NCBI RefSeq assembly: GCF_004360155.1
Contig: NZ_SAIS01000001.1
Coordinates: forward strand, 372,001 to 436,000
DNA: 64,000 nucleotides
Direction: 5' to 3'
Source of the DNA: Paraglaciecola marina
GTDB taxonomy: Bacteria > Pseudomonadota > Gammaproteobacteria > Enterobacterales > Alteromonadaceae
Below, piece after piece: positions 1 through 64,000 of the stretch (the first letter of the stretch is position 1; every line of letters begins with the position of its first letter). The notes beneath the pieces are model-generated. The model was not told the DNA's origin. It ran no database searches and was given only the letters and a program-made list of their open reading frames with translations. The position numbers and the translations under genes are program-made.

Positions 1-422
1 GATGTATACAAGGTAAAAAATATCACAATAACGATAGATGAAATGAGTCGCAAGGTCCGGCTGGTATCATTAAAGCGGTTTTCAAAGTAATCAGGGATGG
101 TAATTGCATTTTTAGCGTATTCTGTATACACCCTTAATCTTGGAGCTACCCATAAATAGTTTAGATATGCGCCGATAACTAAGCCGACAGCAATCCAAGC
201 ACTAGATAAACCTGAAACATACATAGCCCCTGGTAACCCCATTAGCATCCACCCACTCATATCAGACGCACCTGCAGATAAAGCGGTAACCTTAGGACTC
301 AAGTTTCTACCACCTAACATATAGCCCTCAACATCAGTGCTAGACTGCTTAAACGAATACAAACCTATCCCTAGCATGACAACAAAATATAGACCTAGAG
401 ATACAAACGTGAGGGGTTCCAT
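1..422 (-). CDS. putP: Sodium/proline symporter, N-terminal part (runs off left edge)
   Basis: The first 140 codons of a solute:sodium symporter (SSS family) are present, starting at the ATG at 422 and reading left out of the window. The segment [20 protein letters not shown], followed by RLRVYTEY and a P-D-Y-F motif, matches the start of E. coli PutP almost residue for residue. PutP imports proline with Na+ across the inner membrane. Hydrophobic helices are visible at about residues 3-22 and 55-90. It is divergent from the acetyltransferase gene at 527, so the ~100 bp between them should hold both promoters. The family is certain; proline as substrate rests on the close match over this N-terminal part only. 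Confidence 0.9.
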
Positions 423-526
423 TAGCTATTCCTGAATTATAAATTGCTCTTGTTGAGCTTATCATTATGATATTTATTTATGCTAACAACTGAATGATAG
501 ATATTCTAGCCACATCAAGAGTTTAT

Positions 527-958
527 ATGAAAAGAAAGACCTTTAAAGAACTTGACATCGATGATTTGTATGCCATTTGTAAATTACGACAAGATGTTTT
601 CATTATTGAACAAAATAGCATTTATGCAGATTTAGACGGTTTAGATCAAATTTCAATACATTACCTAGATACAAATCAAGATGATGAACTGAAGGGATAT
701 GCAAGGTATCGAGAGACCGAAGAGGGGCATTTTAAAATTGAAAGGGTTGTTCTGAAAAGAGAAGCTAGAGGAACAGGCGTCGGAAAATCTATTTTAAACG
801 CTATCTTGAAAGATATAAAACGAATATCGAACGATGCAAAAGTCAGCCTTTCAGCACAAACCAACGCACTTAGATTTTATCACTTGCTTGGTTTTCAGGA
901 AGTAGGAGAGGCTTATGATGATGGTGGCATAGAACACATGACTATGATTTTAAAATAG
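527..958 (+). CDS. elaA: ElaA-like GNAT N-acetyltransferase
   Basis: This is a small cytoplasmic GNAT-fold acetyltransferase of about 143 residues. The N-terminal block LYAICKLRQDVFIIEQN, followed by Y-x-D-L-D-G-L-D, is the ElaA signature. The acetyl-CoA pyrophosphate loop is seen as R-E-A-R-G-T-G-V-G-K around residue 82 (R/Q-x-x-G-x-G/A). An open frame extends 11 codons upstream to 494, but ElaA homologues begin just before this block, so the ATG at 527 is preferred; its ribosome binding site is weak. The acceptor substrate is not known for the family. It stands alone between putP and the convergent bat-sigma cluster. Confidence 0.8.
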   Translation: MKRKTFKELDIDDLYAICKLRQDVFIIEQNSIYADLDGLDQISIHYLDTNQDDELKGYARYRETEEGHFKIERVVLKREARGTGVGKSILNAILKDIKRISNDAKVSLSAQTNALRFYHLLGFQEVGEAYDDGGIEHMTMILK

Positions 959-1010
959 CTAGTTTACTAGTAATCGATTGACGCAATCAGAGTCACTGAC
1001 ACAGAAAATC

Positions 1011-1039
1011 GGGCAACCTCATAAACAATGAGGTTGCCC
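1011..1039 (-). terminator. Hairpin between convergent genes, probable terminator of the bat-sigma cluster
   Basis: A perfect 12-bp inverted repeat (GGGCAACCTCAT / ATGAGGTTGCCC) with a 5-nt loop lies 40 bp past the stop of the DUF3379 gene. Read on the minus strand it is followed by GATTTTC, a short U-rich tract; on the plus strand no U-tract follows. It therefore most likely ends the leftward transcript. Confidence 0.65.
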
Positions 1040-1079
1040 AACTAGTAAGTTGAAGTAGCTCTGTGCTACTCGTTCAGCT

Positions 1080-1787
1080 TTAAGCTGAAAACTTAAACTT
1101 TTTACTAAGAGTTTGCTTTGTTTTAGTAACATCAGACCCGCTATCACTAACAACAATGACACTTGCGCGGTTAAACTCCATTGCCTCACCCGAGTAATTC
1201 TGGTCTTTAGATACACTGTGACTATCAAAATGACTTTCATTGGGAACAACAAAAACAGTGACTTTTTCACCGCCCACTTGCATTACCATGTGTAGGCTTC
1301 TCACTTCATCAAAGTCACAGAAATTTGCATAATAAATTTGGTCTACACTTTCTGTTAATTGACCACCAAAACTGGCTAATTTTGCGTTCACTTGTTCCAA
1401 GGTAATATTTTCATGTGCACCCAAAGCATAATCACCTTCTGCTCTTACATGGGCAATAGCATTCTCAGAAATGTTAATTAGATTTGACGACTGCCAAAGT
1501 GTAAAACTAATGCCCATAACAAATGCGATAGATGCCACCATGGCAAACTGAAAAATACTGCGCTTTTTAGATTTAGCATGAGTGTCCATAGTTTGCTTTA
1601 GCAGCAGTTTATGCACTAAGTCAGCAGGTACATCAACTTCAAAAACTTGTGCCATTTTTTGATCGAGTTGCTTGAGCTCTTTGCAAAACTCCTGTTTTTT
1701 AGGATCAGCTAACATTGCCTCTTTTAGCTCAATATCTTGACTATTAGGGTCTCCATAAAGAGTGCGACGAAATTCTAAATCATCCAT
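1080..1787 (-). CDS. DUF3379 membrane protein, probable anti-sigma factor
   Basis: The 235-residue product opens with MDDLEFRRTLYGDP, the signature of DUF3379. These proteins sit behind ECF sigma genes in Alteromonadales and relatives. Residues 1-75 are charged and cytoplasmic, with a single membrane helix at about 79-98 (FQFAMVASIAFVMGISFTLW), and the remainder is periplasmic. That topology is the one expected for a membrane anti-sigma factor. The start overlaps the end of the sigma gene by 8 bp, so translation is probably coupled. The anti-sigma role is inferred from context and topology; no zinc-binding anti-sigma motif is visible. Confidence 0.75.
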   Translation of the reverse strand: MDDLEFRRTLYGDPNSQDIELKEAMLADPKKQEFCKELKQLDQKMAQVFEVDVPADLVHKLLLKQTMDTHAKSKKRSIFQFAMVASIAFVMGISFTLWQSSNLINISENAIAHVRAEGDYALGAHENITLEQVNAKLASFGGQLTESVDQIYYANFCDFDEVRSLHMVMQVGGEKVTVFVVPNESHFDSHSVSKDQNYSGEAMEFNRASVIVVSDSGSDVTKTKQTLSKKFKFSA

Positions 1788-2337
1788 TTTTACGCCCCAT
1801 ATCTATATTACTTTTTTCTAGTGCTTCTTTTACCTGATTACGCGCTCTAAATAACCGTGTCATAACAGTGTTTTTATTAAGCTCAAGTTGTTTAGCTATT
1901 TCATCACCGCTATAACCAAACATTATTTGTAGCATTAAAGGTTCTCTATATTCATCACTAAGTGATGCCATGATTTCTCGTAACTCTTTATGTTCAATAA
2001 CCACTTCGTTAGTTAGTTGATCGTCAATGACAGAAACATCATCAATATCAACTAAATCAAATTGTTTACGTTCAAAGCGCCTAGCATTTTCTCTACGTAA
2101 TATTGTAATTAACCACGACTTCGCTGCTTTTTCGTCTTTTAGTGAATCTAAAGACTTCCAAGCTCGAAGAAAGGTTTCCTGTACTATGTCTTCCGCAACT
2201 GCTTTGTCTTTTACAAGCCAATACGCATAACGGTAAATATCGGTATGTAATGCCAGTACGAGCACTTCATAGCGTTTTTGTTTATTTGCCATGTCATTAG
2301 AGACCGAGGCTTGTTTATTTTCCTTTCGAGAAAACAT
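1780..2337 (-). CDS. ECF-type RNA polymerase sigma factor
   Basis: This sigma-70 family factor of about 186 residues contains only regions 2 and 4. Region 2 is seen as YRYAYWLVKDKAVAEDIVQE followed by TFLRAWKSL, and region 4 as LSDEYREPLMLQIMFGYSGD with the helix-turn-helix NKNTVMTRLFRARNQV. The frame is open up to a TTG at 2376, but the ATG at 2337 (MFSRKENKQ) is preferred because it has AAGG upstream and avoids a non-ATG start. It overlaps the DUF3379 gene, its likely antagonist. The gene follows batD after only ~75 bp, so it may be read through from the moxR-bat cluster or have its own promoter. Target promoters cannot be identified here. Confidence 0.9.
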   Translation of the reverse strand: MFSRKENKQASVSNDMANKQKRYEVLVLALHTDIYRYAYWLVKDKAVAEDIVQETFLRAWKSLDSLKDEKAAKSWLITILRRENARRFERKQFDLVDIDDVSVIDDQLTNEVVIEHKELREIMASLSDEYREPLMLQIMFGYSGDEIAKQLELNKNTVMTRLFRARNQVKEALEKSNIDMGRKNG

Positions 2338-2411
2338 TAATTTTTTCGCCTTTGTTTTGAGGGATAAGCACCCCAATGAATTTTCATTCTAGCAAATCTG
2401 TAAACATCAAC

Positions 2412-4139
2412 TTAAGTATTTGGATATAAAGGCGTTAAATCCGTATTCGATTGCGCTTGCTTCATACCTTTTTGGTCTTTACGAAGTTTACGTAAAACTC
2501 TATGCAAGTCGTTAGCGCTCCAATTTGTTCGATTTTGAGAATATCTTGAAGCTAATAGCTCATTAACTAGGTGTTCGAGTACAGGATCGTTTAACTTAGC
2601 AACGCAAAGTGATAAAGAAGCACTTCTATCTTTTGTGATATTCCTTAGCCATTTCTCTAAGTATTGTTGGGTGGCTAAAGCATCATTTTTATCTAAGGCT
2701 TTTTCTAATGCTCGCCAGCTAGATTGTTCACTCTCATTAGTTCTGGGGGCCGATTGTGAGGGGGAGCTAGAGATAGAGTCTCGAGACAGGATTTTAGAAT
2801 GATACCACCAAGCAAATACAGTTACTCCCCATAAAATAGCTAACCCTAAACATAACCATTGCCAATAACTTGTGTGTATTTGAGCTGGAGTGTCTACCAC
2901 CAGTGCGGATTGGGTGGGCGCAGCTTTCTGAGGTCCAGCAACTTCTGGAGTCGTTACCGTATTTGATGCTGGTTGTAAAATGGCTGGCTTAACCTGAATT
3001 GTCTTTGCAGGTAAAATTGCATATTCGGTTTTTTCGGTCACTATATTAAACCAAGGAACTTTAACTTCAGGGAGCAGTAATTCTCCTACTTCATTTGGAA
3101 TCAATGCGATACTTTCTTTGCGTTGTGCAATTAAAGTATTGTCTTTTTCTAGGGTGGCCGTTTCTGCCTTATCTGGATAGGTTTTTACTGAGCTTGGGTA
3201 GTTACTTGCTATCTCAGGTAATTGCTCTTCAACCACACCAATGGCAGTTAAGGTTATGGTTCGAGTTACGGGCTCACCTGCGATAAATTCATTCTTGGCG
3301 TTTTGCCATTCGTCGTTTATTTGCACATATTCGCTGGGGAGCCAGTTTTCTGAATAGCCATTCGGGATAGGCTGTATTTCTATAGTTTGCTCTGGACCTA
3401 CTCTGTTGACAATTTTACTACGGTTAAAAAATCCAAAATTTTGTTGACTGTTGTCAATTAACTCACCTTCAAATAGAGGGCCGTTAATAGTAAAAGTACC
3501 ACTTTTTTGGGGGATAATAGCGAAAGCTCGCTCGATAATACGATACCTTCTGTTTTCTACTATTTCATTATATTCTTTATCTTTACCTATTTGACGTATG
3601 TCAGCATTTTCTAAAGTAGGGCTAGATAAAGTGCCTCTTTGTAAATCCCTACCAAGATGCAATTTAACCGTATATTGAATTTGTTGTTGCAAATAGGCTT
3701 TATCAAGGTCGACTTCAGTAGTAATAAACAGGTCTCTTCCATTTGTTGTTTTAGAGGTCGATTCTGGTATGACAACTACATCAAAAGATTCGGTTTTATT
3801 ACCGTTCAAATCGAAAGAAGGAATAGTAAAACGGCCTTGTTTTCTCGGTATCAAAACTGTTGACCAAGTAGTGTTTTTGGTGGTTTTGAAGTTAATCATC
3901 TTAGTTTGAGAGCTGACGGAGGTGCGGCCAACAACAAAGTCCTTCATTAAAAATGAAGAATCAAAAGCATTGGTATCTATATCGCCATTAGCAACCACAC
4001 TTAAAATGAAAGACTCATCAACCATGACTGGGTTTTTATCTACAGAAGCCTTGACTTCAATACTTTGTGCAAAGCTCAACTGGCAAAAAGTATATAAACA
4101 CAAGCCGATTATAATTTGGATGATTTTTGACTTTATCAC
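2412..4139 (-). CDS. batD: BatD-like exported membrane protein
   Basis: The protein of about 575 residues has an N-terminal signal peptide (IIQIIIGLCLYTFCQLSFA), a long beta-rich periplasmic part beginning VKASVDKNPVMVDESF (the BatD Ig-like repeat start) and one membrane helix near residues 430-450 (WQWLCLGLAILWGVTVFAWW) before a cytoplasmic tail. BatD proteins accompany BatA/BatB VWA proteins in aerotolerance and envelope-stress clusters; their molecular function is not established. The open frame begins at a TTG at 4148, but AGAGGAA lies about 10 nt before the GTG at 4139, which would encode a normal signal peptide, so 4139 is chosen. The start overlaps the end of batB. Confidence 0.85.
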   Translation of the reverse strand: MIKSKIIQIIIGLCLYTFCQLSFAQSIEVKASVDKNPVMVDESFILSVVANGDIDTNAFDSSFLMKDFVVGRTSVSSQTKMINFKTTKNTTWSTVLIPRKQGRFTIPSFDLNGNKTESFDVVVIPESTSKTTNGRDLFITTEVDLDKAYLQQQIQYTVKLHLGRDLQRGTLSSPTLENADIRQIGKDKEYNEIVENRRYRIIERAFAIIPQKSGTFTINGPLFEGELIDNSQQNFGFFNRSKIVNRVGPEQTIEIQPIPNGYSENWLPSEYVQINDEWQNAKNEFIAGEPVTRTITLTAIGVVEEQLPEIASNYPSSVKTYPDKAETATLEKDNTLIAQRKESIALIPNEVGELLLPEVKVPWFNIVTEKTEYAILPAKTIQVKPAILQPASNTVTTPEVAGPQKAAPTQSALVVDTPAQIHTSYWQWLCLGLAILWGVTVFAWWYHSKILSRDSISSSPSQSAPRTNESEQSSWRALEKALDKNDALATQQYLEKWLRNITKDRSASLSLCVAKLNDPVLEHLVNELLASRYSQNRTNWSANDLHRVLRKLRKDQKGMKQAQSNTDLTPLYPNT

Positions 4140-4141
4140 TA

Positions 4142-6043
4142 CTACCAATTCCTCTGTATGTTAGCCGGTAACCGTTCTCTTTTTCTTTGCTGTGACTCAA
4201 TCAACATTTTACGTTTTAATAAAAATGCTGGGTCGTCTGGTATCTTATTTAATAAGCTTTGCATACGTTGCATTTGCTCTCTTTGCTCGTCTGTTAGCTC
4301 TTCTTCATTTACCTCTGCCATTTTTGCTTGCTGTTCTTCGGTTTGCTTTTGCTCTTCTTTATCTTCCTGCTGTTGAGCATTTTGATCTTGTTGCTCTGAA
4401 TCTTCAGCATCTTGTGATGGCTCTGAATCACTTTCAGATTGTTCAGAGTTTTGTTGTTCACTTTGATCTGACTCTTGTTGATCCGCATTTTGCTCTTGTT
4501 GTTGATCTGAATTTTGACTTTCTTGGTTTTCGGAGTCTTGCTGGTCAGATTGCTGTTGATCATCAGTGTTATCGCCATCTTGCTGCTCGGACTGATCATC
4601 TGACTGCTCTTGCTGATCTTGTTGTTGCTGCTCCTGCTGTTCTTTTAACTTCTCAATTAAGGCTTTATTTGCCGCCGCATCTTCATGATCGGGTTGCGAT
4701 GCTAATACCTTATCGTAAGCGGCAATTGCTTGGTCCAGCTCACCTAATTGTGCTAATGCGTTGCCAGCGTTATACATAGCCTCTGGATATGCCTTATCTG
4801 TCGGCGATACTTCTGAAAAAGACTCTAATGCACCTTGATAGTCTTGACTCTTATACTGGGATGTACCACGCCATAATGGATCTTCAAAAGTACTTGCCGC
4901 TTCTTCAAAGCTATTTTGGTTAAAGGCTTTTAAAGCTTGTTGATCCTGCGTCTGCCACATGTCTTGCCACCAGTTGGCTTGGGCACTTGGGCTATATGCA
5001 GGTAGTAAGCAGGTCAGTAGAGCCACACTGATAAGACCTCTTCTAAAGCTGTAAGCTGCAAAAGGTAATAATAGTAATAATAAGTATGGACCCATTTCTT
5101 GCCATTTATCACCAAAGTTATCTTGTTGCTCTTGATCTTCTTTTGAAGAGCTGCGGTCAATTACATCTTGCTCCATCAAATAATCAATATCGTTGTCGTT
5201 ACTTTTCATTGACACATATCTGCCCCCAGCACTCCTTGCTAATGATTTTAAATTGGCAGTAGTAAGCTTAGGAATGACAATGGCCCCGCGGTTGTCTTTT
5301 AGTAATTCTCCATCAACAAGTTTTATTGGTGCTCCTTCTTCTGTACCAACAGCTAGTATGGATAACCTAAATGACGAACTGTTGAAGACTTCGCTTACCT
5401 CTTTCATTTGTTGATTTGATACTCCATCGGTGATCCAAAAAATTTCACCCTGTTGATATCCTGCACTGTTTAGCAATTCAATAGCGGCTTCGATACCCAA
5501 TACTGGCTCACTTCCAGCAACGGGCATAATTTCTGGCGTTAAACTTGGAATAAGCGTCGTTAGGTTTTGGGCGTCACTGCTTAGTGGGCTAATTGTGAAT
5601 GCATCACCCGCGTAGGCAACTAAGCCAGTTTCACCTTCAGTAATGGTATTTACTAAATCAATCGCTTTGTATTTTGCTCTGGTTAATCTATTTGGAGTAA
5701 TGTCTGTGGCTCGCATAGACAAAGACATATCAATTAGCACAACCTTACCTGTGTTGAGTTGATAAACAGGCTGAGGCAGCCTTTCCCAAGTGGGGCCAGC
5801 TAATGCCAAAGCAGTAATTACCCAGCAAAACCCTAGCAAAAAAAGAGGAGGGCGGGATTTTTTAACGCCATCTGTCGTTATCAAATGTTGATATAAATGG
5901 CTTGCTAAAACACTTTGCCAACCAGATTGTTGCCTATGAAGGTGGCGTAACAGACCCACCACGATAATTAGCGGTATGATAGCCAATAGCCAATAAGGCC
6001 TGATAAAATGAAAATCATTTAAGAGGGTTAGGTAGTCTGTCAT
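4142..6043 (-). CDS. batB: BatB/BatC fusion: VWA domain, TPRs and an acidic glutamine-rich tail
   Basis: This 633-residue inner-membrane protein has two N-terminal helices (about 17-34 and 66-83), then a von Willebrand A domain with an intact MIDAS start D-M-S-L-S at 105-109, and a further helix near 315-330. The C-terminal part carries TPR-like units (AYPEAMYNAGNALAQLGELD and onward), which correspond to BatC fused to BatB. Residues about 468-574 are almost entirely Q, D, E and S, then a short ordered end follows. VWA pairs with MoxR ATPases are thought to act as chaperone-like complexes. ATGA overlap with batA indicates coupling. The low-complexity tail is encoded by imperfect CAG/CAA-type repeats. 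Confidence 0.9.
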   Translation of the reverse strand: MTDYLTLLNDFHFIRPYWLLAIIPLIIVVGLLRHLHRQQSGWQSVLASHLYQHLITTDGVKKSRPPLFLLGFCWVITALALAGPTWERLPQPVYQLNTGKVVLIDMSLSMRATDITPNRLTRAKYKAIDLVNTITEGETGLVAYAGDAFTISPLSSDAQNLTTLIPSLTPEIMPVAGSEPVLGIEAAIELLNSAGYQQGEIFWITDGVSNQQMKEVSEVFNSSSFRLSILAVGTEEGAPIKLVDGELLKDNRGAIVIPKLTTANLKSLARSAGGRYVSMKSNDNDIDYLMEQDVIDRSSSKEDQEQQDNFGDKWQEMGPYLLLLLLPFAAYSFRRGLISVALLTCLLPAYSPSAQANWWQDMWQTQDQQALKAFNQNSFEEAASTFEDPLWRGTSQYKSQDYQGALESFSEVSPTDKAYPEAMYNAGNALAQLGELDQAIAAYDKVLASQPDHEDAAANKALIEKLKEQQEQQQQDQQEQSDDQSEQQDGDNTDDQQQSDQQDSENQESQNSDQQQEQNADQQESDQSEQQNSEQSESDSEPSQDAEDSEQQDQNAQQQEDKEEQKQTEEQQAKMAEVNEEELTDEQREQMQRMQSLLNKIPDDPAFLLKRKMLIESQQRKRERLPANIQRNW

Positions 6044-7038
6044 TGTTTAGCCCTCGGGAATATATATTGTTTAGCTAAAGGAAATAACGCCATTAATAAA
6101 GTCAATAAAAGTGCTATACCTAGAGGGTAATAGAATAATGCTTGCAGCGGGCGCATCTGGCGAGTTTCTCGAGCTATAGGCTCTAGCTTATCTAAGGTGG
6201 CGTATATTTGTCGCAGAGATTCTGCATCTCTGGCTCTAAAGTAACGCCCTCCTGTTGATGTAGCTATGTCTGTTAGCATATCTTCGTCTAAATCTTGAGA
6301 AGGGTTGACTTGGCGTTTGCCAAAAAAACTCTGCACTAACATTTTGTCTGCACCAACACCTATGGTGTAAATCGTGACTCCGTTATTTATCGCCAACTCG
6401 TTGGCTTGCTCTGGGGTAATATTCCCGGCGGTATTTTGACCATCAGTTAGTAAAACTAATACTTTGTTAGATTCTTTTTTGGTTTCAAAGCGTTTTATTG
6501 CTAAACCAATTGCGTCTCCAATAGCAGTTTGCTCACCTACTAGTCCAATAAGGGACTCATCGAGTAATTGTTCAACTGTTTCTCTGTCATAGGTAAGGGG
6601 GGCTTGTAAGTAAGCTGTGTCTGCAAACAGAATTAATCCGAGTCTATCGCCCACACGACGCTCAATAAAGTCCCCTAACACAAACTTAATCATTTTTAAT
6701 CTGTCGACTTGCCTACCATTAACTTCCATATCGTCAATCTTCATGCTACCCGATAAATCTACGGCAATCATCAAGTCTCGGCCTTCTGCAGGAATACTGA
6801 TTGGCTCACCTAGCCAAAGTGGTTTAGCTGCCGCTGTTATCAAAGCTATCCAAGCTAGACTTGCAAAAAGTAAACGCCACTTTTTAACCCCTTTGGTATG
6901 AGTTTGGGCTTCAATTCCTGCGGTTAACTGTGGCACTTTTAGTGCAGCTTCTTGGCCTTGTTTTTTATTTGGCAATAAAAGTGCAAGTAGCGGAAGCGGT
7001 AATAAATAAAAAGCCCATAACCATTCAAACTCAAGCAT
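6040..7038 (-). CDS. batA: BatA-like VWA domain membrane protein
   Basis: The 332-residue protein has an N-terminal helix (WLWAFYLLPLPLLALLL), a second at about 54-72, a VWA domain starting at about 86 with an intact metal-ion-dependent adhesion site D-L-S-G-S (94-98) and the T-D-G-Q loop, and a C-terminal membrane helix (LFYYPLGIALLLTLLMALF). Length and order of segments are those of BatA. It overlaps both neighbours (8 bp with the DUF4381 gene, 4 bp with batB), so the cluster is one operon. BatA and BatB probably form a membrane complex regulated by the MoxR ATPase; this is family knowledge, not visible here. Confidence 0.9.
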   Translation of the reverse strand: MLEFEWLWAFYLLPLPLLALLLPNKKQGQEAALKVPQLTAGIEAQTHTKGVKKWRLLFASLAWIALITAAAKPLWLGEPISIPAEGRDLMIAVDLSGSMKIDDMEVNGRQVDRLKMIKFVLGDFIERRVGDRLGLILFADTAYLQAPLTYDRETVEQLLDESLIGLVGEQTAIGDAIGLAIKRFETKKESNKVLVLLTDGQNTAGNITPEQANELAINNGVTIYTIGVGADKMLVQSFFGKRQVNPSQDLDEDMLTDIATSTGGRYFRARDAESLRQIYATLDKLEPIARETRQMRPLQALFYYPLGIALLLTLLMALFPLAKQYIFPRAKQ

Positions 7039-7528
7039 GTTCTTGCTCCAGTTGCTTTATTACAGACTTTTTCGGTGGCAATGCAGTACGTAACCAATCT
7101 GAGGTATGCTTTTTATAACTATCAAAATTATCAGTAGAGGCTTGTTGATATAAAGATTGCTGTAACCCTGTTATGTTTTTTACAAATTCTTTGTTTTGTT
7201 TTTTATTAATGCTGGTACTTAAAAACTTTATCCAATCTTCGCCATACATTTGATGCACATTTATACTCGTAAAATAGCGGATTGCTGCTCGTTTAAGTAG
7301 CTGGTTTAGTTTTGCTAAACCATCTTTATCTTGGCGGTCTATCAAGGCTAGTTCTTGCAAGGCTTGGCGTTTTGCCGCTCTTACATTGTAAGATTTAATC
7401 GCCCATATCGACGTCAATACGATAGCTACCAGTATCAACATAGCGAGTATCCACCATCCGTATGCAGGCGGCCACACATCGATTGCTGAAGGGGCATGTA
7501 TATCTTTTAAATTATCCAACGGATTCAT
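7031..7528 (-). CDS. DUF4381 family membrane protein
   Basis: This 165-residue protein has one strong membrane helix at about 24-46 (GWWILAMLILVAIVLTSIWA) preceded by P-L-D-N-L-K-D-I-H-x-P, the start typical of DUF4381, and a cytoplasmic helical region after it. DUF4381 genes lie between DUF58 and batA in many proteobacterial moxR clusters, as here. The molecular role is unknown. Its start overlaps the DUF58 stop by ATGA and its end overlaps batA by 8 bp. Confidence 0.85.
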   Translation of the reverse strand: MNPLDNLKDIHAPSAIDVWPPAYGWWILAMLILVAIVLTSIWAIKSYNVRAAKRQALQELALIDRQDKDGLAKLNQLLKRAAIRYFTSINVHQMYGEDWIKFLSTSINKKQNKEFVKNITGLQQSLYQQASTDNFDSYKKHTSDWLRTALPPKKSVIKQLEQEHA

Positions 7529-8478
7529 TTTTTCTTTCTCCCAGAAAATCGATCCAGCTGGACTTCTAAGGGTAAACCGGCATCAATGGGCAGAACCTTT
7601 GCTTTGCATTGTTTCAAAGTCTGTTCAATTTTTTCAAAGTGTGCCTGATGCTGATTGATATAGGCCTGCTCAGTACTCTTTTCTCCTAAATTTATTTGTT
7701 GTCGGTTAGTTCCATCACTTAGGGTAACGCGCTGGCTAACTTTTATATTGGGTAATTGATGTTCAAATGGGTCACTTAAAGGATAAGCGATCACTTCATT
7801 ATGTTTACTCAACTGAGAAATATGCTGTTTAGCTAACTCATTTAGTTGGCTAAAATCACTAATAATAAAAATTAGGCTTCCCGGGTGAGCCAAGCGCCGT
7901 AATCTGGCTAATGCATCGGCTAATGTAACTTGTGTATCGCCAGTGTCTTCCGTAGTTTTCTGTATTTTTATCATGCTATTTAATAAGGATAACACTGCTT
8001 TTTGCCGCGTAAATGGTTTGCATTCCAAATGTTGATACTGGTTGAAAACTAAACCACCAATGCGGTCTCCGCGTTTTCTTGCTGACCAAGCTATCAAAGC
8101 ACTTAAATGTGCTGCTTGAATGGATTTAAAAAGTAACTGGGTTCCAAACTGCATATTGCTAGACATATCGGTGAGAACAAAAACCGGACGTTCTTTTTCC
8201 TCTCGATATAGCTTAGTATGGGTTTTTCCGGTACGAGCGGTTACCCGCCAGTCAATAGCCCGAATATCATCACCTGGCTGATAATGGCGAGCTTCATCAA
8301 ATTCCATGCCTCGGCCTTTGGTTTTGGCAATATAGCCGCCAGATAACTTAGCCTGAACAGCTTTGCGAGGAGTAAGGTTCAATAAACTGGTTTTACTTTG
8401 ATAGTGTAAAAGCTCTTTAATACCAAGATTTACGCCATCACTGTGAACCTGTGCTAACCATTTAGAATTGTTTTGCAT
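7525..8478 (-). CDS. DUF58 domain protein of the moxR-bat operon
   Basis: The 317-residue cytoplasmic protein contains the DUF58 signature G-x-G-x-E-F-D-E-A-R-x-Y-x-P-G-D-D-x-R-x-I-D-W at about residues 55-80, followed by a VWA-like fold with V-F-V-L-T-D-M-S-S. In this family the central domain resembles VWA but the MIDAS is incomplete. DUF58 proteins almost always follow a MoxR ATPase and are presumed to be its partner or client. The ATG at 8478 has AAGGAAG five bases upstream. It is the second gene of the operon. Confidence 0.9.
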   Translation of the reverse strand: MQNNSKWLAQVHSDGVNLGIKELLHYQSKTSLLNLTPRKAVQAKLSGGYIAKTKGRGMEFDEARHYQPGDDIRAIDWRVTARTGKTHTKLYREEKERPVFVLTDMSSNMQFGTQLLFKSIQAAHLSALIAWSARKRGDRIGGLVFNQYQHLECKPFTRQKAVLSLLNSMIKIQKTTEDTGDTQVTLADALARLRRLAHPGSLIFIISDFSQLNELAKQHISQLSKHNEVIAYPLSDPFEHQLPNIKVSQRVTLSDGTNRQQINLGEKSTEQAYINQHQAHFEKIEQTLKQCKAKVLPIDAGLPLEVQLDRFSGRKKK

Positions 8479-8504
8479 AGCGCTTCCTTCAACTAACTGT
8501 TTGT

Positions 8505-9461
8505 TTAAGGAACAGTGACAAGTTGCAGTATTTTGTCTAGAACTTGGTTTCTACTTACGCCTTCGGCTTCGGCTTCATAACTCAGTATTATTCTGTGGCG
8601 CAACACATTATGAAATACCGCCTGAATGTTATCTGGTCCAACAAAATCTCGGCCCATTAGCCAAGCGTGAGCGCGGGCACATTTATCCAAAGCGATTGTC
8701 GCTCGCGGACTTGCGCCAAATTCCAGCCAATTAGCAAGATCTGCATGGTATTTTTCAGGTTGTCTTGTGGCCACAATAAGCTGCACTAAATATTGTTCAA
8801 GAGATTCATCTAAATGAATTTTAAGCAGATCCTGTCTTGCTTCAAAAATATCGCCTTGAGTCAAGTTTGGTGGCGTAACAGGCGTTACGTGCAAGGCTTC
8901 TTTACGGGTTAAACGTAAAATTTCTAATTCGGTTGCAGCACCAGGGTAATCAATTTCTAAATGCATCATGAAGCGGTCAAGTTGAGCTTCGGGTAAGGGG
9001 TAAGTTCCCTCTTGCTCAATAGGGTTTTGGGTTGCCATTACTAAAAATAGCTCAGGCAATGTATAGGTTTTGTTTCCTACCGTAATTTGCCTTTCAGCCA
9101 TTGCTTCTAATAAGGCTGACTGCACTTTAGCTGGCGCACGGTTAATTTCATCCGCAAGTACAAGATTGTGGAATAATGGACCTTTTTGGAAAACAAAATT
9201 GCCAGTTTCAGGTCTGTAAATGTCGGTTCCCGTTAAATCTGCGGGTAATAGATCTGGTGTAAATTGAACTCGATGAAAATCACCTTCAACCCCTTTAGCT
9301 AATGCATTTACTGCTCTAGTTTTAGCGAGCCCTGGTGGCCCTTCAACTAATAAATGCCCATCAGCTAACAAGGCCAATAATATGTTCTGAGTTAGCGTTT
9401 GCTGGCCAACAACTTGGCTGTCTAAGTAAGTACGTAACTGTATAAATTTTTCAGCAGTCAT
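8505..9461 (-). CDS. moxR: MoxR-type AAA+ ATPase
   Basis: The 318-residue cytoplasmic AAA+ ATPase shows Walker A G-P-P-G-L-A-K-T at 41-48, Walker B L-V-L-A-D-E-I-N-R-A-P, sensor 1 A-T-Q-N-P-I-E and the E-G-T-Y-P-L-P-E-A-Q-L-D-R-F motif of the MoxR group. MoxR ATPases act with VWA proteins as chaperone-like remodelling systems. It is the promoter-proximal gene of the leftward cluster; AAGGAAGAG precedes the ATG by about 9 nt. The 340 bp to fadI contain the divergent promoters. Confidence 0.95.
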   Translation of the reverse strand: MTAEKFIQLRTYLDSQVVGQQTLTQNILLALLADGHLLVEGPPGLAKTRAVNALAKGVEGDFHRVQFTPDLLPADLTGTDIYRPETGNFVFQKGPLFHNLVLADEINRAPAKVQSALLEAMAERQITVGNKTYTLPELFLVMATQNPIEQEGTYPLPEAQLDRFMMHLEIDYPGAATELEILRLTRKEALHVTPVTPPNLTQGDIFEARQDLLKIHLDESLEQYLVQLIVATRQPEKYHADLANWLEFGASPRATIALDKCARAHAWLMGRDFVGPDNIQAVFHNVLRHRIILSYEAEAEGVSRNQVLDKILQLVTVP

Positions 9462-9664
9462 ATTGTTAACTCTTCCTTCTTATGGGGAATTTAATGCTTT
9501 TGATGATTGAAATTTGCACAAAAGCTAATGGTTTGTGATTTTTGCCACAGGTTACTGACAATGCAATCTATATAGGGTTCCATAGCTGAAATACAATGTT
9601 ACAAAGGGGCAAAAATAAAGTTTTATTTAATCTCTCATTTTCTTTTCGTATTTAGTGGTTTTAT

Positions 9665-9698
9665 ATGGCTATTATTATTTATAAATAATAATAGCCAT
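9665..9698. repeat. 34-bp perfect palindrome between moxR and fadI
   Basis: Seventeen bases (ATGGCTATTATTATTTA) are followed directly by their exact reverse complement. The palindrome lies about 200 bp from moxR and 100 bp from fadI. It has no loop and no U-tract, so it is either an operator for a dimeric regulator, a cruciform-forming site or a strong RNA hairpin. Confidence 0.8.
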
Positions 9699-9755
9699 AG
9701 GGCATAAATGCACCTAGCTTGCAGTCACTATAGTTACTCTGTACAATTCATTTAT

Positions 9756-9772
9756 TACAGGTCTGACCACTT
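9756..9772 (+). promoter_or_regulatory. Putative FadR-like operator upstream of fadI
   Basis: TACAGGTCTGACCACTT contains the palindromic core GGTCTGACC and matches the remembered gammaproteobacterial FadR consensus (AACTGGTCnGACnnnTT) at its central positions. It lies 29 bp before the fadI start, where FadR represses fad genes until bound by long-chain acyl-CoA. The assignment is by eye; no score was computed. Confidence 0.45.
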
Positions 9773-9800
9773 GTGCTAATTTATTTAAAAGGATCCATAG

Positions 9801-11111
9801 ATGACAACGAACCAAATAGTGAAAACAAGAGATGGCGATAGAATAGCCATAGTAGCAGGCTTACGAACTCCCTTTGCTAAAATGGCAACATACTTTCATG
9901 GTGTGCCAGCTGTTGATTTAGGCAAGATGGTTGTTAACGAAATGCTGGTCCGTAATAATGTTGATCCGAACCTGATTCAACAACTAGTTTACGGCCAAGT
10001 GGTGCAGATGCCTGAGGCACCAAATATTGCTCGTGAAATTGTTTTAGGCACTGGTATGAATGTGCAAACCGATGCCTTTAGTGTATCCAGAGCTTGTGCC
10101 ACTAGTTTTCAATCTACAGTGAGTATTGCTGAGTCGATGATGGCGGGGAATATCAATGTTGGAGTTGCAGGTGGTGCTGACTCTACTTCTGTATCGCCAA
10201 TTGGTGTGTCAAAAAAATTAGCCCGAGCATTAACCGACCTTCAAAAAACTAAAACGCTTCCGCAAAAGTGGAATGTATTGAAAAAGCTTGGTCTGAAAGA
10301 TCTATTACCCGTGCCTCCAGCAGTTGCTGAATATTCTACAGGTTTATCCATGGGGCAAACTGCTGAGCAAATGGCGAAAAGCCACGGTATAAGTAGAAAA
10401 GATCAAGATGCTCTAGCTCACAGATCACATAGTCTTGCTGCTCAAAGTTGGGAAGAAGGCAAGTTAGCTAATGAAGTTATGACAGCATATGCAGAACCAT
10501 TTAAAGGGGCTTTAGAGAAAGATAATAATGTACGGTTTGATTCAAAACTTGAAGGCTACGCCAAGTTGAGGCCCGTATTTGATAGAAAGCACGGAACGGT
10601 CACTGCCGCTAATGCTACACCTTTGACTGATGGCGCTTCAGCCATTTTGATGATGACTGAAAGCCGAGCAAAGGAGCTTGGTTATAAACCTTTAGGATAT
10701 ATAAAGAGCTATGCTTGGGCAGCAATTGACGTATGGGAAGATATGTTAATGGGCCCTTCGTACGCGACACCTATGGCTCTTGAAAAAGCAGGTATGACAC
10801 TTAATGATTTAACCCTAATTGAAATGCATGAGGCTTTTGCAGCACAAACATTAGCGAACATTAAAATGTTTGCCAGTGATAAATTTGCCCAAGAAAAGCT
10901 AGGCAGAAATAAAGCCACAGGTGAAATTGATATGGACAAGTTTAATGTAATGGGAAGCTCTCTGGCTTACGGCCACCCATTTGCTGCAACTGGCACGCGA
11001 ATGATTACACAAATGCTAAATGAGCTTAATAGAAGAGGAGGTGGTGCAGGATTACTAACGGCTTGTGCTGCTGGTGGTTTAGCCGCTGCTATGATCGTAG
11101 AAACTGAATAG
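9801..11111 (+). CDS. fadI: Acetyl-CoA C-acyltransferase (3-ketoacyl-CoA thiolase) FadI
   Basis: The 436-residue thiolase catalyses the last step of beta-oxidation, cleaving 3-ketoacyl-CoA with CoA to acetyl-CoA and a shortened acyl-CoA. The nucleophilic cysteine is C99 in S-R-A-C-A-T-S; the C-terminal catalytic histidine and cysteine lie in the G-H-P-F-A-A-T-G and T-A-C-A-A-G-G motifs. The length (436) and partner gene place it with FadI (the FadIJ complex) rather than FadA (~387). AAGGA stands 8 nt before the ATG. fadJ follows within about 10 bp, so the two subunits are co-expressed. Confidence 0.95.
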
Positions 11112-11121
11112 GGTGAATAAC

Positions 11122-13266
11122 ATGACTATAAGTAATGATACCAATGAAATAAAAAGTGCCTTCTCCCTAGATGTTCGCGATGATGGTGTGGCTATATTGA
11201 CAATGGATGTTCCAGGCGAAAGCATGAACACTCTGAAAGTCGAGTTTTCAGAGCAAATAGAAGACGTACTATCTCAAATTAATGCAGATAGCAGCATTAA
11301 AGGTGTAGTGTTAGTTAGTGGTAAAGATAACTCATTTGTAGCCGGAGCTGATATCAGTATGTTGGCCGCTTGTGAAAATGCGGAAGATGCGACAAGTATT
11401 GCTAAAGGCGGTCAACAAATGTTTGACCGTATTGAAGCTATGCCAGCTACTTTTGTCGCTGCTATCCATGGGCCTGCATTAGGAGGTGGTTTAGAATTGG
11501 CATTAGCCTGCCATTATCGAGTGTGTAGTGATGATGCGAAAACGCAACTTGGCTTACCTGAGGTGCAATTAGGCCTCCTTCCAGGAAGTGGTGGAACACA
11601 GCGATTACCGAGATTAATCAGCGTGCAACAAGCCATGAAAATGATGCTCACTGGTGGGTCTGCTCGAGCTAAACAAGCACTCAAATATGGCATAGTCGAT
11701 GATATGGTTCCTAAATCCATATTGCTTGATGTTGCCATCGAAATGGCTAAAAAACCTAAGCCCAAACGTAAAGGTCCTAAACTAGACGTTATGGGTAAGT
11801 TTTTAGAAAAGACTAATGTTGGTCGTAACATTATGTTTAAACAAGCTCGTAAACAAACCGCTGCTAAAACCCATGGGAATTACCCTTCTCCAGAACTGAT
11901 CATCGATTGTATTGAGACTGGGTTAAGTAGAGGCATGAAGAAGGGCCTTGAAGTAGAGGCATCGCATTTTGGTCAATTAGTAATGAGCCCTGAATCTGCT
12001 TCTTTGAGAAGTTTATTCTTTGCTACTACTGACATGAAGAAAGAGTCAGGCATTGAAGGTGTTAAACCTGAGGTTGTGAATAGAGTAGGGGTGTTAGGTG
12101 GTGGCTTGATGGGGGGAGGAATTGCCTTTGTTACTGCCAGCAAAGCTGGTATAGCTGTTAGAATTAAAGATATCCGTACCGACGGCATTGCTAACGCCAT
12201 TAAGTACAGCTATGACATTTTAAATAAGAAGTTTAAACGTCGATTTATTAAAAAGTCAGAAATGCAGAAACAATTGGCATTACTAACTGGAAGTGTTGAT
12301 TATACTGGGTTTAATGAAATTGATGTGGTGATCGAAGCCGTTTTTGAAGATCTAGAACTTAAGCAACAAATGGTCGCTGATGTAGAAGAAAACTGCTCAG
12401 AGAGTACTATATTTGCTTCTAATACATCCTCCATTCCTATTGGGCAGATTGCGGCCAAAGCTAAAAGACCGGAGAATGTAATAGGTTTACACTATTTTTC
12501 TCCTGTAGATAAAATGCCCCTCGCCGAAGTGATTGCCCACGATAAAACCTCAGACAAAACAATTTCGACTACTGTTGAATTAGCTAAAAAACAAGGTAAA
12601 ACTCCTATCGTTGTAAAAGACGGTGCAGGGTTCTATGTGAATCGTATTTTAGCGCCCTACATGAATGAAGCTGCGGAAGTTCTGCTAAGTGGTGAGCCCA
12701 TTGAACATATTGACAAATCATTAGTTAAATTCGGATTCCCAGTGGGGCCTATTAAGTTACTTGATGAAGTTGGAATAGATGTTGGTACAAAAATAGGGCC
12801 TATTTTAGAAGCCCAATTTGGTGATAGATTTGTATCAAATCCTGACTTTAATAAAATATTAACTGATGGCCGAAAAGGTAAGAAGAACGGCAGAGGCTTT
12901 TATGATTATTCAGGGAAAAGTACAGGTAAGAAAGTTGATAAGTCTTTGTATGATTTGTTAGGTATTACACCAACAATAAAACAAAGCCAAGAGCAAATTT
13001 CTGAGCGTTGTGTATTACTTATGTTGAATGAAGCTGCCATGTGTTTAGATGAAGGGGTCATTCGTAATGCAAGAGATGGCGATATTGGTGCAATCTTTGG
13101 GATTGGCTTCCCTCCTTTTTTAGGCGGACCATTCCGATATATGCATAGTTTAGGTTTAGAATATTTGGTTAATAGGCTTGAACATTATCAAAGTGTTTAT
13201 GGAGATAAGTATACTCCCGCGGCATGTTTGAAGCTTATGGTTGGTGAAAAACGTTCTTTTTACTAG
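11122..13266 (+). CDS. fadJ: Beta-oxidation multifunctional enzyme FadJ
   Basis: This alpha subunit of about 714 residues has an N-terminal enoyl-CoA hydratase/isomerase (crotonase) domain with the oxyanion loops S-F-V-A-G-A-D-I and H-G-P-A-L-G-G-G-L-E, and a 3-hydroxyacyl-CoA dehydrogenase domain from about residue 310, with a Rossmann start V-L-G-G-G-L-M-G-G-G and the catalytic H-Y-F-S-P motif. A GTG at 11113 is possible, but AGGGTG at 11110-11115 is correctly spaced for the ATG at 11122, which is chosen. It works with FadI. A good terminator follows at 13287. Confidence 0.95.
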   Translation: MTISNDTNEIKSAFSLDVRDDGVAILTMDVPGESMNTLKVEFSEQIEDVLSQINADSSIKGVVLVSGKDNSFVAGADISMLAACENAEDATSIAKGGQQMFDRIEAMPATFVAAIHGPALGGGLELALACHYRVCSDDAKTQLGLPEVQLGLLPGSGGTQRLPRLISVQQAMKMMLTGGSARAKQALKYGIVDDMVPKSILLDVAIEMAKKPKPKRKGPKLDVMGKFLEKTNVGRNIMFKQARKQTAAKTHGNYPSPELIIDCIETGLSRGMKKGLEVEASHFGQLVMSPESASLRSLFFATTDMKKESGIEGVKPEVVNRVGVLGGGLMGGGIAFVTASKAGIAVRIKDIRTDGIANAIKYSYDILNKKFKRRFIKKSEMQKQLALLTGSVDYTGFNEIDVVIEAVFEDLELKQQMVADVEENCSESTIFASNTSSIPIGQIAAKAKRPENVIGLHYFSPVDKMPLAEVIAHDKTSDKTISTTVELAKKQGKTPIVVKDGAGFYVNRILAPYMNEAAEVLLSGEPIEHIDKSLVKFGFPVGPIKLLDEVGIDVGTKIGPILEAQFGDRFVSNPDFNKILTDGRKGKKNGRGFYDYSGKSTGKKVDKSLYDLLGITPTIKQSQEQISERCVLLMLNEAAMCLDEGVIRNARDGDIGAIFGIGFPPFLGGPFRYMHSLGLEYLVNRLEHYQSVYGDKYTPAACLKLMVGEKRSFY

Positions 13267-13286
13267 CCAAGATATTTGATATACCC

Positions 13287-13323
13287 AGCCGAGCTGACTT
13301 ATACCTAAGCTCGGCTTTTTTTT
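13287..13323 (+). terminator. Rho-independent terminator of fadIJ
   Basis: A 9-bp GC-rich stem (AGCCGAGCT / AGCTCGGCT) with a 12-nt loop is followed by eight T residues, 20 bp past the fadJ stop. Confidence 0.92.
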
Positions 13324-13438
13324 GTTTGAAACCCATGTAAACTAGCGGCAATTTCAATACAAAGGCAAATTATTACCGCTTATGTATTTTAGGACATAAC
13401 ACTTGTTATGAGTCTTACTTTAATTTGGTGAGGTGGTT

Positions 13439-13636
13439 ATGATATTGCTTATTTTAAGTTCTGTAGTTTGTTGTTGTGTGTTTTATGTGCAATCGTTTAA
13501 GACCGGGTTAACGGCAAAGAATTGGGCTTTAGCTGGGTTGTTTTTGGGGCCTACGATTTATCCACTTTTTAGATCGCGCCAACGAATAAAGTTACAGAAG
13601 GCTAGAGGGTATGCTAGCTATTTATTTCTAGCATAA
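13439..13636 (+). CDS. Small membrane protein, unknown function
   Basis: A 65-codon gene begins at ATG 13439 with GAGG 5 nt upstream; an in-frame GTG six bases earlier overlaps the ribosome binding site and is less likely. The product starts with a hydrophobic helix (ILLILSSVVCCCVFYV, with three cysteines in a row), then a second moderately hydrophobic stretch (NWALAGLFLGPTIYPLF) and a basic tail (RSRQRIKLQKAR). Two short membrane segments with a positively charged end are plausible. I do not recognise a family. It ends directly before a bidirectional terminator. Confidence 0.6.
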   Translation: MILLILSSVVCCCVFYVQSFKTGLTAKNWALAGLFLGPTIYPLFRSRQRIKLQKARGYASYLFLA

Positions 13637-13660
13637 AAAAAGAGGGTTCCCCCTCTCTTT
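13634..13660. terminator. Bidirectional terminator between two small convergent genes
   Basis: A 6-bp stem AGAGGG/CCCTCT with a 4-nt loop is flanked by seven A residues on its left and CTTT on its right. On the minus strand the stem is followed by seven U residues, an excellent terminator for the small exported-peptide gene at 13760; on the plus strand the U-tract is weaker. Confidence 0.75.
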
Positions 13661-13759
13661 ATCTGTGCTTCAATAAACTTATATTGAGCCTTATTGATTA
13701 TCCTTAAATTATTAATATATTCCATTAAGGTTACGTATCCTTACGTAGATGACTCTTTT

Positions 13760-13915
13760 TTACCAATTTCTACCATTTTTTAAACCATTTTTACTGGTAT
13801 CTGTAGTGGTTACTGGTGCCTTGTTTTGGCTTGGTGCTTTAACTGCTTCTTCAGATTTAATTGCTGCTGGAGCGGCTGTTGCTAGTACTAGTGCTACTGC
13901 ATATGATTTTAACAT
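13760..13915 (-). CDS. Small exported peptide, 51 codons, unknown function
   Basis: An unlisted leftward gene starts at ATG 13915, preceded by GAGGAA seven nt upstream, an excellent ribosome binding site. The product begins MLKSYAVALVLATAAPAA, which looks like a short signal peptide with a possible cleavage after A-P-A-A, and ends with a hydrophilic, Lys/Asn/Thr-rich mature part (about 30 residues, ending G-R-N-W). A strong terminator on the same strand lies 100 bp downstream. Start signal, signal peptide and terminator together support a real gene. The plus-strand frame over the same bases is an antisense shadow. No family is recognised. Confidence 0.65.
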   Translation of the reverse strand: MLKSYAVALVLATAAPAAIKSEEAVKAPSQNKAPVTTTDTSKNGLKNGRNW

Positions 13916-14117
13916 TTTTATTTCCTCGTATATTTTATTGACGTTTATGCCGACATTATATTGCCGGTCAATTTAATATTAGCGAGAAGTGTGCCAAAGT
14001 TTATGAGTGAAGGATTTTTACCAGAAAAAAATATTAGTGTTACCTAAGTGGTTGAGAACTATGGGTATCTGTTAAGCCTTTAATTTCGGGCTTAAGAAGT
14101 AATCTAGTGTGTTTAAT

Positions 14118-17100
14118 TTAAATAGTGTTCTTTTGAATTACTTTAGATAATTGTTGGTTTTCAGATAATAAACGTTCAAATCTCTGTGAGTTTAGGGGTT
14201 TACTATATAAATAACCTTGTAACATTTCACACTTGTAACGACGTAAAATTGACAGTTGACTTTCATGCTCAACACCTTCGGCCACTACTTTTAGCCCTAA
14301 ATTATGGGCGATTGTAATAATTGCCTGTGTCATATGCCGATCTTCAGCCGCTGTTGCGATATCATCAATAAAAGCTTTGTCTATTTTTAAAGTGTTAATT
14401 GGGAAGCGTTTTAAATAAGCTAAAGAGGAGTAACCAGTACCAAAATCATCAAGTGCTAAATGAATACCTCTCTCCCGTAAACGTAACATCATACGTAGGG
14501 CTTTTTCGGGGTCTTGCATCAAGGTCCCTTCAGTAATTTCGCACTCTAGATGCAGTGGTGAAAGACCAATTTTTTGCAATATATTAATGATACGTTCGTC
14601 TAAGTCAGGAATTTGAAATTGCCTAGCTGAAATGTTAACCGCAACACGCCCTGTAAATAAGCCCTTATCAACCCAACGTTTGGTGTCTTCACAGGCTTTT
14701 TTAAGTACCACTTCTCCAATATCTACTATTTGTCCTGTTTGTTCAGCTAAAGGGATAAATTGAGCAGGGCTAACTATGCCCTTATCTGGATGTTCATAGC
14801 GAACTAAGGCTTCCATACTGGTTAGTTTACCGCTGGCTATGTCAACTTTAGGCTGATAAAAAACTGTAAATAAGTCTTCTTTTAAACCGTGGCGGATTAA
14901 ATTCTCGATTTGTAACTGACGCACCGCGTTTTGGTTCATTTCGCCACTAAAGAATTGATACTTATTGCCACCAGCATTTTTTGCAAAATACATAGCGGTA
15001 TCAGCATTTTTTAGTAACTCTTGTGGAGAACTTCCATCCTCCGGATAAAAAGCAATACCTAAACTAGCCCCTAAAACAAACTCCTGTTTATTGATTATAA
15101 ATGGGCGGGCCATATTATCTAAAATAGTTTGAGCAAAATGGGTGATGTAATGAATATCGGTGGAATTATCTACTAATATACTAAATTCATCTCCCCCTAT
15201 GCGGTAACAAGTTGCCTTGGTTCCTGCCATTTTTTGCAGTCTTTTGGCTATTTGTTTTATTAAAATATCACCCGTTTGGTGCCCTAAAGAATCATTAATC
15301 TTTTTAAAGTTATCCATATCCAAACAAATTAAGGCATGAGAGGTATCTCTCCTTACAATATTACTGTGGCTCGCTAAGAAAAATGAACGATTAGGTAAGT
15401 CGGTAAGGGGGTCTGTATTAGATAACTTTAATAATTCTTTTTCTGTGCCTTTTCTGGCCGTAATATCGGAAAATACACCTACATAATGACTTATTTTGCC
15501 GTCTTCATCGGTAATCGCATCAATATTAAGTTCCATCTCATATTTTTCGCCAACCTTTCTTCTTGATTCAACCTCACCAAACCAATTTCCTTTTTGCTGT
15601 AGGCTCTTTTTAACTTCTTCAGTAAATACACCTGGGTATTGATGAAAAGCTAAATAACTGGCTAGAGCTTGTTCTCTAGTTTCCCCTGTGTATTTACAAT
15701 AAGAGTTGTTCACTGAAATAAATCTAAAACTAGTATCAGTAATAAATACCCCATCAGATATTGTCTCAATTGAACGTTTAAACAGCTTTAACTGTTCTTC
15801 TGCTTCTTTTAGGTGGCTGATATTTTTTAAGGTGCCTGTCATTCGCTGTGGTTGATGATTGTTATCCCTTGCAACGACTTTACCTCTGTCTAGTATCCAT
15901 AACCAATCACCCTTGTAGGTTTGTGCTCGGTACGCTACTTCATAATTTTCTGTTTTTTCATCCAAATGCTCCTTTAAAGAGTACTGCACTCTTTCTATGT
16001 CATTTGGGTGGATATTCGCTTCATAGGAACTATTGACTCGAATGTCGTCTTGAGGGAAGTCTAAGGTTCCCCAAGTATTTGACCTAAAAACCTGCCCCTT
16101 ATAGATATCCCAATCCCATAATTCATCGCCACTGCTCCATAAAGTTAATTTTAGGCGTTCTTCATTTTCCAAGATTGCTTGACGTATGGCATTTCTAGCT
16201 CTGATCTGTTTTATCCAATAAAACAATATCAATAATGTTAAAGCGGCAAATAAAATTAAGGCATTTTTATGTAACCAAAAAGGTGGTGCAATGTTAATTT
16301 GAACCTGCTTAGAAGGTGACCATTCATTAAACGGCGCTCTACTTTGAACAACAAATGTATACTTGCCAAAATCTAAGTTTGAAAAGTCTGCTCGTCTAGG
16401 GGATTCACTATCAGTCGTAATCCATTTATTTGATAACCCTATAAGCTTGTATCTGTACTCTATAGCTTCTGGTACCACAGGGTTTAGCTGAGCAAATTTC
16501 AAGCTAATCATGCTTGATTCATTAGGGAGGTCGATACTTGTAGCCATATTAATTGCTGAGGGTAAGGGAGAGTTTTTTGAATGTATAGAAACAGGGAGAT
16601 TGAAAACTCTAAATTGCGTTAAAGTTGGTGAGTGGTAAGAATTAATATTGGCTTGATTAGCTCTCTTTTCTAATTCTGTATATGATACTTGCTTAGGATG
16701 AAAAGTCAGAATGCCGTTGGTGCCCCCAAGCATAATTTCACCAGAACTTGTTTGTAAACCCCCACCTTCATTTAATTCATTATACAACAACCTTTCAGGG
16801 ACAATGTTTTGTAATACCTTTGACTCTTCGATTGAAACTTCATCTATTCCGTCGCTTACATAAGCCAACCACAAACTACCTTCGTGGCTAATTGTTTCTA
16901 TAATTTGGTTGCTAGCTAAACCATTTCCTTGGCTCAAATGCGTTTTGACTTGATAGGTTATTTTATCTAATTCAATAAGACCGTGGCTTAAGGTTGATAG
17001 CCAAAACGCATTGTCAGTCTCAATTACAGAATTAAACAGCCTCACTGAATCATCAAAGTTAATTATTAGTCTTTCTAACGTTTGAGTATCTGTATTGTAT

Positions 17101-18632
17101 AGAACGAGTCCTAGATTAGTTGCTAGCCATAAATTTTTGGATGAGTCGTAGTAAAGAGGTACTACATAATTAATATTTTTATTGGGCAGTTCAATGTTTG
17201 TTATTTTGAGAGTTTCTGTATCGACAGAGCTAATGATACCCACTTCTCTTCTTAGCCAAATTTTATTAGAAAACTGACTGATATTTTGGGTGTCCATTCC
17301 TGCGAAAAGTGTTTTCACATGTTCTAGTCGACCTTCTGGAGTCTGTTTATATATAAATAGCCCACCTGAGCTGGCTACCCATATCTTATCTAAGGCATCA
17401 ATTTTTAATGCCCAAATATTATGTTTGAAATCTGTTAAAAAATGTTCAAAAGTAAAATTATCTGAATCAAATTTATTCAAACCATTAGATTGTGTAGCCG
17501 CCCAAATTTGATCTTTAGAGTCTTGAGATATTGCCCAAACTACATCGCCAGATAATGAATTTACGTTATTTGCATTTTTCTTAAAAAACTTAATTTTCGA
17601 GCTTTCTAAGTTATAACGGTAAATGCCACCTGAATAAGTACCTAACCAAATTGTATCATTCGAGTCTTTAAAAATTTTTAAAAGGTGTGTGCTTTCTAAA
17701 CCAAAATTATTACTATTTTGGGTATGGTAGTAAAAAACTTCGGCAAAATTTTCATCAATAATACTTATACCAGAGCTTCCACCTAACCAGACATTTTCAT
17801 CTTTATCCTTTGAAATGCTTCTGACTTCATCTCCAACAATGGCGGGGGAGCTATGTGTATTAATTTTGGTTACATCAAAAGTATCCCTATTAACCACATA
17901 TGCACCTTGTTCAGTGCCTAGCCAATAGTTATTACTAATTAATTTTAAATCAAATAGATAATCAGCATCTATAGATATGTCCCAAGGATTAGCTCCTTTT
18001 AAACTAAACAAGGTATTTGTTGCATGTTCGAGGAGGAATAACCCCTCACCTAAGCTACCGATCCATGTTTTATCTACTTCACTAAATATTACTTTGATGT
18101 CTGCAGGTAACGCATCTCCACCTACTCTATAGGGCAAAAATGTATCGGTATGGTTATCATAAATATAAAGGTTTTCACTAGTGGTGATCATCAAACGGCC
18201 ATCGATGCCTAGCGCTAAAGAAAATATTTCGTTATCGCTTAATTCACTATTGCTATTGTTATAAGTTTTAAAATTATCTAGTTTTGGATTGTATTTTGCT
18301 AAGCCGTTTCGGGTACCTATCCAAAGAATACCTTGAGAGTCCACCAACATTTTTTTAGTAAAGTTTGCGGGTAAAGAAGATTCATCTTCTGGGACATGTT
18401 TGTATGTTTTAAAGTCGTACCCGTCAAAACGACTGACGCCTTCAAAAGTTGAAAACCAAAGAAAGCCTTGTTGATCTTCAACTATATCGGTGACTGTACT
18501 CTGGGCGAGTCCATCTGATTTTGAGTATTTAAAAAAGACATTATTTGAGGCATACACAGGGGTAAGGAAGTTTAATCCAATTGATATCAGAAAAACGGAC
18601 AAGCATGTTATATATAATTGGTGTATGCGCAC
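14118..18632 (-). CDS. Periplasmic propeller sensor with PAS, GGDEF and EAL domains
   Basis: This 1504-residue inner-membrane signalling protein begins with a signal peptide (residues 1-28). About 30-700 holds repeats of the two-component-regulator propeller (units such as D-S-Q-G-I-L-W-I-G-T-R-N-G-L), about 700-780 the Y_Y_Y module, and about 790-806 one membrane helix. Two PAS domains follow (about 815-935 and 945-1060), then GGDEF with an intact G-G-D-E-F near residue 1146, and EAL with E-A-L near 1274 plus D-D-F-G-T-G-Y-S. Both c-di-GMP synthesis and breakdown motifs are complete. Such periplasmic propellers often sense glycans in marine bacteria, but no adjacent polysaccharide genes are present. 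It is monocistronic. Confidence 0.93.
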   Translation of the reverse strand: MRIHQLYITCLSVFLISIGLNFLTPVYASNNVFFKYSKSDGLAQSTVTDIVEDQQGFLWFSTFEGVSRFDGYDFKTYKHVPEDESSLPANFTKKMLVDSQGILWIGTRNGLAKYNPKLDNFKTYNNSNSELSDNEIFSLALGIDGRLMITTSENLYIYDNHTDTFLPYRVGGDALPADIKVIFSEVDKTWIGSLGEGLFLLEHATNTLFSLKGANPWDISIDADYLFDLKLISNNYWLGTEQGAYVVNRDTFDVTKINTHSSPAIVGDEVRSISKDKDENVWLGGSSGISIIDENFAEVFYYHTQNSNNFGLESTHLLKIFKDSNDTIWLGTYSGGIYRYNLESSKIKFFKKNANNVNSLSGDVVWAISQDSKDQIWAATQSNGLNKFDSDNFTFEHFLTDFKHNIWALKIDALDKIWVASSGGLFIYKQTPEGRLEHVKTLFAGMDTQNISQFSNKIWLRREVGIISSVDTETLKITNIELPNKNINYVVPLYYDSSKNLWLATNLGLVLYNTDTQTLERLIINFDDSVRLFNSVIETDNAFWLSTLSHGLIELDKITYQVKTHLSQGNGLASNQIIETISHEGSLWLAYVSDGIDEVSIEESKVLQNIVPERLLYNELNEGGGLQTSSGEIMLGGTNGILTFHPKQVSYTELEKRANQANINSYHSPTLTQFRVFNLPVSIHSKNSPLPSAINMATSIDLPNESSMISLKFAQLNPVVPEAIEYRYKLIGLSNKWITTDSESPRRADFSNLDFGKYTFVVQSRAPFNEWSPSKQVQINIAPPFWLHKNALILFAALTLLILFYWIKQIRARNAIRQAILENEERLKLTLWSSGDELWDWDIYKGQVFRSNTWGTLDFPQDDIRVNSSYEANIHPNDIERVQYSLKEHLDEKTENYEVAYRAQTYKGDWLWILDRGKVVARDNNHQPQRMTGTLKNISHLKEAEEQLKLFKRSIETISDGVFITDTSFRFISVNNSYCKYTGETREQALASYLAFHQYPGVFTEEVKKSLQQKGNWFGEVESRRKVGEKYEMELNIDAITDEDGKISHYVGVFSDITARKGTEKELLKLSNTDPLTDLPNRSFFLASHSNIVRRDTSHALICLDMDNFKKINDSLGHQTGDILIKQIAKRLQKMAGTKATCYRIGGDEFSILVDNSTDIHYITHFAQTILDNMARPFIINKQEFVLGASLGIAFYPEDGSSPQELLKNADTAMYFAKNAGGNKYQFFSGEMNQNAVRQLQIENLIRHGLKEDLFTVFYQPKVDIASGKLTSMEALVRYEHPDKGIVSPAQFIPLAEQTGQIVDIGEVVLKKACEDTKRWVDKGLFTGRVAVNISARQFQIPDLDERIINILQKIGLSPLHLECEITEGTLMQDPEKALRMMLRLRERGIHLALDDFGTGYSSLAYLKRFPINTLKIDKAFIDDIATAAEDRHMTQAIITIAHNLGLKVVAEGVEHESQLSILRRYKCEMLQGYLYSKPLNSQRFERLLSENQQLSKVIQKNTI

Positions 18633-18812
18633 TTTGTACCCAAAGATGGTAGACTACCTTTTCATTATTAGTATTAGTTAGTGGTATGTCCTTATCTCCT
18701 GTCACTAAATATGCCCAATTTCAACGCGGGCTACAAGCATTTATAATAGAAAAGTGCAGGAGTTAGCTTAAAAAAGCTGATTCGTGCGGTTTTTATGCAG
18801 CTAAGCGGTGTT

Positions 18813-21575
18813 TTAAAGGTAATTTATCTCTGATTTAAATCTCTGAATATTAGATACGTTTGCGGTTTTAATGGTGGCTGGGTAATCACTTAAGTCACCA
18901 CTATATAACAAAAATTCTCCAAAACTTTGTCTTGACACCATATCTTGTAGGTAATTATTTAGGTCGCTTAATTCAAGCTCTATAATTGATTTAACCATTT
19001 TTTCATTGTGATTAAATGTCAAATTTCCGTTACCTATTGCCATCCATAAGTGTTGACTTTTCATATTTAAATTGGTGTCTTCTTGCATTAACTGCTTGAT
19101 GACCCCGTTTTTGATCATTTTCCAAACATTCTGATACTCTTTAATGTCTTCTAGCGTTGTAATTAGGAACGTATTAATCGCTTCTATAAGGTGACTAACA
19201 CTTTTATGGGGAGACTGAATGTAAAAGCTGATCCCTGGGTGATTATTATAGGGTACGTATCCAGTCCCTACTAAATAGCCTAGCTGTTGCGTGGTGCGCA
19301 ATTTATGGAAAAACGGCGTAGCCAATAGTTGCTCTGCTAAAATAGTTAAAACTGTGGTCTTAATGCTTGAGTCTGGGGCTTGAAAATATAAAACCACTGC
19401 AGAATCTGGATGTTCGCAGTTGACTTGGTGTATTTGTGTTGCTTGCTTACGTATGTCAGCTACCCCTCTGTTAATTTTGTCAGCTGTAGGGTATGCATTT
19501 CGGAAGCTTTTTACATCTTTCACAACTTTAATCGTATCAGAATACGCCCAGTCACCGTACATTAGGCCTTCTAAATGAAAGCAACTAAGTAGTTGTTCTT
19601 TCGTGGTTTTTATATCGTGTAATGCTAACTTATTGACATTAAATGCCATTTGTTCCGGTGAGTAATTTTGTTGTTGCATGAGAACCGCTAGCCTTGAAAA
19701 TATTCGGTTTATTGGCTTGTTAAGAAGGGTATTTGATAAGCCGTTGAGTTGTTTATTCTTTACCTGTAGAAAGCTGTTTTCAAAATTATCATGGACTATG
19801 ATCTCAGTTAAAAGATTACTACAAAATTCGAGTTGTGGATTGCTAAATCCACTGGTTTGTATAGAGAACCCTCCTTGATGGGGATAAAAATGGAAGTGAA
19901 TTCCAGCCATGTTAGCTTGGTAGTATTTCTGATTTAGTCTTTCATTTAATAACGCAATCCATAGTCGCTTACCCGCAACTATTTCAATACCTTGGTTAAC
20001 AATTGGACAATCAAATGTTAAAAAACAATGTCCTTTAGGTTGTTTAAATTTATCATCTTGCCCATACCAAATATGAAGTCCGGTTTCGCTAACTATTTTT
20101 TGGGGTAAGTGATAGTCATGATTTATGTCATTAAGTTTTGAAAGTGGCTGAATGAACTTGTTTACATCGGGTAACTTCAAATTAGCCATGTATCTAGATT
20201 TAATAATGTCTAAATCAAAGTTTAGATTCAAATTTGTAACATCATAAGGGGTGTTATACCACTTAGCGATTAGATGAGTGGAGGCATCTGGCGTTACCAC
20301 TTTTAACCTTAGATTCTCTGGACTGAAGTAATCTAACATCTGAAGTGTAAGCGCTGGGCTAGGCTTATCGAGTATATAATCTCCACAAAGTAGATATTCT
20401 TCAGGGTATTCAAATATGGCGATACTTAACTCTTGGGCTTCATCTATAGGTTTAGCGTGGTCAGTAAAGTCCCACATTAATTGATTGAGAGTAGAGATTT
20501 CTTGAATGCGCCAGCTGCTAATGCCTTCTTCCTTAATAAGTTGAATAAACGCGAATAATGCGTAAATTATGTTGTCTTGATTTTTAATTCCTTCATTGGT
20601 TAATTGCAGATTGATGTTAAAGTCTTTAAAACTGCTGCCTTCAATTCCACCACCTGCACTTAGGCTAGTGGCCCAATTTTTTTGTTTGTAAAAGCTCAGT
20701 AATCCTCCATCTCCCTCATCACCTATTATATGGCTTAGTACACTTAAAGGCTTGCTTCTGAAGTACTCTCCTTGTCCGGGTAAAGGAAACGTAAAAATCA
20801 TTCTTTGAGCTTGTTGAATAGGTTTTATATTAATCTGTATTCCCAAATGTTCAGGTAAATACAAACTAGGGTGCTTATCAGCTGATGGTAATTTTTTAGC
20901 GTCCCATTGACCGAAATGTTCCCGTACTAGCTGCTCAGAACTAGTGATATCTTGTTTGCTTATTAGACAAAAGGAGGTGTTTTGTGGTTGATAGTAGCTT
21001 TGATGGAAGCGTTGGAGTTTTTCCTTTAGTTCTATAGCTGAAAATGCGGAGAAGGTTTCCAAATTACCCACTGAAAACTTGCTAAAGGGATGGGCGGGGT
21101 TGCAGGTTTCCTTATGTACTTGGTATAAACGTCTTAAATCATCTTTTTGCTTTAAAGAAAACTCTGCATCAATTGCGTTTATTTCTTTTTCAATCAGTGT
21201 TTTATCGAATTTAGGCCGTAACATCATCGCGCTTATATGTGCTAAGGCGTTATCTTCATTCTGAATATCAGAGTTTAAATCGTAAAAAAAACTTGTAAAC
21301 TCAGAGCCAGTAGAAGCGTTAATACTGCCATTGTGGCTGGCTAAAAAATTTGAGAAGTCATTGGCATTAGGGAATATATCATTTCCTAAAAAAAGCATAT
21401 GCTCCAGTAAATGACTGATACCAGGGCAATCATTATCGTCGTTAAAGTGACCTGCATTCACTGTTATAGAGCAAGCGCTTTTGTTGGCAAGTGGATCTTG
21501 AACCAATAAAATTTTTAAACCATTGGGTAATTCTATGAATTTATATTGGCGTTTATCATAGGCACTTTTGAGCAA
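18813..21575 (-). CDS. Insulinase-family (M16) zinc metalloprotease
   Basis: The 920-residue protein has the inverted zinc motif H-L-L-E-H at 55-59 in the first M16 domain, with the distal glutamate expected near residue 135 in E-K-E-I-N-A-I-D-A-E-F. A second M16 half lies at about 500-900, with Q-L-G-Y-L-V and F-Y-I-Q-S-P motifs typical of the insulysin/pitrilysin group. No signal peptide is visible (it starts MLKSAYDKRQYKFIELPNGL), so it appears cytoplasmic, unlike E. coli protease III. Family length is normal (900-960). It presumably degrades short peptides. Confidence 0.9.
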   Translation of the reverse strand: MLKSAYDKRQYKFIELPNGLKILLVQDPLANKSACSITVNAGHFNDDNDCPGISHLLEHMLFLGNDIFPNANDFSNFLASHNGSINASTGSEFTSFFYDLNSDIQNEDNALAHISAMMLRPKFDKTLIEKEINAIDAEFSLKQKDDLRRLYQVHKETCNPAHPFSKFSVGNLETFSAFSAIELKEKLQRFHQSYYQPQNTSFCLISKQDITSSEQLVREHFGQWDAKKLPSADKHPSLYLPEHLGIQINIKPIQQAQRMIFTFPLPGQGEYFRSKPLSVLSHIIGDEGDGGLLSFYKQKNWATSLSAGGGIEGSSFKDFNINLQLTNEGIKNQDNIIYALFAFIQLIKEEGISSWRIQEISTLNQLMWDFTDHAKPIDEAQELSIAIFEYPEEYLLCGDYILDKPSPALTLQMLDYFSPENLRLKVVTPDASTHLIAKWYNTPYDVTNLNLNFDLDIIKSRYMANLKLPDVNKFIQPLSKLNDINHDYHLPQKIVSETGLHIWYGQDDKFKQPKGHCFLTFDCPIVNQGIEIVAGKRLWIALLNERLNQKYYQANMAGIHFHFYPHQGGFSIQTSGFSNPQLEFCSNLLTEIIVHDNFENSFLQVKNKQLNGLSNTLLNKPINRIFSRLAVLMQQQNYSPEQMAFNVNKLALHDIKTTKEQLLSCFHLEGLMYGDWAYSDTIKVVKDVKSFRNAYPTADKINRGVADIRKQATQIHQVNCEHPDSAVVLYFQAPDSSIKTTVLTILAEQLLATPFFHKLRTTQQLGYLVGTGYVPYNNHPGISFYIQSPHKSVSHLIEAINTFLITTLEDIKEYQNVWKMIKNGVIKQLMQEDTNLNMKSQHLWMAIGNGNLTFNHNEKMVKSIIELELSDLNNYLQDMVSRQSFGEFLLYSGDLSDYPATIKTANVSNIQRFKSEINYL

Positions 21576-21700
21576 AATATATTTTCCTTGACGTTACAAC
21601 TAGTAAGCATAAACCAATTTTTTATAGATAATCACTTTCTAAACATTTTTCGTGGTATTTTTATTGTACTATTAAGAAAAATACAAATTAAATCAATAAT

Positions 21701-22174
21701 ATGAAGTTAGCAATAATGCGTCACGGACAAGCCGAGGTGCTAAGTGAGCCAGATGAAACTAGGGCTTTGACGGTTTTAGGTAAGCAGCAAGTATCTGATG
21801 CAAGTAATTGGTTAGCAAAACATTTAGGTGAGAATAGCAAAATTGACTTAGCATTGGTGAGTCCATATTTGAGGACCCAACAAACCTATGATGAGTTAAC
21901 TTCAGTTGTGAATGTTGGTAGAAAAATTGATACATCTGATATTGTCCCAGAGGGTGATCCTGCTCTCTTTCACGACTATTTAGATGCCTTAATATCGCAA
22001 AGCCCCTCTTATAAAACCGTTTTGGTGATAAGCCATATGCCTTTTGTGTGTTATTTTTTAGAAGAAATCAGTAAAAGTAAAAAATCAATGCTATTTGATA
22101 CATCTAGTACTGTTATTGTTGAATATGACCCTATCGATAGAAATGGTGACGGGGGAGAAACATTTCACCCGTAG
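21701..22174 (+). CDS. sixA: SixA-type phosphohistidine phosphatase
   Basis: This 157-residue histidine phosphatase starts M-K-L-A-I-M-R-H-G-Q-A-E, with the phosphoaccepting H8 in the R-H-G motif, then S-P-Y-L-R-T-Q-Q-T and the second catalytic histidine in V-I-S-H-M-P. SixA removes phosphate from histidines of Hpt/PTS phosphocarrier proteins. Length and motif order fit SixA. It is divergent from the M16 gene; no clear ribosome binding site is seen before the ATG. Confidence 0.9.
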   Translation: MKLAIMRHGQAEVLSEPDETRALTVLGKQQVSDASNWLAKHLGENSKIDLALVSPYLRTQQTYDELTSVVNVGRKIDTSDIVPEGDPALFHDYLDALISQSPSYKTVLVISHMPFVCYFLEEISKSKKSMLFDTSSTVIVEYDPIDRNGDGGETFHP

Positions 22175-22249
22175 CATAAAATACATGTTTATCTCAGCTT
22201 GTATGTATTCTAGTCTTAAGAATTTGCTGGGCTAACCGATATTATTAAT

Positions 22250-22447
22250 ATGATGAATAAAAGTTTGCCCGCATATTTACAACAGGTGCTAGAGCATCAG
22301 GTTGTGGAATCAAACCTGACTCATGATGATGAGCTTCAGGGGATCATGGATCGCCTAACAAATCTAAATGATAAAGTTGAGCTTTTAAAAACAAAAATTC
22401 ATCAAAACCGTCAAAAAAATAGCGAAGACAATACTAATCAGACGTGA
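22250..22447 (+). CDS. Small hydrophilic protein, unknown function
   Basis: The 65-codon frame (start 22250, or the next ATG at 22253) encodes a charged, probably helical protein; residues about 25-55 (L-T-N-L-N-D-K-V-E-L-L-K-T-K-I-H) have heptad-like leucine spacing that suggests a coiled coil. It sits 75 bp after sixA on the same strand and its last 14 bp overlap the convergent corB gene. No family is recognised. Evidence is limited to the open frame and composition. Confidence 0.45.
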   Translation: MMNKSLPAYLQQVLEHQVVESNLTHDDELQGIMDRLTNLNDKVELLKTKIHQNRQKNSEDNTNQT

Positions 22448-23726
22448 AAGTTGGCTCTTCGCGGTAGTACTCTGGTAAAACACGCACTGTTTTAACCATA
22501 TTATCTTTCATTTCAATTAGCTCTATAGGATAGCCAGCGATTCTTAAACTGATATTGGTCTCAGGTATATCTTCGAGATATTCCAATATCAAACCGTTTA
22601 AGGTTTTTGGACCTTCAGTTGGAAAGTTCCAATCTAATTCTTTATTTAACTCTCTGATATTCGCGCTACCATCAATTAAAAAGCTGCCATCTTGTTGTAG
22701 GTTGGCTTCTTTACTATGGTCGGGTAAAAAGCTAGTGGTGAAGTCACCAATAATTTCTTCAAGAATATCTTCCAAGGTTACTAATCCTTGAATGTCACCA
22801 TATTCATCTACTACTAAGCCTATTCTTTCTTTAGCAGCTTGAAACTTATACATCAGCGTATGCAGAGGCGTTGATTCTGGCGTAAAGTAAATATCTCTAA
22901 CCGCCCTAAGCAAGGTCGCTTTTGTAAATTGGTCTTTTGACAATAATCTTAATGCATCTCGAACATGCACAAATCCTACTGCGTCATCTATGCTGTCACG
23001 ATAAAGTAAAACTCGGGTGTGTTGAGCGTTGACTAACTTTCGTTGAATATCTTTCCACTCATTATTAATGTCAATAGCAACGATATCACTGCGGGGGACC
23101 ATAATATCTTCAGCGGTTACTTTTTCTAAATCTAAAATACCTACTAGCATGTCTTGGTGCTTTTTAGGTATGAGCGTCCCAGCTTCGTGTACTACGGTTC
23201 TCAACTCTTCCCGGCTTAAATTTTCGCCATCGTTATTTCTAGGGTTAACTCGTATTATGGCTAATAAGCCATTACAAATACCATTTATCAAGTACACGAA
23301 TGGGTAAAGAACGAACATCAGAGGAAGTAAGACAATGGAGCTAGGGAAAGAGATTTTTTCAGGGTAAAGTGCCGCTAAGGTCTTTGGCGTAACTTCTGCA
23401 AAAATCAAAATTACAATGGTTAAACCAATATTTGCAGCTATCAGGCCCCAAAACTCACCAAACAACCTTAAGCATAAAATTGTCGCGACTGACGCTGCTG
23501 CAATATTGACCAAGTTATTGCCAATCAGTATTAAACCAATCAGTCGGTCAGGTCTTTGTAGTAATTTTTGTACGCGAATAGCGCCTTTGTGACCTTCATT
23601 TTCAAGGTGTTTCAGACGGTATCGATTAATGGACATCATGCCCGTTTCAGAGCTTGAGAAATAAGCTGAGAGTAAAATTAAAACGCCGAGAATAATGAAT
23701 AAACTACTAGTGGCGATGTCGTCCAA
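22434..23726 (-). CDS. corB: CorB/HlyC-CorC family membrane protein (CNNM-like)
   Basis: The 430-residue protein has an N-terminal DUF21 membrane domain (about 1-180, with S-S-S-E-T-G-M-M-S-I-N-R typical of the family), a CBS pair at about 200-320 (including M-V-P-R-S-D-I-V-A-I-D and V-V-D-E-Y-G-D-I-Q-G-L-V-T-L-E-D) and a C-terminal CorC_HlyC domain. The family is linked to Mg2+ efflux or homeostasis. The corB-ypjD pair, leftward and divergent from ffh, is conserved across gammaproteobacteria. Confidence 0.92.
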   Translation of the reverse strand: MDDIATSSLFIILGVLILLSAYFSSSETGMMSINRYRLKHLENEGHKGAIRVQKLLQRPDRLIGLILIGNNLVNIAAASVATILCLRLFGEFWGLIAANIGLTIVILIFAEVTPKTLAALYPEKISFPSSIVLLPLMFVLYPFVYLINGICNGLLAIIRVNPRNNDGENLSREELRTVVHEAGTLIPKKHQDMLVGILDLEKVTAEDIMVPRSDIVAIDINNEWKDIQRKLVNAQHTRVLLYRDSIDDAVGFVHVRDALRLLSKDQFTKATLLRAVRDIYFTPESTPLHTLMYKFQAAKERIGLVVDEYGDIQGLVTLEDILEEIIGDFTTSFLPDHSKEANLQQDGSFLIDGSANIRELNKELDWNFPTEGPKTLNGLILEYLEDIPETNISLRIAGYPIELIEMKDNMVKTVRVLPEYYREEPTFTSD

Positions 23727-23784
23727 CTATGAAAATCCTATAAAGATATTAAGGCTGCAACTTTAAGGGCAATTAAGCCTCTAA

Positions 23785-24576
23785 TCAAGAGTTAAGTAAG
23801 ACTTCTCTGACAAAACGACTACCAAAATATCCAAGGGTTAATAGTGCTGCTGCTAATATACTTGTAGTGATAACCCACCTACCTCTCCAACCATAAAGCC
23901 AATGACCAATGACTATGACGCCATAAATAACCCAGGCTATCAATGCTAACACTGTTTTATGAGCCTGTTCTTTGGCGAACATGTCATCTAAAAACATAAA
24001 GCCTGTAATGAGAGATAATGTGAGTAAAACCGTACCCACTAGTAGTAACTTAAATAGAATGTTTTCTACCGCCATAAGAGGAGGTAGAGACGAGTGGAGT
24101 AGGGAGGCTTTCTTTTCTTTTAGGCGCAGGTTGATATATGACAACTGCAAAGTATATAAAAATGCAATGGATAAGCTTGCATAGGCAAAAAGAGAGAGAC
24201 CGATATGAATAAGTAACGTAGGTTTTATACCAACATTCATCATATGGGCACTCGGTAACTGACTATTGGCTATAACAATTAAGCCACTAAAACCATATAT
24301 TACCGGTAATAGAATAGTGTTAGGTAATTTGAATGATGTCACCAACATGGTGACACTGATTAACCAACCAATGAGAGACGCTACATTGAGCATGCTCATG
24401 TTTTGCCCAGGAGATAAAAACACTCCCAGTTTTAGAATATATGCATGTAATACTATAGCGATGACAACGCTAACCGTGGCTAACGTTTTGTTTGGGCCTT
24501 TTTTATCAAACATACCAGCAACGACTATTGCTGATGCTATCAGATAAAACACAAAACAAAGTACATCTAGTAACAT
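23785..24576 (-). CDS. ypjD: YpjD/CcsA-like inner membrane protein
   Basis: The 263-residue protein is almost entirely hydrophobic, with about eight predicted membrane helices and the cytochrome c assembly (CcsA/CcmC-like) pattern, including H-I-G-L-S-L-F-A-Y-A and H-W-L-Y-G-W-R-G-R. E. coli YpjD is the closest known context match: it lies beside corB and ffh, as here. Its function is not established; haem handling is suggested only by the domain family. It is divergent from ffh and probably forms an operon with corB. Confidence 0.9.
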   Translation of the reverse strand: MLLDVLCFVFYLIASAIVVAGMFDKKGPNKTLATVSVVIAIVLHAYILKLGVFLSPGQNMSMLNVASLIGWLISVTMLVTSFKLPNTILLPVIYGFSGLIVIANSQLPSAHMMNVGIKPTLLIHIGLSLFAYASLSIAFLYTLQLSYINLRLKEKKASLLHSSLPPLMAVENILFKLLLVGTVLLTLSLITGFMFLDDMFAKEQAHKTVLALIAWVIYGVIVIGHWLYGWRGRWVITTSILAAALLTLGYFGSRFVREVLLNS

Positions 24577-24821
24577 CTTAAACTCTCTGGCTTATTCAAT
24601 TGATTGTAACTTCAGTGCATTGTCAGCACTATGACTTAATAATATTTTAATAAAAATCTAACTCGTTAAAATTAACACTTATTTTGCTTACATGACATAG
24701 CTTTGAGATCATTTCAAAGGTTACAATTAATTTCTGTGATGAGAAATGTCTTTGAGCATTCTTATCTGTAACTATCTTCTATATAATACAAGTAATTAGC
24801 AAATTTTAGGTAATACGAAGC

Positions 24822-26198
24822 ATGTTTGAGAATCTAAGTGACAGATTAGGTAAAACGCTAAAAAATATAAGCGGTAAAGGGCGTTTATCAGAAGATAATA
24901 TTAAAGATACTTTACGCGAAGTGCGCATGGCATTACTTGAAGCTGACGTGGCCTTGCCAGTAGTGCGTGAATTTATTGCTCAGGTTAAAGAGCGAGCAGT
25001 TGGTACTGAAGTTAGTAAGAGCTTAAACCCCGGCCAGGTATTCATTAAGATTGTTCAATCTGAACTAGAATCAGTGATGGGGCAGGTGAATGAGTCTTTA
25101 AATCTTGCTGCTCAACCTCCAGCTGTTGTTTTGATGGCCGGTTTACAAGGTGCTGGTAAAACTACCAGTGTGGGGAAATTAGCTGCTTTATTAAAACAAC
25201 GAGAAAAGAAAAAAGTCTTAGTTGTTAGTGCTGATGTGTACCGACCTGCGGCAATCAAACAGCTTGAAACGCTAGCTAATGATATAGGTGTTGAGTTTTT
25301 CCCTTCAACCGCTGAACAAAACCCTATTGATATAGCCAATGCAGCAATTGATTTTGCACGTAAACAATTTTTTGACGTATTACTTGTTGATACTGCTGGT
25401 CGTTTGCACGTTGATGGCGAAATGATGCAAGAAATTCAAGCATTACATCAAGCTATTAACCCTATCGAAACCTTATTCGTAGTTGATGCCATGACGGGGC
25501 AAGATGCTGCCAATACAGCAAAAGCATTTAACGATGCTTTACCTCTAACCGGTGTTATCTTAACTAAAGCGGACGGAGACGCGAGAGGTGGTGCCGCTCT
25601 ATCTGTCAGGCACATTACTGGTAAACCCATTAAGTTTATGGGTATGGGTGAAAAATTAGACGCACTAGAAGCTTTCCATCCTGAGCGTATCGCATCTCGT
25701 ATTCTAGGGATGGGAGACGTACTAAGTTTAATTGAAGAAGTTGAACGCAAAGTCGACAAAGACAAAGCTCAAAAACTAGCTAAAAAAGTTCAAAAAGGTA
25801 AGGGGTTTGACTTACAAGATTTCAAAGAACAGTTAGAACAAATGCGAAACATGGGCGGTATGATGTCTCTTATGGATAAAATGCCAGGTATGGGAAATAT
25901 GTCCGCACAGATAAAAGACAAAGCGAATGACAAATCTTTTAATCAGATGGAAGCAATAATCAATTCTATGACACCCGGCGAGAGAGCAAGGCCAGATGTT
26001 ATAAAAGGCGGGCGTAAGCGTCGAATTGCAGCAGGTTCGGGTACTCAGATTCAAGATGTGAATAGAATGCTTAAACAGTTTACCCAAATGCAAAAAATGA
26101 TGAAAAAAATGTCAGGTGGAGGCATGAAAAAAATGATGCGTAATATGAAAGGTATGATGCCACCGGGTGGGCCAGGAGGCATGTTCCCACCGAGGTAA
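24822..26198 (+). CDS. ffh: Signal recognition particle GTPase Ffh
   Basis: The 458-residue Ffh binds 4.5S RNA and delivers ribosomes translating membrane proteins to FtsY. The NG domain shows G1 G-L-Q-G-A-G-K-T-T (about 107-115), D-T-A-G-R, and T-K-A-D-G-D-A-R-G-G. The C-terminal M domain (about 300-458) is rich in methionine, including runs such as MMKKMSGGGMKKMMRNM, for signal-sequence binding. Length is normal. It is divergent from ypjD. In many gammaproteobacteria rpsP-rimM-trmD-rplS follows ffh; here an EAL gene does. Confidence 0.97.
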   Translation: MFENLSDRLGKTLKNISGKGRLSEDNIKDTLREVRMALLEADVALPVVREFIAQVKERAVGTEVSKSLNPGQVFIKIVQSELESVMGQVNESLNLAAQPPAVVLMAGLQGAGKTTSVGKLAALLKQREKKKVLVVSADVYRPAAIKQLETLANDIGVEFFPSTAEQNPIDIANAAIDFARKQFFDVLLVDTAGRLHVDGEMMQEIQALHQAINPIETLFVVDAMTGQDAANTAKAFNDALPLTGVILTKADGDARGGAALSVRHITGKPIKFMGMGEKLDALEAFHPERIASRILGMGDVLSLIEEVERKVDKDKAQKLAKKVQKGKGFDLQDFKEQLEQMRNMGGMMSLMDKMPGMGNMSAQIKDKANDKSFNQMEAIINSMTPGERARPDVIKGGRKRRIAAGSGTQIQDVNRMLKQFTQMQKMMKKMSGGGMKKMMRNMKGMMPPGGPGGMFPPR

Positions 26199-26258
26199 CT
26201 AGTACAGTGTTACGCCCGAAAGTTTAACCTTTAATTTCTATTTTTTGGATTTGATATT

Positions 26259-28526
26259 TTGTTAGTAAATGCTGCTAATCAACGTTCTAATTTTCTAGTT
26301 AATATAATGTTTTCGCTCGTTTTAACTTTAGGTGTGGTTGTTATTGCGGTGGTTTACTTTTACGGTGAAAGTATTGCCGAAAAAACAACTAACTTAATAT
26401 CAGATGACCTCCCTACTTATGATTTATTACATAAGTTAGATAAAGGTTTAATTGAGCAGGAGCGATACCTGTATGAATTTTATATAAACCAGCGTGAAAG
26501 TGATTTTAGCCGAGGTTACACAAATAGTTTTCAACAAGGACTCGATACCCTAGAAGAATTGCAGCACAGGTTGGGAAATGTTCAACCACTATATGTTATC
26601 CGGGAAAATCTGACTAGTTTGAATAAAGTAGGTAATGAATTTTTTCTGAATATAATAGACCCCGAAACAGATTGGGATTTCGCTATGGAGCAGTTACGTT
26701 TAGTTAGCGAAATAAGACGAGATACCGCACATCAAACTCAATTTTTAATCCATCAGACGGAACGAAAAGTAAATGTCTCTGAACAAAAAGTTTTAACAGG
26801 GCTGAAAAGTGTTAGGTTTTTTGTTGTGTTGTACAGTGGTATTACTCTCCTAATTGCATTTGTTGTAACTAAGGCTATTAGGACTTACTTGGTCAATACG
26901 GCGAGTAACCAACGTTTATCACTTTTTCCGGCACGCAACCCTAACCCTATCATTAGCCTAGATCATAAGAGCAACGTAACTTATAGCAATCCAGCCACAG
27001 ACAGCTTACTGCAACGACTAAATTTGCCTATAGGCAAGACCCATTTGTTGTTAGATAAAAACATTCGTCTGCATCAAGAGAAAATACTTTCAGATACAAG
27101 TATTCGTTCGACTATTTTTGAATACGAAATAGATAATTTATATTTTCAATGTGACTTGCATTGGGTAGAAGACCAACGCCAATGGGACATACACTTAACT
27201 GATGTGACTGAGCGTAAACGAGTCCAGCAGGAATTGTCCTACAGAGCTACCCATGATCCTGAAACAGGCTTGAGAAACCGTTATGAATTAGAGAAATCAT
27301 TTACCGAGTTGTACGCCAAAACCGATGCTTTTGTACTTGGGTTAATCGAAATTCGCTCTTTCAATCAATTACTTACCATTAGAGGTCTAACTGTCGCCTC
27401 AACCGTTGTAAAAGAGGTGGCCTTAGCTATTAACGAGGTGGTTTCTCACGCAAACTTAACTGGATTTAAGGTCTATCATACAGGTGAGAAAAGCTTTGCA
27501 ATAACGAATACCGAGAGCCTTAGTAAGAAGGATATTTATTCGTTAGTAAAACAGATTGAGGCGAAAATTTCATCGACGATATTTCATAGTCAAGATCAGG
27601 TCCGGTTAGACTTTGGATTTGCATGCTTTCCTGAACATGGAAACGATTATACAAGGTTACATAAAAATGCCTTAGCAGCGCTAGATAAGTCTGCAAGTAG
27701 CGAGGATAAATCTCATATTTTATTTACGTTAGAGTTAGGTACTAAGTTAGCGTATGAACAAAAGTTAATCGATGATATGCGTGTCGCTATAGAAAAGGTT
27801 GAATTTGAGTTATATTTCCAACCCCAATTAGAGTTGCACACTGGAACTATTATTGGGGCAGAAGTACTCATTCGTTGGCAACGAGACGATGAATGGGTTT
27901 CTCCCGGAGAATTTATTCCTTTGGCTGAAAAGGCTGGCCTAATTGATATTTTAGGTGATTGGATATTACACACTTCTTGCCAAAAGGCGCGAAAATTAGT
28001 CGATTTAGGGTTCCACGACTTAGTTGTGGCGGTCAATATATCCCCCCTGCAATTTGGACGTAAAGATTTTCTAGATAAAGTAAAACAGGCATTAAAAGAT
28101 ACGCAATTATCAGCTAAAAACCTTGAGTTGGAAATTACTGAAGGGGTCATCATATACAATGAGCAAGAAACTATAGCAACATTAGAATCTTTAAAATCAC
28201 TGGGTGTAAAACTCGCAATTGATGACTTTGGAACCGGTTACTCATCATTGAGTTATTTGAAAAAATTTAATATCGATAAGCTTAAAATAGACCAATCTTT
28301 TGTTCGCAACATTCAGCATGAAAGTGCAGATCAATCCATAGTAAGAACTATTATCGAACTGGGTCGTAACCTTGGCCTAACTTTGATTGCCGAAGGAGTG
28401 GAAGAGCAAGAGCAGTTAAACATATTGAAACATATGGGATGTGACGAAATGCAAGGTTATTTCTTTAGTCGTCCATTACCAGAGCAGGAATTTATTGAGT
28501 TTGTTCAACAGCAGAGCGGAGTTTAG
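26259..28526 (+). CDS. Membrane EAL phosphodiesterase with degenerate GGDEF domain
   Basis: The protein of about 755 residues has a membrane helix at about 14-34, a periplasmic helical region to about 180, a second helix at about 186-205, a PAS-like stretch (about 220-325), a GGDEF-like domain and an EAL domain. The GGDEF site reads G-E-K-S-F (near residue 409), so cyclase activity is unlikely. The EAL site reads E-V-L, and the other catalytic motifs (N-I-S-P-L-Q-F, E-I-T-E-G, D-D-F-G-T-G-Y-S, A-E-G-V-E) are intact, so it is probably a c-di-GMP phosphodiesterase. The start is uncertain: TTG 26259 is the furthest open start and an ATG lies at 26307. moeB follows by 4 bp. Confidence 0.85.
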   Translation: MLVNAANQRSNFLVNIMFSLVLTLGVVVIAVVYFYGESIAEKTTNLISDDLPTYDLLHKLDKGLIEQERYLYEFYINQRESDFSRGYTNSFQQGLDTLEELQHRLGNVQPLYVIRENLTSLNKVGNEFFLNIIDPETDWDFAMEQLRLVSEIRRDTAHQTQFLIHQTERKVNVSEQKVLTGLKSVRFFVVLYSGITLLIAFVVTKAIRTYLVNTASNQRLSLFPARNPNPIISLDHKSNVTYSNPATDSLLQRLNLPIGKTHLLLDKNIRLHQEKILSDTSIRSTIFEYEIDNLYFQCDLHWVEDQRQWDIHLTDVTERKRVQQELSYRATHDPETGLRNRYELEKSFTELYAKTDAFVLGLIEIRSFNQLLTIRGLTVASTVVKEVALAINEVVSHANLTGFKVYHTGEKSFAITNTESLSKKDIYSLVKQIEAKISSTIFHSQDQVRLDFGFACFPEHGNDYTRLHKNALAALDKSASSEDKSHILFTLELGTKLAYEQKLIDDMRVAIEKVEFELYFQPQLELHTGTIIGAEVLIRWQRDDEWVSPGEFIPLAEKAGLIDILGDWILHTSCQKARKLVDLGFHDLVVAVNISPLQFGRKDFLDKVKQALKDTQLSAKNLELEITEGVIIYNEQETIATLESLKSLGVKLAIDDFGTGYSSLSYLKKFNIDKLKIDQSFVRNIQHESADQSIVRTIIELGRNLGLTLIAEGVEEQEQLNILKHMGCDEMQGYFFSRPLPEQEFIEFVQQQSGV

Positions 28527-28529
28527 TAA

Positions 28530-29285
28530 GTGCTCAAAAGGATCTCCTCAGAGAACGCTATCCGTTACAGTAGGCAAATATTGTTATCAGGCTTTGATTT
28601 AGAAAAACAAGAAATATTACTCAATAGTAGCGTGTTACAAATTGGAGTGGGTGGGCTTGGGTGTGCTGCGGCTCAATATCTCGTAGCAGCTGGTGTCGGT
28701 CATATTACATTGGTTGATGACGATAAGGTTGATGAATCCAACTTACAACGGCAAATCTTGCATACTGAAGCCAGTGTTGGGCTAAACAAATGTGAGTCTG
28801 CAAAACAAGCATTAACCGCATTAAATAGTGACGCTAAGATCGATATTATCCAACAACGATTATCAGACGACAAACTAAGTGAACAAGTCAAAGCTCATGA
28901 TATCGTAATTGATTGTAGTGACAATATCGAAACACGTAATCAATTAAATAGAATTTGCATTAAACAGCAAAAACCTTTGGTTTCAGGGGCTGCTATAAGA
29001 ATGGAAGGACAGTTATCTAGCTTTCTACCTAGCGCTAACAACCCTTGTTATGAGTGTCTAAGCACTATGTTTACTGAGCAAAGCCTAACTTGCGTTGAAG
29101 CCGGAGTTATGTCCCCAGTTGTTGGAATTGTTGGAGCTATGCAGGCTTTAGAGTGCATAAAAATATTGACTGACTTTGGCAAACCATTGACTAACAAATT
29201 AATGATGTTTGACGGAAAAAGCATGGAATGGCAAACCTATACTATTCCTAAAAGCACTACTTGTTCAGCCTGCTCTGCGCTGTAA
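28530..29285 (+). CDS. moeB: Molybdopterin-synthase adenylyltransferase MoeB
   Basis: The 251-residue ThiF/MoeB-family enzyme adenylates the C terminus of MoaD in molybdenum cofactor synthesis. It matches E. coli MoeB along its length: R-Y-S-R-Q-I-L-L-S-G-F-D, the nucleotide loop G-V-G-G-L-G-C-A-A, N-L-Q-R-Q, D-C-S-D-N, S-G-A-A-I-R-M-E-G-Q, and zinc cysteine pairs C-Y-E-C and C-S-A-C. The start is GTG with GGAG 8 nt upstream. It follows the EAL gene by 3 bp and is probably co-transcribed. No moaD/moaE is nearby, so a role with other sulphur carriers remains possible. Confidence 0.92.
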   Translation: MLKRISSENAIRYSRQILLSGFDLEKQEILLNSSVLQIGVGGLGCAAAQYLVAAGVGHITLVDDDKVDESNLQRQILHTEASVGLNKCESAKQALTALNSDAKIDIIQQRLSDDKLSEQVKAHDIVIDCSDNIETRNQLNRICIKQQKPLVSGAAIRMEGQLSSFLPSANNPCYECLSTMFTEQSLTCVEAGVMSPVVGIVGAMQALECIKILTDFGKPLTNKLMMFDGKSMEWQTYTIPKSTTCSACSAL

Positions 29286-29302
29286 TTCGCTGGTCAAAAT
29301 CT

Positions 29303-29330
29303 AAAAGGCTTACATCGGTAAGCCTTTTTT
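29303..29330. terminator. Bidirectional terminator between moeB and ndh
   Basis: An 11-bp stem (AAAAGGCTTAC / GTAAGCCTTTT) with a 4-nt loop is followed by T residues on the plus strand and preceded by an A-tract that serves the minus strand. It lies between the convergent moeB and ndh genes. Confidence 0.9.
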
Positions 29331-29358
29331 AATTAAACCAATATTTAATTTACATGTA

Positions 29359-30651
29359 TCAATGTAATTTCAACTTCTGGCCCACAATATTACTAACTTT
29401 GCGACTCAATAAAACTAACGCACCTTTGAACCAGCCATGTACAGCAAACTGGTGCATATTGTATAGGGAGATATAAACAAACCGCGCGAGCTTACCTTCT
29501 ACAAACATACTGCTATTACTCAGGCTACCCATTAAACTGCCCACAGTGCTGTACTTACTTAAATGAACTAACGAGCCGTAATCCTTGTATTGATAAGACT
29601 TTAACGGCTTAGACTTTTGTATGTTAATAAAGTTTGTTGCTACTAGGCTTGCCATTTGATGGGCTGACTGTGCTCTTGGCGGCACCCAAGAACCATCTTC
29701 TTGTTGAAAACCACAACAGTCGCCTATAACGTAAATATTATCGATTAAGGTACTTTGTAATTGTTTATTAACAAGGATCTGTTGTGCTCGGTTAGTTTCA
29801 AAAATATTTAACTTTTGAATAAAGTCAGGGGCTTTGACTCCTGCTGCCCATACCATTAAATCGGCTTCGATTAGGTTAGTATCACTGGTAATAAAGCCTT
29901 CTTTTTGAGCGCTTGCTACTCGAGTGTTTTCTAACACTTTAATGCCCAGTTTGTGCAAAGCAGCTCGAGCTGAATTGGTTATGCGCTCGGGTAGGGCAGG
30001 CAATATACGAGGGCCTGCTTCAATGATGGATATTTGTAAGCGCTCTGCCGACATTTTTGGCATACCATAAGAGCGGGCTAAATTAGCCACATGGTGTAAT
30101 TGTGCTGCAAGCTCGGTACCTGTGGCTCCACCACCCACTATAGCTACCTTTAAGCTAGAGTCAGAATCACTTAACTGGTTAATTTTAATTAACTGATTAA
30201 GCAAAGCTTTATGAAAACGCTCAGCCTGTTTTAGAGAGTCTAGTAAGTAACAATTTTCAGCTACGCCAGGGGTGCCAAAGTCATTGCTGACACTGCCAAT
30301 AGCTAACACTAATGTATCGTATGTCAGGGTGCGCTCTGGCAATAAAACATCACCATTGTCGTCTGGTAACGGATCAAGATGAATCGTTTTGTTCTCATGA
30401 TCAATATGACTCATGTTGCCTAATTGGAAGTCGTAGTGATACCGCGCAGCATGAATAGGATAGTCGACGCCATCTGAATTTTTATCTATCACCCCAGCCG
30501 CCACTTCATGTAGCAAGGGTTTCCATACATGGGTACGGCTACGATCGACTAATATGATTTCAGCTAGCTTGTTTTTACCTAGCGTTTTACTTAACTTGGT
30601 AACTAGCTCAAGGCCACCCGCACCTCCGCCTACAACGATTATTTTTTGCAT
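29359..30651 (-). CDS. ndh: Type II NADH:quinone oxidoreductase
   Basis: The 430-residue flavoprotein oxidises NADH and reduces quinone without pumping protons. The FAD Rossmann motif is at the start (V-V-G-G-G-A-G-G-L-E), the NADH-binding loop is V-A-I-V-G-G-G-A-T-G-T-E-L-A near residue 170, and the FAD-associated Y-V-I-G-D-C-C-G-F lies near 310. Length and the C-terminal amphipathic end (H-Q-F-A-V-H-G-W-F-K-G-A-L-V-L-L) agree with E. coli Ndh (434), a peripheral inner-membrane enzyme. It is monocistronic and convergent with moeB. Confidence 0.92.
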   Translation of the reverse strand: MQKIIVVGGGAGGLELVTKLSKTLGKNKLAEIILVDRSRTHVWKPLLHEVAAGVIDKNSDGVDYPIHAARYHYDFQLGNMSHIDHENKTIHLDPLPDDNGDVLLPERTLTYDTLVLAIGSVSNDFGTPGVAENCYLLDSLKQAERFHKALLNQLIKINQLSDSDSSLKVAIVGGGATGTELAAQLHHVANLARSYGMPKMSAERLQISIIEAGPRILPALPERITNSARAALHKLGIKVLENTRVASAQKEGFITSDTNLIEADLMVWAAGVKAPDFIQKLNIFETNRAQQILVNKQLQSTLIDNIYVIGDCCGFQQEDGSWVPPRAQSAHQMASLVATNFINIQKSKPLKSYQYKDYGSLVHLSKYSTVGSLMGSLSNSSMFVEGKLARFVYISLYNMHQFAVHGWFKGALVLLSRKVSNIVGQKLKLH

Positions 30652-30786
30652 GATATTTCCTAAAGTTTAAATAAATCTGGGACGCACTTGCGAGTGGGGT
30701 AGAGAGGCTACCTAAGGTGTTGACAAGAAAGAGTAAGAAAAGAAAAAACACAGCTATCGCAAGTTGTTATGCTATGTGAAAATTGT

Positions 30787-30808
30787 GACAAAAAATGCGA
30801 CTTTTGTC
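30787..30808 (+). promoter_or_regulatory. Inverted repeat next to a -10-like box upstream of the PLP enzyme
   Basis: GACAAAA and TTTTGTC form a 7-bp inverted repeat with an 8-nt spacer, directly followed by TAGAAT (30809-30814), a good -10 hexamer. A transcript from there would carry about 130 nt of leader before the ATG at 30954. The repeat could be an operator; no regulator is identified. Confidence 0.35.
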
Positions 30809-30953
30809 TAGAATAGGGCGCTATATACTGAGCATAATCTCTAGATATTTTACTGGTCAAAATTGCTTATGGATCGAGTTGTGCAAACGCCGCTGTTTAA
30901 AACAAACAATAATTAGAAAAGTCTTATCATTAACCAATTTAGAAGGTGCAGTA

Positions 30954-32279
30954 ATGAGTTCAGAATCATCAAGTTTCAACCGTAGAAGTATGCTCAAAAC
31001 CCTTACCGCAGGGGCAGTGTATTCGCTAGCTGCATCAGAGCTAGTTCAAGCTAAATCACTCGCTAACACGCCTGCATCTTTGCAAGTCCCTAAAGGTGTC
31101 ACCCCTGAAGCCCTAGCTAAAGATGAGTCATTTTGGGCTAAAGTTGCACTTTTTTATGACAAAGCAGAAGGCATAGTTAATCTCGAACATGGCTATTGGG
31201 GTAAAATGTCGCGCCCAGTGCAAACTGCTTACCTTGAAAATACTGAAATGGTGAACACTCAATTATCCTATTATGCCCGTAAAGAATACAACCAAGATTT
31301 AGTCGATAGTGCTAATAAAGTTGCTGCAGCTTTAGGGGCTAATGATGGCGAAGTGGTGTTAACCCGAAATGCTACTGAGTCTATCCATAATCTGTTAAGG
31401 CAATATAACGACTTTAAACCCGGCGAAACGGTTTTATTTACTGATATTGATTACCCGAGTTTTAAAGAAACTATGCAGTGGCTAGCCAAATCACGTGATG
31501 TTGAACCTGTAGAAGTGATTATTCCGCCCCAAGCAAACCAGCAACAAATACTCGATTTATACATTAGGGCGTTTGATAGTAATCCTAAACTTAAATTGAT
31601 GTTACTGACTCACGCAAGCAATCAACATGGGTTAATACTTCCTGTGGCTAAAATTGCTGACGCAGCCAAGCAAAGAGGCATAGATGTAGTGTGTGACTGT
31701 GCACAATCTTGGGGCTTGTTAGACTTTAAAATTACCGACCTTAACGTAGATTGGGCAGGGTTTAATTTACATAAATGGATTGGCAGCCCTGTAGGAGTAG
31801 GGGCTCTGTATATGAAACAAGGCAGCCTCACAAAAATTTCACCTTACCCTGGTGAAACAGACCCAGACAACACCCTAACTTACAAACGTGTACACACAGC
31901 TACTACCAATTTTGCAGCCACCTTAACTGTACCTACTGCGATAGATTTTCATCAATCAATTGGGCCCGCTAATAAAGATGCACGTTTACGTTATTTACAT
32001 TCGTTATGGGCGACAGAAGCCAAAAAGATGCCTCACATAGAGGTGTTGGGTGGCTCTGATGCTGAATCAGCAAGCGGCATGGGAGCATTCCGTTTAACTG
32101 GCAAAACTAGCTTTGAAGAAGTTACCCAGTTACAAAAACGTTTAGAAAACGAATTTGGCGTATTCACCGTTGTTAGAAAGGGCCTAGCCAGTGGCTGTTG
32201 TATTCGAGTTACTCCGCAGGTTTTCGTTTCTGCTGCAGAAATCGCAACATTAACTAACGCATTAAGAAAGCTAGCTTGA
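30954..32279 (+). CDS. Tat-exported class V aminotransferase-like PLP enzyme
   Basis: The product of about 441 residues starts with a twin-arginine leader (N-R-R-S-M-L-K followed by TLTAGAVYSLAASELVQA), so it is probably exported folded with cofactor. The class V aminotransferase fold is seen in T-R-N-A-T-E-S-I-H-N, in D-C-A-Q-S-W-G, and in the Schiff-base lysine K274 of N-L-H-K-W-I-G-S-P. This subgroup resembles isopenicillin-N epimerase (CefD)-like proteins of unknown substrate. The frame is open back to 30795, but AGAAGG sits 7 nt before the ATG at 30954 and the Tat motif directly follows it. An exported RidA-like gene and a cupin gene follow on the same strand. Confidence 0.85.
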   Translation: MSSESSSFNRRSMLKTLTAGAVYSLAASELVQAKSLANTPASLQVPKGVTPEALAKDESFWAKVALFYDKAEGIVNLEHGYWGKMSRPVQTAYLENTEMVNTQLSYYARKEYNQDLVDSANKVAAALGANDGEVVLTRNATESIHNLLRQYNDFKPGETVLFTDIDYPSFKETMQWLAKSRDVEPVEVIIPPQANQQQILDLYIRAFDSNPKLKLMLLTHASNQHGLILPVAKIADAAKQRGIDVVCDCAQSWGLLDFKITDLNVDWAGFNLHKWIGSPVGVGALYMKQGSLTKISPYPGETDPDNTLTYKRVHTATTNFAATLTVPTAIDFHQSIGPANKDARLRYLHSLWATEAKKMPHIEVLGGSDAESASGMGAFRLTGKTSFEEVTQLQKRLENEFGVFTVVRKGLASGCCIRVTPQVFVSAAEIATLTNALRKLA

Positions 32280-32346
32280 ACTTCAAGCTAAAGAATTTCG
32301 ACACTATTAAATTAACCACATTAAAATAACGATAAATAGGCAACCC

Positions 32347-32874
32347 ATGAAAAAATTATTACTAAGCAGCGTATTGTCACTAGGACTGCTTACACCATTT
32401 TTAAGCTCTGCAAACGACATCACTCCAGAGCAAAAAATTAAAGCAGCAGGCTTCACATTGCCTGAGCCAGTGAAGCCAATTGCTAATTATGTAACCTGGA
32501 GACGCTCTGGCAATACCTTGTATTTGTCTGGCCACGGTGCCTGCGAAGGTAAAAGTGTATTAGGTAAACTAGGTGACGACCTTAACATTGAACAAGGTTA
32601 CGACGCCGCACAGCGAGTTGGCTTATGTGCTTTAGCCACAATAAAATACGCTACCGGTGATTTATCAAAGGTTAAACAAGTGCTAAAAATAACAGGAATG
32701 GTTAACGCCACTGACTCTTTTACTGGTCACTCAAAAGTAATTAACGGATTTTCAGACTTGTTTGTAACTGCATTTGGTGATGACGGCAAAGCTGCCCGCG
32801 CTGCAGTGGGTATGAGTAGCCTACCGGGTAATATGTCGGTAGAAGTCAGCGCCATTATTGAGCTTAAAGACTAA
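32347..32874 (+). CDS. Exported RidA/YjgF-family protein
   Basis: The 175-residue protein has a signal peptide (MKKLLLSSVLSLGLLTPFLSSA, cleavage near residue 22) followed by a RidA fold with the conserved substrate-binding arginine R151 in A-R-A-A-V-G and E166 in the M-S-V-E-V-S-A-I-I-E end motif. RidA enzymes hydrolyse reactive enamine/imine intermediates released by PLP enzymes. Most are cytoplasmic; this one appears periplasmic, as does the PLP enzyme 67 bp upstream, which supports a joint role. The exact reaction is inference. Confidence 0.8.
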   Translation: MKKLLLSSVLSLGLLTPFLSSANDITPEQKIKAAGFTLPEPVKPIANYVTWRRSGNTLYLSGHGACEGKSVLGKLGDDLNIEQGYDAAQRVGLCALATIKYATGDLSKVKQVLKITGMVNATDSFTGHSKVINGFSDLFVTAFGDDGKAARAAVGMSSLPGNMSVEVSAIIELKD

Positions 32875-32940
32875 CTTAAAAAGTAGTATCAATAGGGGCA
32901 GGGCACACCTGCCTTTATTGATGATTAACTAAGGAGCCAC

Positions 32941-33450
32941 ATGACCAAAGACGAAGTTATCGCATTACTAAACCTAGAGGGCCACTTTGAAGGTGGCTAT
33001 TTTAGGCAAACCTTCAAAGCCACTCACAGAGAGCCTGTTATTACCGAACGCGGTAAACGCACCAGCATGACGGCCATTTACTACATGCTAAGTACAGACA
33101 ACAGTATCGACCATTTTCACACTAAACACTCTGATGGTATTGAGTTTTATCATATGGGCTTGCCCATTACGTATCATATGATCCACCCAGATGGCCGTTA
33201 TGAAAAAGTCGTAGTGGGCCCAGATATAAAAAATGGCCAACAGCTGCAATTAGCGGTAGCCGGTGGGACCTATAAAGCTGCAGAGTTGACCCCTGATGAG
33301 AGCTCGACTGCTGAACACGATTTTGGTTTAGTGAGTGAAGCTGTTGCCCCAGGGTGGGAGCCTGAAGATATGATAGAGGTTAGTGCCGCTGAGTTACTTG
33401 AAAAGTTTCCGCAACATAAAAATATTATCCAGCGTTTAGCCAGAAGTTAA
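32941..33450 (+). CDS. DUF985 cupin-fold protein
   Basis: The 169-residue protein fits the DUF985 cupin family: G-H-F-E-G-G-Y-F-R-Q-T at residues 14-24, a metal-site-like D-H-F-H-x-x-x-S-D-x-I-E-F-Y-H at about 59-74, and S-E-A-V-A-P-G-W-E-P-E-D-M near residue 132. No signal peptide is seen. GGAG stands 7 nt before the ATG. It is 66 bp downstream of the RidA-like gene and may be the third gene of that unit. Function of the family is unknown; a sugar-binding or isomerase role is only a possibility. Confidence 0.8.
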   Translation: MTKDEVIALLNLEGHFEGGYFRQTFKATHREPVITERGKRTSMTAIYYMLSTDNSIDHFHTKHSDGIEFYHMGLPITYHMIHPDGRYEKVVVGPDIKNGQQLQLAVAGGTYKAAELTPDESSTAEHDFGLVSEAVAPGWEPEDMIEVSAAELLEKFPQHKNIIQRLARS

Positions 33451-33464
33451 GCTCAAAGTTTAAG

Positions 33465-34169
33465 TTAGGTGTCCGCATCTATCTTAAATACCTTATCTAT
33501 AGGCTTGTGTGTAGCGGGTTTGTCAATACGACAGCCAACAAGACGTTGCGGAATATTTGGCTTTAGTAAGTCTGCAAAAACGCTTACATCTTTTAGGTTA
33601 GGGTCTAGCCACATATCAATAGTATCGTCATCTTGACTCAATATTAGTGGGCTAGCTTTAGTATGGTAGGGCATGAGCTTTTCGTGGGGAGGTAAAGTTA
33701 TCACCGAACACGACAAGGCCGTTTCACCAGTAGTAGATTTTACCCATTCTCGGCATAAGCCACCCAAGGCAATAGCCTCACCTTTAATGGCTTTAAAGTC
33801 TGTATATTTTGCATCACGGCCTTTACCTTCGGTTTCACCAAAGCCGGATGCGGGAATAACACAACGAGACTGCCTAAACGCCTCATACCCTGCGCTTTGG
33901 GGCTTGTTTAGCTTGTCATATCGGGTGTTAAAGCTCGCCCACTTAAAATCAGGTTTAAAGCTATCGCCGTTTAAAGTTTGCAATAACCACCAACTGGCAT
34001 TCGCGATAGTGCGCTGCTGCGCCACTTGCCTAACAATTGAAACCTCGCTACCCGCCCGAATAAAGCGCTCAAACCTTAAAGGCTTTTGCCCTACATCAAT
34101 AGGAATGCCTAAAGTACCAAGTAAATCAATTACTCCAGGCGTATCAGTAACATTTAAACGGCCGCACAT
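33465..34169 (-). CDS. SRAP (YedK/HMCES-type) abasic-site DNA-protein crosslinker
   Basis: The 234-residue SOS-response-associated peptidase-family protein begins M-C-G-R, with C2 exposed after Met removal to crosslink abasic sites in single-stranded DNA. Other family residues seen are N81 in F-N-T-R-Y-D, E112 in P-A-S-G-F-G-E, and H169 in M-P-Y-H-T-K-A-S-P-L-I-L. The usual G-F-Y-E-W is replaced by S-G-F-G-E-T. Length is normal. It is convergent with the cupin gene. Confidence 0.88.
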   Translation of the reverse strand: MCGRLNVTDTPGVIDLLGTLGIPIDVGQKPLRFERFIRAGSEVSIVRQVAQQRTIANASWWLLQTLNGDSFKPDFKWASFNTRYDKLNKPQSAGYEAFRQSRCVIPASGFGETEGKGRDAKYTDFKAIKGEAIALGGLCREWVKSTTGETALSCSVITLPPHEKLMPYHTKASPLILSQDDDTIDMWLDPNLKDVSVFADLLKPNIPQRLVGCRIDKPATHKPIDKVFKIDADT

Positions 34170-34648
34170 TAGGCAAGTATCAGTGGTTAAGAATGCCTAA
34201 TAGTTTTGCATAAAAATCACAAAAGCTCATGCCATAACTTAAAGAGTTAAAAAGTAACTGCAAGAAAAGAGACGGCCCTACCAATTAATACATTTAAGCC
34301 ATGTTCTTTCTAAAAGTGGCCAAGACATACTGTGAGTCAGATGGGACAAATTCGAGCAACTAAGCCTTATGGGGAACAAATCACAACGGCCTATATTTGG
34401 TCGCTAGCGCATCCTAAACACTTGATTGGTGCAGGGCTTTCTTATGAATTTTATCACTTTATAATTAGTGAATTCTTTACTGGGTGGTTAGTATGCAACA
34501 TAAGAGTTACCTTGTTGTTTTGATTAAAAGATTCGACACCTTTATCAAAACGGGTAACTCTCTCTTTTTCAAAAAAATCTCAGATTAAGTCGAGACCAAT
34601 TCACCTAATCAGTTTTAAGCCTCCAATTCAGGTAGCAAAGCTGTTTTC
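34170..34648. other. Non-coding gap upstream of the lipoprotein terminator side
   Basis: No convincing gene is seen in this 480-bp stretch. A 63-codon frame at 34332 has no ribosome binding site and resembles nothing. The promoter of the SRAP gene should lie at the left end of this gap. Confidence 0.4.
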
Positions 34649-35122
34649 TTAGTAAGTCTCATTAATGTATTGCTCGGTGGTTTTAACATGGGTGTATTCC
34701 CCGTTTAAATTAAAGGCAACCACCACATCTACATAAGTCCCTGTATCCCACTTTGGCCCGTCTACAGCACGAAAATCGATTTCATATACTTGCTCTGTTG
34801 ACTGGGGTTGTTCTGTTAGCTTAGTAAACCAAATTTCGTCATTATTAATCACATAAATATAGCTAGTTGATAGAGTCGTTATTTCTCTGTAGTTAACGTC
34901 TGCCAGAGTGACACTTGCTCTTAAATTAGAATCTGACTCTTCGCCACCTGGTTGAAAATCTCTCCAGAGGTAGGGAGCTAAAATGATAGTGTTTTCGCCA
35001 ACGTCTGTTTCTGTACTGACTGAGTTTAGCTCAGCAATAGTAAGTTGAGAGTAGTCTTTGTCAGACTCACAGCTGCATAAAGTAAGCACAGCAAGCATTG
35101 AAACTAGTAATTTAAATGTCAT
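34649..35122 (-). CDS. Small lipoprotein, unknown function
   Basis: The 157-residue product has a lipoprotein signal peptide: M-T-F-K-L-L-V-S-M-L-A-V-L-T-L-C-S-C with the lipobox cysteine at position 18. The mature part looks beta-rich and acidic. AGGAG stands seven nt before the ATG, which fixes the start. No family is recognised. It is the last intact gene before the accessory region begins. Confidence 0.7.
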   Translation of the reverse strand: MTFKLLVSMLAVLTLCSCESDKDYSQLTIAELNSVSTETDVGENTIILAPYLWRDFQPGGEESDSNLRASVTLADVNYREITTLSTSYIYVINNDEIWFTKLTEQPQSTEQVYEIDFRAVDGPKWDTGTYVDVVVAFNLNGEYTHVKTTEQYINETY

Positions 35123-35506
35123 TTTAATCTCCTGTTAAAGATTAAATATACTTAACCTAACTATTTGAAACTGTAAACATTTGTAATGCAGTTTTTATAT
35201 TGAAAGTCTTGCTAATCATTAGGTTGTATAAGCAAAGCATAAGTGAAGGTGGTGAATGACTACACCCACAAAAAAGGCTTACCTTGCTACTTAAAGTCAT
35301 TGTTATTTATGAATACTGATATCAGTTAGCTTTCAGTCTGTATTGATATGCGCAATGGCCTTTTGCAAATCACCTATGGTATTTCTTTTATCCGAAAACT
35401 TGTTAGGATGGTGTCAGTTAAGTAGATTAATTCCTCAAGAACAATGGGGAAGATCCTATGAAAAGCCTTGGTTTAACGGGCTTGCTGTTGCAATAAAAGG
35501 AATACA
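35123..35506. other. Intergenic region before the accessory-region edge
   Basis: This 384-bp stretch contains the lipoprotein promoter on its left side and, on the right, AGGAA just before the ATG at 35507. A 64-codon frame at 35343 overlaps the next gene start and has no ribosome binding site; I see no gene here. Confidence 0.4.
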
Positions 35507-35716
35507 ATGTCTACGGACTATTACAACAATCAAGTGAATGAGATTGCTCAGCAGTATTTGTCTGTCAAGTTTGAAGAGGTGCACAGTACTTGGTCACAGC
35601 ATTTAACGCCTATCTTAGAAAAACCTAATGCCTCTATTTTAGATATTGGCGCAGGGGTGGGCCGTGATGTAAAACGTATCGCTGAACTCGCAGCAGCAAT
35701 GCAAACCCCTAGTTAA
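35507..35716 (+). pseudogene. Truncated SAM-dependent methyltransferase, N-terminal ~60 codons
   Basis: The frame starts at ATG 35507 with AGGAA five nt upstream and encodes a normal class I methyltransferase start ending in the SAM-binding motif I (S-I-L-D-I-G-A-G-V-G-R-D, about residues 45-56). After V-K-R-I-A-E-L, near 35690, similarity to any methyltransferase stops and the frame ends after ten more codons. An intact enzyme needs about 150-200 further residues. The gene has been cut by a deletion or insertion, and I take this as the left edge of the accessory region. The missing 3' part is not found elsewhere in the window. Confidence 0.75.
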
Positions 35717-35867
35717 CAAACCATGGCAAAACAAACGTTTTTTCGCCGAGGCCAATATCGCCTTACCGGGATTAAACTCAAGCAATGAATCCATTGACGA
35801 CTTGTTTGAAGCACTGGTGGTACAGCGTGGTAGGTTGAGAGAAATGCAGCAGTTGAGGGAGTGGTAG
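35685..35867 (+). pseudogene. C-terminal remnant of an unidentified protein
   Basis: A frame without a start codon, shifted from the methyltransferase frame, encodes about 60 residues (K-R-F-F-A-E-A-N-I-A-L-P-G-L-N, then S-I-D-D-L-F-E-A-L-V-V-Q-R-G-R-L-R-E-M) ending at TAG 35865. The helical, charged composition is protein-like. I cannot name the family. It appears to be the 3' end of a gene joined to the truncated methyltransferase. Confidence 0.4.
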
Positions 35868-36021
35868 TTATTAGAACTGTTGAATGTGCTAGGTTGATTA
35901 GGGGGATTTGGGTTTTATATTTTGGTGGTTTTTTTTGATGTGGGCATGTAATTACTTTGTATTTCTTTTATTCAATAAGTTGTTACGATGAGTGTCCCGT
36001 AATTCATTTGGAAGAAATTGA

Positions 36022-36372
36022 GATGAATTTCAAAAAGGGGCAGAAGGAGAGTTTGACCTAATGTTATTATCGCCAAAAGCAGGCGGGGTAGGTTTAACGA
36101 TTACAGCGGCTAATCATGTTATTCATCTAACCCGATGGTGGAACCCAGCTGTTGAAGACCAAAGCACTGACAGGGCATTTAGAATAGGACAAAACAAACC
36201 TGTCTATGTCTATATCCCTATTGCCATCCACCCTAAGTATGGTGATAGCTCTTTTGATGCAAACTTGCATAGGCTATTAACAAAAAAGCGTAGTTTAAGT
36301 ATTAATGCCCTATTACCAGGCACTGTCACAGACTCCGAATTCAATGATTTATATACCCAAACGATGACCTAA
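36022..36372 (+). pseudogene. C-terminal fragment of a SNF2-family helicase
   Basis: The sequence encodes the last ~115 residues of a SWI2/SNF2 ATPase: [16 protein letters not shown] (motif V), then [20 protein letters not shown] (motif VI), plus a family tail with [14 protein letters not shown] stop at 36019-36021 precedes it in frame and the ATPase lobe is missing, so it cannot be active. SNF2 proteins with this tail often occur in defence loci. The intact end lies 13 bp before hsdM, implying that recombination at this locus replaced the rest. Confidence 0.8.
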
Positions 36373-36385
36373 GATTACAAACTAA

Positions 36386-37867
36386 ATGACAACTGAAAAA
36401 ATAACCCTCTCCCAGTTAGAGCAATACCTATCAAAAGCAGCATGGATCTTAAAAGGTCCTGTAGATGCTTCTGACTTTAAAGTTTACATATTCCCGCTAC
36501 TTTTCTTTAAGCGAATATCAGATGTATACGATGAAGAATACCGGGTAGCACTAAAAGAATCAGACGGCGATGAAGAATATGCTGCGTTGCCAGAGATGCA
36601 CCGATTTGAAATTCCTGATGATTGTCACTGGCAAAATGTGCGCGAAACGACCACGAATGTGGGTCAAGCAATAGAAAATGCATTACGAGGCATAGAGCAA
36701 ACTAACCAAGAATACTTATATGGAATCTTCGGTGATGCCCAATGGAGCAACAAAAATAAGCTTTCAGATGCATTACTGATAAACCTTATCGAGCATTTTT
36801 CACAGTACACATTAGGTAATCAAAACGTTGATCCAGACATGCTGGGTAATGCTTACGAATACCTGATTAAGCATTTTGCCGATTTAACCAATAAAAAAGC
36901 AGGTGAGTTTTACACGCCTCGTTCGGTGGTGCATTTACTTGGTATGATTTTAGATCCACATGAAGGTGAAACTATTTACGATCCGGCTTGCGGTACGGGC
37001 GGTATGTTGCTTGAGTGTGTTGACCACCTTAAAGACAACAAAGAAGATTACCGAACACTCAAATTATACGGCCAAGAAAAAAACCTAACGTCTAGCTCAA
37101 TTGCTCGTATGAACATGTTCTTACACGGTATTGAAGACTTCGAAATCTTACGTGGCGATACCTTACGTCACCCAGCATTTTTTGAAGCGGATGGTCTTAA
37201 AACCTTTGATTGCGTCATAGCAAACCCGCCATTTTCACTAAAAGACTGGGGCGCTGAAAACTGGGCTAATGATCCATACGGTAGAAACATAGCCGGAGTG
37301 CCACCAAAAGGTAATGGAGATATGGCTTGGGTGCAACACATGGTTAAATCTATGAACAGCACTGGCCGTATGACTGTTGTATTACCACATGGCGCATTAT
37401 TCAGGAAAGCAGCCGAAGGTAAAATTCGTAAACAGTTACTTGAGCAAGACATGCTTGAAGCCGTTATCGGTTTGGGGCCAAACGTGTTTTACGGCACGCA
37501 ATTAGCAGCCTGTGTCATGGTGTTTAAGCAAAACAAACCGGCCGATAAGAAAGGTAAAGTGTTGTTTATTGATGCCTCTTATCAAATTAGAGTAGGTCGA
37601 GCACAAAACTTCCTTGAGCCTAACCACGTTCAGCAAATTTACGACTGGTATCACAACTACCAAGATGTAGAAAACTACGTCAAAGTAGCTTCAATGGACG
37701 AGTTAAAAGAAAATGACTTTAATTTAAACATTCCGCTATATGTTGAAAAAATAATTGAAGATAACCTGCCATCAGTAGAAGAAGCGATGAGCGATTTAAA
37801 ACAAGCATGGCAAGCAAGCCTTGAAGCTGAAGAGAAATTTAAGAAAGTACTAAAGGGATTTTTATAA
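36386..37867 (+). CDS. hsdM: Type I restriction-modification methyltransferase subunit, first copy
   Basis: The 493-residue N6-adenine methyltransferase has the HsdM N-terminal helical domain (L-L-F-F-K-R-I-S-D-V-Y-D-E-E), G-E-F-Y-T-P-R, SAM motif I D-P-A-C-G-T-G-G (about 200-207) and catalytic motif IV N-P-P-F (about 281-284). All are intact. It is the first gene of a seven-gene rightward operon. No clear ribosome binding site precedes the ATG. A paralogue (39175) with the same architecture but N-P-P-Y follows one gene later; a single HsdS must serve both or they must divide the work. Confidence 0.93.
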   Translation: MTTEKITLSQLEQYLSKAAWILKGPVDASDFKVYIFPLLFFKRISDVYDEEYRVALKESDGDEEYAALPEMHRFEIPDDCHWQNVRETTTNVGQAIENALRGIEQTNQEYLYGIFGDAQWSNKNKLSDALLINLIEHFSQYTLGNQNVDPDMLGNAYEYLIKHFADLTNKKAGEFYTPRSVVHLLGMILDPHEGETIYDPACGTGGMLLECVDHLKDNKEDYRTLKLYGQEKNLTSSSIARMNMFLHGIEDFEILRGDTLRHPAFFEADGLKTFDCVIANPPFSLKDWGAENWANDPYGRNIAGVPPKGNGDMAWVQHMVKSMNSTGRMTVVLPHGALFRKAAEGKIRKQLLEQDMLEAVIGLGPNVFYGTQLAACVMVFKQNKPADKKGKVLFIDASYQIRVGRAQNFLEPNHVQQIYDWYHNYQDVENYVKVASMDELKENDFNLNIPLYVEKIIEDNLPSVEEAMSDLKQAWQASLEAEEKFKKVLKGFL

Positions 37868-39178
37868 TTGAATAAGCACCTTAATATCTTTACAACTTAC
37901 GCGAAAGATAACCGAAGTTACCAACTAGAAAATGATCTAACCCGCTCTTTAGCGATTTGCTTACAAGAAGATGCTTTGTTTTTTCATGAAGTGCTTAAAT
38001 CTATTTTTAGTGATTCTGACTTGTTTAATCAATTATTTGAAGACCTTGATGGCGAGACTAGCGTGCAAGTCGAAATACAAAAGCAGGCAAGTCAAATTGC
38101 AGAGTTTGAGAAAATTTATGCGGTTACATTGAGTGAAGCTGCAATGTCCAACTTCTGGGAGCAAACCGATCATACAGAGTACGATCCCATTTGTGATTTA
38201 GTGATAACAGTGAATAATGTATTGATTGTGATTGAAGCTAAACGAGACAATATTGATTGTACTGCACAGCTATACAATCAAGTGTTCAATATATTTAAAA
38301 AACAGAGTAAGAAAATAAGTGATTACAAAGATGATATAACGCCATTTGACCTTAATTGGAAAAAGCTAATGTTGATTGCCGTTAAAGTCGCAAGCTTTGA
38401 AAGAACTACAAATAACAGAAACCGATTTCTTACTGACTTTATCCAGCTCGTAAAGAGCCACAACTTCAGTTGGCTACCTGAAACTCCTATCGGCTCACTA
38501 CACAATGAGAATACTGAATCTATAGAGAGAAGAATTGAATCTGCTCTTACTCAATTCTGTAATGATGATGAAACTGTAGATAAATTAACTTATAGCGACA
38601 GGTTAGGTACTACCTTTTCAAAAGGTTGGTCAAATGAGCTCCTATTTGAAATCGAGCCAAAATCTGGTGATTTAGTGGTTGATATATACCCTGGAAATAC
38701 TAAAGGTCAGGGCTACCATATTTTCCCTAGTGACTCTCAGTTCAATAATTCACTATTAATTGATGGTGAAACTTATTCGGCAAATAAACACTATCACATC
38801 AAATTCATGGGGCAGTCATACATAGCCGGACTTTGGTTAACCGATGAAGACTTTAATAAAACACTTTTTACTAAAGATAATTTTTATAACCATACAGGCA
38901 GAATAAAAAGAGAATCTTGGGGGGCGATCGAAAGCTTACTAAATCAACATTTAAGTTCCGACTGGAAAGGTCAGTGTCACTGGCAAGATAAAATTCTTAA
39001 TTCTAATAGAACACAGTTCAATCTTTCTTTTGGTTATCATATTTCAATTACTATCCCTTTTATAAAATTGACGGAACTAGATAAAAATCATAACGATATT
39101 AAACCATTGTCAAATTTGATGGAAAGCATTTATAGAGCCTTCGAAACCAGATTAATTACAGAGAAACCATCAACATGA
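37868..39178 (+). CDS. PD-(D/E)XK nuclease-like protein embedded in the hsd operon
   Basis: The 436-residue protein probably begins with TTG at 37868, right after the hsdM stop; AAGGGA lies about 10 nt upstream and no ATG is available in the first 90 codons. The motif D110-(12)-E123-A-K125, with Q134 and Q138 following in A-Q-L-Y-N-Q, and an upstream glutamate in E-N-D-L-T-R (E21), is the PD-(D/E)XK nuclease arrangement. The rest (about 150-436) is beta-rich and not recognised. Its stop overlaps the second hsdM start. HsdR already has its own nuclease domain, so this may be a second effector or an accessory nuclease. Confidence 0.7.
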   Translation: MNKHLNIFTTYAKDNRSYQLENDLTRSLAICLQEDALFFHEVLKSIFSDSDLFNQLFEDLDGETSVQVEIQKQASQIAEFEKIYAVTLSEAAMSNFWEQTDHTEYDPICDLVITVNNVLIVIEAKRDNIDCTAQLYNQVFNIFKKQSKKISDYKDDITPFDLNWKKLMLIAVKVASFERTTNNRNRFLTDFIQLVKSHNFSWLPETPIGSLHNENTESIERRIESALTQFCNDDETVDKLTYSDRLGTTFSKGWSNELLFEIEPKSGDLVVDIYPGNTKGQGYHIFPSDSQFNNSLLIDGETYSANKHYHIKFMGQSYIAGLWLTDEDFNKTLFTKDNFYNHTGRIKRESWGAIESLLNQHLSSDWKGQCHWQDKILNSNRTQFNLSFGYHISITIPFIKLTELDKNHNDIKPLSNLMESIYRAFETRLITEKPST

Positions 39179-40638
39179 TGACCCAACAAGATTTAGAGAA
39201 ATACCTTTGGGGTGCGGCTACAGCGCTCAGAGGCACCATTGATGCGGGTGATTACAAGCAGTACATTTTTCCACTTTTGTTTTTTAAACGTATCTCTGAT
39301 GTTTACGATGAAGAATTCAACAATGCCTTAGCAGAAAGTGATGGTGATTTAGAATATGCCGCCTTTGCTGAAAACCACCATTTTCAAGTACCTGATGGTG
39401 CCCACTGGAAAGATGTACGTGAAACCACGACCAACATTGGTCTAGCGCTGCAAAACGCCATGCGTGAAATTGAAAAGGCTAATCCTGATACTCTCGAAGG
39501 TATTTTTGGTGACGCCAGTTGGACCAATAAAGACCGTCTTTCTGATGCCATGCTCACCAACTTAATTGAGCATTATTCACAGCACACCCTTGATTTAAAA
39601 AATGTACCTGACGATAAGCTTGGCAATGCTTACGAGTACTTAATTAAAGAGTTTGCTGACGATAGCGGTCATACAGCTGCAGAGTTTTACACCAACCGTA
39701 CCGTAGTTAAATTAATGACCATGATAATGGACCCACAACCTGGTGAGTCAGTTTACGACCCCACATGTGGCTCAGGAGGTTTATTACTTAACTGTGCCTT
39801 ACACCTTAAAGATGAGGGCAAAGAATACCGCACCCTTAAGTTATACGGCCAAGAGATTAACCTATTAACCTCAGCCATTGCCCGTATGAACATGTTTATG
39901 CATGGTATTGAAGAGTTCGACATTGTGCGTGGTAATACCTTAAGTAATCCAGGCTTGCTTGAAAATGATGAGCTGAAAAAATTCAATGTAATTTTAGCTA
40001 ACCCACCATATTCAATAAAATCTTGGGATCGCAAAGCCTTTGAAAGTGATCCGTATGGCCGAAACGTATGGGGTACACCTCCACAAGGTTGTGCTGATTA
40101 TGCCTTTCAGCAACATATTCAAAAGAGCCTTGATTTAGGTAATGGTCGTTCCATTTCATTATGGCCACACGGTATTTTGTTCCGTGATGCCGAAACAGAA
40201 ATGCGTAAAAAAATGATTGAGCAAGACCAAGTTGAATGCGTCATTGGTCTTGGACCAAACCTGTTTTATAACTCGCCTATGGAAGCATGTTTGTTAATTA
40301 CTAAAACAAACAAAGCAGAAAGTAAAAAAGGCAAAGTGCTGATCATAAATGCCGTGAAAGAAGTGAGGCAAGACAAAAACATCGCCTACCTAGAGCAGAT
40401 CCATATTAAGCGTATTTACAATGCTTATCAAAATTATGCTGATGAAGATGGTTTTAGCAAAGTCGTTACCACAGACGAAGTACTAAAACATAAAGCCAGT
40501 TTAAATATGGCACTTTATGTCAGTAATGTTGATAGCAGTAAAGTACAAATATCATTAGATGAGGCACTCGCTAATTGGCAAACATCATCAGAGCAGTTAT
40601 CAAACAGCATGGATCAGTTATTTAAGGAATTAGGTTAA
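39175..40638 (+). CDS. hsdM: Type I restriction-modification methyltransferase subunit, second copy
   Basis: The 487-residue HsdM is colinear with the one at 36386 but clearly diverged. It has L-L-F-F-K-R-I-S-D-V-Y-D-E-E, A-E-F-Y-T-N-R (instead of E-F-Y-T-P-R), motif I D-P-T-C-G-S-G-G and motif IV N-P-P-Y (about 277-280). The active site is intact. The start, ATG 39175 or 39178, overlaps the stop of the nuclease-like gene, and hsdS begins immediately after its stop codon. This copy is directly beside hsdS and is the more likely standard partner. Confidence 0.93.
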   Translation: MMTQQDLEKYLWGAATALRGTIDAGDYKQYIFPLLFFKRISDVYDEEFNNALAESDGDLEYAAFAENHHFQVPDGAHWKDVRETTTNIGLALQNAMREIEKANPDTLEGIFGDASWTNKDRLSDAMLTNLIEHYSQHTLDLKNVPDDKLGNAYEYLIKEFADDSGHTAAEFYTNRTVVKLMTMIMDPQPGESVYDPTCGSGGLLLNCALHLKDEGKEYRTLKLYGQEINLLTSAIARMNMFMHGIEEFDIVRGNTLSNPGLLENDELKKFNVILANPPYSIKSWDRKAFESDPYGRNVWGTPPQGCADYAFQQHIQKSLDLGNGRSISLWPHGILFRDAETEMRKKMIEQDQVECVIGLGPNLFYNSPMEACLLITKTNKAESKKGKVLIINAVKEVRQDKNIAYLEQIHIKRIYNAYQNYADEDGFSKVVTTDEVLKHKASLNMALYVSNVDSSKVQISLDEALANWQTSSEQLSNSMDQLFKELG

Positions 40639-41790
40639 ATGACAGACGTTAAAACAGATTTAAGCTCTTTTGATTCGAGATTGGACCTAAAAAATTTGGA
40701 TAAATCCAATTGGAAAACTTACCGTTTTGATGAAATTGCCAAAAACATTTCAGAGCGTGTTGATCCAAACAATACCGATTTAAAAGTATATATTGGCCTT
40801 GAACATATTGATTCTGAATCCTTGCATATCAAGCGTCATGGTACGCCTGATGACGTTAATGGCACCAAGTTAAAATTCTACAAAGGCGATATCATCTTTG
40901 GCCGTCGTCGTGCTTATCAGCGTAAAGCAGGTATAGCTACTTGGGACGGTTTTTGTTCAGCCCATGCTTTGGTGCTTAGGGCTAACCCTGATGTGATAGA
41001 CCCAGAGTTATTCCCATTTTTCTTACACTCTGATTTGTTCATGAATCGGGCGATTGATATTTCAGTAGGCTCTTTGTCACCGACTATTAACTGGGGTACT
41101 TTAAAGCATCAGGAGTTTTTAATTCCACCTAAAGATATTCAATCGAGATTTTCTGAGTTATTTAATTCGATTGATAGCCTGATAGAAGCCGATGTGGATT
41201 TACTTTCACAAACTAGAATTACTAAAGGAATTGATTTTGAATCACTTGTCTCATCAACAAGTGGTGAATTGGTACCACTATCTAAAATTTTAAAGCAAAA
41301 GAAAGGCAAAAGTCCTGCTCCTCACAAAAGGTCAAAATATATTGGATTAGAGCATATTAAGTCAGGGGCCTATTCTTGCTCTGAATTTGGCGACTCTAAT
41401 GATGCCCAAGCGCAGTGTAATTTAGTCGATAAAGGCGATTTATGTTACAGCAAACTAAGACCTTATTTAGACAAAGCTTTCATCGCTGATTTTGAAGCAG
41501 TTTCAACTACAGAGTTATTGATATACGAAACAACCTTAGCTTCTAAATCATATGTTTTACACCATCTACATAGTAAACCTTTTATTAATTATGTTACCGG
41601 TAAAGGCTTCGGTACAAAAATGCCTAGGGTAAATCATAAGATAATTGGTGAATACAACATTAAAGTGTTGAATGAAGAAAGAACTGTTCTAGATAAAATG
41701 GCGCTATATGCAAATATAGAAAAGTCGGCACTTATCAAAATAGGTCAAAACAAATGCCTCCAAAAAAGTTTAAACAATAAGGTGTTTTAG
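40639..41790 (+). CDS. hsdS: Type I restriction-modification specificity subunit
   Basis: The 383-residue HsdS has two target recognition domains. The first covers about residues 20-165 (Y-I-G-L-E-H-I-D-S-E-S and the later S-P-T-I-N-W-G motif), the second about 210-370 (Y-I-G-L-E-H-I-K-S-G-A-Y), separated and followed by helical spacers (S-I-D-S-L-I-E-A-D-V-D-L-L). The second spacer is short, and the total length is below the common 400-450, but both domains look complete. The recognition sequence cannot be read from this. It starts directly after the hsdM stop. Confidence 0.92.
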   Translation: MTDVKTDLSSFDSRLDLKNLDKSNWKTYRFDEIAKNISERVDPNNTDLKVYIGLEHIDSESLHIKRHGTPDDVNGTKLKFYKGDIIFGRRRAYQRKAGIATWDGFCSAHALVLRANPDVIDPELFPFFLHSDLFMNRAIDISVGSLSPTINWGTLKHQEFLIPPKDIQSRFSELFNSIDSLIEADVDLLSQTRITKGIDFESLVSSTSGELVPLSKILKQKKGKSPAPHKRSKYIGLEHIKSGAYSCSEFGDSNDAQAQCNLVDKGDLCYSKLRPYLDKAFIADFEAVSTTELLIYETTLASKSYVLHHLHSKPFINYVTGKGFGTKMPRVNHKIIGEYNIKVLNEERTVLDKMALYANIEKSALIKIGQNKCLQKSLNNKVF

Positions 41791-41792
41791 GT

Positions 41793-44774
41793 ATGGGATT
41801 TACCGAATTAAATAGTGTGGAACACTACATCATCCATCAAATGACGGGTGTTAATTTAAACGTCTCTCATAGTCAGAATGAAGTTTCAGAACCAAAGCCA
41901 AAAACGTTTGGAGTGCAATGGCAATTTCAATCACCAGAGCAACTAGGCAGGGGTGTTAACGAGGTTTTAGTTGAATCTTTTTTGGTTAAAGCATTAATTC
42001 GCCTTAACCCTGAGATTGAAGCTAACCCCAATTTGGCTGATGAAGTAATACATAAGCTCCGTGCTATTTTAATTTCGGTAAATCAAGTTGGGCTAGTTAA
42101 AGCCAATGAAGAGTTTTTCGCTTGGATGACAGGTGAAAAGACCATGCCTTTTGGCGAAAACAATCGCCATGTACCCGTAAACCTAATCGACTTTGACGAC
42201 TTAACGCGTAACGACTATGTGGTAACAAATCAGTTCCGTATTCATCACAGAGAAACCAAAATACCGGATGTGGTATTAATGATTAACGGTATTCCAGTAG
42301 TAGTGGGTGAAGCAAAAACACCTATTCGCCCCTCGGTAAGTTGGTTAGACGGTGCTCATGAAGTACACAGCATTTACGAAAACGCTGTACCGCAATTGTT
42401 CGTACCTAATATTTTGTCGTTTGCTACCGAAGGAAAAGAGCTTTTCTATGGTGCTATTAGATGCCCATTAGAATTCTGGGCTCCTTGGCGTACTGAGAAC
42501 AAAGACAGTCAATTATCCAAAGCATTAGGATTGGCCGAAATTGGTAAAGAGTTAACCGACCTGTTAAGCCCTGAACGCTTGCTTGATATCTTGCGCAACT
42601 TCTCATTGTTTACCACTAACAATAAAAAACAACGCATTAAAGTAATACCTCGATTTCAACAGTATGAAGGTGCAAACAAAATAATTCAGCGAGTTATCGA
42701 CGGTAGAATCAAAAAAGGACTAATTTGGCACTTTCAAGGCTCAGGTAAATCACTATTAATGGTATTTGCCGCGCAAAAACTTAGGCGTGCAACACAGCTT
42801 AAAAGCCCAACTGTAATTGTACTGGTTGATAGAACCGATTTAGATACGCAAATTAGCGGTACCTTTAATGCCGCTGATGTAGCCAACGTTGAATCAACCG
42901 ATAGCATTAAAGAATTACAACGAATGCTTGAGCATGATACCCGTAAGATCATTATCTCAATGATCCACAAGTTCCGTGATGCCAAACCTAATATGAATGA
43001 TAGAGAAAACATCATTGTATTAGTGGATGAAGCGCATCGCACCCAAGAAGGCGATTTAGCCCGACAAATGCGTGCCGCTTTACCTAATGCCTTTTTATTT
43101 GGTTTAACTGGTACGCCCGTAAACAAAGCGGATAAAAATACCTTCTGGGCATTTGGTGCCGAACAAGATAAAGGCGGCTATATGTCGCGTTATACCTTCC
43201 ATGACTCTATTCGTGACGAAGCCACATTGCCACTGCACTTTGAACCTCGATTAGTGGATGTGCATGTTGACACCCAAGCCATTGATCAAGCCTTTGCTGA
43301 ATTTAAACAAAGCGCAGCATTAAGTGATGAAGAAGCTGATGAGTTAAATAAAAAGTCAGCCAAAATGTCAGCGTTTTTAAAGTCCCCTGATCGTGTTGCC
43401 AAAATAGTTAAAGACCTATCAGAGCACTTTACCAGTAAAGTAGCGCCACAAGGCTTTAAGGGCATGATAGTTACGCCAGATAGACATGCTTGTGTGCAAT
43501 ACAAAGAAGAGCTAGATAACTACTTCCCAATCGAGGCCAGTAAAGTGGTTATTTCAACCACGGCAAATGATGAGTTTGAATTTAAGCAAAAGTGGGGCGT
43601 TGATAAAAGCCAACAAGAAAAGATTGTTGATGAGTTTAACGATGCTAAATCTGAGCTTAAGTTTATTATTGTTACCGCTAAGTTATTAACCGGTTTTGAT
43701 GCACCGATTTGCCAAACCATGTATTTAGACAAATCGTTAAAAGACCATACCTTGTTACAGGCAATATGTCGTACTAACCGTTTATATCCGCAAAAAACAT
43801 TCGGCTGTATTGTTGATTACTTTGGTGTATTTGACGATGCAGCAAAAGCATTAGAGTTTGATGAAGAAAGTGTTAAGCAAGTTATTAGTAATTTAGGCGA
43901 ATTACGTTCTCGTTTACCCCAAGCCATGGCTGATGCGTTAAAACACTTTGAAGGTGTAGATAAAACACTTGATGGTTTTGAAGGCTTAGAAGCTGCACAG
44001 AATGCTATTAGCACTGATGATAAAAAAGATGCCTTTGCTAAAGACTTTAAGTATTTATCAAAATTATGGGAATCATTATCGCCAGATAATATTTTAGATC
44101 CATACAACCAAGACTATAAATGGTTAGCGCAAGTTTTTGAGTCGGTAAAGCCTGCTTCAGACAACGTAGGTAAAATGTTGTGGTTAGCCCTTGGTGCGCA
44201 AACCACACAATTGATCCACGAGAACATTCATGTAGGTGAAGTGCATACCCTTGATGAGTTTGTATTGGATGCCGATGTGATTGAAAACATCTTCAATAAT
44301 CCAGATCCCAAAAAGATTAAACAACTTGAAAAAGACTTAATTCAACGCTTTAAAAAGCACGGTGGTAATGCTGAATTTAAAAAGCTCAGTAAACGCTTAG
44401 AAGAGCTTCGAGAGAAAGCCGAGAAGGGGTTAATTACCTCAATTGAATTCGTTAAAGAGCTTTGTGGAATCGCCAAAGATACGGTTTCAGCCGAAAAAGA
44501 CTTACAGCAAGAAGTACAAGAAAAGTCACCTAAAGCGGCACTAACAGATTTGTTTTTAGAACTGAAGAACGATGAAACTCCAGCGGTTGTAGAACGTATC
44601 GTTACTGATATTGACGCCATTGTTCGCATTGTAAACTTCCCTGGTTGGCAAAATACCACAGGCGGCGAACGCGAAGTGCAAAAGTCATTACGCAAAGCAT
44701 TACTCAAATACAAATTACATAAAGACCAAGTGCTGTTTGATAGGGCATATGGGTATATTAAAGAATATTATTAA
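41793..44774 (+). CDS. hsdR: Type I restriction endonuclease subunit HsdR
   Basis: The 993-residue protein has an N-terminal PD-(D/E)XK nuclease with P-D-V-V-L-M-I-N-G-I-P-V-V-V-G-E-A-K (near 160-175), then SF2 translocase motifs: Walker A H-F-Q-G-S-G-K-S-L near 316, D-E-A-H near 412, G-L-T-G-T-P near 432 and a second RecA lobe with L-L-T-G-F-D-A-P and Q-A-I-C-R-T-N-R. The C-terminal part is helical and binds the M2S core. Length and motifs are normal and uninterrupted, so restriction is probably functional. It follows hsdS by 2 bp. Confidence 0.95.
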   Translation: MGFTELNSVEHYIIHQMTGVNLNVSHSQNEVSEPKPKTFGVQWQFQSPEQLGRGVNEVLVESFLVKALIRLNPEIEANPNLADEVIHKLRAILISVNQVGLVKANEEFFAWMTGEKTMPFGENNRHVPVNLIDFDDLTRNDYVVTNQFRIHHRETKIPDVVLMINGIPVVVGEAKTPIRPSVSWLDGAHEVHSIYENAVPQLFVPNILSFATEGKELFYGAIRCPLEFWAPWRTENKDSQLSKALGLAEIGKELTDLLSPERLLDILRNFSLFTTNNKKQRIKVIPRFQQYEGANKIIQRVIDGRIKKGLIWHFQGSGKSLLMVFAAQKLRRATQLKSPTVIVLVDRTDLDTQISGTFNAADVANVESTDSIKELQRMLEHDTRKIIISMIHKFRDAKPNMNDRENIIVLVDEAHRTQEGDLARQMRAALPNAFLFGLTGTPVNKADKNTFWAFGAEQDKGGYMSRYTFHDSIRDEATLPLHFEPRLVDVHVDTQAIDQAFAEFKQSAALSDEEADELNKKSAKMSAFLKSPDRVAKIVKDLSEHFTSKVAPQGFKGMIVTPDRHACVQYKEELDNYFPIEASKVVISTTANDEFEFKQKWGVDKSQQEKIVDEFNDAKSELKFIIVTAKLLTGFDAPICQTMYLDKSLKDHTLLQAICRTNRLYPQKTFGCIVDYFGVFDDAAKALEFDEESVKQVISNLGELRSRLPQAMADALKHFEGVDKTLDGFEGLEAAQNAISTDDKKDAFAKDFKYLSKLWESLSPDNILDPYNQDYKWLAQVFESVKPASDNVGKMLWLALGAQTTQLIHENIHVGEVHTLDEFVLDADVIENIFNNPDPKKIKQLEKDLIQRFKKHGGNAEFKKLSKRLEELREKAEKGLITSIEFVKELCGIAKDTVSAEKDLQQEVQEKSPKAALTDLFLELKNDETPAVVERIVTDIDAIVRIVNFPGWQNTTGGEREVQKSLRKALLKYKLHKDQVLFDRAYGYIKEYY

Positions 44775-44795
44775 GATGTTATATCTAAAAGGACA

Positions 44796-46586
44796 ATGAT
44801 GAATCAGATTGAATCCAAGGGCCTATTTTCAAACGAAGATATTGAGTTGGCTTGGGAAAGAGTTTGCTCAAGTGTCGGTAGTGACGTTAAAGATTACTTC
44901 GGCATTAATGTGTTTGACAGCAATATATCACTGCACCTGAGAACGACATTTGATGAACTAGAAAGTAATAGTTATAGCCCAACTAGGCCGTTTAAATACT
45001 ATGAACCCAAAAAGTGTGGCACCCAAAGAACTAAAACAGTTCTTGGTATAAAGGATGCGATTGTTTATCAAGCTATCGCGGACAAAATCGGGACTGAGCT
45101 ATATCAAAAGTTAGCTAAAAATAAAGATTTTGTTTTTGGAAGCGTGTTAAATGAAAATGTAAGCAAAGGGGTCGATATTCTTGATGAAGATGAACCTGAT
45201 TTTTATTTTTTTGAATATTATGTAAATTTATACAATCGATTTGTAGAAGGTATTAGTGAGACATTAACCTCTGGAGAGGTTCAATATAAACTAGAAACTG
45301 ATATAACAGGTTTTTTCGACTGTATTCCCCATGCGACTCTACTCCTTAAATTACACTCTTATGGAATCGAAAAAGAATTATTAGATTTATTATCTTATTG
45401 CCTCAATTCATGGTCCGGTACTCGAGACAACGTCACTTTAAATGTGGGCATACCTCAAGGTCCTCCAGCATCATTTTTATTAGCTAATATATTGTTGGAT
45501 GAGTTAGATGAAATCATAATTGGCCTAGATCTAAAGTATTTTAGGTTTATGGATGATATCCGAGTTTATGCGCCAACTAGAGAAAAATTGCTAGATATAC
45601 TAGTTATTATTGATAGAAATCTAAAAGGTCATTCATTGAGCTTAAATGCTAGTAAAACGGAAATAAAAATCGTTGAGGCCGGAGATAATGAAGAAGAACT
45701 AATGCTTGATGGTTCAGGGATATCATTTGATGAAGAGCTATTCGAACAGAGTGATTTTTATAGTCAGGATAGCGAATATGAATTTGACGTTTATGGACAG
45801 AATGAAGAATATCAAGACCATTTTTATGGCCAGAATAGCGAGGCCGAAGACGAACGAAAAGCTGAAATTGTCCAGATAGAAATTGAGCAACGAGCAGAAG
45901 ATGAGCTTGTGGTTCAGGATGAAACACAGCTTAAAAACACTAATAAATCCGTGGTAAATAGTTCAAAAATATCATTGTTTTTATTGAAAGACACGGAATC
46001 TAATTTGTTAGAGTTATTTGAATCGAATAAAGATATAGACGTAAGTGAAGCTTTGCCAAATGATACTGTCAGAAGATTTTTAACGTTATCTCAGCGATGG
46101 AGAAGCTTGGTCACATCTCTTAAAGGTAGCGGTAATTATACCCCTGATTTAAACCTAGTTAAAGTATGGTTTTGGGGAGTGGTAAAAATTTACTGGAAGA
46201 CTAACTCAATGGCTTGGAACCTAAATCTTTATGAAAGCTTGGAAGGCTACTCAGAGGAATATGAGCAAACATTATCAAAACTAAGGCGCTTTGAATGGGT
46301 GACATATCAATTGCTTAATGTTTTTTATAAGGTTTACCCTAATGATTTACAAAGACATTTAAAGGTAAGTGAAGAATTAACTTCTGAGAGTAGTCCTTTA
46401 ATTCGCTTAGGGTTTTATAGTGTGTTAATAGAATCAATAAAGGAAGATTCGAGCTTATTTGACATTTATAGCAAAGCATTGGCAAATGAAAGTGATAATT
46501 ATGTAAAAGAAGCAATATTAAGTTCCATTCATTATAAAAACACTCAAGTATCAATTCAGACATTAAAAGAGTGGTTCTTAAAATGA
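44796..46586 (+). CDS. Abi/UG-type reverse transcriptase with helical C-terminal region
   Basis: The 596-residue protein contains a complete RT core: motif A T-D-I-T-G-F-F-D-C-I (D169), motif B G-I-P-Q-G-P-P-A-S-F-L-L-A-N (218-231), motif C F-M-D-D (D253, D254; F in place of the usual Y) and motif D N-A-S-K-T-E-I. Residues about 300-375 are an acidic low-complexity insert with three 11-residue repeats, and about 385-596 is alpha-helical and HEAT-like. It lacks group II intron maturase features, and only 21 bp separate it from hsdR, leaving no room for a retron ncRNA. AAAGGACA precedes the start (44796 or 44799). Its stop overlaps the HEPN gene by ATGA. This arrangement resembles AbiA-type phage-abortive RTs. 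Confidence 0.85.
   Translation: MMNQIESKGLFSNEDIELAWERVCSSVGSDVKDYFGINVFDSNISLHLRTTFDELESNSYSPTRPFKYYEPKKCGTQRTKTVLGIKDAIVYQAIADKIGTELYQKLAKNKDFVFGSVLNENVSKGVDILDEDEPDFYFFEYYVNLYNRFVEGISETLTSGEVQYKLETDITGFFDCIPHATLLLKLHSYGIEKELLDLLSYCLNSWSGTRDNVTLNVGIPQGPPASFLLANILLDELDEIIIGLDLKYFRFMDDIRVYAPTREKLLDILVIIDRNLKGHSLSLNASKTEIKIVEAGDNEEELMLDGSGISFDEELFEQSDFYSQDSEYEFDVYGQNEEYQDHFYGQNSEAEDERKAEIVQIEIEQRAEDELVVQDETQLKNTNKSVVNSSKISLFLLKDTESNLLELFESNKDIDVSEALPNDTVRRFLTLSQRWRSLVTSLKGSGNYTPDLNLVKVWFWGVVKIYWKTNSMAWNLNLYESLEGYSEEYEQTLSKLRRFEWVTYQLLNVFYKVYPNDLQRHLKVSEELTSESSPLIRLGFYSVLIESIKEDSSLFDIYSKALANESDNYVKEAILSSIHYKNTQVSIQTLKEWFLK
45759..45857 (+). repeat. Three tandem 33-bp units encoding 11-residue repeats inside the RT
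   Basis: Residues 322-354 of the RT read as YSQDSEYEFDV, then YGQNEEYQDHF, then YGQNSEAEDER. The shared pattern is Y-[SG]-Q-[DN]-x-E-[YA]. At DNA level the units are diverged but recognisable (for example TATGGACAGAATGAAGAA and TATGGCCAGAATAGCGAG). They lie between the RT palm/fingers and the helical C-terminal region. Confidence 0.75.
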
Positions 46587-47221
46587 GTTACTTAGATACT
46601 ATTATTGAGTCTAAAGCGACTATAGAAGCTAGTTCAGATGTGCCTACAAATCAAAAACTCTTGTTGATAGAGCTAATAGAAGAAAAACGCATACAGATTG
46701 AAGCTAAAGCAGACACTTTTCATTATTTATATTCTGATATTGTGTCAAGTTCTGATATTTTTGATTACAAAGCTCAATTGGATGGGTTTTATCCTGCTGC
46801 ACAGGAGCATGCTGGTTGTTGTGTAGATATTTTTGTGAGTTTCTCTAAGTTAACTCCAACAGTGGAGCTTCAAAACTGGCTATCTAGTGCTATTAGAATG
46901 GTTAATTGTATTGTTACTCATTATCTGCAAGAAGTACTCAATGTGGAACCTGAAAAACAGGGTGATTATGGGATGGAACGCTCTAGATATAAGCAAGTAG
47001 AGAGGCTCAACGTAAAAGCCAGTAAAGCAGGTCGAATAATGTTTAACCTTTATGGTGAAAGAAATACTATGGAACATCAAATAAAAACCGACCCAAATGA
47101 CACAGGCAAAAAAATTTTTGTTCCGCCAAATTATAAACGCACACTTAAACAAATAAATAAAAGGTTACCAGAAGCATTAATTAATTTTGATGAGGCTTAT
47201 AAAAACCATTATTCAAATTAA
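46583..47221 (+). CDS. HEPN-domain protein, candidate RNase effector of the RT
   Basis: The 212-residue, mainly alpha-helical protein carries R160-N-T-M-E-H165, a canonical HEPN R-x4-H catalytic motif with the polar residue directly after Arg, in the expected place near the end of a helical bundle. HEPN proteins are typically RNases in abortive infection and toxin systems. The frame opens at a GTG at 46571, but the ATG at 46583 forms an ATGA overlap with the RT stop, so translational coupling favours it. In AbiA the HEPN domain is fused to the RT; here it is a separate gene. The role as effector is inferred from motif and coupling. Confidence 0.65.
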   Translation: MSYLDTIIESKATIEASSDVPTNQKLLLIELIEEKRIQIEAKADTFHYLYSDIVSSSDIFDYKAQLDGFYPAAQEHAGCCVDIFVSFSKLTPTVELQNWLSSAIRMVNCIVTHYLQEVLNVEPEKQGDYGMERSRYKQVERLNVKASKAGRIMFNLYGERNTMEHQIKTDPNDTGKKIFVPPNYKRTLKQINKRLPEALINFDEAYKNHYSN

Positions 47222-47266
47222 TGAATTACGAAGACACCTACAGACGGAAAATTCTGAGTCGGAACC

Positions 47267-47459
47267 TGTGGGGTCAGAGCTGATGAAACGTCCGCTTTGG
47301 GCGTGAAGCCGAAGTTACCTGAGTATTCTTGAAAAGTGATCTTCCCCTAAATCCGTAGACACTTTTTGCTTAGAAACTTAAGTGGGAATTTGAATTTATT
47401 TACAAGATAAAAAAATAATAAAGAAGTTAATAACTGCGGGGTCAGATTCGTTGAAACGA
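47267..47459. repeat. Two copies of a GGGGTCAGA-type motif after the defence operon
   Basis: TGTGGGGTCAGAGCTGATGA at about 47267 and TGCGGGGTCAGATTCGTTGA at about 47435 are both followed by AACG. Such motifs in marine gammaproteobacteria often flank REP-associated (Y1/IS200-like) transposase genes. No transposase is present, so this is probably a remnant of such an element. Confidence 0.5.
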
Positions 47460-47462
47460 TGA

Positions 47463-47726
47463 AATAATCACAAAGTCACCCGTCGTAATAGAATCGATTC
47501 TGTCGATATCATCTTTGATGGCATCTCCACTGCTTTTCCCGCATTTAAAGTCACAACAAAAAAATGGCTTTTTCTAGGGGCAAATGGCAAAGAAGCCATT
47601 TCAATGCGTGATCCCAATGGTTCTTTTATTTTTTCTGTGAGAATACTTGATTATGAGATTTTGTATTGCACTAGAAAATATCTATCTAGCGACAAAACTA
47701 ATGGCTACACTAGGGTTTTGCTTTAG
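47463..47726 (+). pseudogene. Protein-like frame of 87 codons without a start, probable gene remnant
   Basis: From just after a TGA at 47460 a frame runs 87 codons to TAG 47724 with no ATG, GTG or TTG in its first 50 codons. It encodes a beta-rich sequence (V-D-I-I-F-D-G-I-S-T-A-F-P-A-F-K-V, W-L-F-L-G-A-N-G-K-E-A-I). It begins exactly where the second GGGGTCAGA motif ends, so the 5' end was probably lost with insertion of that element. It ends 12 bp before the YcxB-like gene. No family is recognised. Confidence 0.35.
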
Positions 47727-47738
47727 CCATAATTTCAA

Positions 47739-48221
47739 ATGACTCAGCCTTTCGAATATTCAACCCGTTATATACTGGATAAAAGCCATTTCAGTGAAAC
47801 CTTTGACCAAACCGTCACCGAAGTTGCACCTCAAAAAGCCTATTTAAAATCCCTTGTTTTAGGAATGCTGGGAGCGATATTGCTGTTAGCCACAGAGCTT
47901 AATCCATACATCTCTTGGTTTGTTGTTGTCTGGGCTGGGATAGAAGTCTTAAGTGTGCGTTTTCATAAATCTTGGTGGTTGGCGAGGCAAATGATAAGTA
48001 AGGCGGCCAATAATGAATTGACCTTAACCATAGATGAAAAGGGAATTCGTAGTCTATCAACCTCTGTTAAAAGCTTTATCTCTTGGGACGATATTATAAA
48101 AATTGAACAAACTAGCCAAGGTTGGTTGTTGCACCTTGAGGCAGGCAAGTCTTATTTATCAAGCCGTTGTTTATCACCAGAAGCACAAGCGTTTGTGGCG
48201 GCGAAAGTCCGAACTAGGTAG
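47739..48221 (+). CDS. YcxB-like membrane protein
   Basis: The 160-residue protein has two adjacent membrane helices at about 36-72 (L-V-L-G-M-L-G-A-I-L-L-L-A and Y-I-S-W-F-V-V-V-W-A-G-I) followed by a YcxB-type C-terminal domain (L-T-I-D-E-K-G-I-R-S-L-S, F-I-S-W-D-D-I-I-K-I-E, and L-S-S-R-C-L-S-P-E). The family resembles bacterial PH-like domains and has no assigned function. There is no clear ribosome binding site before the ATG; the neighbouring remnant upstream may once have been its operon partner. Confidence 0.65.
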   Translation: MTQPFEYSTRYILDKSHFSETFDQTVTEVAPQKAYLKSLVLGMLGAILLLATELNPYISWFVVVWAGIEVLSVRFHKSWWLARQMISKAANNELTLTIDEKGIRSLSTSVKSFISWDDIIKIEQTSQGWLLHLEAGKSYLSSRCLSPEAQAFVAAKVRTR

Positions 48222-48243
48222 TTAAGTTTTACATGTCTGGGTC

Positions 48244-48346
48244 AAAACAAGGTTATTTTTAACAACTAGAGCAAAATCGCATTAATAACCTAGACCTGCG
48301 GCAGCAGGTTAATTCAACAGTAAAATAGTTAGATAAGGGTAGGGGC
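48244..48346 (+). repeat. Dispersed ~100-bp repeat, copy 1
   Basis: This stretch (from AAAACAAGGTTATTTTTAAC to AAGGGTAGGGGC) matches 53613-53714 over its whole length at roughly 80% by eye, including the invariant block TTATTTTTAACAACTAGAGC. It contains the hairpin ACCTGC-GGCA-GCAGGT. A C-terminal-like frame is readable on the minus strand of the second copy. It appears to be a decayed mobile or intergenic repeat. Confidence 0.7.
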
Positions 48347-48678
48347 TTTTCTATCCCAATTTATGGGTTGGTTTTTTTGTTCTCTGTGTTGCGTAGCGCT
48401 TTGTGGTGAACTGCTTTTAGTCTTTTGCTTTTAAGCTCGTCGCTCGTAACTGGCGACTGTTTTCAATGGATTCCTGCTAACAACATGCAGGAATGACAGA
48501 CTTTGACGTTGGGTGATGATCTTGTGCCAGATCAATCTTTAAACTATTTTCTACCTCCTATTTACTAGGACCTGCTGTTGCGTTTTCTCTGTGCAACTCT
48601 GTGACTCGCTTTAATATTTTGCTTTTTGCTGATTTAGTCTGCTCAGTCTGGGTCACTCTGCTATATTCTGCTTTTACT
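48347..48678. other. Gene-free stretch with repeat debris
   Basis: No gene is visible. It holds the hairpin ATTCCTGC/GCAGGAAT (48470-48494), a common type of intergenic repeat whose inverted relative lies at 53802-53825, and a segment at 48551-48612 that recurs at 49481-49560 (shared TTTACTAGGACCTGCTGTTG). It is downstream of the convergent YcxB-like and higA genes. Confidence 0.55.
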
Positions 48679-48954
48679 CTATACCAAGCGGATTTCTATC
48701 TTTTTACCTAAAGCAGACGCAAAACGTTCAAGTGTGGATAGCTTTACATCATCTGAATGGTTTTCAATTCTGGATATCGCACTCTTTTGAGTGTGTAGCA
48801 TTTCGGCTAGTGCTTGTTGGGTAATGCCAGATTCTTTTCTAGCCGTTTTAAGCATGATGCCAAATTTTAAATTTTGGTAACCTTCATCATATCCTTCGGC
48901 AAAATCCTTATCATCGGCTTTGCGTTTGGATACGTACTTTTTTAGATCGCTCAT
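48679..48954 (-). CDS. higA: XRE-family antitoxin (HigA-like)
   Basis: The 91-residue protein has a Cro/C1-type helix-turn-helix at about residues 30-85 ([19 protein letters not shown] and later S-A-I-S-R-I-E-N). Its start overlaps the toxin stop by ATGA, the toxin-first order typical of higBA. Such antitoxins bind and neutralise the toxin and repress the shared promoter upstream of it (about 49302-49400). Confidence 0.88.
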
Positions 48955-49301
48955 TGTTTTTTCCTCTGTAGATAATCTCTACGTCTTTGTTCTGCGAGTT
49001 TGATATCTTTGGCAGGCGTTTTTTGTGTTTTCTTTTGAAAACCATGGTTAAGTACCACTAAGTTATCACCATCGAAAAAGCCTAATAATCTAAAAATATT
49101 ATTGCCCACTTGCGCTCTTACTTCCCAAATGTCTTGGGTATTAACCAGCTTCTTTAAATAAGTAGTAGGAATAACATCTAGCTCTTCAACCAATTGTAAT
49201 ACCCAAGTTATTTTTTGAGCTTGCTTTGCTGTTAATGAATCTAAGAACTCAACAACAGGTGTTTTACCTTCTTGTGTTGTATAAAAATTAATAGTTTTCA
49301 T
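48951..49301 (-). CDS. higB: RelE/HigB-family toxin (phage Gp49-like)
   Basis: The product of about 116 residues fits the Gp49-like HigB group: V-V-E-F-L-D-S-L near the start, [26 protein letters not shown], and the basic C-terminal [16 protein letters not shown] with R-R-R-D-Y. These toxins are ribosome-dependent mRNA interferases. The frame is open to 49319, but homologues start close to M-K-T-I-N-F, so ATG 49301 is chosen. It is translationally coupled to the antitoxin. Confidence 0.88.
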
Positions 49302-49319
49302 CTCAATGTTAACATCCAT

Positions 49320-49745
49320 GTGAACTTCTGCAAGTTTCTAATAAGGTATTTATAGATAAGTGATGTTAGATACGTCCAGTATTAAACGCGTTGAAATGAA
49401 TATACTGGGAGTGTCATCAATAAATGGTGTGAGGTGAATGATTTTCTTTATGCAAGTTTGCACTATTTGCTAGCTACTACCTCTTATTTACTAGGACCTG
49501 CTGTTGCCTTTTCTCGGGGTTCTCTGTGCAGCATAGCCTCTGTGGTGAATGGATTTTTAGTCTTTCGACTAAGCCGCATCTTTAACCTCTATCATGGCCA
49601 ATTACACCTGTTGAGTACAGCTATTCTATATTGATTAAGGTTTAAGATTGAAGCGTTGCACTCTTGTTGAAATAAGAGTGTAACGCTTTAATTGCTTACT
49701 TGATCTGAACTCGAGTTACTAAAATGAGCGATATTATCGGCCTAG
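49320..49745. other. Gap with a repeat copy and a long hairpin
   Basis: No gene is supported. The second copy of the TTTACTAGGACCTGCTGTTG repeat lies at 49481-49560. A 15-bp inverted repeat with one mismatch (AAGCGTTGCACTCTT / AAGAGTGTAACGCTT) at 49651-49688 lies about 60 bp beyond the stop of the leftward propeller gene and may end its transcript, although no U-tract follows. Confidence 0.5.
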
Positions 49746-50843
49746 TTATCGGCCGGTATTGGCATCGGATAATGCCTTAAAGCGTACGACTTTAAATTCG
49801 CCCTGAGTACCGTCTTTGCCGTTATTTAATGCGGGAGAGCGGTGCAGCTCATTTACGGTGCCATAGATGTAATTGTCTAAGCCAACTGCAAGCCCGTCAG
49901 GCCAAGACACATCATCGCGCTGAATAAGGGTTTTATATTGACCATTTGCTTGAGTGTAACCGATTGCGTCGTTTGTTATTGATGTGACATACACATTGCC
50001 AGAGTTATCCATTGTTATGCCGTCAGAAATGGGCTTGTCACCATAACGCTGCACTTTTTTGTCTAGCTGTTGATCGGATAGGCTTGTATCTAATAGATCT
50101 TTGGTGGCAATTCGGTACAGGCTTGTGCCAGACATAGAGCCGTAGTAAAGGTATTCAAAGTTACCATCTATGGTGATTGGGTTCACGCCCATGCGCACTG
50201 GTTGGCCGTTTAGGTAGACAGTTTTATCATCAATGACCATATCGATGTCTTCGGCTTTGGTTGACATCGACTCTTTCAATACTCGGCGAGCTATGCCGGT
50301 TTTCAAGTCAACCACAAGGATTGAGGCCGTGCCCGTATCAGCGATGTAGATTGCGTGGTTTTTGCTATCAACCGCTAGGTCATTTAGAAAGCTTGAGTCA
50401 GTAATCACAGGCTTAGCTAAGTAAATTATTTTATGGAGTTGTTCTTTCTTGGTGTTCCATCCTACTAATCGCCCTGCATGATCAGGCCCAGACGTGTCTA
50501 ACAACCACAAAATGCCATTGGTATCGACATTTAACCCAAGTACCCCGTAAAGACCACCAGACTCTCGGCTTTGAGCCGCATATGCCCAGTTTTCATTGGG
50601 GTAAGGTTTGGTTGTTCCATCTGGAAGCAGCTCAACGACTCGTAGAGATTTGCCGTAAAACTGGTGAATACTGAGAAATATTCGACCATCAGAGCTCACC
50701 GCAATGTTGCCTGGAGGTGTTTCTGCACTGAGGTTGGCAACTACTTCAAGTTGCCTTGGTTTGTCGGCTGCTGCAATGTTTAGGCTAAGTGCACTGGTAG
50801 CAATCATAGCGGCCGACGCTAGTAGTTTGAATGAACGAGTCAT
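49746..50843 (-). CDS. Exported beta-propeller protein, yellow/major-royal-jelly-like
   Basis: The 365-residue protein has a signal peptide (about 1-26, ending I-A-A-A) and propeller repeats, with V-L-G-L-N-V-D-T-N-G-I-L-W-L-L-D-T, F-L-N-D-L-A-V-D, I-Y-I-A-D-T-G and I-S-D-G-I-T-M-D. This order is that of the MRJP/yellow family (often annotated as L-dopachrome tautomerase-related) and related to SMP-30. The bacterial substrate is not known. It lies 36 bp downstream of a peroxiredoxin-like gene on the same strand, both facing away from a TetR regulator. Confidence 0.8.
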   Translation of the reverse strand: MTRSFKLLASAAMIATSALSLNIAAADKPRQLEVVANLSAETPPGNIAVSSDGRIFLSIHQFYGKSLRVVELLPDGTTKPYPNENWAYAAQSRESGGLYGVLGLNVDTNGILWLLDTSGPDHAGRLVGWNTKKEQLHKIIYLAKPVITDSSFLNDLAVDSKNHAIYIADTGTASILVVDLKTGIARRVLKESMSTKAEDIDMVIDDKTVYLNGQPVRMGVNPITIDGNFEYLYYGSMSGTSLYRIATKDLLDTSLSDQQLDKKVQRYGDKPISDGITMDNSGNVYVTSITNDAIGYTQANGQYKTLIQRDDVSWPDGLAVGLDNYIYGTVNELHRSPALNNGKDGTQGEFKVVRFKALSDANTGR

Positions 50844-50879
50844 TGTAACGCTTCCTTTTGGTAAGTTATTGCCACGTGT

Positions 50880-51524
50880 TTAGATTTGTTTTAACGATTC
50901 AATAACTTCGCTAGGCTCTGCGCGCTGCGTGTAATCAGCATTCACATCAGCAAATACGATTTTGCCTGATGGGGCAATGACATAGGTTGCAGCAAGTGGT
51001 AATTCGAAAGCGCCTTTGCCGTTATGAGCTTCAACGTCAATGCCAAACCCACTGTAAATAGGCTTGATTGAGTCCGGTAGAGTAAACACTAAACCTAAGG
51101 TTTTAGAAAACTCAGAGTTAGGATCAGATAATACAGAGAAGCTTAGTGCATTTTTTTCAGCTGTAGTAAGTGATGCATCAGGTAGCTCAGGAGTTATCGC
51201 CAGTAAGCTAGCACCTTGTGATTTGATATCGTCAAGCACGTTTTGGTAGGCACGCAATTCTAGGTTGCAGTATGGGCACCAACCGCCACGGTAAAATGTT
51301 AGTACAACTGGGCCTTGAGATAGCTTTTCTGACAAGTTAACTGAGTTGCCAACTTGGTCTGCAAGAGAGAATTCCGGAAATACTTCACCCACTTTAGGAG
51401 CAAGCTTTTCAAGCTCTTTTGCTTTTAGCACTTCAACTTCAGCCAGCATGACAGAAAGCTTTTCAGCAGGGATATTTTTTGCAGATGCTTCACGTACTTC
51501 AGTTAGTTGCTCTTTAAGGCTCAT
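50880..51524 (-). CDS. Peroxiredoxin-like (AhpC/TSA) protein
   Basis: The 214-residue thioredoxin-fold protein has G-P-V-V-L-T-F-Y-R-G-G-W-C83-P-Y-C86, the C-x-x-C variant of a peroxiredoxin-like subgroup, followed by A-I-T-P-E and F-S-V-L-S-D. It presumably reduces peroxides or acts as a thiol oxidoreductase. No signal peptide is seen. It is the first gene of a two-gene operon under probable control of the divergent TetR regulator: two palindromic operators lie in the intergenic space. Confidence 0.88.
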   Translation of the reverse strand: MSLKEQLTEVREASAKNIPAEKLSVMLAEVEVLKAKELEKLAPKVGEVFPEFSLADQVGNSVNLSEKLSQGPVVLTFYRGGWCPYCNLELRAYQNVLDDIKSQGASLLAITPELPDASLTTAEKNALSFSVLSDPNSEFSKTLGLVFTLPDSIKPIYSGFGIDVEAHNGKGAFELPLAATYVIAPSGKIVFADVNADYTQRAEPSEVIESLKQI

Positions 51525-51550
51525 ATGTTTTCCTTGAGATTAAATTTATT

Positions 51551-51568
51551 TTTGAATGAACGTTCAAA
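51551..51568. promoter_or_regulatory. TetR operator, copy 1
   Basis: TTTGAATGAACGTTCAAA is an inverted repeat (TTTGAA/TTCAAA, 6-nt spacer) followed by ATGTTATT. The same module recurs at 51604. It lies 27 bp upstream of the peroxiredoxin start. Confidence 0.75.
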
Positions 51569-51603
51569 ATGTTATTTCCGCGAGCGATGTTTGTCAACGT
51601 CAA

Positions 51604-51621
51604 TTTGAATAAACATTCAAA
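51604..51621. promoter_or_regulatory. TetR operator, copy 2
   Basis: TTTGAATAAACATTCAAA has the same arms and is again followed by ATGTTATT; it is centred 53 bp from copy 1, about five helical turns, and lies close to the tetR start. Both genes can thus be repressed together. Confidence 0.75.
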
Positions 51622-51664
51622 ATGTTATTAAATATCACCTGTACCCAATAAAGTAATGAGCGTT

Positions 51665-52228
51665 ATGGCGATTAAAAAATTCGATGTGGATGTTGTGCTT
51701 GAGCAGGCAATCAACACATTTTGGCAATATGGTTATCATGGAACTTCTATGCAGCAATTGTTACAAGCCACGGGGTTACGCCCAGGTAGCTTGTACCGAG
51801 AGTTTGAAAGCAAAGAAGGCTTGTACTTGCTTGCCCTGAGTCGCTACGCAGCAGATACCATTACGACGGTAAACACCCGTATACAAGGCAGTTCAAGTGT
51901 TCTTGATGGCATTAAATCGATACTGCTGGACTTGTTCGAAGAAGCCAAAGCCAAAGATTACTGTGGTTGCTTTTTAGTTAAAACGCAATTGGAGCTGTCT
52001 GCTCACAATGAGTCGATACTGACTAATGTTTCTGAAGAGTTTGCGAAAATAGAAGCAAATTACTGCGCTAACTTAAACACAATATTCTCGCCTGAAATCA
52101 GTGCGCAATATGCCAAACAGCTTATGCTCGTCATTTTTGGTATTCGTGTTTACAGTTATCAAAGTGAGCAACCTGCAGATATTGAGGAATTTATTTTATC
52201 CATATTGCCTTGGCTGAAAACCGCGTAA
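51665..52228 (+). CDS. TetR-family transcriptional regulator
   Basis: The product of about 187 residues has an N-terminal TetR helix-turn-helix (A-I-N-T-F-W-Q-Y-G-Y-H-G-T-S-M-Q-Q-L-L-Q-A-T-G, then G-S-L-Y-R-E-F-E-S-K-E-G-L-Y) and a C-terminal ligand-binding half with C-G-C-F-L-V, which is typical of the AcrR/NemR-like subgroup. An in-frame ATG at 51656 is an alternative start. The gene is divergent from the peroxiredoxin operon, and two identical palindromes lie between them, so it very likely controls both directions. The cysteines could sense electrophiles or oxidants (inference). Confidence 0.9.
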   Translation: MAIKKFDVDVVLEQAINTFWQYGYHGTSMQQLLQATGLRPGSLYREFESKEGLYLLALSRYAADTITTVNTRIQGSSSVLDGIKSILLDLFEEAKAKDYCGCFLVKTQLELSAHNESILTNVSEEFAKIEANYCANLNTIFSPEISAQYAKQLMLVIFGIRVYSYQSEQPADIEEFILSILPWLKTA

Positions 52229-52426
52229 GCTGGATTATTCAACAGTGATATCACTTTTATTGAAAGAGGAAGTAAGGAGTTTAGCGGTCGTTATATCGGT
52301 AAGTGCTCGTTAGTCCCGAAAAAGCATGTGTGTAGTTTTGACCATGCTGTTAAGCAAGGTAAACATCTTAGGTAACCGATTCACGGTATCTATTACTCGA
52401 CGAAACGGGGCCCTCTGTAAAATAAA

Positions 52427-52801
52427 TTAAGCTAGGTGTTGGTAGCTTCTTCTTTGGTAAGGTAGTAGTGATTTAAATGAGTATTTTAAGTCTGAATTGA
52501 CTCCCCAAGCCATAGCCAATGCATCACTGGTATTCACTGATTTTGATTGGTTATTTAGTTTAAGGGTAGGTAATACATAATCTCTCACCTTTTGCTTAGA
52601 CGATAAAGGTGTACATGAATAACGAGATAATTTGTCTAATACAAAGCCAGCTTGGGCAACATCATCACCCAAAAAATTATCAGTAGCAGGAACAAAATCT
52701 TCATACCAAAATGCCAAAGCGACAGCCTTTAACCATTCTGAGGCTTTAGGGTGCTCCGGGTTGAGTACTAATTGTTCAAACACTTGTTGTAGATTTTGCA
52801 T
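52427..52801 (-). CDS. Hypothetical partner of the nucleotidyltransferase
   Basis: This 124-residue, mostly helical protein has no recognised family. It lies 22 bp downstream of the nucleotidyltransferase gene on the same strand, which suggests a two-gene unit. An R-x4-H pattern (R117 to H122) occurs only two residues from the C terminus, too late for a normal HEPN active site, so I do not assign HepT. Confidence 0.55.
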   Translation of the reverse strand: MQNLQQVFEQLVLNPEHPKASEWLKAVALAFWYEDFVPATDNFLGDDVAQAGFVLDKLSRYSCTPLSSKQKVRDYVLPTLKLNNQSKSVNTSDALAMAWGVNSDLKYSFKSLLPYQRRSYQHLA

Positions 52802-52823
52802 TGTCTCTATTATCTTGAATAAA

Positions 52824-53420
52824 CTAGCTATTTTCGCATTCGATTATAACGTGACTAATATTTAACCGCAATTTTTCTGGGTTGATAGAATAGCCTGACG
52901 CTTCTATTGCAAGTACTTCAAATTCATCGATTGTGAAATACCCTTTTTTATATAAAGCGACTATGTCAGTGACATCATCAGCTTGGCAGCGCTCGAGTTT
53001 AGAAATAGCAATATCAATCGCCGAAACTAAGTAAACATGTAAAATTGTGTTTCCCACTGAAAGGGGGATGACCCGTTCTTTATAATCAGGGTGTAAGGTT
53101 GGTAGGCCCACATTAAAGGTATCATCTAGACTGATTACTTTGTCACCTTCTACTGGATCTGTATAGTAAACGTCGTCCACTTCTAAAACTAATGAGTGAG
53201 TATCAAGCTTTTCAGCCGAACTAATCTCAATATCAACATCATCACTACCTCTAACATTGGTAAGCAAATGAATAGCGCACCCACCAAAAACAAACGCTGA
53301 TACAGCTCCATTAGATTGCTTTTCACTTAAATGAATAACGAGTTGCTCATTAAACTTTTCGAATAACTCAAAAATAGCTGTGGCTAGGGGAGTATCAGTA
53401 TATAGGTTCAAATGAGTCAC
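52824..53420 (-). CDS. Nucleotidyltransferase-like protein (DUF6036/AbiEii-like)
   Basis: The 198-residue protein has the polymerase-beta-type nucleotidyltransferase signature F-V-F-G-G-C-A-I-H-L-L (44-53) followed by R57-G-S-D-D-V-D-I-E, with metal-binding aspartates expected at D61 and D63. Later S-A-I-D-I-A-I-S-K-L-E-R and A-L-Y-K-K-G-Y-F fit the DUF6036 type. Proteins of this fold serve as toxins or antitoxins (AbiEii, MenA, MNT). With the unknown downstream gene it could form a toxin-antitoxin or defence pair, but this is inference. Confidence 0.7.
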   Translation of the reverse strand: MTHLNLYTDTPLATAIFELFEKFNEQLVIHLSEKQSNGAVSAFVFGGCAIHLLTNVRGSDDVDIEISSAEKLDTHSLVLEVDDVYYTDPVEGDKVISLDDTFNVGLPTLHPDYKERVIPLSVGNTILHVYLVSAIDIAISKLERCQADDVTDIVALYKKGYFTIDEFEVLAIEASGYSINPEKLRLNISHVIIECENS

Positions 53421-54006
53421 TAAGGTCGTTGAAACAAATAATAAGCCAAGAGTGTAGTCCCTTGGCTATACAATTACCAAATTGTTAAATAGCAAATAAT
53501 CTAGAAAACTTCTGGGGTAGACATAAAGCGTATAGCACCAAATTTTTCTCTAAAAAATTCCATTGCCAATTGGCCACTGAATTTAACTTGGTTTCTATTA
53601 AATATAGGAGTTAGAACAAGCTTATTTTTAACAACTAGAGCAAATTTATATTATTAACCTAGGCCTGCGGGAGCTGTTTAATTGAACAGTAAAGTAGTTA
53701 GGTCAGGGGAGGGCGTTAAACTGTTCAATATAGTTTGGTCTGGGTTACTCTGATGTCTCCTACTTTTTCGCTTAAAGAATGAATTCTCGCTCTATATCGT
53801 CATTCCTGCATTTAGTTAGCAGGAAATAACGGGATGGCGAGGTACTTCTTTATCTATACCCTCTCTGATTTCTGTGGTCGGTAAGCCACATTTTCAAATA
53901 GGGATGAACGGCCGCAGCCACAGTAAACTAAGCAAGGGACTTAAACACCTTGAATTGCAGTTTTAACACTATCAAATTTCATTATGGTTTAACTCACTTG
54001 TTCTTA
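53421..54006. other. Gap with gene remnant and repeats
   Basis: The stretch holds the second ~100-bp dispersed repeat (53613-53714) and an inverted-repeat element ATTCCTGC/GCAGGAA (53802-53825). On the minus strand a start-less frame from about 53650 to 53510 encodes protein-like sequence (V-K-N-K-L-V-L-T-P-I-F-N-R, F-F-R-E-K-F-G-A-I-R-F), probably the 3' end of a lost gene. This marks the right side of the accessory region. Confidence 0.5.
53613..53714 (+). repeat. Dispersed ~100-bp repeat, copy 2
   Basis: This matches 48244-48346 in the same orientation, sharing TTATTTTTAACAACTAGAGC, TTAACCTAG and AACAGTAAA. The hairpin seen in copy 1 is less perfect here. Confidence 0.7.
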
Positions 54007-54192
54007 TTACTCTTTAGGCAAAATTTCGACTGCGCGCAGGCTAGATAAGTTTTGAATTAATAAGGGAGCTATGCCGAGTACGGCGGCTAAGGTACTCAAT
54101 ACGGAATCAAAAGCTATATTGGCGCTGAAAATAACCAGAATAAACAGTATGGCTACCAACATAAACAAAGGCGCCCGTAAATTGTGCCACAA
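54007..54192 (-). CDS. Small membrane protein, doubtful start
   Basis: A 61-codon frame from a TTG at 54192 encodes two membrane helices (P-L-F-M-L-V-A-I-L-F-I-L-V-I-F and T-L-A-A-V-L-G-I-A-P-L-L-I). No ATG precedes the first helix, and the frame is open a further ~15 codons to a TAG, so the start is uncertain or the gene is truncated. No family is recognised. Confidence 0.35.
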   Translation of the reverse strand: MWHNLRAPLFMLVAILFILVIFSANIAFDSVLSTLAAVLGIAPLLIQNLSSLRAVEILPKE

Positions 54193-54388
54193 GCTAGTTT
54201 GTATGGTAGAAAAGCTGGTAACTATTAGATCAAGTCTGAGCTAATACAGCTCAGACATAAAGAATTTAGGCGCGCCTTCAATTACATATTTGCAGCGTGT
54301 AAAGCTAACAAATTTTTAAAGCCCATTTGTATCTCGTTGTTTTTAAAATCATTAACCAACGGCTTTGTGTAAGCTTATGGTACAACTT

Positions 54389-55615
54389 TTATCTTCTTTT
54401 TTTCTTAGGCTTTATGCCAAGTGCTTTGTTTCTGGCCTGTTGTTTACCTTTATTACTTCTTTTGGTCGGTTGGTTTTGTTTGGTTAAGTCGGGTTCAAAA
54501 CCCGGTAGCCACTGTTGTAACAGTGCGCTGTCGAGTACTTTTTCTACTGCTTCTAGCAGCCACTCTTCCTTTGGACTCATCAGCGATATGGCTAACCCGG
54601 AATTTCCCGCTCGACCTGTGCGGCCAATACGGTGAATATAATCTTCGGCAACATAAGGCAGTTCGTAATTGATGACATATTTCAAATCAATGATGTCAAT
54701 GCCTCTTGCTGCTACATCGGTTGCCACTAGTGCTCTGGTTTTACCTTGTTTAAATTCTGCGAGTACTCTTTCTCTGGCACCTTGTGATTTATCACCATGG
54801 ATAGCTTGAGTTGGGATGCCGTCTTTACACATTTCTTTGGCTAGGGCATCAGCCATTTGTTTGGTGCGAGTAAAGATTAATACTTGATGCCAGTTTTTTG
54901 AGCCGATGAGATAAGACGTGATTTCTCGCTTGCGATCACTATCAACTGTATACACCAGTTGTTCTACTTGCGTGGCTGCTGTATTGCGTTCATTCACTTC
55001 GATAAGTGTAGGGTCGTTGAGTAAGGTTTTACTTAATTTAAAAATTGCGTCATCGAACGTTGCTGAAAACAACAAAGTTTGTCTTTTGCTGGGCAGGCGC
55101 GCTAAAACACGGTTGATTTCATTTTTAAATCCCATGTCTAACATGCGATCGGCTTCATCAAATACAATGGTTTGAAGCTGGCTTAAATCAACGCTTCCTT
55201 TTTCTATATGGTCTAACAAGCGCCCAGGTGTTGCTATCAAGATATCTACGCCTTTCTCCATCGCGGATAGTTGCGGGTTAATGCTGACTCCGCCATATGC
55301 CACCGCAATCTTAAGGTGAGTATATTCGGCATAGCTCACAAAGTTTTTATACACCTGTTGGGCGAGTTCTCGAGTGGGGGTTAATACCAATGCACGGATA
55401 GGCCTTAGAGCATCAGTATATTTTGTTAATTGTTGTAGTATGGGTAGGGCAAATGCCGCCGTTTTTCCAGTACCTGTTTGGGCGCCCGCCATAATATCTT
55501 TGCCCGCAAGAATCTCGGGGATAGCCTGTTGTTGTATTGGTGTTGGGATCTCGTATCCCAACTCTTTGATTGCATCAGTTAGGGATTTATCTAATGCTAA
55601 TGAAGAAAAACTCAT
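54389..55615 (-). CDS. rhlE: DEAD-box RNA helicase, RhlE type
   Basis: The 408-residue helicase has all SF2 DEAD-box motifs: Q motif P-T-P-I-Q-Q-Q-A-I-P, A-Q-T-G-T-G-K-T, P-T-R-E-L-A-Q-Q, T-P-G-R-L-L, D-E-A-D, S-A-T-F, and H-R-I-G-R-T-G-R-A-G, followed by a basic tail (K-R-S-N-K-G-K-Q, ending K-K-K-R-R) that probably binds RNA. Length and start (M-S-F-S-S-L-A-L) are typical of RhlE, which acts in ribosome and mRNA remodelling. It is monocistronic. Confidence 0.92.
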   Translation of the reverse strand: MSFSSLALDKSLTDAIKELGYEIPTPIQQQAIPEILAGKDIMAGAQTGTGKTAAFALPILQQLTKYTDALRPIRALVLTPTRELAQQVYKNFVSYAEYTHLKIAVAYGGVSINPQLSAMEKGVDILIATPGRLLDHIEKGSVDLSQLQTIVFDEADRMLDMGFKNEINRVLARLPSKRQTLLFSATFDDAIFKLSKTLLNDPTLIEVNERNTAATQVEQLVYTVDSDRKREITSYLIGSKNWHQVLIFTRTKQMADALAKEMCKDGIPTQAIHGDKSQGARERVLAEFKQGKTRALVATDVAARGIDIIDLKYVINYELPYVAEDYIHRIGRTGRAGNSGLAISLMSPKEEWLLEAVEKVLDSALLQQWLPGFEPDLTKQNQPTKRSNKGKQQARNKALGIKPKKKRR

Positions 55616-55867
55616 ATATGACGTTCACTTATTGATTACTTGGTGTCTTTATATCATTTCTGCTCTGGCATGTAAGCGGTAAACCTAGTCAGCTTTCCTA
55701 CGGGGTTTTGTTTAGCTAATGTATACGTCAAGCTTTGATTTTGTTGCTCTGTATAGCGGTTGTTGTAACGGGCCTCTGAAATGGTTACGATTAAACAAGT
55801 ATTTCAGATTTTGTGTGATTTTGGTCGCTTGTACTGCTTGTTTGCCAAAAAATTATAGGACTTTCTA

Positions 55868-56668
55868 ATGAGCGAAAAGAACACTTCAAAATCATTAATA
55901 TTTATTGTGTTGCTGGTTGCTGTTGGGGTGGTTTTTGCAATCATCACCATGACTGGGGGAAAAGAAAACACAGAAGGCCCAGATATCTCTGAGGTTATAA
56001 TTGAGACTCAGCCTACAATCGAACCTAAAGAGGAAGTTAAGGCTGAACCCAAACCTATCGAGCCAAAAGAAGAGCTTAAAGCTGATCCAAAACCGATAGA
56101 GTCCAAAGCTATTCCAGAGCCTAAAGCTGAAATTGAAATTGAAATTGAAGTGGCCCCAGAACCTACCGAGCCCAAAGAAGAAGCTGAAGCTGAGCCAGAA
56201 CCTATATTACCCACATGGGATATATTTGAATCTGAAAACGAGACAACGGGTGAAAAAACGGCAATTGCTTATTCTCCAGACTCGTATCCAGAGCCAAGAA
56301 TGCAAGAGCCTTATTCGGACATAAAAGGATGGATGGTAGTGCAATGTGACAGTGGCTTCGAGTGGTCTTATTTTGGATTTTCTACCCCGCCAAGTATCGC
56401 TAAAAGCACCAAAAAAGACGGTTATGACAAAATGATCGCGAAAGTAAGCTGGGATGGCAAAGTTGAAAAACTAATATTAAACCAAAAATGGGGCGATAGG
56501 TTTCTAAGTTTTAAGGAAAGTGTTTTTGCCATTAAAAAAATTCAAGAGTCAAATTCAGTATCACTAGAATTAGATTGGGAAGGCCAATCAAATGTGCGGT
56601 TTACATTCTCCCTCAATGGCGCACCAGCTGCATTGGAGAAAGTAAGAGCCATGTGTGCTAATTACTAA
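55868..56668 (+). CDS. Membrane-anchored protein with Pro/Glu/Lys-rich linker
   Basis: The 266-residue protein has an N-terminal membrane helix (about 9-29, L-I-F-I-V-L-L-V-A-V-G-V-V-F-A-I-I-T-M), then about residues 40-118 of repeated P-K-E-E-[VL]-K-A-[ED]-P-K-P-I-E-type units, and a C-terminal domain of about 145 residues with two cysteines (M-V-V-Q-C-D-S-G and V-R-A-M-C). The final F-S-L-N-G-A-P-A-A-L-E-K-V-R-A-M-C recalls the end of VasI/TagO-like domains, but this is weak. The rigid linker would place the domain away from the inner membrane in the periplasm. Confidence 0.65.
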   Translation: MSEKNTSKSLIFIVLLVAVGVVFAIITMTGGKENTEGPDISEVIIETQPTIEPKEEVKAEPKPIEPKEELKADPKPIESKAIPEPKAEIEIEIEVAPEPTEPKEEAEAEPEPILPTWDIFESENETTGEKTAIAYSPDSYPEPRMQEPYSDIKGWMVVQCDSGFEWSYFGFSTPPSIAKSTKKDGYDKMIAKVSWDGKVEKLILNQKWGDRFLSFKESVFAIKKIQESNSVSLELDWEGQSNVRFTFSLNGAPAALEKVRAMCANY

Positions 56669-56796
56669 ACCCTATTAATATCTGTAACAGTTTTCTTTGC
56701 CTCGGGAGTGCAGGATGCTATTTCCCTATGATACGTGCAGAGACAATCTGGCAAAATTATTGATATTAATTTTCAAAAAATAAGTCACCAGAAACG

Positions 56797-56830
56797 AAAA
56801 AACCTCTAAGCCAGATGGCTAAGAGGTTTT
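56797..56830 (-). terminator. Terminator of ssrA
   Basis: A 14-bp stem (AAAACCTCTTAGCC / GGCTTAGAGGTTTT on the minus strand) with a 4-nt loop is followed by further U residues, directly beyond the 3' end of tmRNA. Confidence 0.92.
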
Positions 56831-56834
56831 AATG

Positions 56835-57193
56835 TGGTGGAGCTGGCGGGAGTTGAACCCGCGTCCAGAAGACGTCAACCGTCGGTACTACATGTTTAGT
56901 TTGTCTTTTATTTAACTACGTGGAACTCCGACAAACAGGATTTCGTTGCAGCTGGCCTAATACTGTTTCGCGGTTCACCCTTAGACAAGGTTCCCTCGCT
57001 ATCCTGCTGGGATGACCTTCCGAACCTCTACTAGCAGAAAGAGTATGAGTGGAAGGGCTTAGCCGGTTATTAAGCGGCTAGAGCGTAGTTTTCGTCGTTT
57101 GCGACTATTTAAATGCGGCTTTTTACGAGGCAAACCGCTCCTCGACATGCACCTAAAGCGTCTAGAATCCTGTCGAATCCAAAATCAGCCCCC
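56835..57193 (-). ncRNA. ssrA: Transfer-messenger RNA (tmRNA)
   Basis: The 359-nt RNA rescues stalled ribosomes with SmpB. Its 5' end reads GGGGGCTGATT, then GGATTCGACAGG, and its 3' end is a tRNA-like arm with GGGTTCAACTCCCGCCAGCT ending in CCACCA; the two ends pair as the acceptor stem. The tag frame resumes at GCA (57102) and encodes ANDENYALAA followed by two TAA stops (57067-57072), the same tag as in E. coli. The CCA is encoded. A terminator follows. Confidence 0.97.
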
Positions 57194-57392
57194 AAGTGTT
57201 GTTGGCTGCAAACTGCCAACGACTGCATTCTAACATAGCCTTGTTGGCTATGAATACAGTGATTTGATAAATGTAAGCTCTTCAGTCACTTACTCGGCCT
57301 GTTTGCTTATAAATTGCTCAAAATGTGCCTTGATACGCAGTTGGTTTAGTCATGGGCAAGATTTAAAAATGGGTAGGGGAGGTTTAGATAGT

Positions 57393-57420
57393 AAAAAGCC
57401 CAATAAAAATTGGGCTTTGG
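57393..57420 (-). terminator. Terminator of sppA
   Basis: A 10-bp stem (AAAGCCCAAT / ATTGGGCTTT) with a 4-nt loop is followed on the minus strand by extra U residues, 37 bp beyond the sppA stop. Confidence 0.88.
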
Positions 57421-57456
57421 AAAAGAATTAAAGGCAATGTTTACGCTTTAGGTTAA

Positions 57457-59316
57457 TTATTGCTCGCAAGTTAAACACATTGCATATACACCTTTAGGAT
57501 CATTTAGTTTAGTGATTGTTTCAATATCCGCTGTAACGGTTTTCACTAAGTCTAATAGGGCATTATCGTTTTCTAGTGTGAAGGCCCCGTCAAAGGTTAC
57601 GGCGGCGTTTTGGAATAGTTGTCTCCAAAAGATCTCACTTTGGCTTAAAGAGCGTTTGATGTATTGAGTGTCGTATTCTTGCAAGCTAGCTAATTCAGCT
57701 GCCGCTTGTATACCGTCTTGTAGATAACCTAAATCGTCTACTAAGCCTAACTCTAAGGCTTTATCTCCAATCCATACTCTGCCTTGAGCAATGCTGTCTA
57801 CATACTCTTTCGTAAAGCCTCTTTTGTCGGCTACTAATGAGATAAATTGATCGTAACCATGCTCTATACCTCTTTGCATGATTTCGCCCATTTTAGGGTT
57901 AAGGCTACGGGTAACACCCATGCCAGCAAATTCTGTGGTGCCCACACCATCAGTATGCACACCTAGATAATCTAAGGTGTTCTCAAAGGTTAAGAACATA
58001 CCATAAATACCGATTGAACCCGTGATAGTGCTTGGGGCGGCTACTATTTTGTCTGCACCCGCAGAAATCCAGTATCCACCTGATGCGGCATAGGTACTCA
58101 TTACAGCCACCACTGGTTTACCGACTGCTTGCAGGTTTTCAACTTCTTGACGGATGATTTCAGAGGCAAAGGCGCTGCCCCCTGGGGAGTCTACGTACAG
58201 CACTACTGATTTAACTGAGTCGTCTAAACGAGCTTTGCGTAACAATCTTGCTGTACTGTCGCCACCAATTTCGCCAGGTTTTTTACTACCATTTAAAATG
58301 GTTCCTTTGGCTACCACTATACCGACTTTATCTGTATTAGTTTCGATTGTAGGTAAAGGAGGGTTGATAATGCTTAGGTAGTTTTTGTAACTAATGCCGT
58401 TGAAACTGGTGCCATCATCGTTTTTGCCAACCATAGCAATGATTTCTTGTAATACTTCATCGCGGGTTTTAAGGGCATCTACCCAACCAAAATCTAGAGC
58501 GTACTTCGCAAAGTCTCCGCCAACTTGTTCAAATTTTTGTAAAAAGACATCAAGCTCTTCATCAAAGTTGCTTTCGTCTATACCTCTAGCGGCGGCTACG
58601 GCAGTTTTGTATTGACTCCACATACCGTCTAACCATGCTTTGTTGGCTACTTTTGCTGCATCAGACATATCGTCACGAATGTAAGGTTCAACTGCTGATT
58701 TATACGTGCCAACTTTAAATACGTGGGTTTCAGCTTTTAGCTTTTCGATGGCTGATTTGAAATAAGTACCGTATCTTCCATAGCCTTCAAACAACATAAA
58801 GCCCATTGGGTTAAGGTAAATGTGATCAGCATGACTGGCTAAGTAGTATTGGGTTTGGGTGAAATAATCCCCTATAGCAAAAATGGGCTTTTCGCTTTCT
58901 TTAAAGCTATCAAGGGCAACGGCTATTTGTTCAAGCTTGTCTAAGCCTGCACGACTAAGGCCATGCAAATCTAAAACTAAGGCTTTGATCCTTTTATCTT
59001 GTTTAGCATTGTCGATTGTGAGTAATACATCTTGCAGTAGTACTTCTGGTGAGTCTTCTTCATCTTCGAAAGCCTGTTGTATGAACTCTTCGAAAGGGTC
59101 GACGGCTTTCTTTTCAATAACTACATCACCTACTAGTTTTAGCACTAAGGCTGAGTCTGTAGGAACGGTTATTTTATTGTCGTCTTTCATAATTGCAGAA
59201 ATAATGACAATTAATAGTATGATAAAAATGAGGTTAAAAAATAATTTACGAGTGAAATTAAGGCCAGTCCACAGACCGACGAATAAAGATTTTGTCCAAC
59301 TTTTTCCAGCTGCCAT
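57457..59316 (-). CDS. sppA: Signal peptide peptidase SppA
   Basis: The product of about 619 residues is a membrane-bound serine protease of the long (67K, tandem) type that degrades cleaved signal peptides. A membrane helix lies near residues 25-45 (N-L-I-F-I-I-L-L-I-V-I-I-S). The general base lysine is in V-G-T-Y-K-S-A-V-E-P-Y (N-terminal domain) and the nucleophilic serine is in D-S-P-G-G-S-A-F-A-S (C-terminal domain). The frame extends to a GTG at 59331, but the ATG at 59316 (M-A-A-G-K-S-W-T-K) is preferred; neither has a clear ribosome binding site. Confidence 0.92.
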   Translation of the reverse strand: MAAGKSWTKSLFVGLWTGLNFTRKLFFNLIFIILLIVIISAIMKDDNKITVPTDSALVLKLVGDVVIEKKAVDPFEEFIQQAFEDEEDSPEVLLQDVLLTIDNAKQDKRIKALVLDLHGLSRAGLDKLEQIAVALDSFKESEKPIFAIGDYFTQTQYYLASHADHIYLNPMGFMLFEGYGRYGTYFKSAIEKLKAETHVFKVGTYKSAVEPYIRDDMSDAAKVANKAWLDGMWSQYKTAVAAARGIDESNFDEELDVFLQKFEQVGGDFAKYALDFGWVDALKTRDEVLQEIIAMVGKNDDGTSFNGISYKNYLSIINPPLPTIETNTDKVGIVVAKGTILNGSKKPGEIGGDSTARLLRKARLDDSVKSVVLYVDSPGGSAFASEIIRQEVENLQAVGKPVVAVMSTYAASGGYWISAGADKIVAAPSTITGSIGIYGMFLTFENTLDYLGVHTDGVGTTEFAGMGVTRSLNPKMGEIMQRGIEHGYDQFISLVADKRGFTKEYVDSIAQGRVWIGDKALELGLVDDLGYLQDGIQAAAELASLQEYDTQYIKRSLSQSEIFWRQLFQNAAVTFDGAFTLENDNALLDLVKTVTADIETITKLNDPKGVYAMCLTCEQ

Positions 59317-59497
59317 AGAAAATAGATACACTAATTGAGAAACATTAATAGCATCCTATCTAAAAAAGTGGGTTGAGGACATTTGCAAATGTAATTTTTT
59401 GTAACTTTTAGTTCTGTAGCTGAGTTTTTAAATAATTAAGCAGTTTATTGGTTGAAATTCAGACAGTTTAGAGGGTTTTGATGTAAAACCAGAGAGT

Positions 59498-59536
59498 GAA
59501 AAAAAGCAGCTCTGTCTAAAAATGTACAAAGCTGCT
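59498..59536 (-). terminator. Terminator of the RND pump operon
   Basis: On the minus strand AGCAGCT and AGCTGCT form a stem, extended by ACA/TGT pairs, and are followed by seven U residues, about 30 bp beyond the pump stop codon. Confidence 0.85.
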
Positions 59537-59564
59537 GTATTTATATTATTGAAGCAGAGCCAAG

Positions 59565-62500
59565 TTAAGCTCTTTGCAGTTGTTCTTGGGCTGCACCTGT
59601 TCTATCAGTTTTATTACCTTTTAAACGCTCTACCAACATATAATTTATTGGCACTAGAATCAGGGTAATGAAAGTGGCAAACAATATTCCAAACCCCAGT
59701 GATACTGCCATAGGGATTAAGAATTGCGCTTGAGTCGATTTTTCAAACAATAGAGGCATTAGTCCAATAAAGGTGGTTAAGCTGGTAAGCATAATGGGCC
59801 TGAAACGAGACGCACCCGCGACCAGTACAGATTCTAACAACGCAAAACCTTCTTCACGCTTTTTATTGATAAAGTCCACCAGTACTAAGGAGTCATTCAC
59901 TACCACACCAACTAAGGCTAACATGCCTAATATACTCATTATGGTTAGGTTCATGCCCATTAGCCAGTGGCCAATTACGGCACCTATCATGCTAAAAGGT
60001 ATCACACTCATAACGATTATAGGCTGAATGTAAGACTTAAATGGAATAGCCAATAAGCCGTAAATTGCAAAGAACACCATGAGTAACCCTACACCTAAAG
60101 AAGAGAATGATTCACGTTGTTCTCGGGCTTCTCCCTCCATCTTAAAGCTTACACCTGGATATTGGTTTACTAAGTCTTGCACGTATTCGGTTAGGTCAGC
60201 CTGTAGGACTGTCATATTGGTTTTTTCTTTTTCAACATCAGCGGTTACGCTAACTGTTCGGAAACGGTCAATACGGGTGATTTTAGAAGGGCTTTTACCT
60301 GGGATTAATGTGGCAACATGGGATAATGGCACCGCTCCACCTGAAGGTGTTTCTACTAGAATATCTTGTAAGTCAGCAAGTGAACGACGCTCGCCAATTG
60401 GCAACCTCACCATGACACGAACATCATCTCTACCACGCTGAATCCGCTGCACTTGGCTACCAAAAAAGGCATTACGAACTTGGTTTGAAATGTTCACACG
60501 GGTTAACCCAAGAGCTTTACCTTGTTGTGTTAATTCAATTTGTAGCTCTTCTTTACCATCTGACAAACTATCTGTAATTTCAAATACAGTGGGGTAGGTG
60601 GCTAGCCGTGCTTTAATTTTATCGGCTATTTCTTGTAATGTGCCTTGTGCATTGCCACTTAGCTGGACATCGATAGGGTCAGATGAACGGCCTGTTTCAG
60701 CTCGATAGGTGACACTTTCAGCACCGGGGATTGGGCCTATTAAGCCGCGCCACTCTCGCACTAAATCTGCTGATGTAACCGTTGACTCTCTGGATTCTGG
60801 AGGAGTAATTTCAAAGCGAACAGAGCCCACATTAGAAGTACCACCACGGCCACCTGTGGAGGCGAGTACGTTAAGAATAACGCTTTCACCGGTGTCTTCG
60901 TTGGTGTATTTTTCTCTTAGTTCTTCGGCTTTATCAGCCATTTTGACTATGAATTTGTTGGTAACTTCAAAGGTAGTCCCGGTAGTCATAGTTAAGCTGG
61001 CTCGCACAGTTTCACTTGGTACTCTTGGGAAAAATACAAACTTGGTCCAGCCACTCATTAACAAGGCTAGTATGATTGAAAAGGTGCCAATAAATACAGC
61101 TAAGGTTGATAATTTATGGCGTAAGCTAAATTTCAATAAGGGTTGATAGTATTTTAAAATAGCGGCTTCAAAACCGTCGGCAAATCTTTGTTGCCATTGC
61201 TCTAAACGATTGCCTTTGCCTTCTTTCTCGTTTCTTAATTTGATACGTTTAAGGTGAGACGGTAGAACAAACTTTGATTCGATTAATGAAAATAGTAAAA
61301 CTGGGATTACCACAACAGGGATTTGTGAGAATAAAGCCCCTCTATTACCCTCAATAAATGCAAAGGGCATAAAGGCTGCCACTGTGGTTAAAATTCCAAA
61401 GGTAACAGGCGTAGCGACTTCTTGAGTGCCTTTTATGGCAGCTTCTTCACCTGATTTAGAGGTTTTGAGGTGGGTGTATATGTTTTCACCTGTGACTATG
61501 GCATCGTCTACCACTATCCCCAGTACTAAAATAAACCCAAACAAGCTCATAATGTTTAAGGTGACGCCAAAAAATGGCATGGCTAAAAATGCCCCCATAA
61601 AGGAAACAGGAATACCAATAAATACCCAAAATGCAATGGCTGGTCTTAAGAATAGAGTCAGTAATAAGAGTACTAAAATACCACCTTGCAAAGCGCTACC
61701 GGTAAGCGTGGCGATACGGTTTTTAACGATTTGCGAATCATCATCCCAGTAACTTAACTCATAGCCTTCTGGTAGTAGTGGTTGTTTTTCTTCTATGTAT
61801 TGTTTGACTTTGTCAGCTACATCTACGGCACTTTGTTGCCCAATTCTGTATACATCAATAAAGGCCGCTTGTTTGCCATTGAAACGGGTACGAACAGGGG
61901 TTTCTTCAAAGCCATCTTGAATATCTGCGATATCTTTTAAACGTAAAATTGAACCGTCACTGTTGGTTTTGATAGGAATGTCGGCAAATTGATCAGTACG
62001 GTAGGCAAGGCCCTTAGAGCGAATTAATACATCACCCCCATCGGTTTTAATATTACCAGCGGATATGTCACTACTGGAGTTGGCAACTGCGGTTGACACA
62101 TCAGCAAGAGTTAATCCGTATTGACGAAGTCTGTCTTGGGGGATTTCTAAGGCGATTTCGTAATCACGTACACCTGCCACTTCTAATTGGGTAATACCTT
62201 CAATGCGCAATAAATCATCGCGTATTTGCTCTGCAAATTCGTTGATTTCTTTCTCACCATAGATACTTGATATAGATACAGCAATCACTTCTCGGGTTCT
62301 TTGGGCTAGAGACACCACCGGGTTTTCAGCGTCTGCTGGAAAGGTATTAATGGCATCAACACGTGATTTTATATCTGCCAATAGCTCTCTAGCATCATAG
62401 TCAGTATCGACTTCGATGGTGACACTTGCTGAACCTTCAGAAGAGACACTCGTAATTTGCTTAATACCTTCAAGATCTTGGACTGCCTCTTCAACCAGTA

Positions 62501-62690
62501 TGGCTACACCTAACTCTGTATCTTCTGGTGTTGCGCCCCTAAGGGTTACAGAGACACTAATGCGGTCTGTTTCAAAAGATGGAAATACTTCTAGGGGTAT
62601 ACGGCTAGTGAGGCTGTATATCCCTGCAAATAATATAGAAATCATCAGCAAGTTTGCTGCGACGTGATTTCGGGCAAACCATGCAATCAT
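59565..62690 (-). CDS. RND efflux transporter, inner-membrane pump subunit
   Basis: The 1041-residue AcrB/MdtB-type proton antiporter has 12 expected helices in two halves, with the proton-relay pair in G-I-V-V-D-D-A-I-V-T-G-E-N (TM4), N-D-S-L-V-L-V-D-F-I-N in TM10 and the porter-domain start R-I-P-L-E-V-F-P-S-F-E. It exports drugs or other amphipathic compounds with a periplasmic adaptor, encoded 43 bp upstream, and an outer-membrane TolC-like channel that is not in this window. Substrates cannot be read from sequence. Confidence 0.93.
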   Translation of the reverse strand: MIAWFARNHVAANLLMISILFAGIYSLTSRIPLEVFPSFETDRISVSVTLRGATPEDTELGVAILVEEAVQDLEGIKQITSVSSEGSASVTIEVDTDYDARELLADIKSRVDAINTFPADAENPVVSLAQRTREVIAVSISSIYGEKEINEFAEQIRDDLLRIEGITQLEVAGVRDYEIALEIPQDRLRQYGLTLADVSTAVANSSSDISAGNIKTDGGDVLIRSKGLAYRTDQFADIPIKTNSDGSILRLKDIADIQDGFEETPVRTRFNGKQAAFIDVYRIGQQSAVDVADKVKQYIEEKQPLLPEGYELSYWDDDSQIVKNRIATLTGSALQGGILVLLLLTLFLRPAIAFWVFIGIPVSFMGAFLAMPFFGVTLNIMSLFGFILVLGIVVDDAIVTGENIYTHLKTSKSGEEAAIKGTQEVATPVTFGILTTVAAFMPFAFIEGNRGALFSQIPVVVIPVLLFSLIESKFVLPSHLKRIKLRNEKEGKGNRLEQWQQRFADGFEAAILKYYQPLLKFSLRHKLSTLAVFIGTFSIILALLMSGWTKFVFFPRVPSETVRASLTMTTGTTFEVTNKFIVKMADKAEELREKYTNEDTGESVILNVLASTGGRGGTSNVGSVRFEITPPESRESTVTSADLVREWRGLIGPIPGAESVTYRAETGRSSDPIDVQLSGNAQGTLQEIADKIKARLATYPTVFEITDSLSDGKEELQIELTQQGKALGLTRVNISNQVRNAFFGSQVQRIQRGRDDVRVMVRLPIGERRSLADLQDILVETPSGGAVPLSHVATLIPGKSPSKITRIDRFRTVSVTADVEKEKTNMTVLQADLTEYVQDLVNQYPGVSFKMEGEAREQRESFSSLGVGLLMVFFAIYGLLAIPFKSYIQPIIVMSVIPFSMIGAVIGHWLMGMNLTIMSILGMLALVGVVVNDSLVLVDFINKKREEGFALLESVLVAGASRFRPIMLTSLTTFIGLMPLLFEKSTQAQFLIPMAVSLGFGILFATFITLILVPINYMLVERLKGNKTDRTGAAQEQLQRA

Positions 62691-62733
62691 GTGCGCTCTC
62701 CCGTTTTTATTGGTAGCTGTAAGAATCTATTCA

Positions 62734-64000
62734 TTAGTTTTGGCCTTTTGGTTTGGCATTTGCCCCACCGTTTTGGCGTTGAGCTCGTAACTCATCGATT
62801 GTTATGCCCATTTCATCAGCCTTCTTTTGTAGTCTTGCTAATTGCTCTGGAGAGGGCTTGCGGGTTCTTTGTGGTGGCTCTTCACCGGCAATGGTAACGC
62901 GAGTACCTGAGCTAACTTGCCCTAGCGGTGTGGTGACTAACAGATCGCCGGCTTGTAGGCCGTTTTCGATAATGGCTTGTTGGCTATTCTGCCAGCGAAT
63001 ATCTATATCTTTTCGTTGCAACACACCATTGTTTACCACGTATACATAGGTGCCTTGGTAAATTGCACTGTTACTGATGACTATCGCATTGTCTAAGGTT
63101 TTACCTTGTACTTCTGCGTTTACATATTGGCCGATTTTTATAGAGGCTCCTGGGTGTAATTCAGGGTTATAGGGGTCATCAATTTGTGCCACGATATAAA
63201 GTTGCTGTGAATCAGTGTCAATGGCACCTTCGGTGCGGGTAATTTGACCTAACCAAGTTTGTTTTTTGCTAAAGCTAGAGGTAAAACGGGCTTCTATTAT
63301 GGGCTGTAATTGGTTGTTGGTACGAAACTCTTCAGGAAAATTGACCAAGTCAATATCACTATTATTGATAGGTAAACGAATTTCTACTACGTCAGTTGAG
63401 TAAATCTCTGCTACTTCTGTGGTAGAGGCTAACACTTGACCAAAATCAACCAGTTGCTCAAGTATTCTGCCGTCGTATGGGGCTTTAATGATAGTACGTT
63501 CTAAGGCTAGTTCGGCTATGGTTAAACCCGCTTGTGCAGATAATAAGGTTGCTTCTGCCGCGGCCAGTTGCGGTTTACGCAATACTAAATCGCTAGGTTC
63601 TTCTGAGTTTCCTAAACGTTTCCAGTCAATAGCGGCTTGCCTAGATGTGGCTTGCTCTTCTAGCAAGGCTTGTTCAGCGGAGAGTAAATCTGCTTCAGCA
63701 ATTTTAACGTCTGCTACATAGTCTCTCGAGTCAAGCTTGATTAAAACATCACCTTTGTTGAAAAAGCCCCCATTTCTAAACTGCGGGCTAACGTAAGTTA
63801 TTTGTCCGGAAACTTGTGCCACCAATGCATTTTGTGTTTTAGGTTGTACCGTGCCAAAGGTGTCTACTACCACAGTGAATTGCTGAGGTGTGAGCTCTGC
63901 TACTTCAACCGTTAGTTGTGAAGCGCTAGAGGGGCCGCCCCTTTTGCTTTCAGGTGGATTGTTAAGAATGATTTTTGCTACCACTAAGGTGACCACTAAA
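62734..64000 (-). CDS. RND efflux periplasmic adaptor (membrane fusion protein), partial at right edge
   Basis: At least 420 residues of a HlyD/AcrA-like adaptor are present. The lipoyl/hairpin halves are seen in V-V-D-T-F-G-T-V-Q-P-K, L-V-A-Q-V-S-G-Q-I and I-I-K-A-P-Y-D-G-R-I-L, with a helical hairpin between (A-E-A-D-L-L-S-A-E-Q-A-L-L-E-E). A GTG at 63996 lies inside a hydrophobic stretch (V-T-L-V-V-A-K-I-I-L) and the frame is open to the window end, so the real start, within an N-terminal membrane anchor, is probably outside. The C-terminal ~45 residues are basic and Gln-rich. It precedes the pump gene in one operon. Confidence 0.9.
   Translation of the reverse strand, partial: LVVTLVVAKIILNNPPESKRGGPSSASQLTVEVAELTPQQFTVVVDTFGTVQPKTQNALVAQVSGQITYVSPQFRNGGFFNKGDVLIKLDSRDYVADVKIAEADLLSAEQALLEEQATSRQAAIDWKRLGNSEEPSDLVLRKPQLAAAEATLLSAQAGLTIAELALERTIIKAPYDGRILEQLVDFGQVLASTTEVAEIYSTDVVEIRLPINNSDIDLVNFPEEFRTNNQLQPIIEARFTSSFSKKQTWLGQITRTEGAIDTDSQQLYIVAQIDDPYNPELHPGASIKIGQYVNAEVQGKTLDNAIVISNSAIYQGTYVYVVNNGVLQRKDIDIRWQNSQQAIIENGLQAGDLLVTTPLGQVSSGTRVTIAGEEPPQRTRKPSPEQLARLQKKADEMGITIDELRAQRQNGGANAKPKGQN

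Follow-up and report, generated by a model that had tools for sequence, protein, structure and literature searches.

A predicted m6A/m4C type I restriction-modification operon of Paraglaciecola marina as a possible frame for exchangeable defence genes

Introduction

Seven defence-related genes lie tightly packed at positions 36386..47221 of a 64,000-nt window (the whole stretch of DNA analysed) of Paraglaciecola marina, which raises the question of whether they constitute one defence system or a restriction-modification (RM) operon that has taken up other defence genes. The initial annotation proposed a single layered system, with DNA restriction as the first line and a suicide response by a reverse transcriptase (RT) and a HEPN protein as back-up. 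Our analysis favours another reading, to which we assign a probability of about 0.6: the locus is an m6A/m4C type I RM operon (PacII type: M1, M2, S, R) plus two separately acquired defence cassettes.

Results and Discussion

Organization of the locus

The array opens with hsdM1 (36386..37867, + strand), coding for an M1-type (AGEF/NPPF) type I methyltransferase subunit with predicted m6A specificity. It is followed, always on the + strand, by gene X (37868..39178; TTG start), whose 436-aa product carries a PD-(D/E)XK-type triad (D110/E123/K125), by hsdM2 (39175..40638), coding for an M2-type (AAEF/NPPY) subunit with predicted m4C specificity, by the specificity gene hsdS (40639..41790; two stretches matched in PADLOC), and by hsdR (41793..44774), the restriction/translocation subunit gene with PD...EAK, GSGKS and DEAH motifs. 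The last two genes code for an RT of the UG19 class with an FMDD active site (44796..46586) and a HEPN-like protein with an R-x4-H motif, matched in PADLOC by RTas1465 (46571..47221). The likely start of the HEPN gene is the ATG at 46583, which creates an ATGA overlap with the RT stop codon. These gene identities agree with the initial annotation (that of X by its motif triad only), as does the close packing of seven intact genes on one strand. The GC content of the X, RT and HEPN genes is 0.34 versus 0.39-0.41 for M1, M2 and R; the value for hsdS (0.358) is low as well, and GC alone therefore cannot separate cargo from core.

Thirteen bp upstream of hsdM1 ends a 5'-truncated gene remnant (36022..36372, + strand) that matches ZorD/SNF2 helicases at their C-terminus; it belongs to the flank and is outside the system. 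The presence of such a remnant favours the view that RT-HEPN and X are mere defence-island neighbours, placed beside the hsd genes by chance, with promoters of their own and no common role. We consider this improbable, given that the intergene spacing is only -4 to 21 bp and that no terminator-like site was found between the seven genes.

The restriction-modification core

The two hsdM genes are both intact and their products are 54% identical. They are not mere duplicates, a possibility ruled out by their distinct motif pairs (AGEF172 and NPPF280 in hsdM1, AAEF168 and NPPY276 in hsdM2). The operon holds one S and one R gene with intact motifs, and the best solved-structure match of hsdM1 is the M1 subunit of PacII (7vru_A, 3.1e-170). 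Non-canonical type I systems of the m6A/m4C kind were reportedly first described by Morgan et al. in 2016. Judged by its motifs, hsdM1-hsdM2-hsdS-hsdR is such a non-canonical (PacII-type) RM system, representing the rarer kind; we refer to it as M1M2SR. Both motif pairs are reported for m6A/m4C systems in the part of PMC9613975 considered here, and the PacII-type RM described there has likewise a distinct M1 and M2, one S and one R. It differs from the present locus, where a gene with a PD-(D/E)XK motif separates M1 from M2 and RT-HEPN follows R. The word “operon” does not appear in the main text of that paper, in which Ocr and ArdA were tested as inhibitors of PacII.

The pairing of the two methyltransferases was also observed in loci retrieved independently of the RT. 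Of 22 such M1 loci (L054-L069, G1189, L080-L084), 19 yielded a second hsdM; NPPF was paired with NPPY in all 19, and 17 had a match to AAEF. The contig of L061 extends 3.8 kb beyond M1 but gave no second hsdM. All three E. coli M1M2 loci examined carry AGEF/NPPF and AAEF/NPPY.

Exchange of cargo between related operons

The closest M1M2SR relative found, G1189 (M1 94% identical), lacks X, RT and HEPN. The blastn blocks shared by the two loci (36383-37874, 39175-40287 and 41776-44774 of the window) end at gene edges; G1189 carries a GmrSD_N gene where the window has X and an N6_Mtase+AAA gene where the window has RT-HEPN. The two loci form a natural pair, sharing 80-82% nucleotide identity in M1, M2 and R but differing in cargo and specificity subunit, and the effect of the cargo can therefore be tested on much the same restriction core. 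This may represent a concrete route for building layered phage defence, in which whole modules are exchanged at gene boundaries while M1, M2 and R remain similar.

Extra genes within the M1..R order were present in 12 of 18 RT-independent loci in which M1, M2 and S were read (L056, L061, L064, L065, L069, L081 and L083, not all read gene by gene, are omitted), and in 10 of 14 after removal of near-copies (L060/L062, 97%; L080/L082, 100%; three E. coli loci, 98-99% in M1). The absence of cargo from L058 and L068 is provisional, as the S-R interval is not visible there, and R is not visible in L080. The cargo includes GmrSD_N, Shedu, AAA_13, YhcG and AAA+subtilase proteins.

A search at E 1e-3 for X, RT and HEPN in 25 RT-independent M1M2 loci (L054-L069, G1189, L080-L084 and three E. 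coli loci, the latter examined out of 17 genomes with a match, two plasmid records with M1 below 60% being left out) gave 0/25, several of these loci ending early. As far as these loci are readable, this result and the composition of G1189 disagree with one fixed system; the 0/25 count also favours a chance neighbourhood. Most of the 25 loci have an M1 just 54-63% identical to that of the window; at least 70% identity was reached in four distinct ones (G1189, L083, L080/81/82 and L084), of which L083 stops within M1. Among 369 genomes of the class, 395 of the phylum of G406 and 99 of the order, an M1 of at least 70% identity was found only in G000, G406 and G1189, the first two having been chosen beforehand; further matches at this level came from viral contigs. 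It should be borne in mind that the RT served to find L011, L018 and L021, which are therefore uninformative on how often M1M2SR carries one.

Gene X

The residues D110, E123 and K125 of X are invariant in 40/40 sequences, and this PD-(D/E)XK-type motif makes X a likely nuclease. No Pfam family matched X. Its predicted structure has a mean pLDDT of 87.8; a structure search with the whole model gave no convincing match, which counts against regarding M1M2SR as a modular frame. X occupies the position between M1 and M2, a slot filled by other genes in several relatives. X without hsd genes was found on a Vibrio plasmid and in one genome of the order-level set, at variance with the proposal of a single layered system.

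The UG19 reverse transcriptase and its HEPN partner

The RT matches the PADLOC class UG19 (PDLC03756, 2.7e-137), with the FMDD active site at 251, and the HEPN gene matches RTas1465, the catalogued partner of UG19 (3.4e-102); both members of the UG19/RTas1465 pair of PADLOC-DB are thus present. The partner gene directly follows the RT in 28/28 readable relatives; some of these partners are too divergent for phmmer, and their position, length and alignment were used to assign them. RT-HEPN is a unit of its own. A literature search found no report describing the function of UG19, which was mentioned once, in an RT-classification paper; the locus places this RT and its partner in a context that hints at when they act.

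The HEPN protein of the window (216 aa; motif RNTMEH, R-x4-H) has no Pfam domain at E 0.01. It might be a structural partner required for RT activity, as in AbiA, rather than a toxin RNase, in which case RT-HEPN would make DNA and not cut RNA. According to the part of PMC11077055 considered here, the HEPN domain within the RT AbiA mediates dimerisation and is needed by the polymerase but is enzymatically inactive despite its R-x6-H motif, and AbiA may work otherwise than by cell death. The loss of the catalytic R in three of 29 HEPN sequences (L018, L020 and L021) points the same way. We nevertheless regard a purely structural role as somewhat unlikely, since R is retained in 26/29 sequences (H in 29/29), 9 of the top 12 closest structures are titled HEPN or toxin-antitoxin, and HEPN is here a separate gene. 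This sub-question is compatible with any reading of the whole locus, although the three sequences lacking R count against the modular frame. AbiA, whose AbiA-CTD family is listed in operon with R-M (PMC3710099, in part), also combines RT and HEPN, but as one fused protein, whereas here there are two genes and an RT of another class.

Neighbourhoods of UG19 across relatives

Of 33 UG19 loci, L035 (30% over 118 residues, no RT match at E 1e-8) and L027 (the neighbourhood of L026 again) were dropped, leaving 31 relatives. Neighbours were labelled with 26 query proteins at E 1e-8, and selected ones were also scanned with PADLOC and Pfam. Type I hsd genes were present in the stretch examined in 5/31 relatives and absent in 26/31. 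The co-occurrence check attached to the initial annotation thus gave mostly RT/HEPN homologues without type I hsd genes, and of the layered-system proposal the identities and the operon-like packing stand, while one fixed system does not. Some modification system lies beside UG19 in 10/31 relatives, a raw count with no baseline for ordinary defence-island clustering; L030, with only a 408-aa IIG-like piece more than 3 kb upstream, is outside these ten. Besides type I, the partners are BREX, type IIG, type II and TmtA (TmtA being PADLOC-confirmed in 10/11 loci, and assigned in L034 by phmmer alone).

These counts bear on a second interpretation, namely one coupled, PrrC-like system, in which the restriction complex, or the state of its assembly or cleavage, silences RT-HEPN until phage anti-restriction or exhaustion of restriction frees it to stop the cell. 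For the suicide trigger there is a published analogue in PrrC. The part of PMC3710099 considered here proposes that HEPN genes serve as R-M back-up across many neighbourhoods; PrrC-PrrI is its worked example, and it lists AbiA-CTD as an RT fusion found in one operon with R-M. The ten relatives with a modification system, and the fact that RTs of more than one clade adjoin one M1M2SR lineage, also speak for coupling. We consider it unlikely, because 26 of 31 relatives lack type I hsd genes nearby and partners elsewhere are diverse, RT-HEPN is divergent from the operon and outside it in L018 and L021, the R of R-x4-H is missing in the three loci named above, and neither RT nor HEPN was found in the RT-independent loci, several of which are cut short. 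PrrC-PrrI resembles the present locus in having a HEPN gene in an hsd operon, here a tight same-strand array, and in the proposed second line of defence; it differs in that PrrC combines an ABC-ATPase and HEPN in one protein and is tied to its own RM, while here a separate 216-aa HEPN protein without such a fusion accompanies an RT, and the pair mostly occurs without type I hsd genes.

A chance neighbourhood, the alternative already named in the initial annotation, has evidence on both sides. The closest readable RT relative (Vibrio, 66%) has no hsd genes nearby, and on the RT tree (29 rows, the window plus 28; L017, L027, L032, L034 and L035 left out) the label “beside a modification system” requires 5 changes versus 4.5 for shuffled labels, i.e. 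shows no extra clustering. Against chance, HsdM_N genes lie within the examined stretch of 6/31 UG19 loci (L007, L009, L011, L018, L021 and L029; coordinates assigned to loci by hand, in a set that includes L027 and is without L031), compared with 0.23 matches expected under random placement, an expectation that ignores island clustering. Moreover, M1 of at least 70% identity is scarce in the genomes searched, yet is adjacent to the UG19 RT at 78-84% identity in 3/31 loci.

RT-HEPN is placed in three ways beside the M1M2SR lineage: downstream of hsdR, in the M1-M2 interval, or divergent from M1. A single clade of the UG19 RTs beside this one narrow lineage was rejected (AU p 6.7e-57; long branches, including those of L011 and L007, were flagged during tree building), which suggests repeated joining. 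There is thus a hint of a functional link, which modularity by itself would not require, and this counts against the modular frame. It is conceivable, but highly doubtful, the more so in view of the 0/25 result, that one m6A/m4C type I lineage recruited RT-HEPN pairs from separate clades, in three positions, because M1M2SR (its assembly, translocation or cleavage products) supplies a signal or DNA that RT-HEPN needs; if so, restriction and RT-based immunity would be mechanistically coupled.

A proposed modular frame and its possible mode of action

The M1/M2 motifs, the gene-precise swap in G1189, the hsd-free cassettes elsewhere and the conserved RT-HEPN pairing suggest instead that M1M2SR is a modular chassis into which defence genes are swapped, with X and RT-HEPN as autonomous cassettes. 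In such an operon, R2M1M2S would methylate the two strands of a bipartite site differently, one receiving m6A and the opposite one m4C, and would cut incoming DNA without these marks. As GmrSD occupies the slot of X in the nearest relative, X could by analogy be a DNA nuclease that deals with DNA escaping restriction. The RT-HEPN pair would form a two-gene UG19 system that works on its own and probably later in infection, with the RT synthesising DNA and restraining or releasing the HEPN protein. A common operon would provide for expression and transfer in common, which need not imply that RT-HEPN is triggered by the restriction complex itself.

Defence genes embedded in type I operons have already been published; the composition M1-X-M2-S-R-RT-HEPN is a new variation on that theme. 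TgvAB, in the type I operon of V. cholerae VPI-2 (PMC11411939, in part), is likewise a second, independently acting defence module inside such an operon, and G1189 also has a GmrSD_N gene inside; here, in contrast, the cargo is RT-HEPN and X and the RM is of the m6A/m4C type. DarTG2 in a type I RMS of EPEC (PMC12255303, in part) is a toxin-type module in an operon that also has seven ORFs, but with DarTG2 and an M48 peptidase in place of RT-HEPN and X, and with the RptR regulator in addition. The existence of hsd-free homologues suggests that the embedded modules may act without hsd. As for the embedding itself, X lies between two hsd genes (M1 and M2), as GmrSD_N does in G1189, and RT-HEPN lies after R.

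Organisation of the operon and its closest relative

The operon consists of hsdM1 (36386-37867), X (37868-39178), whose product has a PD-(D/E)XK-type triad, hsdM2 (39175-40638), hsdS (40639-41790), hsdR (41793-44774), the UG19 RT gene (44796-46586) and the gene of its HEPN partner (46571-47221). All seven reading frames are intact and on the plus strand, with successive gaps of 0, -4, 0, 2, 21 and -16 bp, which bears out the tight packing described in the initial annotation. The HEPN frame opens with GTG within the RT gene, but all 29 of the 29 sequences aligned share a Met at the fifth codon, which is therefore the probable start and overlaps the RT stop as ATGA.

The closest M1M2SR genes, those of the order-level relative G1189 (M1 94% identical), are arranged M1 - GmrSD_N - M2 - S - R - (N6_Mtase + AAA protein), and the 34.9 kb fetched around them contained no match to X, RT or HEPN. 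Nucleotide blocks common to the two loci (80-82%) span window positions 36383-37874 (from 3 bp upstream of hsdM1 to 7 bp beyond its stop), 39175-40287 (beginning at the hsdM2 start) and 41776-44774 (ending on the final base of hsdR). On this alignment, G1189 carries other genes in place of X and RT-HEPN, the exchange falling at gene edges. The hsdS gene and the end of hsdM2 also diverge, as expected close to specificity domains.

M1M2SR loci found without the RT

On sequence grounds, M1M2SR would be a chassis for defence cargo. We searched for hsdM1 in 369 genomes of the class, 395 of the phylum of G406 (a pre-chosen genome) and 99 of the order. Viral contigs gave 5 loci, plasmids 2 records (both <60% identity) and phages no match; 17 of 5,426 E. 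coli genomes had matches, with 27% of the DNA query covered, and M1 was 54-55% identical to that of the window in the three E. coli loci examined. The genomes and viral contigs gave 22 M1 loci independently of the RT; 19 of these showed a second hsdM, with NPPY in 19/19 and AAEF matched in 17 (not in L058 or L068).

Extra genes were present inside the M1..R order in 12 of the 18 loci where all of M1, M2 and S could be read (10/14 without near-copies), namely L055, L057, L059, L060, L062, L063, L066, L067, G1189, L080, L082 and L084; none were seen in L054, L058, L068 and the three E. coli loci. This cargo included GmrSD_N, AAA with subtilase, DUF4062-HATPase_c_4, AAA_13 (presumably of the PrrC/RloC kind), YhcG, Shedu, GNAT with AAA_17, an AlbA_2 protein and proteins without Pfam match. 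The relatives found via the RT carried TmtA with an SF1-type helicase (L070/L011, L018), GmrSD_N (L021) and McrBC after R (L018).

Homologues of X (~55% identical) occur without nearby hsd genes on a Vibrio plasmid, beside a HIRAN-domain gene (L072, 12001-13299), and in an order-level genome (L074, 9001-10296), suggesting that X may be able to stand alone.

The RT-HEPN pair and its neighbours

Scanning the RT alignment against an 84,980-species genome collection gave 33 loci, of which 31 were counted (L035 and L027 were left out). The RT-HEPN pair is a unit of its own: the HEPN partner followed the RT in 28/28 loci with enough room for one. Co-occurrence with hsd genes, proposed as a check in the initial annotation, was not the rule, which goes against one layered system. 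HsdM_N genes lay within the examined stretch of 6/31 loci, against 0.23 expected at random placement in those genomes (an expectation that leaves out defence-island clustering), but type I hsd genes were near the RT in only 5/31 (L007, L011, L018, L021, L029). Some modification system was present in 10/31, the other five being BREX (L004, L012), IIG-like (L010, L020) and type II (L009); 14/31 showed no modification system, no TmtA and no IIG-like piece such as that of L030. The RTs of L018, L020 and L021 are mutually 89-97% identical, yet the divergent neighbour of RT-HEPN is M1M2S in two of them and an SNF2 + IIG pair in the third; the restriction partner thus varies beside one RT lineage. 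In their HEPN partners (each 11716-12363) the R of R-x4-H is lost and the H kept, and these HEPN proteins may be non-catalytic.

TmtA ('Tiamat') is encoded near the RT in 11/31 loci (L009, L010, L011, L014, L018, L023, L026, L029, L031, L033, L034; PADLOC confirms 10), in several immediately after HEPN. The pairing may be informative, because two of these proteins match Pfam SACS, and in human sacsin a HEPN domain is combined with Hsp90-like modules (PMC3710099, in the text available).

Possible repeated joining of RT-HEPN and M1M2SR

The M1 proteins of L011, L018 and L021 are 78-84% identical to that of the window (L011 hsdR, 71%), and the four loci form a narrow M1M2SR group, whereas the RTs of the three are just 37-40% identical to the window RT. 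A clade of the window with all three was rejected on the RT tree (29 rows; AU p 6.7e-57), as was one with L011 alone (p 1.8e-11), although the tree builder gave long-branch warnings. RT-HEPN follows hsdR in the window, lies between M1 and M2 in L011 and is divergent from M1 in L018 and L021. Similar M1M2SR genes, non-clade RTs and differing positions together suggest that RT-HEPN joined M1M2SR separately at least two to three times. Counting against this reading, all three loci were found through the RT, and the 25 M1M2 loci that came from searches independent of the RT showed no X, RT or HEPN, although four distinct ones among them have M1 at ≥70% identity (one is cut inside M1). The modification-system label speaks against it as well, changing 5 times on the RT tree against 4.5 when shuffled, which is clustering no greater than chance. 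A small gene right after hsdS in L018 (5069-5629) and L021 (3245-3808) is 83% identical between the two and has no Pfam match.

Possible function and novelty

Judging from the protein families, M1M2SR would most likely restrict unmarked DNA, X would add another DNA-cutting layer, and RT-HEPN would act as a later, self-contained defence layer. It is also possible that the HEPN response is released by restriction, as in the PrrC model; such a link is proposed for many HEPN-RM neighbourhoods in the accessible part of PMC3710099. The HEPN domain of the RT AbiA is inactive, and AbiA may not work through cell death (PMC11077055, available portion); the 'RT/HEPN suicide' backup of the initial annotation should therefore not be assumed.

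Second systems embedded in type I operons have been published for TgvAB (PMC11411939) and DarTG2 (PMC12255303). In the literature searched, which covered few subscription papers, we recognised no description of UG19 RT-HEPN combined with a type I operon of the m6A/m4C kind, or of M1M2SR as a cargo chassis. We rate such embedding as known, and UG19 RT-HEPN with X in an m6A/m4C operon as a new composition.

Features around the operon

A 5'-truncated piece (36022-36372) ending 13 bp upstream of hsdM1 matches ZorD/SNF2 helicases at their C-terminal end (PADLOC 4.5e-59); it is probably what is left of a defence gene that once occupied this site. Close to the operon lies a Gp49-like (DUF891) gene (48951-49319, minus strand), which we assume to be kin of HigB-type toxins. 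A tmRNA gene (56835-57192, minus strand; tag ANDENYALAA) is located ~9.6 kb from the operon.
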